Positions 1-36,412 of a stretch of 36,412 nt of DNA are shown here, piece by piece. The DNA is taken from the NCBI GenBank assembly GCA_009380025.1, contig WHSP01000029.1:1-36412 (forward strand), in the 5' to 3' direction. A model generated the notes under the pieces. It saw only the letters and a program-made list of their open reading frames with translations. It did no database searches and was not told where the DNA came from. The translations under genes and the position numbers were made by a program. The DNA comes from Gemmatimonas sp. (GTDB taxonomy: Bacteria; Gemmatimonadota; Gemmatimonadetes; Longimicrobiales; Longimicrobiaceae). Each line of letters starts with the position of its first letter. Position 1 is the first letter of the stretch.

Positions 1-115
1 GCGACGAGCCGCGAGTGAGGCGTACGACTGTACGCCGCAGGGAGCGGCGAGGAAGCGGGCGCCCGTAGGAAGCAAGGGTTCCCACGCAGAGCTGCGCGAT
101 CTATCAACGGCCTTA
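1..115. repeat. Dispersed repeat, copy A
   Basis: This non-coding stretch has a second, inverted copy at 28916-29000. Shared blocks, in order, are GTGAGGCGTAC, CCGCAGGGAG, GGCGAGGAAGC, ACGCAGAGCTGCGCGAT and TATCAACGGCC. Copy A contains a perfect 7-bp hairpin (GGCGTAC at 19-25, GTACGCC at 30-36) and about 27 extra bases near 57-83 that copy B lacks. Two matching copies 28 kb apart in opposite orientation mark a genomic interspersed repeat rather than a gene. The left end may continue beyond the window. Confidence 0.75.
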
Positions 116-255
116 TAGTCGAACTTGGCTTACCGCAAGGACTTCAGCGAAGCTACCGCCCGCCGGTATCCAGATCAAGAGCGTTGGGCGACGCCTTGAC
201 GCCGAACGTCATTTCGCGGTACGCTGCTGCGCAACCCACTCCAGGAGATTCCTCT

Positions 256-2283
256 ATGGCGGACTCGGTAGCCTCCCACCCCTCGACCGCGCCCTCACCA
301 CCCACCCGCGGGCTCCCGCCCGAAGCGTACGAGAAGATCCCCGGCGAGATGTATCAACCATACGTCCCGGAGGAGGCGAGCATTCCCGAGCTGACGGTAA
401 AGGCAGTCGTCGTTGGCATTGTGCTGGGTATCGTATTCGGCGCGGCCAACGCCTATCTCGGGCTTCGCGTCGGGCTCACCGTCAGCGCGTCGATCCCGGC
501 CGCCGTCATGGCGATCGCTATCTTTCGCGTCCTGCGCAGCGGAACGATCCTCGAGACCAACATCGTCCAGACGGTCGGGTCGGCAGGCGAGTCGCTGGCG
601 GCGGGAGTCATCTTCACCCTGCCGGCGCTGTACATCTGGGGAATCGATGCGCAATGGTACGTTCTGGCGACGGTATCCTTTCTGGGCGCCGTCCTCGGCG
701 TGCTCTTCATGATCCCGCTCCGCCGGTTTTTGATGTCGAGCGAGCACGGTGTGCTCCCGTTTCCAGAGGGAACGGCGACGGCCGAAGTGCAGGTGGCGGG
801 GGAGACGGGCGGGTCGAAAGCGAAGCTCGTGTTCGGTGGGTTGGGGATCGGCGCGCTCTACCAGGCGCTCGTGCACGGATCCGGAGTTGCCCTGTGGCCG
901 GGATCACCGGAGGCCAACGTCTTCGGCGATAACCCGAGTCCGGGGCTGCGGAAGACGGTCATTGCCGGTGACCTGACCCCCGAGCTCCTCGGCGTCGGCT
1001 TCATCATCGGACCCAGGATCTCCGGGATCATGGTCGCCGGCGGGATCACCGCCTGGTTCGGGCTCATCCCTTTGATCGACCTCTTCGGTGCGGGCCTCCA
1101 GGCTCCCGTCCCCCCCGAGCCGGAGCAGCTGATCGGAGGCATGGACGCGGGCACGATCTGGAACAGCTACGTCCGTTACATCGGCGCGGGAGCAGTCGCG
1201 GGTGGAGGCATCATTACGTTGATCCGGGCGTTGCCCCTGATGTGGGGGAGCCTATCCGTCGGGCTTCGGCGGATCGGCCCGTCTGCGGCGAGGGTGCTCC
1301 GCACCGACCGGGACGTTCCTCTTCGCGGCGTCCTCCTCGCGTCCCTCGCCGTCGCCCTCCTTCTCTGGTCGATCCCGTTCATCGAGGTGTCGTTCATCGG
1401 CGCCCTCCTGATGGTCGTCTTCGCCTTCTTCTTCGTGACTGTCTCCGCGAGAATCGTGGGTCTGATCGGTTCGTCATCGAATCCAGTGTCCGGGATGACG
1501 ATCGCCGCCCTGCTGGTGACTTCGTTGATCTTCCTCGCCCTCGGGCGAGCCGATCCGTCCGCGCCGGTCGCAGTGCTCCTCGTCGGCGCGGTTGTCTGTA
1601 TCGCGGCGTCCATCGCCGGCGACACCTCGCAGGACCTGAAATGCGGCTTCCTCATCGGCGCCACCCCCTGGAAGCAGCAGGTAGCCGAGCTGATCGGCAT
1701 CCCCTTCGCCGCCGTCTCCATGGCGTTCGTGCTCCAGCTGCTGCACACCTCATACGGCATCGGTTCGCCTGACCTCGCCGCGCCTCAGGCGACCCTGATG
1801 GCCACCGTGATCGACGGGGTGCTGACGCAGTCCCTTCCCTGGGCCCTCGTCTTCGTCGGCGTCGCGATTGCCGTCGTCGTGGAGCTTCTCGGCGTCCCTT
1901 CGCTACCGTACGCGGTCGGGCTCTACCTGCCGCTGAGCCTCACGACATCGATCTTCGCCGGGGGAGTCGTACGCTGGATCATCGAAAAGCGAAATCGGGG
2001 AGAGTCCCTGCAGGAGAAGCGTGAGGCTGGAGTCCTCTACGCGTCGGGGCTGATTGCCGGGGCAGCCCTGTTGGGAGTTCTGATTGCCGTCCCGGTCGCG
2101 TTCGCTCCCGGCGTGCTCGCCGCCGTCAACATCGGCTCGGAGTGGGCAGGGTCTCTCGCCCCGGCCCTCTCGCTGGCCGCATTCACCGCACTCGCCGTGA
2201 GCCTCTACCTGGTCGCCACCCGTGCCGAGAGTGACGCAGTCACTCACGACCCGACTGCGGGCGTGCGGCGTGAACAGATGTGA
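256..2283 (+). CDS. OPT-family oligopeptide transporter
   Basis: This is a 675-residue polytopic membrane protein of the OPT (oligopeptide/YSL-type) family, which carries small peptides or metal chelates across the inner membrane; the substrate cannot be read from sequence. After a Pro-rich cytoplasmic N-terminus (about residues 1-45), many hydrophobic segments run to the end. Family motifs visible are GAANAYLGLRVGLT (about 62-75), NIVQTVGSAGE (about 102-112), FPEGTATAEV and QDLKCGFLIGATPWKQQ. The reading frame is open back to a TTG at 184, but the ATG at 256 has AGGAG at 243-247 with 8-base spacing and is preferred. It is the only plus-strand gene and converges on nadK. Length fits the prokaryotic family. 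Nothing looks broken. Confidence 0.9.
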   Translation: MADSVASHPSTAPSPPTRGLPPEAYEKIPGEMYQPYVPEEASIPELTVKAVVVGIVLGIVFGAANAYLGLRVGLTVSASIPAAVMAIAIFRVLRSGTILETNIVQTVGSAGESLAAGVIFTLPALYIWGIDAQWYVLATVSFLGAVLGVLFMIPLRRFLMSSEHGVLPFPEGTATAEVQVAGETGGSKAKLVFGGLGIGALYQALVHGSGVALWPGSPEANVFGDNPSPGLRKTVIAGDLTPELLGVGFIIGPRISGIMVAGGITAWFGLIPLIDLFGAGLQAPVPPEPEQLIGGMDAGTIWNSYVRYIGAGAVAGGGIITLIRALPLMWGSLSVGLRRIGPSAARVLRTDRDVPLRGVLLASLAVALLLWSIPFIEVSFIGALLMVVFAFFFVTVSARIVGLIGSSSNPVSGMTIAALLVTSLIFLALGRADPSAPVAVLLVGAVVCIAASIAGDTSQDLKCGFLIGATPWKQQVAELIGIPFAAVSMAFVLQLLHTSYGIGSPDLAAPQATLMATVIDGVLTQSLPWALVFVGVAIAVVVELLGVPSLPYAVGLYLPLSLTTSIFAGGVVRWIIEKRNRGESLQEKREAGVLYASGLIAGAALLGVLIAVPVAFAPGVLAAVNIGSEWAGSLAPALSLAAFTALAVSLYLVATRAESDAVTHDPTAGVRREQM

Positions 2284-2312
2284 CTTGTCGTCATCTCCTC
2301 GGTAGAGACCGC

Positions 2313-2337
2313 GTTTCTCCGCGGCTTCGCGTGAAAC
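2313..2337. terminator. Weak hairpin between convergent genes
   Basis: GTTTC (2313-2317) pairs with GAAAC (2333-2337), and CGCG (2320-2323) with CGCG (2328-2331). It lies in the 71-bp gap between the convergent OPT and nadK genes. No U-tract follows on either strand, so terminator function is only a guess. The core GCGGCTTCGCGTGA also matches the repeat at 23335-23537, so this may be a short relic of that repeat. Confidence 0.3.
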
Positions 2338-2354
2338 CTCCTGCGACAGACCTG

Positions 2355-3251
2355 CTACCGTTCCCGCTCCTCCAGGTCACCCCAGGCGAGCTTGCGTCGG
2401 AGGGTCGAGAAGAATGTCTGGCCAGGGAAGCGGACCAGCCGCAGGGGTGTCTTCGCGCGGCAGGCGATGAGGCGATCGCCCGGTAGGAGAGTCGTCCCTT
2501 GTTGTCCGTCGATCGTGAGGATGAGCTCCTCGGTTGGGGAGAGGACCTCGACGGTTATGGTCTCGCTCGATGACAGGATGAGCGGCCTGACGGCGAGGGT
2601 GTGGGGACAGATGGGCGTGGCGAGGATGCAGTCGAGGGAGGGTGGAACGATGGGCCCGCCAGCTGAAAGGGAGTAGGCAGTAGATCCTGTTGGCGTGGCG
2701 AGGATGATTCCGTCGGCGCTGTACGTCCCCACCTCCTCGCGATGGGCGTGCACTCGGATTCGCAGCATCCGCGCGACGCCGCCGCGGTGGAGGACGACGT
2801 CGTTGAGGGCGAGGTACTCGCCGTGGATCTTGCCGCTCGCGCTCTCGGCCGCAACCTGCAGCACGAGGCGTTCGTCCAGCAGGATTCGGCCGGCAACCAG
2901 GTGGTCCAGCCCTTCGGCGAGCTCCTCTCGGCTCAGCGAAGTCAGGAAGCCGAGCCGACCGAGATTGATCCCCAGAACAGGGATCCCCAGGGGTGCCACG
3001 AGCCGTGCCCCACGTAGGAGAGTTCCGTCACCGCCCAGCGTCACGACCAGATCGAGACCCGGAACGATATCGGGGGTAAGCACTTCGCCACCGCCGTTCA
3101 CGGCGGCGAGACCTTCCTCGAAGAACGTCTCGATCCCGTGCGCTTCGGCGAACCGAACCATCCGCCCGAGTGTGGCGTCGAGGGCGGCGTAGTCCGCATG
3201 ACCAACCAGACCGATTCGCCGCAGCGCGGTCGTAACCCCTTGTGCGCTCAC
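2355..3251 (-). CDS. nadK: NAD kinase
   Basis: The 298-residue protein phosphorylates NAD+ to NADP+ in the cytosol using ATP (or polyphosphate in some members). Visible family motifs are GGDGT (73-77), ND (150-151), GSTAYSLSAGGP (189-200), PICPHTL (213-219) and DGQ (248-250), with the usual C-terminal FFSTLRRKLAWG. The start is GTG at 3251, overlapping the dxs stop in a GTGA junction, which implies translational coupling. It is the last gene of the long minus-strand housekeeping block. Length is normal for bacterial NAD kinases. Confidence 0.95.
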   Translation of the reverse strand: MSAQGVTTALRRIGLVGHADYAALDATLGRMVRFAEAHGIETFFEEGLAAVNGGGEVLTPDIVPGLDLVVTLGGDGTLLRGARLVAPLGIPVLGINLGRLGFLTSLSREELAEGLDHLVAGRILLDERLVLQVAAESASGKIHGEYLALNDVVLHRGGVARMLRIRVHAHREEVGTYSADGIILATPTGSTAYSLSAGGPIVPPSLDCILATPICPHTLAVRPLILSSSETITVEVLSPTEELILTIDGQQGTTLLPGDRLIACRAKTPLRLVRFPGQTFFSTLRRKLAWGDLEERER

Positions 3252-5170
3252 GCAGTCTCGCGGAGCGAGGGCGATGGAACGACCCCTACCAGCGCGGCCG
3301 CCCGTTCGGCGATCCCCGCCGCCGTCAGCCCGACCTCGTTGAGGAGCTCAGCGCGCGATCCGTGTGCGATGAATGAATCGGGCAGACCCAGGGAGTCGGT
3401 TCGGACCTCCGGCCAACCTTCGCCGATTCGCCGCCGAACGAAGGCGCCGAAACCGTTTACGACGGTCCCCTCCTCGACGGTCAGCACGTGCGAATGATCC
3501 GAGGCCAGCTGTTCGAGACATCTCTCGTCGAGGGGCTTGATGAACCGGCAGTTCACAACCGTCGCGTCGATGCCGTAGCGCAGGAGCTCCTTCGCGGCGT
3601 CCAGGGCGGGCAGCACCATGGTGCCCGTTGCGAAAATCGCTAGCCCTCGGCCCCGTCTCAGCACTTCCCAACTCCCGTACTCGACTGGCGGTAGCGACGC
3701 GGCGTCCTCGGTTTCGACCGGAACGCTGTCCCTCGGCCATCGGATGGCGAACGGGCCGCCCTTCCACTCGATCCCCGTCCGCAGGAGGCGGATCATCTCG
3801 TTTCCGTCCTTCGGCGCCGTCACGGTCATGCCGGGGACGGCAAGCATATAGGCGATATCGAGCCCACCGTGGTGGGTCGGGCCATCGTCCCCGGCAATTC
3901 CTCCCCGATCCATACAGAAGAGGACAGGCAGGTCCTGCAGGGCGACGTCGTGGACGATCGAGTCGTAGGCGCGCTGCAGGAAGGTGGAGTAGATCGCGAC
4001 GACTGGCTTGATCCCCCGGGTCGCCATGCCAGCAGCGAAGGTCACCGCGTGCGCTTCGGCGATCCCGACGTCGAAGAACCGGTCGGGATGCGCTTGGGCG
4101 AAGATGTTGGTGCTCGTCCCCTCCGCCATCGCGGCCGTGATCGTGACCAGCTCCGGGTACTCGTCGGCCAGCTTCGTCAGCGCCGCGCCGAAAACGGCCT
4201 GGTACCGCGGAAGCGCCCCGCCCGACTTCTTCAAGGATGCGCCGGTAAACTTGTCGAAGCTCCCGCTCGCGTGCCATTTTACCTGATCCTCCTCGGCAGG
4301 CGCGAACCCCTTCCCCTTCGTCGTGAGCACGTGAACGAGCCGAGGACCTTCCATCTTCCGCACGTCGGCGAAGGTCTCGACGAGTTGCTCGACATCGTGC
4401 CCGTCGACCGGGCCGATGTAGCGAAAGCCGAGCTCCTCGAAGATCATTCCGGGCACGAACATGCCCTTGACGGCGTCGTCGACGCGTACCGCAAAGTGCT
4501 CGACGAGCCCACCCAACGATCCCATCCTCGGCGCCGAGTGGATCAGGCGCTTGACCTCCTCCCGGATGCGGTTGTAGAGCGGGTGCGTCCGCATGCTCGT
4601 CAGACGCGCATGCATGGCGCCGACGTTGGGGGAGATCGACATCTGGTTGTCGTTCAGGACGACGACGAGGTCGCGATCCGTGTCCCCGGCATTGTTCATC
4701 GCCTCGAAGGCAAGGCCGCACGTCATCGAACCGTCACCGATGACCGCGATGACTTCGTACTCCTCTCCTCGGATGTCGCGCGCGGCCGCCATCCCGCACG
4801 CCGCCGAGATCGACGTCGCCGCGTGGCCGGCGCCGAACGTGTCGTACTCCGACTCGTCACGTCGCAGGAACCCCGATAGCCCCCCTTTCTTACGGATCGA
4901 AGGAAACGCCTCGTTGCGGCCGGTAAGAATCTTGTGCGGATATGCCTGATGGCCGACGTCCCAGACGAGGAGGTCGCGCGGAGTATCGAACACCCGGTGG
5001 AGCGCGATTGTCAGCTCGACGGACCCCAGGTTGGAGCCGAAGTGCGCACCCTTGTGGGCGGAAACCACGTCGATGATCCGCTCTCGAACCTCTTCCGCCA
5101 GGTCCTGCAGGCGGTCCGACGGAAGGGCCCGTACATCGGCGGGAGAATGGATGCTCTCGAGAAGGGACAA
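3248..5170 (-). CDS. dxs: 1-deoxy-D-xylulose-5-phosphate synthase
   Basis: The 640-residue thiamine-diphosphate enzyme condenses pyruvate and glyceraldehyde 3-phosphate to DXP, the first step of the MEP isoprenoid pathway. Visible are the HFGSNLG segment (43-49), GHQAYPHKILTGR (73-85), the ThDP motif beginning GDGS (145-148) and closing near LNDN (172-175), and the transketolase-like DRGGIAGDDGPTHHG segment. The start is a TTG at 5170 with AGGAG upstream at 10-12 nt; no in-frame ATG sits nearby. It lies 24 bp after the DUF212 gene and two genes after the prenyl synthase, so precursor supply and chain elongation are co-located. Confidence 0.95.
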   Translation of the reverse strand: MSLLESIHSPADVRALPSDRLQDLAEEVRERIIDVVSAHKGAHFGSNLGSVELTIALHRVFDTPRDLLVWDVGHQAYPHKILTGRNEAFPSIRKKGGLSGFLRRDESEYDTFGAGHAATSISAACGMAAARDIRGEEYEVIAVIGDGSMTCGLAFEAMNNAGDTDRDLVVVLNDNQMSISPNVGAMHARLTSMRTHPLYNRIREEVKRLIHSAPRMGSLGGLVEHFAVRVDDAVKGMFVPGMIFEELGFRYIGPVDGHDVEQLVETFADVRKMEGPRLVHVLTTKGKGFAPAEEDQVKWHASGSFDKFTGASLKKSGGALPRYQAVFGAALTKLADEYPELVTITAAMAEGTSTNIFAQAHPDRFFDVGIAEAHAVTFAAGMATRGIKPVVAIYSTFLQRAYDSIVHDVALQDLPVLFCMDRGGIAGDDGPTHHGGLDIAYMLAVPGMTVTAPKDGNEMIRLLRTGIEWKGGPFAIRWPRDSVPVETEDAASLPPVEYGSWEVLRRGRGLAIFATGTMVLPALDAAKELLRYGIDATVVNCRFIKPLDERCLEQLASDHSHVLTVEEGTVVNGFGAFVRRRIGEGWPEVRTDSLGLPDSFIAHGSRAELLNEVGLTAAGIAERAAALVGVVPSPSLRETA

Positions 5171-5194
5171 GGGCCGATCACTCCTACAAAAGTC

Positions 5195-5638
5195 TCACGG
5201 GTGGAACAGCACCGCGATCAAGATGCCGTAGGCGGCACCCAACAACACCTCGAGGGGGGTGTGTCCCAGCAGCTCCTTCAAGCGTACTGGCTCCAATTTA
5301 TGGTAGTCCTTGAGTTCCTCCAACATGCGGTTGAGGATCTGAGCCTGACGGCCGGCCGCCCTGCGGATCCCCGTTGCGTCGTACATGATAACCAGGGAGA
5401 AAAAGGCGACGGCGCCAAAGAGGGTGGAGCCCCAGCCTGCCCCCAAGCCTACCGCAGTCGTCAGCGCCATGACTGAAGCCGAATGGGCGGAGGGCATTCC
5501 TCCGGTGCCAACGAGCCGCCTGAAATCCGCCTGGCCGTAGTGAATCCAGCCAACGACGAACTTGAAGATCTGGACGCTGGACATCGCGAACAGGGCGAGC
5601 ACCAGCGGCGGATTCAGCGCAACGACATCCCCGATCAC
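5195..5638 (-). CDS. Divergent PAP2-family membrane protein (DUF212)
   Basis: The 147-residue membrane protein belongs to the DUF212 group, a circularly divergent relative of PAP2 phosphatases and vanadium haloperoxidases. Motifs seen are GGMPSAHSA (46-54), DATGIRRAAG (87-96) and a C-terminal LGHTPLEVLLGAAYG, with hydrophobic segments around 10-32, 55-87 and 123-145. It starts at GTG 5638 and overlaps the ispA stop (GTGA). Sitting between a prenyl diphosphate synthase gene and dxs, it could act on a polyprenyl or lipid phosphate, but this is inference from context only; the biochemical role of the family is not settled. Confidence 0.85.
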   Translation of the reverse strand: MIGDVVALNPPLVLALFAMSSVQIFKFVVGWIHYGQADFRRLVGTGGMPSAHSASVMALTTAVGLGAGWGSTLFGAVAFFSLVIMYDATGIRRAAGRQAQILNRMLEELKDYHKLEPVRLKELLGHTPLEVLLGAAYGILIAVLFHP

Positions 5639-6534
5639 TGCGTCCGTTCGATGACGTAGTCCGCGATCTGGATCAAGCGCGGAAGATCATGATCAGCCAA
5701 CGCCTCCTTGGCCTCCGCGACTCTGGCGCGCGCCAGAGCCCTGGATCCCTCCACCCCAAAGAGCGCGGGGTACGACGCCTTGCGGAGTTCCACATCCCGA
5801 CCAGCTGTCTTCCCGAGATCGGCCGAGGTCCCCACCACATCGAGGAGATCGTCGGTGATCTGGAAAGCCAGGCCGAGGGAGGCCCCATACGAGGTCAGCG
5901 CGCGAAGCAGTTCGTCGTCGCCACGTCCCGCGCGAACCCCGATGCGGAGCGAACACGTCAGCAGAGCGCCGGTCTTTCGCCGGTGCACCCACTCGAGCTC
6001 GTCGGGCTCCACGCGGCGATCCTCCGCCTGCAAGTCCAGCAGCTGACCGCCGACCATACCCGTCGCGCCCGCGGCCTGCGCCAGCTCGCCGACCAGAACG
6101 GCCCGCTCGGCGACGTCGAGCCCGATGGCCTGACCCTCCGAGTCCAGGACCTCCATCGCGGCGGGGAGGAGGGACGCTCCGGCGAGCATGGCGCGCCTGG
6201 ATCCGAATGCGCGGTGCAGAGTCGCCCGGCCTCGGCGCAGGTCGTCATCGTCCATGCAGGGCAGGTCGTCGTGCACGAGGGAGTAGGTGTGGACCAGCTC
6301 GAGCGCACAGCTGAGCCTGACGGCTTCGTCCGGAACCGTCCCGCGGCACGCAGCGTAGGCCGCCATGGAGAGAATCGGCCTGATCCGCTTCCCGGCCGTC
6401 GCAAGGGCGTACTCGACGGCTTCCCGCAGGTGGCTGGGAAATCCCAGTGTCATCCGTCCCTGCAGCTGTTTCAGCGCGACATCGACCCGTCCGCGCTCGT
6501 CATCGAGGTAGGCCGCGATCGTCACTGCCACCAT
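5635..6534 (-). CDS. ispA: Polyprenyl (farnesyl/geranylgeranyl) diphosphate synthase
   Basis: The 299-residue all-alpha prenyltransferase condenses isopentenyl diphosphate with allylic diphosphates in the cytosol. The first Asp-rich motif is DDLPCMDDDDLRRG (89-102), with the two-residue insertion typical of bacterial FPP/GGPP synthases. The second is DDLLD (228-232). GKRIRP (48-53) and GGQLLDL (162-168) are also present. Product length (C15 or C20) cannot be fixed from the sequence, so the symbol is by family and position. The ATG at 6534 has only a weak GAGGG-like site. It follows xseB by 28 bp, the widespread xseA-xseB-ispA-dxs order. Confidence 0.93.
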   Translation of the reverse strand: MVAVTIAAYLDDERGRVDVALKQLQGRMTLGFPSHLREAVEYALATAGKRIRPILSMAAYAACRGTVPDEAVRLSCALELVHTYSLVHDDLPCMDDDDLRRGRATLHRAFGSRRAMLAGASLLPAAMEVLDSEGQAIGLDVAERAVLVGELAQAAGATGMVGGQLLDLQAEDRRVEPDELEWVHRRKTGALLTCSLRIGVRAGRGDDELLRALTSYGASLGLAFQITDDLLDVVGTSADLGKTAGRDVELRKASYPALFGVEGSRALARARVAEAKEALADHDLPRLIQIADYVIERTQ

Positions 6535-6562
6535 CTGCGCCCTCGACAGTCCCGCGGTTCGA

Positions 6563-6796
6563 TCAACTCCCCTCCCGAAAGGCGCGCGACTGGCTCAGCG
6601 AGCCGTCCGCATTGAGCCGCTCGACGCGAAGCTCGGCCGTCCGAATCGCCTCCTCGGCCAGTCGTAGGAGGCGGATCCCTTCCTCGTAGAGCGCCAGCGA
6701 GTCGTCCAGCTCGACCTGCCCACCTTCGAGAGAACGCGTGATCTGTTCAAGGCGATTCAGCGCTTCTTCCAGGGTCGGCTGTTCGTCCGCACTCAT
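6563..6796 (-). CDS. xseB: Exodeoxyribonuclease VII small subunit
   Basis: The 77-residue subunit binds XseA to make exonuclease VII, which degrades single-stranded DNA. The helical core with LEEALNRLEQITRSLE (about 9-24) and LDDSLALYEEG (30-40) is the family signature. The frame is open for 223 more codons upstream inside xseA, but the true start is the ATG at 6796, which forms an ATGA overlap with the xseA stop. The longer frame is not a gene. Confidence 0.95.
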   Translation of the reverse strand: MSADEQPTLEEALNRLEQITRSLEGGQVELDDSLALYEEGIRLLRLAEEAIRTAELRVERLNADGSLSQSRAFREGS

Positions 6797-8061
6797 TCTT
6801 CCTGCTCCACGGGGGGAGCCTCGAGCCTTTCGTCGTCCACACGGCAGGCGACGGAACCGTCGGCGATCTGGAGGTCGAAAGCCGTACCCGGGACGAAGGC
6901 GTCCTTGCCCCGGAGGATGTGGCCGTCCTTTCCCAGCGCCACAGCGAAGCCGCGGGCCAGTGCACCCAGCGGGGAGATCGACTCGAGCTGCCTCGCGGCG
7001 ATTCTCACGCGTTCCCGGCGCTCCACTGTCATCCGTGAGCCCACGTCGATCAGCCGGACGTACCCGCGGTCGACGGCATCCTGTGCCCGTCCCAGCCGCG
7101 TCGCGATCGCCTGCTGAAGCCGCCAGCCATCGCGCTCGAGGTCGCGGATGAGGGCGGCACGATCGGGTACGGCGGACTCTGCGGCCGCCGAGGGCGTCGG
7201 CGCGCGTAGGTCGGCGACGAGATCGGCGATCGTCACGTCCGTCTCGTGGCCCACGGCGGAAATGACCGGAACGGGCGAAGCCGCGATCGCACGTGCGACG
7301 ATCTCCTCGTTGAACGCCCACAGATCCTCGACCGACCCGCCCCCACGGCCCACGATCATCACGTCGACCAGGCCAGACGTACCCATGCGTCGAATCGCCG
7401 TCGCGACCTCGCGGGCTGCCCCCTCGCCCTGGACCCGGCACCCCGCGAGCACGACACGGGTCCACGGCGCCCGCCGCCGTACTACATTGACGATGTCGTG
7501 GAAGACCGCACCGCTAGGAGAGGTGACGACGCCGATCGCCATCGGGTGACGGGGAAGTGGACGCTTCCGGGCGGGGGAGGTCAGGCCCTCGCTTTCCAGC
7601 TTCCGACGCAGTCTCTCCAGCGCGAGCTTCCAGAGACCCTCACCCTTCCCCTCCAGAAGCGTGACCACTGCCTGGAAGTCACCGCGCGATGGATAGATCG
7701 TCACCTTGGCCAGGACCCGTACTGCCATCCCCTCATCGGGCGCAGTAGGAAGGCGACGTGCTTCGTCGCGCCACATCACGCAGTGCAGCTGCGCGTGGTC
7801 GTCACGAAGCGTGAAATAGCAGTGACCGGAACGGGCCCGGGTGAAATTCGCAACCTCCCCGCTGATCCAGAGGGGAGGCAAGCCGCCCTCGAGCAGCTCT
7901 TTGGCGGCGTCGTTCACCTCCGAAACCGACCACTCCTCGCGGGGCGCTGCCCCGAGGGAGTCCCGCGCGGTGCCGGGAGATGTCGCACGCCCCCCGCTAC
8001 GCGGGTCGGGTCGGGTAACCCGGCGAGCCTGATCGGACGATGAAAAGAGGTCCCACGTCAT
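6793..8061 (-). CDS. xseA: Exodeoxyribonuclease VII large subunit
   Basis: The 422-residue catalytic subunit of exonuclease VII acts on single-stranded DNA in repair. An N-terminal OB-fold (about 44-120, including WISGEVANF and HCYFTLRD) precedes the nuclease domain with AIGVVTSPSGAVFHDI, GRGGGSVEDLWAFNEE and PVISAVGHETDVTIADLVAD. The frame extends to 8166 inside folD, but the ATG at 8061 with AAGGAA 7 bases upstream avoids that overlap and is preferred. It is coupled to xseB by ATGA and lies 34 bp after folD. Confidence 0.94.
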   Translation of the reverse strand: MTWDLFSSSDQARRVTRPDPRSGGRATSPGTARDSLGAAPREEWSVSEVNDAAKELLEGGLPPLWISGEVANFTRARSGHCYFTLRDDHAQLHCVMWRDEARRLPTAPDEGMAVRVLAKVTIYPSRGDFQAVVTLLEGKGEGLWKLALERLRRKLESEGLTSPARKRPLPRHPMAIGVVTSPSGAVFHDIVNVVRRRAPWTRVVLAGCRVQGEGAAREVATAIRRMGTSGLVDVMIVGRGGGSVEDLWAFNEEIVARAIAASPVPVISAVGHETDVTIADLVADLRAPTPSAAAESAVPDRAALIRDLERDGWRLQQAIATRLGRAQDAVDRGYVRLIDVGSRMTVERRERVRIAARQLESISPLGALARGFAVALGKDGHILRGKDAFVPGTAFDLQIADGSVACRVDDERLEAPPVEQEE

Positions 8062-8095
8062 CTTGATTCCTTCACGTACTCTCCATGACACGCAG

Positions 8096-9037
8096 TCACG
8101 AGCTCGACCGACGTCCCCGCTTCCCGCTTCCGACCAGGGCCTCCGGCAGCGTAGAAGAAGTCGCACCGCTCGTCCGCCGAGCGGCTTCGAGGGTGTTCGA
8201 CAGCAGCATCGTGATGGTCATCGGGCCCACCCCGCCCGGCACGGGGGTAATCGCCGCCGCCACCTCGCTCACCCCTTCGAAATCCACATCTCCCGCAATC
8301 CGATAGCGGGGCTTCCCCTCGGGATCGACCACTCGAGTCGTACCCGCGTCGATCACGACCACGCCGGGCTTGACCATGTCCGCGGTGATCAGACCTGGCT
8401 TCCCCACCGCCACGATCAGGATGTCGGCCATTCGTGTGTGTGACGCCAGGTCAACGGTGTACTTGTGGGTCAACGTCACGGTCGCGTTGGGGCCAGGTGC
8501 CATCAAGAGTGACGCCAGTGGCTTGCTGACGATTAGACTGCGCCCGACGATCACCGCGTGCTTCCCGTGCGTCGGGACCTTCTCCCATTCCAGGATCTTC
8601 ATGATCCCGGCTGGCGTCGCGGGGACGAAGCCCTCCGGGTCTCCCACGAAAGAAAGCCCGGCGTTGAGCGGATGAAAGCCATCTACGTCCTTGTGAGGCG
8701 CGACCCGGTTCAGAACCTGCTTGTACGGCAGGTGGCGCGGGAGCGGGAGCTGAACGAGAATGCCGTGGATCTGGGGATCGGCATTCAGCCCGTCGATCGC
8801 GCCGAACAGCTCATCGACCTCGATGTCCTCGGGGAGATTCAACGTGCGGCTCCCCATCCCGACCCGCTGGCACGCCTGCGCCTTATTCCTGACGTACACT
8901 TCGCTCGCGGGGTCCGAGCCAACGAGGACTGCGGCGAGCGTCGGCTTGATCCCCTCTTCCCCTAAAGCCGCGACGCCCTCCGCGATCCCTGCCCTGATCT
9001 CTCGACTGATGTCGGTTCCGCTGATGATGCGAGCCAT
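8096..9037 (-). CDS. folD: Bifunctional methylenetetrahydrofolate dehydrogenase/cyclohydrolase
   Basis: The enzyme interconverts 5,10-methylene-THF, methenyl-THF and 10-formyl-THF in the cytosol. From the ATG at 9037 it has 313 residues beginning MARIISG, the usual family start; an ATG 13 codons upstream (9076) is possible and neither has a clear ribosome site. Visible are the catalytic YVRNK (Tyr/Lys), QLPLPRHL, DVDGFHP, the nucleotide-binding VGRSLIVSKPLA and the C-terminal TPVPGGVGPMTI. About 27 extra residues rich in Ser/Gly/Arg extend past the normal end. It lies between the ymdB-like gene and xseA. Confidence 0.94.
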   Translation of the reverse strand: MARIISGTDISREIRAGIAEGVAALGEEGIKPTLAAVLVGSDPASEVYVRNKAQACQRVGMGSRTLNLPEDIEVDELFGAIDGLNADPQIHGILVQLPLPRHLPYKQVLNRVAPHKDVDGFHPLNAGLSFVGDPEGFVPATPAGIMKILEWEKVPTHGKHAVIVGRSLIVSKPLASLLMAPGPNATVTLTHKYTVDLASHTRMADILIVAVGKPGLITADMVKPGVVVIDAGTTRVVDPEGKPRYRIAGDVDFEGVSEVAAAITPVPGGVGPMTITMLLSNTLEAARRTSGATSSTLPEALVGSGKRGRRSSS

Positions 9038-9117
9038 AGAATGACGGAAATTCGATCCCTGTAGTGACTTCTGCATTTGCGACGCGCCCAGCCTCGAGCG
9101 GCGCTACGGGCCAGATC

Positions 9118-9930
9118 TTACAACTTCCCGAACACCCCCGTCAGGGATCTCGCGTAGGGAACGCTCAGCCGCTCGATCGATCGCGCCTTCCCTGTCTCCA
9201 CGTCGACCGTCACGATGGCGCCCTGGAGGTGGAGTTCGCTGTCCGCGGGTTGGAGCCGCTCGCCTCGAGTCTGTAGGAGTTGGCGCTGGATGGAGATCTC
9301 CGCCTTCATGCCGATGATTCCACCGAGGGATCCGGTCAGCCCGAGATCTGTGATGTAGGCGGTCCCCTTCGGCAGGATCCGCTCGTCCGCCGTCTGGACG
9401 TGGGTGTGCGTTCCGACGACGGCGGAAACACGACCGTCGAGGTAGTGACCCAACGCCTGCTTCTCGGAGGTCGCCTCCGCGTGGAAGTCGACCACCACGA
9501 CGTCCGCCGAACCCTCGAGCTCCTCGAGAAGCCGATCGGCGGCGCGGAAGGGGTCGTCGATCGGGGGCATGAAAACGCGGCCCTGAAGGTTCAGAACCGC
9601 CACTCGGGTGGAATTGATTGTCACGGTCACCACCCCGCGACCGGCATTACCGGGCGGATAGTTGGCCGGTCGCAACAGCCTCTCTTCCTTCTCGAGGAGT
9701 GCGGGGGTCTCCCGCTTGTCCCAGACGTGGTTCCCGGTCGTCACGACGTCCACGCCTAGGCCGCGAAGCTCTGCGTAGACTTCCGGGGTTATGCCGAAGC
9801 CTCCGGCCGAATTCTCACCGTTCAGGACGATGAGATCGGCGTCGGACTCCTGGCGAATGAGCTGTAGCAGCGCCTTGGCGACCTTGCGCCCAGGGCTACC
9901 GATGACATCGGCGACGAAGAGAATCCGCAT
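9118..9930 (-). CDS. YmdB-type metallophosphoesterase (TIGR00282 family)
   Basis: The 270-residue dimetal phosphoesterase resembles Bacillus YmdB, which hydrolyses 2',3'-cyclic nucleotides. Metal-ligand motifs run through the protein: FVADVIGSPG at the N-terminus, LNGENSAGGFG, TTGNHVWD, VDFHAEATSEK and the HTHVQTADE stretch. It directly follows rny by 57 bp, the same pairing as rny-ymdB in Firmicutes, which supports a role linked to RNA turnover products. Substrate identity is inferred from family. ATG start; the ribosome site is weak. Confidence 0.9.
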   Translation of the reverse strand: MRILFVADVIGSPGRKVAKALLQLIRQESDADLIVLNGENSAGGFGITPEVYAELRGLGVDVVTTGNHVWDKRETPALLEKEERLLRPANYPPGNAGRGVVTVTINSTRVAVLNLQGRVFMPPIDDPFRAADRLLEELEGSADVVVVDFHAEATSEKQALGHYLDGRVSAVVGTHTHVQTADERILPKGTAYITDLGLTGSLGGIIGMKAEISIQRQLLQTRGERLQPADSELHLQGAIVTVDVETGKARSIERLSVPYARSLTGVFGKL

Positions 9931-9987
9931 CCAGGAAAGATCCGCAAGGTCCTCGGCTGAATCAAGGGCCGCGCGGGCGCTACATCA

Positions 9988-11553
9988 TCACCGAGCGAAA
10001 TCGACCGCTCGCGTCTCACGGATGACCACGACCTTGATCTGACCCGGATACTGCAGCTCCTGCTCGATCCTTCGCGCCGTCTCTTCGCTCAACTGCGACA
10101 TCTCCTCGTCCGAAACCTCCTCCGGCGTAACCAGGATCCTGAGCTCACGGCCCGCCTGGATCGCGAAGCACCGCTCGACGCCGGGAAATGAAGTTGCGAT
10201 TTCCTCGAGTCGCTCCAGGCGCTTGACGTAAGTCTCGAAGTTCTCCCGCCGTGCTCCTGGGCGCGACCCGGAGATCGCATCGGCAGCCGTGACGAGGAAC
10301 GTTTCCGGATAGCGGTGCGGCTCTTCGTCGTGGTGGGCTTTGATCGCGTTGAGCACCTGATCCGGCTCGTCGTACTTCTTGCACAGCTGATAGCCCAGCT
10401 CGACGTGCGTGCCCTCGTGCTCGTGCGTCAGACCCTTGCCGACGTCATGCAGGAGCCCCATCCGCTTGGACATGGAGACGTCGAATCCCATCTCCGCGGC
10501 CATATTGCCGGCCAGAAGAGCGACCTCCTTCGAGTGCTGGAGCTGATTCTGACCGTATGAAGTGCGGAACTTCAGGCGCCCGAGCACCTTGACGACCTCT
10601 GCATGAAGGCCGTGCAGCCCCAGCTCGTAGAGCACTTCCTCGGCCGCCTCCCGCATCCCGTTCTCCACCTCTTTTCGACTCTTGGCGACGAGATCGTCGA
10701 TCCGCCCCGGGTGGATCCGACCATCCGCGACCAGCTTCTCGAGAGCGATGCGAGCCGTTTCGCGTCGAATCGGATCGAAGCCCGACAGAACGACCGCCTC
10801 CGGGGTGTCGTCGATGATGACGTCGATGCCGGTCGCTTGCTCGAAGGCGCGGATATTTCGGCCTTCGCGGCCGATGATCCGGCCCTTCATCTCATCGGAT
10901 GGCAGGGAGACGACCGAGACGGTCGTCTCGGCTGTGTGATCCGCCGCGATCCTCTGGATTGCGAGGGAGATGATCTTCTTTGCCTCCCTTTCGGCGTCTC
11001 GGCGGGCCTCCTCCTTCACCTCACGAATCCGCTGTGCGGCCGTGGCTTTCGCCTCCTCTTCGAGCGCCTGCATGAGCTGGCGTTTGGCCTCGTCCGCGCT
11101 CAGGCCCGCGAGCGACTCGAGCCGCTGCTGCACTTCGCCGATCTTGTGCACGAGTTGAGACTCCCGCTCTTCCAGCGATCGCTCCTGCTTGTGCAGTGAT
11201 TCTGCACGTTCTTCTTGGCCTTGCGCCTTCTCGTCCAGCAAGAGGAACTTGCGGTCGAGCGCTTCCTCGCGCTCCTCGATTCGCCGCTCGGTGCGCTCGA
11301 TCTCATCCCGCCGACGCGTCTCTTCTCGTTCCCACTCCTCCTTGGCGCGGAACCCCTCCTCCTTTCCGGCGAGGATCTCCGCCTTCCTCAGGTTCTCCGC
11401 CTCATTTCGAGCCGTAGTGACGATCCGTTCGGCCTCATCCTCGGCCGTTGCACGGGCCCGCTGTAGGCGGCTTCGCTCCGCCGATCGGCCGCCGAGGAAG
11501 CCGAAGATGACCGCCACCAGCACCGCTACGAGAGCGGTCAGCACGATTTCCAT
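9988..11553 (-). CDS. rny: Ribonuclease Y
   Basis: The 521-residue membrane-anchored endoribonuclease initiates mRNA decay. Order of parts: transmembrane helix 1-21, long Glu/Arg/Lys-rich coiled coil about 25-205, KH domain with GRIIGREGRNIRAFE (224-238), and HD phosphohydrolase domain with H340, the HD pair H369-D370 and D424. Length and layout match the family. The ATG at 11553 has only a weak A-rich site; a perfect GC hairpin (11571-11589) lies 18 bases upstream in the presumed 5' leader. Next downstream is the ymdB-like gene. Confidence 0.96.
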   Translation of the reverse strand: MEIVLTALVAVLVAVIFGFLGGRSAERSRLQRARATAEDEAERIVTTARNEAENLRKAEILAGKEEGFRAKEEWEREETRRRDEIERTERRIEEREEALDRKFLLLDEKAQGQEERAESLHKQERSLEERESQLVHKIGEVQQRLESLAGLSADEAKRQLMQALEEEAKATAAQRIREVKEEARRDAEREAKKIISLAIQRIAADHTAETTVSVVSLPSDEMKGRIIGREGRNIRAFEQATGIDVIIDDTPEAVVLSGFDPIRRETARIALEKLVADGRIHPGRIDDLVAKSRKEVENGMREAAEEVLYELGLHGLHAEVVKVLGRLKFRTSYGQNQLQHSKEVALLAGNMAAEMGFDVSMSKRMGLLHDVGKGLTHEHEGTHVELGYQLCKKYDEPDQVLNAIKAHHDEEPHRYPETFLVTAADAISGSRPGARRENFETYVKRLERLEEIATSFPGVERCFAIQAGRELRILVTPEEVSDEEMSQLSEETARRIEQELQYPGQIKVVVIRETRAVDFAR

Positions 11554-11828
11554 GGATTTTTCTATGTTGCCACGGGGCGACGCCCCGTGTGAACTGCGAT
11601 CGAAAGCCCGTGACGCCCGCGAGACGGATCAATGATGAACGTGTCCGAACGCATCGGAGACGCGAAATCCTGAAGAAACCGACAGTCCAGCCGTAGTGCT
11701 TGAGCAGGCCAGGCGCAGCACAGGAGAGCGCACGGGGCAGGAAACCACTTGGGAAAAACATAGACAGCGCCGCGAGGAAGGCGCAACCCCGAGGGGACCG
11801 GGCCAGATCCCGCCGGCCTAATAGGCGG
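11554..11828 (-). other. Non-coding spacer between zapA and rny
   Basis: These 275 bases hold no convincing gene. Seen on the minus strand are a candidate promoter (11757-11786) and a perfect hairpin CACGGGGC/GCCCCGTG at 11571-11589 without a U-tract. The 6S RNA gene lies just after zapA in many bacteria, so a small RNA is possible here, but I could not build the long interrupted 6S helix or its central bubble, so none is called. The spacer may simply be the rny 5' leader. Confidence 0.5.
11757..11786 (-). promoter_or_regulatory. Candidate sigma-70 promoter upstream of rny
   Basis: On the minus strand TTGCGC (11781-11786) and TATGTT (11757-11762) are separated by 18 bases. Each box matches the consensus in about four of six positions. 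It would start transcription near 11750 and drive either rny or a small RNA in the spacer. This is a weak call on sequence alone. Confidence 0.3.
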
Positions 11829-12161
11829 TCACCGCGACTCCTCCGCCGGGTTGGAGCCTCGTTCGTCGGCGACGGATTTTTCGAGAAGGTAGGCAAGGCG
11901 GGTGGAGCGCCGCGCGACCTCGTCGCGTAGCCTGGAAAGCTCACTGCGCGAACGGAAGAGCTCATCGGTGATGGTAAGCGCGGCAAGAATCACTGCGCGG
12001 TGTGGATCGAGCCGGCTCTCCATGTCGAGGTCGCGGATGGTCTCCTCGAGGTGAGCGACGACCTTCCGGGTGTATTCCGGGGAGACGTGGGACCGCAATA
12101 CGTGCCGCTGCCCGGCGACTTCGACAATTACGCTCTGGCGATCGCCGCTCGAGTCGCTCAT
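11829..12161 (-). CDS. zapA: Cell division protein ZapA
   Basis: The 110-residue protein is a ZapA-type FtsZ-ring stabiliser. The N-terminal VIVEVAGQRHVLRSHVSPEYTRKVVAHLEETI (split across about 11-42) is the family globular head, followed by the helix with LDPHRAVILAALTITDELF (about 51-69) and a coiled-coil tail. The frame is open further upstream, but the ATG at 12161 overlaps the preceding stop as ATGA and matches the family start. It is downstream of pheT, a common zapA position in bacteria. Confidence 0.88.
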   Translation of the reverse strand: MSDSSGDRQSVIVEVAGQRHVLRSHVSPEYTRKVVAHLEETIRDLDMESRLDPHRAVILAALTITDELFRSRSELSRLRDEVARRSTRLAYLLEKSVADERGSNPAEESR

Positions 12162-12469
12162 CCGTCCACCTCCAGCGCCGAGAGTCGTTGCATCAAACGT
12201 ACGACACGCTTGCGCGCCTGAAGCATCCGGCTCTCGAGAGCAGCGTTCTCGGCTCGCGCCTGCTTCAGCGACTCGGCCAGATCGCCCGACTCCCCGCGTT
12301 CGTCGCCTCCTTCTTCGAGAGCATGCCGAAGCCGCTCGACTTCTGTCTCGGCCTTGCGCGCGCGGCGTATCCACTGCCCTAGCGTTGCCGATGCCTCTTC
12401 GGCTGAGCGCTCCAGGCGCTCCCACTCGCGCGGAAGCACCGCGCTCTCGTCCCTATCTTCGCCTGACAC
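12158..12469 (-). CDS. ZapB-like coiled-coil protein
   Basis: The 103-residue protein is almost wholly predicted coiled coil (about 15-98), rich in Glu, Arg, Ala and Leu, ending in LESRMLQARKRVVRLMQRLSAL. The GTG start at 12469 has GGAGGA at good spacing and overlaps the end of pheT by 17 bp; its stop overlaps the zapA ATG. Position and coiled-coil make-up suggest a ZapB-type or division-linked partner of ZapA, but coiled coils look alike and homology is not established. Function is inferred from context. Confidence 0.7.
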   Translation of the reverse strand: MSGEDRDESAVLPREWERLERSAEEASATLGQWIRRARKAETEVERLRHALEEGGDERGESGDLAESLKQARAENAALESRMLQARKRVVRLMQRLSALEVDG

Positions 12470-14810
12470 CGTGCTCCTCCTCGAGTGATCTCAGCATGGC
12501 CGCAACGATCGCGTCGATCTCATCGTCGGTCAACGTTCTCTCCGGGTGTCGAAACCTCAGGCGCCATGCAATGCTCCTGGTCCCCGCCGGGATCCCCTCT
12601 CCCTCGTAGATGTCAAACGGCGCTACACGCTCGAGCAACAACCCTCCCCGTGCGCGAAGCGACTCCTCGATCGCGCCGGCCTCCACGCCTGCCGGCGTGA
12701 CCAGGGCGAGGTCCCTCTCCACCGCAGGGAACGCGGGAAGCTCTACATACGCCTTCGGTGGACATGGCGGCGGGGGACGGAGCGTCAGCTCGAGCGCGTA
12801 GACCGGTTCGGCCCAGGCGGGGGCGTCGAGATGGGCGGGGTCGACTCGCGAGGCTTGTCCGAGGACGTCGCCGTTGGAGCTGTGAACCGACAGTCGATCG
12901 CTGCCTTCTGCCTGTGGGCGAACGTCTGCCTCCACCAATTCGGCGACGTCGAGAAGGAGCGCCTTCAGATCCCAGAAGTCCCACAGTTCATCTCCACCGC
13001 TCCAGTGAGATGGCCGTCGGGGTCCCGTCAACACGGCCGCGAGACGCGTCTCCTCGCGGGGTACCAAGCCGGCGGGCCCAAACACCGTTCCGATCTCGTA
13101 TAGCCTGACGGAGCGAACTCCGTGCGCCCAATTGTGCTCCACCCGGCGTAGCAACCCGTCGGCGAGGTCTCCCCGGAGGTGGCTCTCCTCCATCGAGAGC
13201 GGGTTCAGCAGCGGGACCCGGTCCGAACCGGCCGGAGCGAACGCAGCAGTTCGCGCCTCCAATAGACCCCAGCGCTGGAATAGCGCATGAACGTCCGAGA
13301 CAAGGCTGAGTAGGGGATCCGGCGGCACGTGCCCTGGCCGGAAGAAGCTCAGCTCCACCCCGAAGCTATCGTAGCCGCGGCGCCGTGCGATCTCCTCGAT
13401 GACGTCGATCTCCCTCGTGACGTCAGGGCGGAAGGCGGGAACGGCCACCATCGAGCCATCGGGTGTCGCCTCGATCGAGAACCCGATCGGGCGCAGCAGC
13501 TCGTCCACCTCCTCGCCGGTCATCTGGACCCCGAGGACCTGAGCGATTCGCGCCCCCCGCACAAGCACCTGGATGCGCTTCGCAGTCGAGGACTTCGCGT
13601 CCACCGCAGGCGGGCGCACGGTTCCCCCCGCGACCGCGACGATCAGCTCGATCAACCTATGCAGGGCACGAGGCTGCCCTGTCGGGTCAACGCCCCGTTC
13701 GAATCGATGGGACGCGTCAGTCGAGAGGCCCAGAGCACGCGCCGTCCCCCGGACGCGAAGCGGATCGAACAGGGCGCACTCCAGCAGCACTCGGGTGGTA
13801 GCTTCCGTGACCTCGCTGTCCTCCCCGCCCATGATGCCAGCGAGGGCCACCGGACCATCCCGATCGGCGATGACGAGCGCCTCAGCGTCCAGCCTGCGAT
13901 CGACCCCATCAAGGGTCACAAGCGACTCGCCTTCCCGGGCCCGACGCACACGGATCTCGGGGCCCGCAAGCCGATCGAGGTCGAACGCGTGGAGGGGCTG
14001 ACCGAGCTCGTGGAGAACGTAGTTCGTCGCGTCCACCACGTTGTTGATCGGGCGTACGTCGATCGACCTCAATCGTGTAGCGAGCCACTCCGGGGATGGC
14101 GCGACGGTGACGCCTTCGACGACGGCCGCCATGTATCGCGGACAACCCTCCGGATCCTCGATGGTGACCGTAACCTTTCCCCCGGCCCCTTCCCGCTCCG
14201 CCGACGCGATCTCTAGCTCGACGTCTTCGTCCAGCAATGGGGGGAGGCGGAGGCTACCCTCGCCCCCGGCGGCCAGCTCGCGCGCGACGCCGAGGTGGGA
14301 CAGCAGGTCGGGGCGGTTCGGCGTGATGTCGAGGACCAGGCGCGTGTCTTCGAGGCCCATGCCCTGCACGAACGACGTTCCCGGCTCCCATTCTCCCGAC
14401 AAGGTGAGCAGACCGGCATGGTCGCGACCGAGGCCCAGCTCCTTTGCCGAGCAGAGCATTCCCTCGGAGACCTCTCCCCGGAGCTTGGCCTTTCGAATCC
14501 TCATTCCATCGGGAAGAGAGGAGCCGACAGGCGCAAAGGGGTAGAACCTCCCGGCCTCGACGTTGGGCGCCCCACACACGACTTGGAGCGTGTCCCCGCC
14601 CGCATCGACTTCGCAGAGGCGGAGCCGGTCGGCATTCGGATGCGGCCGAACCTCTTTCACCTGGGCGATGACGATCCCGCCGAGCCCGCCGCCAAGCTCC
14701 GAGATTTCGTCGACTGGTGCGCCGAGCATCCCGAGTCTCTCCGCGATCCGAGCTGCCGAATCGTCGATATCGGGGGCCAGGGTACGCAGCCAGCGGTAGG
14801 AAATATTCAT
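12453..14810 (-). CDS. pheT: Phenylalanyl-tRNA synthetase beta subunit
   Basis: The 785-residue subunit of the (alpha-beta)2 PheRS contributes tRNA binding and editing. From the ATG at 14810 (MNISYRWLR, the family start) the order is: N-terminal module, EMAP-type OB tRNA-binding domain (about 40-150, with VRPHPNADRL), B3/B4 editing domain (about 205-380), B5 domain, catalytic-like core, and C-terminal FDX-ACB anticodon-binding domain (about 690-785, with FPAVERDLALVTP). The frame stays open for 117 codons upstream into pheS, but that part is not PheT-like. GGAG directly abuts the ATG, so initiation may depend on coupling to pheS. Confidence 0.95.
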   Translation of the reverse strand: MNISYRWLRTLAPDIDDSAARIAERLGMLGAPVDEISELGGGLGGIVIAQVKEVRPHPNADRLRLCEVDAGGDTLQVVCGAPNVEAGRFYPFAPVGSSLPDGMRIRKAKLRGEVSEGMLCSAKELGLGRDHAGLLTLSGEWEPGTSFVQGMGLEDTRLVLDITPNRPDLLSHLGVARELAAGGEGSLRLPPLLDEDVELEIASAEREGAGGKVTVTIEDPEGCPRYMAAVVEGVTVAPSPEWLATRLRSIDVRPINNVVDATNYVLHELGQPLHAFDLDRLAGPEIRVRRAREGESLVTLDGVDRRLDAEALVIADRDGPVALAGIMGGEDSEVTEATTRVLLECALFDPLRVRGTARALGLSTDASHRFERGVDPTGQPRALHRLIELIVAVAGGTVRPPAVDAKSSTAKRIQVLVRGARIAQVLGVQMTGEEVDELLRPIGFSIEATPDGSMVAVPAFRPDVTREIDVIEEIARRRGYDSFGVELSFFRPGHVPPDPLLSLVSDVHALFQRWGLLEARTAAFAPAGSDRVPLLNPLSMEESHLRGDLADGLLRRVEHNWAHGVRSVRLYEIGTVFGPAGLVPREETRLAAVLTGPRRPSHWSGGDELWDFWDLKALLLDVAELVEADVRPQAEGSDRLSVHSSNGDVLGQASRVDPAHLDAPAWAEPVYALELTLRPPPPCPPKAYVELPAFPAVERDLALVTPAGVEAGAIEESLRARGGLLLERVAPFDIYEGEGIPAGTRSIAWRLRFRHPERTLTDDEIDAIVAAMLRSLEEEHGVRRR

Positions 14811-14916
14811 CTCCGAAAAATCGAAATCTCTGGACGCAGTCCGACTCCGAGCGGGCATGGACGGCTGCCCGATCCCGCTCTTGCCCCGGCCAATGATGGA
14901 CCGCTCGCGTTGCTCC

Positions 14917-15939
14917 TCACCCGAACTGCTCCAGAAACCGCATGTCGTTCTCGTAGAGCAGCCGGATGTCCGGCAGGCGGAAGCGCTGCATGGCGATGCG
15001 AGCGGGCCCCATGCCGAACGCGAAGCCGGTGTACCGCTCGGGGTCGTAGCCGACTGCCTCGAACACGGCGGGGTCGACCATTCCTGCACCCATGATCTCC
15101 ATCCAACCGGTCCGTTTGCACGCGCTGCAGCCCTCTCCACCGCAGATCTGACAGGAGACATCCACCTCGGCGGATGGTTCGGTGAACGGGAAGAACGATG
15201 GACGAAACCGCGTCTTCGTCTGCGGCCCGAGGAACCGCCGGGCGAACTCCGCGATGGTGGCCTTCAGGTCGATGAAGGTGATCCCTTCGTCAACCGCGAG
15301 GCCTTCGATCTGCTCGAACGCCGGCGCGTGGGAAGCATCGAACGGATCGCGTCGATACACGGTCCCCGGGACCACGACTCGGATCGGTGGCTCGAACTCC
15401 TCCATCACCCGTGCCTGGACCGGCGAGGTATGGGTCCGTAGCACGACCCCGTCCGCGAGATAGAACGTATCGTGCATATCGGCGGCCGGGTGATCGAGCG
15501 GCGTGTTCAGTTTGGTGAAGTTGTACTCGACGGTCTCGACCTCGGGCCCGCGCACCCGGGTGAATCCGAGGGACTCGAAGATCCCGCAAACCTCCTCGAC
15601 CACCTGGGTAACCGGGTGGAGCCCTCCACGCCAATGGGCTCGGCCCGGCAAGGTGAGATCGATCAGGGCTTCGTCCGACACGGCCGTGACGGCTCTTTCC
15701 TTTCGCTCCTCGAGCCGGGCCGCCAGAACGTCCTTGATTCGATTCGCCTCCGCACCGACCCGAGGGCGCTGATCTGCGGGGAGCTGTCCCAGCCCTCGAA
15801 GGATTCCCGTAAGCCTCCCTTTCCTCCCGAGGAGCTCGACGCGTAGGCGTTCGACGTCGCCGGCCTCGACAGCCGCATCGATCGCCTCGCTCCCCTCTCT
15901 CTCGAGCAGCGCGAGCTGCTGCATCAAATCGTTCGCCAT
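14917..15939 (-). CDS. pheS: Phenylalanyl-tRNA synthetase alpha subunit
   Basis: The 340-residue catalytic subunit charges tRNA-Phe. After an N-terminal coiled coil (about 1-90) come the class II motifs: HPAADMHDTFYL, RTHTSPVQARVM, motif 2 YRRDPFDASHAPAFEQIEGL and motif 3 with GFAFGMGPARIAMQRF. A CxxC/CxxC cluster (CQIC, CSAC) lies just before GWMEIMGAGMV, as in many PheS proteins. The ATG at 15939 has GAGGAG 5-6 bases upstream. It follows the rsmF-like gene by 67 bp and precedes pheT by 106 bp. Confidence 0.96.
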   Translation of the reverse strand: MANDLMQQLALLEREGSEAIDAAVEAGDVERLRVELLGRKGRLTGILRGLGQLPADQRPRVGAEANRIKDVLAARLEERKERAVTAVSDEALIDLTLPGRAHWRGGLHPVTQVVEEVCGIFESLGFTRVRGPEVETVEYNFTKLNTPLDHPAADMHDTFYLADGVVLRTHTSPVQARVMEEFEPPIRVVVPGTVYRRDPFDASHAPAFEQIEGLAVDEGITFIDLKATIAEFARRFLGPQTKTRFRPSFFPFTEPSAEVDVSCQICGGEGCSACKRTGWMEIMGAGMVDPAVFEAVGYDPERYTGFAFGMGPARIAMQRFRLPDIRLLYENDMRFLEQFG

Positions 15940-16006
15940 TCGTCTCCTCGATCCAGTCCATTCGGGCAGAACAATTTGAAACGACGCCCTCCCATTAGCT
16001 ACCCCT

Positions 16007-17353
16007 TCACCCGGTCCACCGAAGTCCTTTGGGGTAGTGGTTCTTCACTGTCGAGTCGACGCGCTTTCCCCAGCCGAGGGCGAACCCTTCGACCATGATC
16101 GGAGCCCATCCTGGGTCCCCCTCCGCCTCGATCGGATGGCCCCTCAAATACGCCTCGACCCGCTCATCCTCCAGTTCGAGGGCGACTTCGTGCGCTGCGC
16201 TTTCGGGCGGAACGGCCAGCGCCAGGGCGTACGCCGGCTTCAGCCGATCCCGCTCGAGCGTTCCGAGCGAGAGGCCGGCGCGCACGACGCGCAATCCGCG
16301 CATTGACGGCGAATCCGCCGGGAGCTCACAGATCTCGCGTCCAAGCTGTTCGACTCGAGCAACATCGTAGACACCCTCGCAGAATGTTTCGGCAGCGAAC
16401 TCCGCCAGGCGACGAAGGGCGTCCCTGCTCGGCGCGAGTCGCCAAGGCTTCCCCAGCGGTCCGTCCCCTTCGCTCGCGTCCGACCGTCGCAGACCAGCGA
16501 CGAAGTGACCCGCCCCGAAGTTTCGGTGAGGCCAGAGTCGGTATGCCCCCTCGCCGACCCTCTGCGCCCGCTCGGGAACTGGTAGCTCGACGGGCGCGAA
16601 TCGGCGGTCTCGGGTGAGAAAGGCGGCGACGATCGCTTCGTTCTCTTCCGGCGAAAAAGTGCACGTCGAGTAGACCAGCAAGCCCCCCGGACGTGTCAAG
16701 TCGGCGGCGCTTCGCAGGAGGTCGCCCTGGCGGCGTGCGCATCCAGCAACGGACTCAGGGCTCCAGTCTGCGACCGCAGCGGCGCTCTTGTGGAACATCG
16801 ATTCGCCCGAGCACGGCGCGTCGAGGAGCACTCGATCGAACCAGGCTCCGAAGTGACGCGCAAGCCGATCGGCTGTCTCCGAGAGTACAATGCAATTGCG
16901 GGCTCCGCAGCGCTCGAGGTTCCCCGCCAGCTCGCGGGCCCTCCCCCGGGCCACGTCGTTCGCAACGAGCACGCCCTCATTTCGCATCAGCGCGGCGAGG
17001 TGGGTCGCCTTTCCCCCCGGCGCCGCCGCGAGATCGAGCACCCGCTCTCCGGGTCGTGGATCCATCGCCGCGGCCACCAACATCGACCCGGGATCCTGGA
17101 CGTAGTACAGGCCCGCCGCGTGGTACGGGTGCTTGCCAGGCCGCTCCCCCGACCGGATGAACCAGCCATCCGACACTCCCGGAATCGGAGTCAACTCGAA
17201 CGGAAGGAGCCATCCCAGCTGGTCCGACGAGCTTCGCAAAGAGTTGGTCCGTAACCCCTCGCGCGGATTCGCCAGCGCCGCCAGAAACTCGTCGACCTCA
17301 TCGCCGAGCATGGCGTGCATCCGCGTGACGAAGGCTGGAGGAAAGACCATCAC
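16007..17353 (-). CDS. RsmF/RsmB-type rRNA (cytosine-C5) methyltransferase
   Basis: The 448-residue SAM-dependent enzyme of the NOL1/NOP2/Sun family methylates a cytosine in 16S rRNA in related bacteria. The SAM site DLAAAPGGKATHLA lies at about 107-120. The two family cysteines are C181 (DAPCSGESMF) and C231 (STCTFSPEENE). The C-terminal region ending SAAHEV..., GFALGWGKRVDSTVKNHYPKGLRW resembles the PUA-like tail of RsmF, so RsmF-type is favoured over RsmB. Start is GTG at 17353 or the adjacent ATG at 17350. It begins only 18 bases after the U-tract of the rplT terminator, an unusual insertion between rplT and pheS. Confidence 0.88.
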   Translation of the reverse strand: MMVFPPAFVTRMHAMLGDEVDEFLAALANPREGLRTNSLRSSSDQLGWLLPFELTPIPGVSDGWFIRSGERPGKHPYHAAGLYYVQDPGSMLVAAAMDPRPGERVLDLAAAPGGKATHLAALMRNEGVLVANDVARGRARELAGNLERCGARNCIVLSETADRLARHFGAWFDRVLLDAPCSGESMFHKSAAAVADWSPESVAGCARRQGDLLRSAADLTRPGGLLVYSTCTFSPEENEAIVAAFLTRDRRFAPVELPVPERAQRVGEGAYRLWPHRNFGAGHFVAGLRRSDASEGDGPLGKPWRLAPSRDALRRLAEFAAETFCEGVYDVARVEQLGREICELPADSPSMRGLRVVRAGLSLGTLERDRLKPAYALALAVPPESAAHEVALELEDERVEAYLRGHPIEAEGDPGWAPIMVEGFALGWGKRVDSTVKNHYPKGLRWTG

Positions 17354-17370
17354 TTTCCGGAGGCTGAAAG

Positions 17371-17404
17371 AAAAAGCGCCGGGAGAGGGCCGCTCTCCCG
17401 GCGC
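17371..17404 (-). terminator. Intrinsic terminator after rplT
   Basis: A perfect 12-bp stem GCGCCGGGAGAG (17376-17387) with CTCTCCCGGCGC (17393-17404) and a 5-base loop is followed on the minus strand by TTTTT (17375-17371). This is a strong rho-independent terminator for infC-rpmI-rplT. Because the rsmF-like gene starts right after it, that gene needs read-through or a promoter inside rplT. Confidence 0.92.
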
Positions 17405-17425
17405 CAGCCAACCGTCTGTCGGCGC

Positions 17426-17779
17426 CTAGAGGGCTGCCCGAGCCTGATCGGCGAGATGAGCAAACGCGTCCGGGTCGCGGATCGCCAGATCGGCGAGCTG
17501 CTTCCGGTTGAGCTCGATCCCCGCCAGCTTCAGCCCGTTCATGAACCTCGAGTACGTCAACTCGTGCTGTCGCGCGGCGGCGTTGATCCGAACGATCCAG
17601 AGCCGGCGGAAGTCCCGTTTCCGATTCTTGCGGTCGCGATACGAATATCGCCAACCCCGCTCGACCGCTTCCTTCGCCGTCTTGTACAGGTTCTTCCGGC
17701 GACCGAAGTAGCCCTTCGCGTGCTTCAGGATCTTGTTCTTGCGCTTCAAACGCGCGACGTTCATGCTTACGCGTGGCAT
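17426..17779 (-). CDS. rplT: 50S ribosomal protein L20
   Basis: The 117-residue large-subunit protein binds 23S rRNA early in assembly. Starting MPRVSMNVARLKRKNKILK, with the family segments AKGYFGRRKNLYKTAKEAVER and DFRRLWIVRINAAAR, it is full length. The frame is open 32 codons further upstream, but the ATG at 17779 with GGAAG 4 bases before it matches the family start. In other bacteria L20 represses its own operon by binding the leader or mRNA; the same may hold here given the structured infC leader. A strong terminator follows. Confidence 0.97.
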   Translation of the reverse strand: MPRVSMNVARLKRKNKILKHAKGYFGRRKNLYKTAKEAVERGWRYSYRDRKNRKRDFRRLWIVRINAAARQHELTYSRFMNGLKLAGIELNRKQLADLAIRDPDAFAHLADQARAAL

Positions 17780-17819
17780 GATCTTCCAGCTGGGTTCAGG
17801 TGGATCAGGGTCTGCGAGA

Positions 17820-18014
17820 TCAGCTCGATAGAAGCCGTTTGATCCGCTTCTCGTCCGATTTCGCGACCATCTCACCCTGCCGGAGGTGGCGCTTCCGCTT
17901 GGGAGACTTCTTCGTCAGGATGTGGCTCGTGAAGGCGTGGTGCCGCTTGACCTTCCCCGTGCCCGTCTTCTTGAACCGCTTGGCCGCACCTCGGTGCGTC
18001 TTCATCTTCGGCAT
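17820..18014 (-). CDS. rpmI: 50S ribosomal protein L35
   Basis: The 64-residue basic large-subunit protein starts [24 protein letters not shown] and ends DEKRIKRLL, as expected for L35. ATG at 18014 with AAGGAAGGGG upstream; an in-frame ATG or GTG further upstream (to 18056) would add 14 unrelated residues. It sits between infC and rplT in the classic order. Confidence 0.97.
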
Positions 18015-18093
18015 GTCTCGCCCCTTCCTTCGTTGATCGCGCCGGCGTACCGGCACCGAATAATCCCGTCCTGGTTTCGAGCCGTGAGGATGA

Positions 18094-18603
18094 TCACTTC
18101 AGCGGCGCGAGCACCATCGTCATGCTTCGCGCTTCCATCATCGGGTGAGACTCCACCTTCCCGATATCCGCCACCTCCGCGACCATCCGTTCTAACACCA
18201 CCCGACCGATTTCCGGATGCGCCATCTGGCGACCCCGGAACATCATCGTGACCTTTACCTTGTTCCCTTCCTCCAGGAACCGTCGCGCGTGTCGGGCCTT
18301 GAAATCGAAATCGTGATCCTCGATCCCCGGCCTCATCTTGACCTCTTTGAGCTCGACTCGGTGCTGCTTCTTCCGCGCCTCGCGGGCCTTCCGCTGCTCC
18401 TCGTAGCGAAACTTCCCGTAATCCATGATCCGACAGACGGGCGGCCGTGCCGTTGGCGCAACCTCCACCAGGTCCAACCCCAACTCTTCTGCCGCTTCGA
18501 GCGCTTTCTCGATCGGTATGATTCCGAGCTGCTCACCCGCCGGGTCGATCACCCGGACCGGGCTGATCCGGATCTGTTGGTTGACACGCGTTCGCTCGTT
18601 GAT
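18094..18603 (-). CDS. infC: Translation initiation factor IF-3
   Basis: IF-3 binds the 30S subunit, keeps it free of 50S and checks the initiator codon. The protein begins [20 protein letters not shown] (N-domain) and continues through [15 protein letters not shown] to the C-domain with [11 protein letters not shown] and the end MTMVLAPLK. No ATG, GTG or TTG lies in frame near the family start; the best start is ATC at 18603 with GGAG about 10 bases upstream, giving 169 residues. Upstream in-frame ATG codons exist but would require reading through a terminator hairpin and into thrS. A rare AUU/AUC start on infC is known to allow IF-3 to limit its own synthesis. Confidence 0.9.
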
Positions 18604-18633
18604 GGCCGTCGCTCTCCGCGGAAAAGGTCGATG

Positions 18634-18659
18634 AAAAAAAGGCCCGCTCTCAGCGGGCC
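18634..18659 (-). terminator. Terminator-like hairpin in the infC leader
   Basis: On the minus strand GGCCCGCT (18659-18652) pairs perfectly with AGCGGGCC (18648-18641) around a GAG loop, followed by seven T (18640-18634). It ends 31 bases before the infC start and lies downstream of the infC promoter. It is therefore placed as an attenuator for infC-rpmI-rplT, though it could also end thrS transcripts. Confidence 0.88.
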
Positions 18660-18660
18660 C

Positions 18661-18789
18661 CAGACAGCAGGCAGCCCCTCCACCCGTCGTAGAGGAGGGG
18701 AGGGGAGCGCTGTCTCTGGAACCCGGCGGCATCGCGAAAACTCGAGCCGAAAGGTGAGGGGCACTCGGCCCCTGCTTTGCCTGATTGTG
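18661..18789 (-). promoter_or_regulatory. Structured leader of the infC-rpmI-rplT operon
   Basis: From the predicted start near 18789 the leader RNA folds as AGGGGC/GCCCCT with a 5-base loop. A long hairpin follows, in which CCAGAGACAGC pairs with GCTGTCTGG (two bulged bases) and CCCCTCC with GGAGGGG inside it. The terminator at 18634-18659 comes immediately afterwards. The 5' GGGGCC could alternatively pair with GGCCC of the terminator arm. This layout suggests attenuation, perhaps by L20 as in other phyla; the ligand is inferred, not seen. Confidence 0.55.
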
Positions 18790-18795
18790 GATTCG

Positions 18796-18824
18796 AATGT
18801 AGATAGGCTTCGTCGGACGGTCAA
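18796..18824 (-). promoter_or_regulatory. Sigma-70 promoter of infC-rpmI-rplT
   Basis: On the minus strand TTGACC (18824-18819) and TACATT (18801-18796) are separated by exactly 17 bases. The -35 matches five of six consensus positions and the -10 four of six. It lies just after the end of thrS and about 190 bases before the infC start, so the leader is long. Confidence 0.7.
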
Positions 18825-18841
18825 CCCCGTATCGTGGCAAC

Positions 18842-20812
18842 CTACATCTCACGAGGTCCGTTGAACCCGACGCGCAGGGTCTTCGAATCGACCTGCTCTC
18901 GGACCCGGCCGGCAAACGCCTGACGTGTAACGATCTCCTGCTTCCTCCCCGCCCCACGGACCCGAACGGCCACCGTGCCCGCCTCTGCCTCACGACCGCC
19001 GATCACCGCCATGTACGGGACCTTCTGGGTCTCGGCCTCCCGGATCTTGTAGTTCAGCGTCTCGCTCCGGTCATCGACCTCGGTGCGAATGCCGACGGCG
19101 GCGAGATCCCCGGCGAACTGGCGCGCGCTCTCGTTCTGCTCGTCCGAAATCGGCAGGACGACCACCTGCACGGGCGCGAGCCAGACCGGGAAGGCCCCGG
19201 CGTAGTGCTCGATCAGGATCGCGATGAAGCGCTCGAACGAGCCGAAGATTGCTCGGTGAATGATCACCGGGCGGTGTTCTCGGTTGTCTTCGCCGGTAAA
19301 CCCGAGATCGAACCGATCGGGGTTGGCGTAGTCGAGCTGGATCGTACCGAGCTGCCACTTGCGGCCGATGGAGTCGGAAACGTCGAAATCGATCTTCGGG
19401 CCGTAGAATGCTCCATCGCCGGGCTTGAGCTCGTACGCCAAGCCCGTCGACTCCAGCGCGGCCAGGAGCGCTCCCTCCGCACGATCCCACATCTCGTCGT
19501 CACCGATCCGGACGTCCGGCCGGGTGGCGAACTTCGTCGTGTACTCGAGCCCCAGGACGCCGTAGAAGTAATCGAGCAGGCCGACCATCCGGCCCACTTC
19601 GTCCGAAATCTGCTCCTCCGCGAGATAGGCGTGCGCATCATCCTGTTGGAACTGACGAACGCGCGTGAGCCCGCTGAGCGCGCCGGAGACCTCGTTCCGA
19701 TGCAGTACGTCCTGAGTAGCGTAGCGGATCGGCAGGTCCCTGTAGGAACGCTTCTTCGCCGTGTACATCAGGTGGTGCGAAGGACAGTTCATCGGTTTGA
19801 GGGAGAAGTCGTGCTCGCCCGTCTCGTTGTCGAGAACGAGAAACATGTTCTCGCGGTACTTGCCCCAGTGCCCCGAGACCTCCCACAACCCCTTGTTGAA
19901 CAGCAACGGCGTCTTGACGATGTCGTAGCCGTTTTCGAGCAGTACTTCCACCATCCACCCGACGAGTGCGTTGAAGATGATGGTGCCGCGGTGAGTCCAG
20001 AAAGCGGAACCCGGCGCAGTCGGGTGGAAGAAGAAAAGGTCGAGCTCGCGACCCAGCCGACGATGATCACGCTTCTTCGCCTCTTCCAGCCGGTGCAGGT
20101 AGTCTTCGAGCTCCCGCTTCGAGTGCCACGCCGTTCCGTAGATCCGGTGGAGGGTCTGGCGGTTCGAGTCGCCCCGCCAGTAGGCTGCGGCCGTATTCAG
20201 CAGCTTGAAGTGCTTGATCCGACCGGTGTCCGGAACGTGCGGACCGCGACACAGATCGAGAAAGGGCCCGTTCCGATAGACGGTGATCACCTCACCGTCG
20301 CCGAGCTCCTCCAGACGTTCGAGCTTCAGCGGGTCGGCGGCGAAGAGCTCCCGAGCACGCGCCCGATCGACGACCTCCCGTTCGAACGGATCATCGGCCT
20401 CAGCAACCTTCGCCATCTCCTCCTCGATCCGCTTGAGGTCCTCCGGTGTGAACGGCTCGGCCACCTCGAAGTCGTAGTAAAAGCCATCTTCGATGGCGGG
20501 GCCGAAGCCGATCCTTGCCTCAGGACGGATCCGACGAACCGCGGTCGCTAGCACGTGCGCCGCCGAATGGCGGAGAACATCGAGCGACTCAGAGCTCTTC
20601 TCGGTAAGGATCTCGACCGTCGCGTCTTCCTCCAGAGGACGTGCAACGTCCACCACCTGTCCGTTCACCTTCGCGGCGAGCGCGGCCCGCGCGAGTCGCG
20701 AACCGATCGACTCCGCGACCTCGAGTACTGTCGTTCCCGTTGGATAGCGCCGTTCCGAGCCGTCCGGTAGCCTCACCTGCACCTCGCCCGGCGCGTCGAC
20801 GATCTGCGTCAT
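18842..20812 (-). CDS. thrS: Threonyl-tRNA synthetase
   Basis: The 656-residue class II synthetase charges tRNA-Thr. Domains in order: TGS (about 10-72), the editing domain with HSAAH (82-86) and the LCRGPHVPDTGRIKHF metal-type segment, the catalytic core with MNCPSHHLMY, RNEVSGALSGLTRVRQFQQDDAH and PVIIHRAIFGSFERFIAILIEHY, and the anticodon-binding domain (about 545-650). ATG at 20812 with GGGGA 6-7 bases upstream. No T-box leader is present; instead a Thr-codon-rich leader peptide and attenuator precede it. Downstream is infC, as in many bacteria. Confidence 0.97.
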   Translation of the reverse strand: MTQIVDAPGEVQVRLPDGSERRYPTGTTVLEVAESIGSRLARAALAAKVNGQVVDVARPLEEDATVEILTEKSSESLDVLRHSAAHVLATAVRRIRPEARIGFGPAIEDGFYYDFEVAEPFTPEDLKRIEEEMAKVAEADDPFEREVVDRARARELFAADPLKLERLEELGDGEVITVYRNGPFLDLCRGPHVPDTGRIKHFKLLNTAAAYWRGDSNRQTLHRIYGTAWHSKRELEDYLHRLEEAKKRDHRRLGRELDLFFFHPTAPGSAFWTHRGTIIFNALVGWMVEVLLENGYDIVKTPLLFNKGLWEVSGHWGKYRENMFLVLDNETGEHDFSLKPMNCPSHHLMYTAKKRSYRDLPIRYATQDVLHRNEVSGALSGLTRVRQFQQDDAHAYLAEEQISDEVGRMVGLLDYFYGVLGLEYTTKFATRPDVRIGDDEMWDRAEGALLAALESTGLAYELKPGDGAFYGPKIDFDVSDSIGRKWQLGTIQLDYANPDRFDLGFTGEDNREHRPVIIHRAIFGSFERFIAILIEHYAGAFPVWLAPVQVVVLPISDEQNESARQFAGDLAAVGIRTEVDDRSETLNYKIREAETQKVPYMAVIGGREAEAGTVAVRVRGAGRKQEIVTRQAFAGRVREQVDSKTLRVGFNGPREM

Positions 20813-20873
20813 CTCGAATCCCCTGGCATTCTGGATCGCTTGCTTGCGAACAAGTGAACCGACGGCATACCCC

Positions 20874-20913
20874 CAAACAAGAGCGCGGCCCCTCGACCGC
20901 CGAGAGACCGCGC
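20874..20913 (-). terminator. Attenuator terminator (arms 3:4) upstream of thrS
   Basis: On the minus strand GCGCGGTCTCTCG (20913-20901) pairs with CGAGGGGCCGCGC (20895-20883): a 13-bp stem with two G-U pairs and the 5-base loop GCGGT. The U-rich stretch TCTTGTTTG follows (20882-20874). It ends about 60 bases before the thrS start. The U-tract is imperfect but the stem is very stable. Confidence 0.8.
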
Positions 20914-20998
20914 TGAAAATCTGGAAGGATCCAGCCTACCGCACGCGACCTCTCCCGACACCCCGAGCGGGGGCCCCGGTAGTTACGGTTCGCGTCGT
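20883..20998 (-). promoter_or_regulatory. Transcription attenuator of thrS (alternative RNA pairings)
   Basis: Three mutually exclusive helices can be read. Arms 1:2: ACGCGAACC (20995-20987, inside the Thr codons) with GGTCGCGT (20950-20943), one bulged A. Arms 2:3, the antiterminator: GAGAGGTCGCGT (20954-20943) with GCGCGGTCTCTC (20913-20902), 12 bp with three G-U. Arms 3:4: the terminator. A ribosome stalled at the Thr codons leaves arm 2 free for 2:3 and transcription continues. A ribosome reaching the stop codon (20938-20936) covers arm 2 and the terminator forms. This is the thr/his/phe-leader logic applied to a synthetase gene. Seen in sequence; function inferred. Confidence 0.78.
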
Positions 20999-21031
20999 CG
21001 CGCGCGGGCTGATCTCTATTTCGTTCATCAT
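20936..21031 (-). CDS. Threonine-rich leader peptide of thrS
   Basis: A 31-codon frame starts at tandem ATG codons (21031, 21028) and ends in TAG before the attenuator. Residues 12-18 read TTRTVTT: five Thr codons in seven (ACG ACG CGA ACC GTA ACT ACC). The rest is Arg/Gly-rich and shows no domain. The peptide's role would be to sense Thr-tRNA charging by ribosome stalling. The predicted promoter places the RNA start only a few bases before the first ATG, so translation may be nearly leaderless. Confidence 0.75.
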   Translation of the reverse strand: MMNEIEISPRATTRTVTTGAPARGVGRGRVR

Positions 21032-21041
21032 AACGACTTCA

Positions 21042-21070
21042 AGCCTAGTGCCTGGGGCTGGGCGAGTCAA
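21042..21070 (-). promoter_or_regulatory. Candidate promoter of the thrS leader
   Basis: On the minus strand TTGACT (21070-21065) and TAGGCT (21047-21042) are 17 bases apart. The -35 is good, the -10 only moderate. The -35 box lies inside one arm of the 15-bp inverted repeat at 21058-21093. The expected RNA start is around 21035, right before the leader-peptide ATG. Confidence 0.55.
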
Positions 21071-21093
21071 CCCGAATCGGTTGACTCGCCCAG
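21058..21093. repeat. Perfect 15-bp inverted repeat
   Basis: CTGGGCGAGTCAACC (21058-21072) and its exact complement (21079-21093) flank a 6-base spacer. It sits between groEL and the thrS leader. There is no U-tract on either strand, so it is not a canonical terminator. It overlaps the -35 box of the thrS leader promoter, so it could be an operator, or the 3' stabilising hairpin of the groEL transcript. Confidence 0.75.
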
Positions 21094-21106
21094 AATAGGG
21101 AATTAT

Positions 21107-21151
21107 GAATAGTGAAGCGTTTTCTCTTTCACCCTTCACCCTTCACTATTC
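21107..21151. repeat. 11-bp inverted repeat after groEL
   Basis: GAATAGTGAAG (21107-21117) and CTTCACTATTC (21141-21151) are exact complements separated by 23 bases that include the tandem heptads CACCCTT. The hairpin begins right after the groEL stop. No U-tract follows. It resembles low-complexity TTCACCC heptad repeats found between genes elsewhere and may be a 3' end structure. Confidence 0.6.
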
Positions 21152-21152
21152 C

Positions 21153-22799
<1,647 letters not shown>

Positions 22800-22857
22800 C
22801 TATGTTGAGCTTGTCTCTGCCGATCTACCTTCGATCCACTTGTCGAAAGCAATATCC

Positions 22858-23160
<303 letters not shown>

Positions 23161-23205
23161 AAGCGTGTGACCCTCCGTGTGTGAAAATGAGGAACGAGTG
23201 CCCTG

Positions 23206-23232
23206 TTAGCACTCACTTACCATGAGTGCTAA
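23206..23232. promoter_or_regulatory. CIRCE operator (HrcA-binding site)
   Basis: TTAGCACTC (23206-23214), a 9-base spacer and GAGTGCTAA (23224-23232) form the perfect consensus CIRCE element. It lies between the groES promoter and groES, where the HrcA repressor blocks transcription until heat stress. hrcA itself is not in this window. Confidence 0.97.
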
Positions 23233-23241
23233 CAACGCCGA

Positions 23242-23269
23242 AATCTAGTGAGACGCCCTCCACTGTCAA
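23242..23269 (-). promoter_or_regulatory. groESL sigma-70 promoter
   Basis: On the minus strand TTGACA (23269-23264, perfect) and TAGATT (23247-23242) are 16 bases apart. Transcription would start near 23235, at the edge of CIRCE, the usual arrangement for HrcA control by the housekeeping sigma factor. Confidence 0.8.
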
Positions 23270-23334
23270 GCGCCTCGCCTGACGCACGGGCTCCCCGCAG
23301 GACGTGTGCCGAGATGGGGCCGTCAAAACGGCAG

Positions 23335-23537
23335 TTCACCGCAGAGACGAGGGGGACGCAGAGAGAACTGCTGGGTGGGCACAGACTTCCCCTGCGTTCT
23401 GCAGATCAAGAAAATCCGACGTTGTCGTTGTCTTTCCTACCGTTTCTTTCTTTCTCTTCGCTTCACGTAGTCTTCGCGCTCTTCGCGGCTTCGCGTGAGA
23501 GCCGTCTTTGTTTTGCGTCCTCTGCGCCTCTGCAGGG
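23335..23537. repeat. Dispersed repeat (CGCAGAG / TTCGCGGCTTCGCG type)
   Basis: The stretch opens with TTCACCGCAGAGACG and closes with TCTGCGCCTCTGCAGGG, which are imperfect inverted copies. Between them is the run CTCTTCGCGGCTTCGCGTGA. This kind of sequence recurs between genes in several bacterial phyla and yields spurious minus-strand frames with residues such as PAEAQRTQ and HAKPRRARR. It is locally A+T-richer than its neighbours. It fills the gap between the groESL promoter and rnz, and I see no gene in it. A short fragment of the same type lies near 2320-2335. Confidence 0.7.
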
Positions 23538-23541
23538 ACCA

Positions 23542-24450
23542 TCAATCTCGGTACGGGACATCCACGACGAGGCCATCGAAAGCAGTCCTGGCGGAGGGAA
23601 AGATCTTGCGGGCCTCGCGTTCGAGGGAACGCGCATCATCGCCGTAGCGAGGGGAGATGTGGGTAAGGACGAGTTCGAGGGCGCCTGCTTCCCGGGCGAT
23701 CTGGGCGGCTTCGCGGGCGGTGGAATGGCCGGTTTGGCGGGCGCGGTCGGCCTCATCGCGGCCGAAGGTGGCCTCATGGATGAGGAGATCGGCGTCGCGC
23801 GCGAGCTCCGCGGTGGCCCGGCAGGGACGGGTGTCGCCGGAGATGACGATCTTGCGACCGGGTCTAGGCTCGCCGACGAGGTCTGCCGGTTCGACAGGGC
23901 AGCCGTCGATGGTGACGGTCTCGCCACGATGGAGCTTCCCCCAGAGGGGGCCCTCGGGGAGTCCGAGCTGACGCGCCCGTTCGGGGTTGAAGCGGCCGAG
24001 TCGGGGCTTCTCGGCGATCGCGTAGCCGAGGCTGAGGCCGCCGTGCTTGGTACGGCAGACTAGGACCTCATACTCGTTGCGGTCGATGGTCTGCCCGGGT
24101 GACAGACCGTTGATCTGGACGGGGAAGACGACGCGTTCGACGCCGAGGTTGGCAGCGGTCGTCATGATCGGCTGTGACCCCTCCGGCACCCATAGGTGGA
24201 TCGGTTCCGTCCGACCCTGCAGCCCCATCGTGCGCAGGAGGCCGATGACCCCGAGAAAGTGATCCGCGTGCAGGTGGGTGAAGAAGATGTCGTTGACGGT
24301 GAAGCCAGTGCCGTAGCGCATCATCTGGCGTTGGGTACCTTCACCGCAATCGAACATCAGGAGCTCCCCTTCGCGCTGGACGGTGATGGAGCTGACGTTT
24401 CTGGAGAGGGTAGGCCGCGCGGCGGCTGTACCGAGGAAGGTGACTCTCAT
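23542..24450 (-). CDS. rnz: Ribonuclease Z
   Basis: The 302-residue metallo-beta-lactamase-fold endonuclease trims the 3' ends of tRNA precursors. It shows the zinc motif HLHADH (59-64), GTAAARPT at the N-terminus, FDCGEGTQRQ (33-42), a GDTRPC segment, HEATF and the C-terminal LTHISPRY. Length is right for the short bacterial form. ATG at 24450 with a weak ribosome site, 13 bp after the AtuA-like gene, so it is probably read with that cluster. Confidence 0.94.
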   Translation of the reverse strand: MRVTFLGTAAARPTLSRNVSSITVQREGELLMFDCGEGTQRQMMRYGTGFTVNDIFFTHLHADHFLGVIGLLRTMGLQGRTEPIHLWVPEGSQPIMTTAANLGVERVVFPVQINGLSPGQTIDRNEYEVLVCRTKHGGLSLGYAIAEKPRLGRFNPERARQLGLPEGPLWGKLHRGETVTIDGCPVEPADLVGEPRPGRKIVISGDTRPCRATAELARDADLLIHEATFGRDEADRARQTGHSTAREAAQIAREAGALELVLTHISPRYGDDARSLEREARKIFPSARTAFDGLVVDVPYRD

Positions 24451-24463
24451 CGATGCGGTTCTG

Positions 24464-25837
24464 TCACGCCGTTCGCACCACGACGTCGAGGAATGGCTCG
24501 ATCTCGGCCTTCGGGATCAAGGCCGGCCAGTACGCCACGATCTCCTGAACGCGAGGGCGCCCCTCGGCGAAACCGGTGACAGACGGGGGGCCGGCGAGGA
24601 CGAGCGGGGCGATTTCCTTGCTGAAGCGATCTACGGCGGATCGATCGGAGGACCGAACGCCCCAGCGGACCGTCACTTCGGGCAGATCCGACGGTGGGTC
24701 GCCGGCGAGCGGCCCATGGGTGGCATTCCATCCGACGAACTCCGTCAGCACCTCGTCGAAGTGGAGGCCAAGTCGGGCGAGACGCTCGCGGAGGATTCGA
24801 TCCGCGGCACGCGCCTTCTCGACGGCATCCGGCCATGCGTAGACGAGAGTACCGACGGCCTTGTAGCCGCTCGAATAGGCAATGCTGACCTTGAGCATAT
24901 CAGTTGGAGGGCGACCTCGAACGGACGAAACCCGAACGGCGTCGGGAGCGATGTCATCGAGCCGGACCGTGGTGAAGTCCGCGATCGCATCCGGCGTAAG
25001 GTAGCTTCGCGGATCTCCCATCTCGTAGAGAAGTTGCTCCTTGACGGTCGCGACGGAGATCCTCCCGCCGGTGTCGGAATGCTTGGTCACAACGAAGGTG
25101 CCGTCCGGCGAAGCCTCGATGATGGGGTAGCCGACCCGTGCCAGGTCGGGGATCTGCTGCCAGTCGATGAGACAGTTGCCGCCCGAGGCCTGGGCGCCGC
25201 ACTCGTTGATGTGGCCGGCGACGATGCCGGCGGCGATGCGGTCGTAGGCGTCCCAAGCCCAGCCGAATTCGTGGATAATCGGGGCGTACGTGAGCGCCGT
25301 ATCGGTGGAACGCCCCGTGATGACCACGTGCGCTCCGTCAGCCAGAGCGCGAACGATCGGGCGCGCGCCAAGGTACGCATTGGCACTCTGCACCCGGTCC
25401 CGCACCGCTGTCAGCGGCTCGTCCGTCTCCATGTTCCTGAGCTCGATGCCCTGCTCGATGAGCTCATCGAGCCTGGGTAGGATGTCGTCACCCGTAACCA
25501 CGCCGATACGCGCTTTGCCCGCCAGACCTGCCTCGCGTGCTGCCTCCAGGACGGCTTCTGCGCACCCCGTCGGGTTCACGCCACCGGCGTTCGCGATCGT
25601 GCGGACCTCCCGCTCGACCGCTGTCGGAAGGACCTCAGCCATCAGCGGAACGAAGTCGCGTGCGTACCCGAGCGATGGATCGCGCGAGCGCTGCTTCTCC
25701 AGGATCGACATCGTCACCTCGGCCAGGTAGTCGAGCATCAGGTAGTCGATCGGCCCGTTCTCGATCTGCTGCTTCGGGGCGTCGAGTTGATCGCCCCAGA
25801 AACCCTGGCCGCTAGCGATTCGGATCGGGTGCATCAT
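24464..25837 (-). CDS. AtuA-family protein (DUF1446)
   Basis: The 457-residue protein belongs to the acyclic terpene utilisation AtuA family. AtuA is encoded beside geranyl-CoA carboxylase in pseudomonads, but its reaction is not established. Family segments include [14 protein letters not shown] (about 84-97), [23 protein letters not shown] and [12 protein letters not shown]. Starts at tandem ATG codons (25837), overlapping the carboxyltransferase stop as ATGA, so the two are coupled. The terpene label is by family name only; the neighbours point to branched or short-chain acyl-CoA metabolism. Confidence 0.85.
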
Positions 25838-27480
25838 CCAGCCGCGCCCAAACCGAACGGGCCCAGATGAGGTCCCGGATTGTTGATCGCCGTTCGCAGC
25901 GCGAGGCCGAGGGTCGCCCGGGTCTCTTCGGGAGCGATGACGGCGTCGACGAATCCGCGGGCGGCCGCGTACTTTGCGTCGAGCTGGCTCTCGTAGTCCG
26001 CCCGAACAGCTTCGATCTTCTTCCGTAGCTCGTCGTCCGGCGTCTTGCCTTGCGCCTTCAACTGGTCGAGCTCGGGGCCAAAGAGCGCCATCACCGCGGA
26101 GTCGCCCTCCATGACACCCATCCTTCCGGTCGGCCAGCTGAAGATGAAATCCGGGTCGAACCCCTGGCCGGCCATCGCGTAGTAGCCGGCCCCCGAGGCG
26201 TGATTGATGGTCAGGACGAGCTTCGGGACCGTCGCGGTCGCCATCGCTTCGACGAAGCGTGCTCCGGAGCGGATGATCCCCGAGTGTTCCGCCTCTACGC
26301 CGACCATGAAGCCCGAAACGTCCTGCACAAAGAGGAGGGGAATGCGGTGGCGGTTCATCGTCTCGATGAAGTACGCCACCTTCTCGGCGCTGTCGGCATA
26401 GACGATTCCGCCGAACTTGGGAGCTCCGCCGTGAGGATCGCGGAGCATCCCCCGTTCGTTTGCGATCACGCCGATCGCGACGCCTTCGACGGCAGCGCGG
26501 CCGCAGATCATCTCCGGTGCGAAGTCGGCCTGGAACTCGTGCAGCTCGCCGCCATCGAGAAGGCAGCGAAGCAGGTCTCGCACATCGAAGGGCTGGCGGT
26601 GGTCGTCCGGCAGGATGTCGTGGATCGTCGACTCGGGAGAGGCTGGAGGACGCGGGTCGCAGAGCGCGAAAGCGGGTGGCGTCCTTGGCAGCTCGTCAAC
26701 GAACTCGCGGATGCGCGCGAGGCAGGCCCGATCGTCCGGGACCCGGTAGTGGGCGACACCAGAGATCGCATTGTGGGAATACGCACCGCCGAGCGTCTCC
26801 GCGTCGGTCGTCTGGCCCGTGGCGCCCTTGACGAGGTTGGGCCCGCCCAACCCCATGAACGACGTGCCCTCGACCATGAGGATGACGTCCGAGAGGGCAG
26901 GAAGGTAGGCCCCGCCGGCGATGCACGGACCCATCACCGCCGCGATCTGGGGGATCGCGAGGTAGCGGCGCATGATCGAGTTGTAGTAGAAGATCCGGGC
27001 GGCACCGTATTGGCCCGGGAAAACCCCGCTCTGGTAGGGAAGGTTAACCCCTGCCGAATCGACCAGGTAGATGATGGGAACCCGGCAGCGCATCGCCACT
27101 TCTTGTGCCCGAAGGATCTTAGTGATCGTCTCGGGCCACCAGGAGCCGGCCTTCACGGTGGCGTCGTTGGCCACCACCACGACTTCGCGACCCGCGGCAA
27201 TACCAATTCCAGTCACCACTCCGGCTGCGGGGGCCTCGCCTTCATACCGGTCATAGGCGACGAGCAGCCCAATTTCCTGAAACCGTGTACGGGGATCTAG
27301 CAGAAGGGAGATCCGCTCCCGCGCGGTCAGCTTGTTCTGCTTGTGCTGCCGGCTGATCCTCTCCGCTCCACCACCCTCGCGGAGGCGCACCTCCAGCTCG
27401 TGGAGCTCCGACTTCAAAGCAGCCAGGCGCCCTGGCTGCTCCGCTGCTTCCTTCCCTTCCTCGACCGGCCCCGGTTTCAC
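25834..27480 (-). CDS. Acyl-CoA carboxylase carboxyltransferase (beta) subunit
   Basis: The 548-residue biotin-dependent carboxyltransferase moves CO2 from biotin to an acyl-CoA. Crotonase-fold halves are visible: N-half with [16 protein letters not shown] and [17 protein letters not shown]-half with [40 protein letters not shown] and [13 protein letters not shown]. The GYYAMAG style is closer to methylcrotonyl/geranyl-type subunits than to PccB, but the substrate is unproven. GTG at 27480 overlaps the B12-subunit stop (GTGA); the frame opens 14 codons earlier. No biotin carboxylase subunit lies in the window. Confidence 0.88.
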
Positions 27481-27905
27481 GACTCGACGATCTCGCGATC
27501 GCGACCGTGCTCCGCGAACCACTCTCGGATGTACTCTACCGCTGCACTCGTCGTAGTTCCGGGGCCGAACAGCCGGCCCACCCCCTGCTTCTGAAGCTCG
27601 GCGATGTCCTCCTCCGGTATGATCCCGCCCCCCGTGATCAGTACATGGTCGACGCCTTCCTGCTCGAGCAGTTCGCGCACGCGCGGGAAGAGCGTCATAT
27701 GAGCGCCCGAAAGGATCGACATCGCGACAACGTCGACGTCCTCCTGAATCGCGGCGCTGACGATCATCTCCGGCGTCTGGTGGAGCCCGGTATAGATCAC
27801 CTCCATGCCCGCATCACGCAGCGCGCTGGCAATCACCTTGGCGCCGCGGTCGTGGCCATCGAGTCCAGGCTTGGCAACCAGAACCCTGATCTTTCGCTCT
27901 TCCAT
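27477..27905 (-). CDS. Cobalamin-binding small subunit of an acyl-CoA mutase
   Basis: The 142-residue stand-alone B12 domain carries the base-off/His-on motif LDGHDRG (D16, H18, G21), SILSG and [11 protein letters not shown], which hold adenosylcobalamin. It corresponds to the C-terminal B12 domain of fused mutases, or to IcmB of two-part isobutyryl-CoA mutases. The partner large subunit is at 30348-32084, separated by two unrelated genes. It is coupled by overlap to the downstream carboxyltransferase. ATG at 27905; weak ribosome site. Confidence 0.92.
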
Positions 27906-28041
27906 CGCGAAACCCGTTCAGTTCGGAGGCATCTTCCGGAGCGGTAGCGATCTTCCCTCCTGCCCATCAGAAGCCTCGCGCCCGGCGGCGCAACTTACGT
28001 GCGGGCCCGAACGGGCGGCAACCTGACCACCGGCCGGCGCG

Positions 28042-28797
28042 TCAGGTCGTTCGGGACAGGACGAGGAGGCGTCCGGAAGTGTGGTCGAACGGTTCGAGGT
28101 CCCACCCGCCGAACCAATCGGTCGGTTCGAACCCGCAGCGTGCCAGAAGCACCTTCCACTCCGTAGCGCTCCGAACACGCACATGGTGGACCTTCTCGCC
28201 CGTGGAACCGTCGGTAGACCTCCAGTGGAGGGCGTCGTGACTGATTCCTTCGACGGCGTCGAATTCCCGTTCGACCCGGACGAGGTCGCCATCGGCTGTC
28301 TCCCACCAGTCACGCTCGACAAACAGCCTGGCGACCACATCGCGATGCATGGTGTCGACCAGGAGTCGACCGCCCGGCTTCAGGGCGTTGTGGACGCCGC
28401 GCAAGATGCGTTCATCCCCCTCATCGCTCCCGAAGTACCCGAGGCTGGAGAAGATGGAGATCGCGGCATCGAACTCGGAATCGAATCGAAGTTCGCGGAT
28501 GTCCTCCCGGACGAACTCCACCTCGACCCCGGCCTCCGTGGCCTCGCGCCAGGCGACACCGAGGAGGAATTCAGAGAGGTCGACGCCGGTCACGTCATAG
28601 CCATGACCAGCGAGCAGAATCGAATGTCGGCCCCATCCGCAGCCGACATCCAGAATCCGCCTGCACTCCGACCGTGGGAGGAGCTGCTCGATACCGTCGG
28701 TCTCGGCCGCAGTGCGCGCTTCGCTCAGAACCGGCCGGTAGATGCGGAGGAAGACTTCGTCGAAGTAGGAGGTCCACCAATCGTCCGTAGCTTCCAC
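28042..28797 (-). CDS. Class I SAM-dependent methyltransferase
   Basis: The 251-residue protein has the Rossmann SAM motif RILDVGCGWGRHS followed by GVDLSE and the motif IV/V region ISIFSSLGYF and GGRLLVDTM. No substrate can be named. The frame is open to 29043 through a repeat, but the GTG at 28797 (VEATDDWW) with GGAGG 6 bases upstream is clearly the start. It is one of two genes that split the mutase large- and small-subunit genes. Confidence 0.85.
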   Translation of the reverse strand: MEATDDWWTSYFDEVFLRIYRPVLSEARTAAETDGIEQLLPRSECRRILDVGCGWGRHSILLAGHGYDVTGVDLSEFLLGVAWREATEAGVEVEFVREDIRELRFDSEFDAAISIFSSLGYFGSDEGDERILRGVHNALKPGGRLLVDTMHRDVVARLFVERDWWETADGDLVRVEREFDAVEGISHDALHWRSTDGSTGEKVHHVRVRSATEWKVLLARCGFEPTDWFGGWDLEPFDHTSGRLLVLSRTT

Positions 28798-28844
28798 GCT
28801 ACACCTCCCCTCGGTGGTGAACCCATCGTAGACCCCCTGGGTGC

Positions 28845-28861
28845 GCGGGCGTCTCGCCCGC
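28845..28861. repeat. Palindromic GCGGGCG/CGCCCGC element
   Basis: GCGGGCG (28845-28851), loop TCT and CGCCCGC (28855-28861) make a perfect 7-bp hairpin, embedded in CCCTGGGTGCGCGGGCG-type sequence. The same style of short palindrome recurs between genes in other high-GC bacteria. It lies in the non-coding 28798-29071 gap next to dispersed-repeat copy B. Confidence 0.5.
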
Positions 28862-28915
28862 ACGGCACACGGCGTCCATCGGAAAAGAATGGCCGCGGTC
28901 GCAGAAGGCCCAATG

Positions 28916-29000
28916 GGCCGTTGATAAATCGCGCAGCTCTGCGTTACGCTTCCTCGCCCCTCCCTGCGGCTTACGAAAGTACGCCTCACTTGCGTCGAGC
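28916..29000. repeat. Dispersed repeat, copy B (inverted)
   Basis: Read on the minus strand it reproduces copy A (1-115): GTGAGGCGTAC, CCGCAGGGAG, GGCGAGGAAGC, ACGCAGAGCTGCGCGAT and TATCAACGGCC, in the same order, without the roughly 27-base insertion of copy A. It occupies the gap between the methyltransferase and hydrolase genes. The rest of 28798-29071 holds a small palindrome and no gene. Confidence 0.75.
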
Positions 29001-29071
29001 CTTCAGCCTCCGAAAAGGTGAAACCGCCCTGCCTCCCATTCACGCGGTGGCTAGGCGTTCAGGGGGGCACA

Positions 29072-30118
29072 TTACGACGGAAGCAGCCGTCGGAGCGCTT
29101 CGATAAACTGCTCCTGATGGGTTACGAGAGCAAAGTGACCCGCATCGTCGATAATCACGATTTCTTTGTCCGGAGCCGAGATCCTCTCGAAGTAAGCGAC
29201 GGCAGGCCTCGTGGGCGTTGAGATATCGTCGCGCCCTTGGATCACGTAGTACGGCACTTCGAAGGTCAAAGCAACCGTGGACAAGTTCTCGCGCACCTGA
29301 AAGGGCAAGAGCGCCCGCCCCGAGAACATCATCCCATTTTCGATGTCCTCGAGCTCCGCCGCCGACACCAAACCGGCGGGCAGGTCGCGTAACCGCGCGA
29401 GCCAAGCGGAGTCACTGGCATTGAAATGTTGCCTCAGAGACCGGGTGAATCCGAAGTACTGGGCGGTATCCGTTGGGTCTGGCTCGCCGATAGCCTCAAG
29501 TTCTCGCAACAGCTCCTGATCCCCCATTTCCTCGGATCTAGCCTTGAGGAAATCGAATTGCCAACGAACAGATTCCGCCCAACTCGAGATCTGGCCCGTG
29601 CCCACGTATGCCGAGAATAGGTCGGGCCGCCGAAGCACGGCTCCGGTGGCGATGGCGGTGCCCCATGAGTGTCCCAGAACAACAACGCCATTGCCCTCGA
29701 ACCGGTCTTTCAGGTCCTCCGCAAGTTCGATCGCATCCGTGACAAGCTGGTCCAACGTGGGAGGAGGTATTCCTTCTCGATATCTGCCGTACGTCTTTCC
29801 GGCGCCCCTCTGGTCCCATTGAACCAGAACGAAGTCACGCTCGTATGCGGCATATGTGTCAACGTGGGGCGACTGAACATCGCCGGGGCCTCCATGCAGC
29901 ACGAGCAGGACTGGGTTCCGGGTATCATCTCCACGGATCGTGATCCATTGATCGATACCGCCCACATTGAGGAAACGCGCTTCTTCGATCCGAGTGCCCG
30001 GGTCCACACTCGCGGCTGCTGGGATGACATCGGGATCAGCGTTGGCGCCCTGACATCCAGCGAGCCAGATCCCTGCGAGAGGAGCGAGATACCCAATAGC
30101 TGACCTTCGTGTCATCAT
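29072..30118 (-). CDS. Lipoprotein alpha/beta hydrolase (proline iminopeptidase-like)
   Basis: The 348-residue enzyme has an N-terminal lipoprotein signal (MTRR..., LAGC lipobox with C22), so it is probably anchored outside the inner membrane. The hydrolase fold shows the oxyanion HGGPG (75-79), WDQRGAGKT, nucleophile GHSWG (S151), acid GRDD (D298) and GHF (H328). This layout is that of proline iminopeptidase and epoxide-hydrolase-like peptidases; the substrate is unknown. Third codon positions look less G+C-biased than in neighbouring genes, which hints at acquisition. ATG pair at 30118 preceded by GAGAG. The 229-bp gap up to 30348 shows no gene. Confidence 0.85.
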   Translation of the reverse strand: MMTRRSAIGYLAPLAGIWLAGCQGANADPDVIPAAASVDPGTRIEEARFLNVGGIDQWITIRGDDTRNPVLLVLHGGPGDVQSPHVDTYAAYERDFVLVQWDQRGAGKTYGRYREGIPPPTLDQLVTDAIELAEDLKDRFEGNGVVVLGHSWGTAIATGAVLRRPDLFSAYVGTGQISSWAESVRWQFDFLKARSEEMGDQELLRELEAIGEPDPTDTAQYFGFTRSLRQHFNASDSAWLARLRDLPAGLVSAAELEDIENGMMFSGRALLPFQVRENLSTVALTFEVPYYVIQGRDDISTPTRPAVAYFERISAPDKEIVIIDDAGHFALVTHQEQFIEALRRLLPS

Positions 30119-30347
30119 GGTCTCTCTGAAAGAGCTGGTTTGTTTCGGGATCCTCAGCGGCCTACGGTGACCCGTCGGAAGCTATCGGAAGATGCCGCGG
30201 TCATTCCACTCACGCGGATGTCACCACGATCAAGGGAGCAGTTTGAGGGATCACCTTCGGTTCTGCTCTAAATCGGACGTCATGAAGGAGGGAACTGTTG
30301 CCTCGGAGCAACCCGTAGGGCGCCTAACAGGTAGCCAATAACCTCCC

Positions 30348-32084
30348 TCAGAAGAACACCGGCTCGCGATAGGCGCCGAAGATCTCTTCCATCGCGTGCC
30401 TAATCTCGTAGAGGGTGGCATAGGCGCGAACTGCGTCGAGCAGCGGTGGCAGGACATTGTTCCCATCCCGGGCGGCCGTGCGGAGCGCTTCGAGCGTGCG
30501 GGACACGTCCGCCTCGTCCCGGCGACGACGCATCGCGGCCATTCGTGCCCGCTGCCGGTCCTCCGTCTGCTCGGTGACCCGGAGGAGTGGGATCTCGAGC
30601 TCCTCGCCTTCGACAGTGAAGCCGTTGACCCCGACGATGACCCGATCGCTGGACTCGACCTCCTGCTGCTGGCGCTGGGCGGACCGCGCGATCTCACGTT
30701 GGAAGTACCCCATCTCGATCCCCGGCACTACGCCGCCCAGGCGCTCAACCTGAGTGAAGATCTCCTCCGCCTCCTCCTCCAGACGGTCGGTCAGCGCCTC
30801 GACATAGTAGGAGCCGGCCAGCGGATCGATCGTGTTGGGCACGCCGGTTTCGAAGGCGAGGATCTGCTGCGTCCGGAGGGCGATCTGGACCGCTTTCTCC
30901 GTGGGCAGCGCGAGCGTCTCGTCCATCGAGTTAGTGTGCAGTGACTGCGTTCCACCGAGTACGGCCGCCAGAGCCTGGTAGGCAACGCGAACGATGTTGT
31001 TCTCTGGCTGTTGCGCCGTCAGCGTCACGCCGGCCGTCTGCGAATGGGTCCGCAGACGCCACGACTCCGGATTCGTCGCCCCATACACCTCGCGCATCCG
31101 CTTCGCCCAGATCCGGCGACCCGCACGAAGCTTCGCGACCTCCTCGAAGAAATCGTTGTGGATATCCCAGAAGAAAGAGAGACGTGGAGCGAAGTCGTCG
31201 ACATCCAGGCCGCGGGCGATTCCACGCTCGACGTACTCGAAGCCGTTCCTGAGCGTGTAGGCCAGTTCCTGAGCGGCGGTCGCGCCGGCCTCGCGGATGT
31301 GGTAGCCGGAGATCGAGATCGGGTTGTACTTCGGCGCGTGCTCGGCGCACCACTGGAACATGTCGATGATCAGCCGCAGCGCCGGCTCCGGCGGATACAC
31401 CCAGGCATGCTGCGCCTGGTACTCCTTCAGGATGTCGTTCTGTACCGTCCCCCTGATCCTGTCCGGCGAGACCCCCTGCTTCTCCGCGGCCACGACATAG
31501 AAGGCGAAGAGGATGATCGCGGGTCCATTGATGGTCATCGAGACCGAGACCTCGTTCAGCGGGATGCCGTCGAAGAGCGTCTCCATGTCATCGAGCGAGG
31601 AGATGGCCACCCCGCATTTACCGACCTCGCCCAGCGAGCGGGGGTGGTCGGAGTCGTAGCCCATCAAGGTCGGGAAGTCGAAGGCGACGGAGAGACCGGT
31701 CTGCCCGCGCTCCAGTAGGAACTTGTAGCGGAGATTGGTCTCCTCGGCGGTGCCGAAGCCGGCGAACTGGCGCTTGGTCCAGAGCCGGGTCCGGTACATC
31801 GTCGTGTAGGGGCCGCGGGTGAAGGGGAACTCACCCGGTAAGCCGACCTGACGGTTATAGAAAGCGGCCTCTTCGGGAGCGACCCCGGGTCGATCGAGGG
31901 GAGTGTAGAGCGGTTCGACTTCGGCACCCGAGACGCTGGTGAACAGCGCGTCGCGCTTGGGTGTCCCGTCGTATCGCTCGTACCAGGCATCCAGCGCCTG
32001 CCGGAGGGCCTCCAGCTCCCTTGTTGTCGCTTTGATCTGCTCCAGCAATTCGGCCGGTGGATGATCCCGTTCCGCTATACTCAT
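30348..32084 (-). CDS. B12-dependent acyl-CoA mutase large subunit (isobutyryl-CoA mutase type)
   Basis: The 578-residue TIM-barrel catalytic subunit lacks the C-terminal B12 domain, which is encoded separately (27477-27905). Visible are TMYRTRLWTKRQFAGFGTAEETN (about 95-117), QNDILKEY (215-222), SGYHIREAG with H262, and the THSQTAGVTLTAQQPENN region. The residues that distinguish methylmalonyl-CoA mutase (Tyr89, Arg207) are here F107 and Q225, the pair reported for isobutyryl-CoA mutases. Carbon rearrangement of butyryl/isobutyryl-CoA or a related branched acyl-CoA is therefore more likely. The ATG overlaps the MeaB-type stop (ATGA). Confidence 0.88.
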   Translation of the reverse strand: MSIAERDHPPAELLEQIKATTRELEALRQALDAWYERYDGTPKRDALFTSVSGAEVEPLYTPLDRPGVAPEEAAFYNRQVGLPGEFPFTRGPYTTMYRTRLWTKRQFAGFGTAEETNLRYKFLLERGQTGLSVAFDFPTLMGYDSDHPRSLGEVGKCGVAISSLDDMETLFDGIPLNEVSVSMTINGPAIILFAFYVVAAEKQGVSPDRIRGTVQNDILKEYQAQHAWVYPPEPALRLIIDMFQWCAEHAPKYNPISISGYHIREAGATAAQELAYTLRNGFEYVERGIARGLDVDDFAPRLSFFWDIHNDFFEEVAKLRAGRRIWAKRMREVYGATNPESWRLRTHSQTAGVTLTAQQPENNIVRVAYQALAAVLGGTQSLHTNSMDETLALPTEKAVQIALRTQQILAFETGVPNTIDPLAGSYYVEALTDRLEEEAEEIFTQVERLGGVVPGIEMGYFQREIARSAQRQQQEVESSDRVIVGVNGFTVEGEELEIPLLRVTEQTEDRQRARMAAMRRRRDEADVSRTLEALRTAARDGNNVLPPLLDAVRAYATLYEIRHAMEEIFGAYREPVFF

Positions 32085-33166
32085 CGACCCTCATTAGCTT
32101 CTGGTCGGACCCCGAGTTCGCGCACGATCCGCGCCGCCACCGAATACGGTGATTCCCTTCCCGACTCGAGCTCCGGTAGCGCGTCCGCCAGGATCTCTTC
32201 ACCAGATCCGACCTTCCAGGCGAGACGCTTCAGCTCACGATCTACCGCCGCTCGCGTTCGCTCGATAAACCGCCGGTGCCGTCGCTGCGACAGCTCACCG
32301 CTCACTTCGAGGTACACCGCGTGGCGATCCAGGGTCTGAACGAGCTCGTCCAGCCCCTCGCCCGTGTTCGCAACGCTCTTCAGGACCGGGATCGCCCAAC
32401 CTCCCGATTCGTCAGCCGCCTCCTGCGCGCGGTTCCGCGCTGCCCGACCGACGCTCCGGAGGCTCACGCCGTGGTGCCCCGCCGCGGCTGGCTGTGTCTC
32501 GCCGAGCCGCATATGCAGCATGACCTCGAGCTCCCGGGCAAGGCGATCCGCGCCCGGTCGATCGGCCTTGTTGATGACGAATACATCCGCCACCTCCATC
32601 AGCCCCGCCTTCATTGCCTGGATCGAATCACCGGACTCGGGCACGAGCACGACCACCGTCGTATCGGCGCCTTCCGCGATGTCGAGCTCCGACTGGCCGA
32701 CCCCGACGGTCTCGAGGATCACACGATCGAAGCCGAACGCGTCGAGCAGGTCGGCGACCTCCTGGCTAGTCGTCGCGAGCCCCCCAAGGGACCCCCGGGT
32801 CGCCATCGAACGGATGAAGATTCCGGGGTCGGTGGAGAGCGAGTTCATCCGGATCCGGTCACCGAGCAGCGCGCCGCCGGTGAACGGTGAGCTCGGATCG
32901 ACAGCCACGATACCGACGCGCTCGTCTCGCGCCCGGAATCGGTTCGCGAGTTCGGTCGTGAGGGTCGACTTCCCGGCACCGGGGGGGCCCGTAATCCCCA
33001 CCCGCGTCGCGCGTCCAAGGTCAGAGTGGATCGCGTGCAGGACGTCCTCGAACCCGGGTCGAGTGTTCTCGACGAGCGAGATCGCTCGGGCCAGAGCCGT
33101 GCGCTGGCCTTCACGGAAACGCTCGAGAAGCTCCGTATTGTTCGGGGACTCGGAGCTGGGGACCAT
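32081..33166 (-). CDS. meaB: MeaB/ArgK-type G-protein chaperone of the mutase
   Basis: The 361-residue SIMIBI-class GTPase guards and reloads B12 in acyl-CoA mutases. Motifs: Walker A GPPGAGKST (60-68), DPSSPFTGGALLGDR (90-104), Walker B-type ETVGVGQSE (152-160) and base-recognition NKAD (199-202), followed by a C-terminal helical dimerisation region. It is translationally coupled to the mutase. If the mutase is isobutyryl-type, this is its dedicated partner (MeaI-like). First gene of the cluster; no convincing promoter or ribosome site was found upstream. Confidence 0.93.
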   Translation of the reverse strand: MVPSSESPNNTELLERFREGQRTALARAISLVENTRPGFEDVLHAIHSDLGRATRVGITGPPGAGKSTLTTELANRFRARDERVGIVAVDPSSPFTGGALLGDRIRMNSLSTDPGIFIRSMATRGSLGGLATTSQEVADLLDAFGFDRVILETVGVGQSELDIAEGADTTVVVLVPESGDSIQAMKAGLMEVADVFVINKADRPGADRLARELEVMLHMRLGETQPAAAGHHGVSLRSVGRAARNRAQEAADESGGWAIPVLKSVANTGEGLDELVQTLDRHAVYLEVSGELSQRRHRRFIERTRAAVDRELKRLAWKVGSGEEILADALPELESGRESPYSVAARIVRELGVRPEANEGR

Positions 33167-33263
33167 CGTGTAGTGCGTGGTGGCTAATACGGGCCGCTAG
33201 GCGTTCTACGCGACCTCGGTACTTCGTGTCAGAAGTCCGCCTATGTGGAAGTCGAAAGTGCCG

Positions 33264-33342
33264 GCGTCGTCCCCGCGAAAGCGGGGATCCAGCTGCTCAA
33301 TAGGCTCCCAGCCACTGGATTCCCGCGTTCGCGGGAATGACG
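33264..33342. repeat. Dispersed double-hairpin repeat
   Basis: Two hairpins, CCCCGC-GAAA-GCGGGG and ATTCCCGCG-TT-CGCGGGAAT, lie about 30 bases apart and are themselves arranged head to head (GATCCAG ... CTGGATT), so the whole element is an imperfect palindrome. Its outer ends are GTCGTCC and AATGACG. This is a very widespread intergenic repeat type, and it creates the spurious minus-strand frame with SFPRTRESS and LDPRFRGDD. Confidence 0.85.
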
Positions 33343-33769
33343 ATTCTGTTGACAAGCATACGTTGCCGTACTTCCGCCATCGGGTACTAATTGACTGCCG
33401 AATCATAGCTGGTACTGGAAACTGCACAAGGCGACGACGGCGTGGCTAATCGAGCAAGAACAAACGCAGAATCGTGGCCTCGTCTCTTGTGGGGTCAATT
33501 TTCGGAGGTGGGGTAGGCACAAAAGTTGGCACAAGAACGGACGAGCGAGGGGTGGGAGCGACTTACGGCTCGTAGGCCACGGGGTTGCACGAGACCGTCC
33601 CCGTGGTTGGAGCGACCCGAGAAACATCAATTTGTCGTTTCTTGTGCCTCTTGTGGCTATTCCGTCTCTGTTCGTCGACAACCGGGTGAGGCCGTTCCCC
33701 GGCCGATGTCGGCAACCGCTCGATCAGCTCATTTCTCCCCTCGGCGGGCAGGACGAGATTGAAGGCGTA
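33343..33769. other. Gene-poor spacer
   Basis: No gene is supported here. Base composition is more mixed than in the coding regions. An 8-bp inverted repeat CCACGGGG ... CCCCGTGG is present near 33578-33607. Short frames on both strands lack ribosome sites, domains or codon bias. It may be decayed mobile DNA, but I recognise no integrase or transposase remnant. Confidence 0.5.
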
Positions 33770-33997
33770 TTAGAGATCACCCGCGACGGGGGCCGGCCTA
33801 ACCGCACCTAACAATACCGCACCCCCACAGCCGTCACCCGCTCGGTCAGTCTCTCCGAACACCGGTGCGGCATCGGGACCGACGACCCGACCGCGAATCG
33901 AGCCGGGCTGCTGCGCGTGCGCCGACGTCGTGCCAAGCGCGGACGCGGCGACGCACAAACTGATCTGCCAGGCCACACGACTTGCCCTGTCGAACAT
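33770..33997 (-). CDS. Short secreted fragment with a carboxypeptidase-regulatory-like start
   Basis: From the ATG at 33997 (GGAGG 5 bases upstream) the frame gives 75 residues. They comprise a clear signal peptide (MFDRASRVAW, hydrophobic LCVAASALG, cleavage after AHA) and then QQPGSIRGRVVGPDAAPV. That is how many carboxypeptidase-regulatory-like or TonB-receptor-type proteins begin. After about residue 45 the similarity ends, and it stops without a barrel or domain. It looks like the truncated 5' end of a larger gene, i.e. a gene remnant, though a small secreted protein cannot be excluded. Confidence 0.45.
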   Translation of the reverse strand: MFDRASRVAWQISLCVAASALGTTSAHAQQPGSIRGRVVGPDAAPVFGETDRAGDGCGGAVLLGAVRPAPVAGDL

Positions 33998-34202
33998 TCT
34001 CGCCTCCGATGTCATTGTGTGAATGGATCGCATCAAGATCATCGGCGGGACAAACAGACACGTACGGGTCCGGTCACATGGGCGCCACGCTTGTGCGGCA
34101 ATTGGAAGACAAGGCGGATGAGGTAGTCCGGTCGCTCGCCGGCGGCACCGGCGGCGGAGATTGCGCCTTTGGGTCACCACTGCCGCCTGATGGGGTGGCC
34201 TT

Positions 34203-36412
34203 CTATCGATTGAACCAGTAGGCCAACTTCAGAAGAAAAGTGTGGTCGGGCTGGAGGTCGAATAGCTCGCGGTACTCATCGGCCCAGCCGAGGGAAGAGG
34301 GCTCGTCTCCCGACCGCTCGCGGCCGTGTGCCCAGACGACGAAGAGCGTGGAGCCGGGGAGGTACTCCCAGCGGAGCACTGCGTTCGTGCGCAGCTCTCT
34401 CACCGTGAACCCGGTGCGTGCCGGCTCGGATGGGGTGTAGGGAACGAATCGATCGGCGTAAGCGCTTGCGTCTGGAGTCGCGCTCAGCTGGCGAAGGTCG
34501 CCGTACGTGCCCGTGCTGACGAAGGGCTCGCCATAGAACTCGAAGGTGAGGTCGGGCGCGGCCGTGTAGTTGACCCGCAGGGTCATCGACATCGTTCGCT
34601 GTTCGAGTCGCGCGAAGGTGTGGTGGGTCACCCCGTCGGCGTCCTCGAAGTTGCCGAACCACTGTGACTGGTCGTGGTTGCGGTCGAAGTTCAGGCCGAT
34701 GCGTGCGTCGAGACCCGTCGAGAGACGAACGTTCAGAGAAGGTTCGATCGAGACGGTGCGGGTCTGTCCCTCGTCATCGAATCCGAGGTTCACCCAGACG
34801 GAGGGACTGATGGTCCGGCGGCTATCGCCGTTGAGACCGAACCAGGGATAGAGGCCTCGCGAAACCCGGAGTACGGGTCCACCGCGGGTGCAGCGGTCGC
34901 AGAAAGAGTTCCAGAGCCCTCTGACCGTCCCGCCCGCATGGATGTCCCAATTGTTGTGGAATCCCATATGGCCGTTGAAGTTGACGGCGCCCTCCAAACG
35001 CGTCCCGGAGGTGTTCCATGTCTGCCAGTGATTCCCGTTGACCTGGGCCCACCGGTAGATGGACGTCGGCGTGTTGAAGCGGAGCGATGCCCAGGTGCTC
35101 CAATCCTGCTGGTCGGCTCGGCGCAGGTAGCCCAGGTCGTTCGGCTCGAACCCGGCCGAATGCCGTACGATGCTAGTCTCGAACCGAGTGATGCCACCCC
35201 CGTACTTCCCGAACTTGACCTGCGCCGAATGACCTCCGAGGGACGTGCGGGACGGATCTTCGACGATGTCATCGTTCGGTTGCTGAAAGTAGTGCACTGC
35301 GTTGCGCTGCGTCCGCTCGATCGCCTCGCTCGTTCCCGCTACCCGCGAGGCCGCCACCAAGGCCGCAAATTCGTAGTTCCCCTCGAACATCCGATTTCGT
35401 ACGCCGAGGCCGGAGAGGTACGCCTCGGAGTGCAGGTACGGCGAGGTCGCCTCCGCGTCGGCTCGGTTCACCGCCGTCGCGATCAGACGCGCGCCCGCGT
35501 CCCCTTGCCGGAAATCCTGTTCGGCGCTGAAGACCGCGTGATTGGTCCGTGGCTCCAGCGTTACTCCATCGACGCCGTCGACCGAACGGGTGATGGCATC
35601 GAGCAGGCCGAAGGACAGTCCGCTCTGTGTACGGCCTGTGACCTTACTCGCGATCGCTATCGGAGTCGCCGCCGGCGTCGATGCCTCCCCGTGCTCGTTG
35701 AAGAGATAGGGCGTACGACCGATTCGGCGGGAGTAGAACAGCCCCTCGTTCGTGTTGCAGTCGACGACGATGTAGCAGTTCAGCTGGAAGCGGTAGAGCC
35801 CAGTTCCCTCGACGAAGAAGGGCCTCCGCTCTCCCAGGAAGGTCTCGAAGGCAGAGAGGTTCAGCACGGCGGGATCCGCCTCTACCTGACCGAAGTCAGG
35901 GTTCACAGTTGCGTCGAAGGTCAGGTTCGGCGTGACGCGGACCTTCACGTCTGCACCGAGGGCGATGCTCTCGGTGCGCCCCGGGTCTGCCTCCAGCGTC
36001 GCGTGTGATTCGCTCTTCAAGACCGTATACGGAGTGACTTCGAGCGTCCTCGAGCTAGTCAACCCCTCCAACCCTCGGATCAGACCGAGCTGAGAGACGA
36101 AGCCGGGCGTGTCTCGATCGATCGCGGGCCAGCTCACGCTTTCGTTGAGCCGCTCGATGTCCCGGATCACGCCGAAGCCGAAGGCGTGGCTCGGAGCGTC
36201 GCGGTATCGCAGCTGCGAGAGGGGAATCCGGAACTCGGCGGCCCAGCCCAACGAATCGACGACGGTCTCCACCTCCCACACCGCGTCCCACGACGAGTCC
36301 CGGCGGTCGTCGTTGTAGATCGCGATATCGCGCTTTACTCCATCCGGATTCACGGCGAACTCGAAGCCGGTCCGACGGTCGTTGTACGAGTCGATGCTGA
36401 TCGTGATCTGGT
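34203..36412 (-). CDS. DUF5916 outer-membrane-type protein (5' end outside window)
   Basis: The visible 735 residues run off the right edge; the frame continues upstream with DSYNDRRTGFEFAVNPDGVKRD. That is the end of a CBM9-like carbohydrate-binding-type domain (residues up to about 80 here, with AAEFRIPLSQLRY). The rest is the DUF5916 region: alternating beta-strand pattern, FETFLGERRPFFVEGTGLY, FYSRRIGRTPY, and a terminal strand ending KLAYWFNR, as expected of an outer-membrane barrel. Function is unknown; neighbours give no clue. These proteins are frequent in Gemmatimonadota and Bacteroidota. Confidence 0.85.
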   Translation of the reverse strand, partial: QITISIDSYNDRRTGFEFAVNPDGVKRDIAIYNDDRRDSSWDAVWEVETVVDSLGWAAEFRIPLSQLRYRDAPSHAFGFGVIRDIERLNESVSWPAIDRDTPGFVSQLGLIRGLEGLTSSRTLEVTPYTVLKSESHATLEADPGRTESIALGADVKVRVTPNLTFDATVNPDFGQVEADPAVLNLSAFETFLGERRPFFVEGTGLYRFQLNCYIVVDCNTNEGLFYSRRIGRTPYLFNEHGEASTPAATPIAIASKVTGRTQSGLSFGLLDAITRSVDGVDGVTLEPRTNHAVFSAEQDFRQGDAGARLIATAVNRADAEATSPYLHSEAYLSGLGVRNRMFEGNYEFAALVAASRVAGTSEAIERTQRNAVHYFQQPNDDIVEDPSRTSLGGHSAQVKFGKYGGGITRFETSIVRHSAGFEPNDLGYLRRADQQDWSTWASLRFNTPTSIYRWAQVNGNHWQTWNTSGTRLEGAVNFNGHMGFHNNWDIHAGGTVRGLWNSFCDRCTRGGPVLRVSRGLYPWFGLNGDSRRTISPSVWVNLGFDDEGQTRTVSIEPSLNVRLSTGLDARIGLNFDRNHDQSQWFGNFEDADGVTHHTFARLEQRTMSMTLRVNYTAAPDLTFEFYGEPFVSTGTYGDLRQLSATPDASAYADRFVPYTPSEPARTGFTVRELRTNAVLRWEYLPGSTLFVVWAHGRERSGDEPSSLGWADEYRELFDLQPDHTFLLKLAYWFNR

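Follow-up and report, generated by a model that had tools for sequence, protein, structure and literature searches.

A candidate threonine leader-peptide attenuator upstream of thrS in Gemmatimonadota

The thrS locus and its leader region

Does the short, threonine-rich reading frame that precedes thrS, the gene for threonyl-tRNA synthetase (ThrRS), in Gemmatimonas sp. control this gene, and if so, by what mechanism? A sequence-only reading of the locus had proposed that a leader peptide with Thr codons, together with a terminator and an antiterminator, governs thrS. Comparison of the window, that is, the entire 36,412-nucleotide stretch that was analyzed, with its relatives strongly supports this proposal. 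With high confidence, we interpret the region as a ribosome-mediated transcription attenuator of the classical type, which would respond to the level of charged tRNA-Thr and regulate thrS, and perhaps infC-rplT-pheST as well.

The window belongs to a genome of 5.0 Mb in 478 contigs, and the nearest named relatives of its ThrRS come from Gemmatimonadota metagenome-assembled genomes. On its minus strand, thrS (18842..20812; 656 aa; identified by Pfam and TIGR00418 matches) is followed by infC, rplT, a gene for an RsmF-like methyltransferase, pheS, and pheT, in that order, and these five genes are presumably co-transcribed with thrS. Directly upstream of the leader region, on the same strand, lies groEL (22787-21153). 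The elements of the leader are arranged on the minus strand in the order promoter-like hexamers, 31-codon frame, antiterminator, and terminator, 123 nt before thrS. A separate, terminator-like inverted repeat that belongs to groEL is located upstream of the leader, at approximately 21091-21060; between groEL and this hairpin, positions 21090-21160 hold an A+T-rich inverted repeat with GGGTGAA repeats, which resembles a small mobile element or a repeat element.

The promoter-like hexamers (21042..21070, minus strand), TTGACT at 21070-21065 and TAGGCT at 21047-21042, are separated by 17 nt and lie 10 nt before the leader ATG. They match the consensus at 8 of 12 positions, with a poor -10 element (TAGGCT), and were missed by a stricter scan; the -35 hexamer falls within the 3' arm of the groEL inverted repeat. 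Across the leader set, a site of the form TTGAC-N16-18-YANNNT is present no more than 100 nt upstream of the Thr run in 23 of 27 leaders, compared with 93 of 15780 random windows, and these predicted sites argue against thrS transcripts that start downstream of the leader. Because the hexamers end only 6-10 nt before the ATG in the window and in three relatives (L021, L027, and L120), these four leader frames may be leaderless, and that of the window is probably near-leaderless.

The leader frame itself (20936..21031, minus strand; 31 codons, ATG ATG ... TAG) encodes MMNEIEISPRATTRTVTTGAPARGVGRGRVR. It is recognized both from its sequence and from the Thr-run ORFs that precede thrS in relatives, and is presumably translated. 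The frame reads exactly as previously described, with Thr at residues 12, 13, 15, 17, and 18. The corresponding putative regulatory codons, ACG ACG (20998-20993), ACC (20989-20987), and ACT ACC (20983-20978), span 20978..20998 on the minus strand.

Four segments of the same strand, arms 1 to 4, can pair in alternative combinations. Arm 1 (ACGCGAACC; 20987..20995) pairs, as had been claimed, with GGTCGCGT at 20950-20943; this pairing consists of 8 bp with one bulge, and a longer version of this arm 1:2 pairing occurs in the minimum-energy fold of the free window leader. Arm 2 (GAGAGGUCGCGU; GAGAGGTCGCGT, 20954-20943) is located within the last leader codons, with the TAG stop (20938-20936) 4 nt past it, and is complementary to arm 3 (GCGCGGUCUCUC; GCGCGGTCTCTC, 20913-20902), the segment common to the antiterminator and the terminator. 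The 12-bp duplex previously assigned to arms 2 and 3 is indeed present, as 12 consecutive pairs of which 3 are G-U. Arm 3 also pairs with arm 4 (CGAGGGGCCGCGCT, 20895-20882) in the predicted intrinsic terminator (20872..20914), which consists of a hairpin of 14-15 bp at 20914-20882 and the tail CTTGTTTGGG. The hairpin is as the earlier reading had it, but the tail, which had been called U-rich, is only moderately so, as well as imperfect and weaker than in relatives; the terminator probably functions in vivo. As a whole, the window leader folds better than shuffled sequences (z -2.5). An additional hairpin, denoted P1 (CCGG.GCCCC.GGGGU.UCGG; 20955..20979, minus strand), is predicted when the leader is folded with a ribosome at the first Thr codon, and abuts arm 2.

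Threonine leaders before thrS in related genomes

The search for a Thr-rich short frame upstream of thrS in relatives, which the earlier reading had called for, showed that such frames recur. Of 223 thrS upstream regions, 27 contain a short ORF in which 4 or more of 8 codons specify Thr, with a terminator no more than 120 nt away; this count includes one Clostridia match (L089) that probably represents something other than such a leader. The combination occurs 5 times in 2.15 Mb of control sequence from the same loci (0.001 per 420-nt window). The leader anatomy is present in 5 of the 20 sampled genomes of the window's own family, with 3 more doubtful (clear cases: the window, L011, L015, L017, and L138), in 3-4 of 8 genomes of a second family of the order (L004, L006, L021, and, weakly, L027), and in 18 of approximately 82 inspected genomes of a third; it was not seen in the genomes sampled from the other orders of the class. 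Poly-Thr stretches are frequent in the leaders of relatives, for instance, MSALITTTTTTTTGRTTGLGAACVD in L161, MFRMLGSTTTTTTTRLLPGGVG in L015, and VFGNTTTTTTTTGQTTGRGVALVG in L055; MTLTATTTQTRTTSRTPGVPCH, accompanied by a terminator, is present in L058, an Acidobacteriota bin. A genome-wide scan for six consecutive ACN triplets returned many unrelated matches. Altogether, Thr is encoded in the leaders by ACC (100), ACG (73), ACT (29), and ACA (4), such that the run stays Thr while the third base varies, as expected if the amino acid is the conserved feature.

The distribution of the leaders is patchy. The Thr leader is missing before thrS of G001 (L018), which belongs to the same genus as the window, and the ThrRS tree, a quick tree with one long branch, requires 11 gains or losses. 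In three genomes (G126, G127, and G129; loci L163, L197, and L198), the thrS terminator is kept and the Thr leader has decayed, which would represent an apparent loss of the sensor. Another small frame, which spans some 35-50 codons and encodes a single hydrophobic segment, directly precedes thrS in four loci: in L011 and L017, it is situated between the attenuator and thrS, and in L012 and L020, no leader was found. Three loci (L134, L135, and L136, from G008, G019, and G011, respectively), in which the Thr run is the C-terminal tail of the upstream frame (e.g., ...GQHTRTTTGTVPTKLARAAG) and is followed by a terminator, were not counted among the confirmed leaders because the switching test described below fails in two of the three; the upstream frame in these loci looks like a glycosyltransferase.

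The leaders are tightly spaced, with 21-45 nt from the last Thr codon to the stop and 19-31 nt from the stop to arm 3, and the GGCC..GGCC hairpin with its U tract is retained in relatives. Of the arms that had been predicted to covary, the 3:4 hairpin is thus kept, whereas arm 1:2 is not a conserved element among relatives and the covariation of arm 2:3, taken alone, does not exceed that of shuffles, with its pairs showing little covariation. For this reason, covariation was not used as proof of the antiterminator, and the support comes from complementarity: 75% of cells are paired in the arm 2:3 alignment vs. no more than 57% when the arms are slid against each other. Covariation was found in P1: across an alignment of 17 third-family leaders (A1, columns 3-9 with 14-20), 94% of its pairs are formed, and the covariation score is 0.513 vs. 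at most 0.119 when slid. Compensatory changes include C-G, G-C, and G-U at one pair and G-C, C-G, G-U, A-U, and U-A at another. In the third-family leaders, the loop of P1 holds Thr codons, and the hairpin adjoins arm 2 without overlapping or competing with it. Judging from its position, the window hairpin at 20979-20955 is presumably homologous to P1 of the third family.

Ribosome position and the number of regulatory states

The predicted folding of the leaders depends on the position of the ribosome. In 29 of 31 leaders, arms 2 and 3 pair more strongly than in dinucleotide-shuffled sequences, and in 27 of 31 they pair more strongly than when synonymous codons are shuffled. Before arm 4 has been transcribed, the probability that arm 3 is sequestered is 0.78 for a ribosome within the Thr run and 0.30 for one on the stop, compared with 0.61 and 0.36, respectively, in the shuffled control (paired Wilcoxon over the leader set, p 9e-6, a value in which the independence of these related sequences is overstated). 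The effect is pronounced in the window, where the probability is 0.90 with the ribosome on Thr codons vs. 0.00 with the ribosome on the stop, a difference that was reached by 0 of 40 shuffles, and where a ribosome on a Thr codon is predicted to leave arm 2 paired with arm 3. The earlier contention that a ribosome at the Thr codons frees arm 2 and one at the stop masks it is borne out by this position-dependent folding. At equilibrium, the full-length RNA of the window favors the terminator even when the ribosome is stalled (0.96), and the terminator also wins in most of the other complete RNAs; the switch must therefore be kinetic, as is also assumed for the known attenuators.

Under the attenuation mechanism that we propose, transcription would begin at or just before the leader ATG. 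When Thr-tRNA is scarce, the first ribosome would stall on the Thr codons and leave arm 2 free to capture the nascent arm 3, and this antiterminator, probably stacked on P1, would allow the polymerase to continue into thrS. When Thr-tRNA is plentiful, the ribosome would reach the stop and cover arm 2, so that arms 3 and 4 could pair and transcription would end. Threonine limitation would thus be expected to raise thrS expression.

A rival account, namely, that the region is an ordinary constitutive terminator behind groEL or that the Thr-rich ORF is there by chance, with no regulation of thrS, draws on the position of groEL directly upstream, on the arm 2:3 duplex of the window, which by itself is unexceptional and within chance (p 0.16 vs. 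dinucleotide shuffles), and on the loci that have a terminator without a Thr leader before thrS (L018, L005, L163, and L197). However, groEL has a terminator-like repeat of its own, and the combination of Thr run and terminator is more than 100-fold enriched before thrS relative to background, keeps a fixed spacing, and is found as well at loci with a gene other than groEL upstream, so that we consider this account very improbable. Even less credence can be given to a different kind of sensing RNA, either a T-box or a ThrRS-binding operator as in Escherichia coli. These are the known controls of thrS in Firmicutes and enterobacteria, respectively, but what is conserved here is a Thr run in a reading frame, and no Rfam family was matched in the window or 13 related loci at curated thresholds. 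The T-box covariance model found nothing in the leader region, even with E values up to 5 allowed, and the Rfam Thr_leader model, which represents the enterobacterial thrABC leader, had no match either; accordingly, a T-box or another Rfam family was rejected as the identity of the leader.

How many states the ribosome-mediated attenuator has is a separate issue. In the three-state scheme put forward earlier, an untranslated leader would form arm 1:2 and thereby terminate. This claim agrees with the minimum-energy structure computed for the entire free leader of the window, which combines arms 1:2 and 3:4. In untranslated RNA that lacks arm 4, however, arm 3 is sequestered at about the level of shuffled RNA (0.75 vs. 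0.74 in the window; 0.70 vs. 0.65 on average), and arm 1:2 is not conserved. A third state, in which the absence of translation leads to termination, is not supported across relatives. A two-state variant would dispense with the arm 1:2 state: P1 would stack on the antiterminator, so that an untranslated leader would read through by default and only a ribosome at the stop would cause termination. The location of P1 directly beside arm 2, without overlap, in 17 relatives and the window is consistent with this variant, as is the average sequestration of arm 3 in free RNA; the closeness of that average to the shuffled value and the minimum-energy fold of the window leader both speak against it. 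We give the two-state variant slightly less than an even chance; it is a sub-version of the attenuator proposed above, and the confidence placed in one overlaps with that placed in the other.

Other amino acid genes and comparison with known systems

A covariance model, R1, that was built from the thrS leaders only was searched in 154 genomes of the order. All matches below 1e-8 are thrS leaders, 17 of 18 of them from the training set, and the next matches outside the training set include leaders with the matching residue before three other genes, the identities of which were checked with NCBIfam: MSIVIYIRHHHHHAAHKGGGKVVRV before hisG, the Phe/Tyr-rich MSYSAAFAYFRFYWATPKTGRGRRHARM before the DAHP synthase gene in the window's own genome (L302, G000:C436:18288-18382), and MRNGTYFIDLDFFFTARTMGRGRRCGRR before the prephenate dehydratase gene (pheA). 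A directed look showed His-rich leaders upstream of hisG in 6 of 14 genomes, one of which (G170) belongs to a different family of the class, and aromatic-rich leaders upstream of the DAHP synthase gene in 11 of 18. For hisS and ilvB, 10 genomes of the order were inspected, and no leader peptides were found. The leaders before hisG, DAHP synthase, and pheA suggest that the thrS element is part of a wider use of attenuation in the phylum. Gemmatimonadota very probably employ classical ribosome-controlled attenuation for Thr and also for His and aromatic amino acid genes. More speculative, and in our estimation rather unlikely, is an amino acid attenuation network in Gemmatimonadota (thrS, hisG, DAHP synthase, and pheA) built on a common two-state design, in which P1 with the sensor codons in its loop would stack on the antiterminator, readthrough would be the default, and completed leader translation would switch transcription off; acting by way of thrS, tRNA-Thr charging would then also determine the levels of IF3, L20, and PheRS.

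Several individual loci can be described in this context. His-rich leaders with a terminator precede hisG in L298, L306, L312, L313, L314, L316, and L325, from several Gemmatimonadota families, and Phe/Tyr-rich leaders with a terminator precede the DAHP synthase gene in L302, L299, L326, L327, L330, L331, L335, L336, and L339. In L303 and L304, at approximately 1400-1610 on the match strand, Phe-rich leader-like ORFs (MRNGTYFIDLDFFFTARTMGRGRRCGRR and MIDQTASYGFSFTFTTRTTGRRGSCMP) with a terminator are located before the prephenate dehydratase gene. Outside the phylum, a conserved short frame, GTTATGACACCGCGNACT..., with MTPRT and, in some loci, more Thr, lies upstream of thrS in Burkholderiales (L080, L087, L088, L095, L098, L103, L106, and L111), accompanied by a AAGCGCGG..CCGCGCTT hairpin with a T tract. 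This element, for which four loci (L080, L098, L103, and L106) gave no Rfam match, could possibly be a second, separate thrS attenuator.

If the proposed regulation is correct, leader-peptide attenuation, best known from Proteobacteria and Actinobacteria, works in another deep phylum and on at least four amino acid genes, and a synthetase that is usually under the control of a T-box or a translational operator would be controlled by codon-specific ribosome stalling. It would also make a regulon readable in a little-studied phylum, in which short leader ORFs are likely missed by gene finders, and would provide a natural series of poly-Thr sensors for testing ribosome position against termination. 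Since the leader has been gained and lost in a patchy manner among close relatives, the way in which attenuators evolve can be tested directly.

The earlier reading regarded peptide-based attenuation of thrS as undescribed. For the phylum, we found no report of leader-peptide attenuation in the literature compared; attenuation is apparently unreported so far in Gemmatimonadota, the mechanism itself being of the known classical kind. In 2010, Lopatovskaya et al. reportedly surveyed the attenuation of aminoacyl-tRNA synthetase operons; this survey, which lay outside our comparison, is the likeliest place of an earlier thrS prediction, and priority for thrS attenuation is uncertain. For the gene, the claim of novelty goes too far: in the literature compared, thrS, a leader peptide, and attenuation come together only in the weak, two-Thr thrL of Streptomyces lividans (PMC8079986). 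Until 2010, leader-peptide systems had been shown only in Proteobacteria and Actinobacteria, and sensing systems are exchanged between lineages at the same synthetase gene (PMC2965389).

Among the known systems, thrL of S. lividans was proposed as a leader peptide before thrS, on a leaderless transcript, from transcriptome data; it contains two Thr (MKRVRPFLETTPGFVPAR) and no clear terminator (PMC8079986), whereas the thrS leaders described here mostly have 4-12 Thr and a clear terminator and recur across genera. The thrS T-box of Firmicutes resembles the mechanism proposed here in that the terminator before thrS is read through in response to uncharged tRNA-Thr, but the T-box, for which no match was found here, senses the tRNA directly and needs no translation. 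The E. coli thrS operator controls the same gene through binding of ThrRS to a tRNA-like mRNA structure, which blocks translation, unlike the transcription terminator and coding leader of the present locus. The present leaders also resemble the thr, his, trp, pheA, and pheST leaders of E. coli, in which a run of cognate codons in a short ORF with its stop near arm 2 is likewise combined with an antiterminator and a terminator that have arm 3 in common and are controlled by ribosome position. The leaders described here differ from these classical systems in the phylum, in having thrS as the target, and in the near-leaderless start of a few, including that of the window. Furthermore, the conserved 1:2 helix that overlaps arm 2 in the E. 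coli leaders is replaced by P1, which flanks arm 2 and carries Thr codons in its loop.
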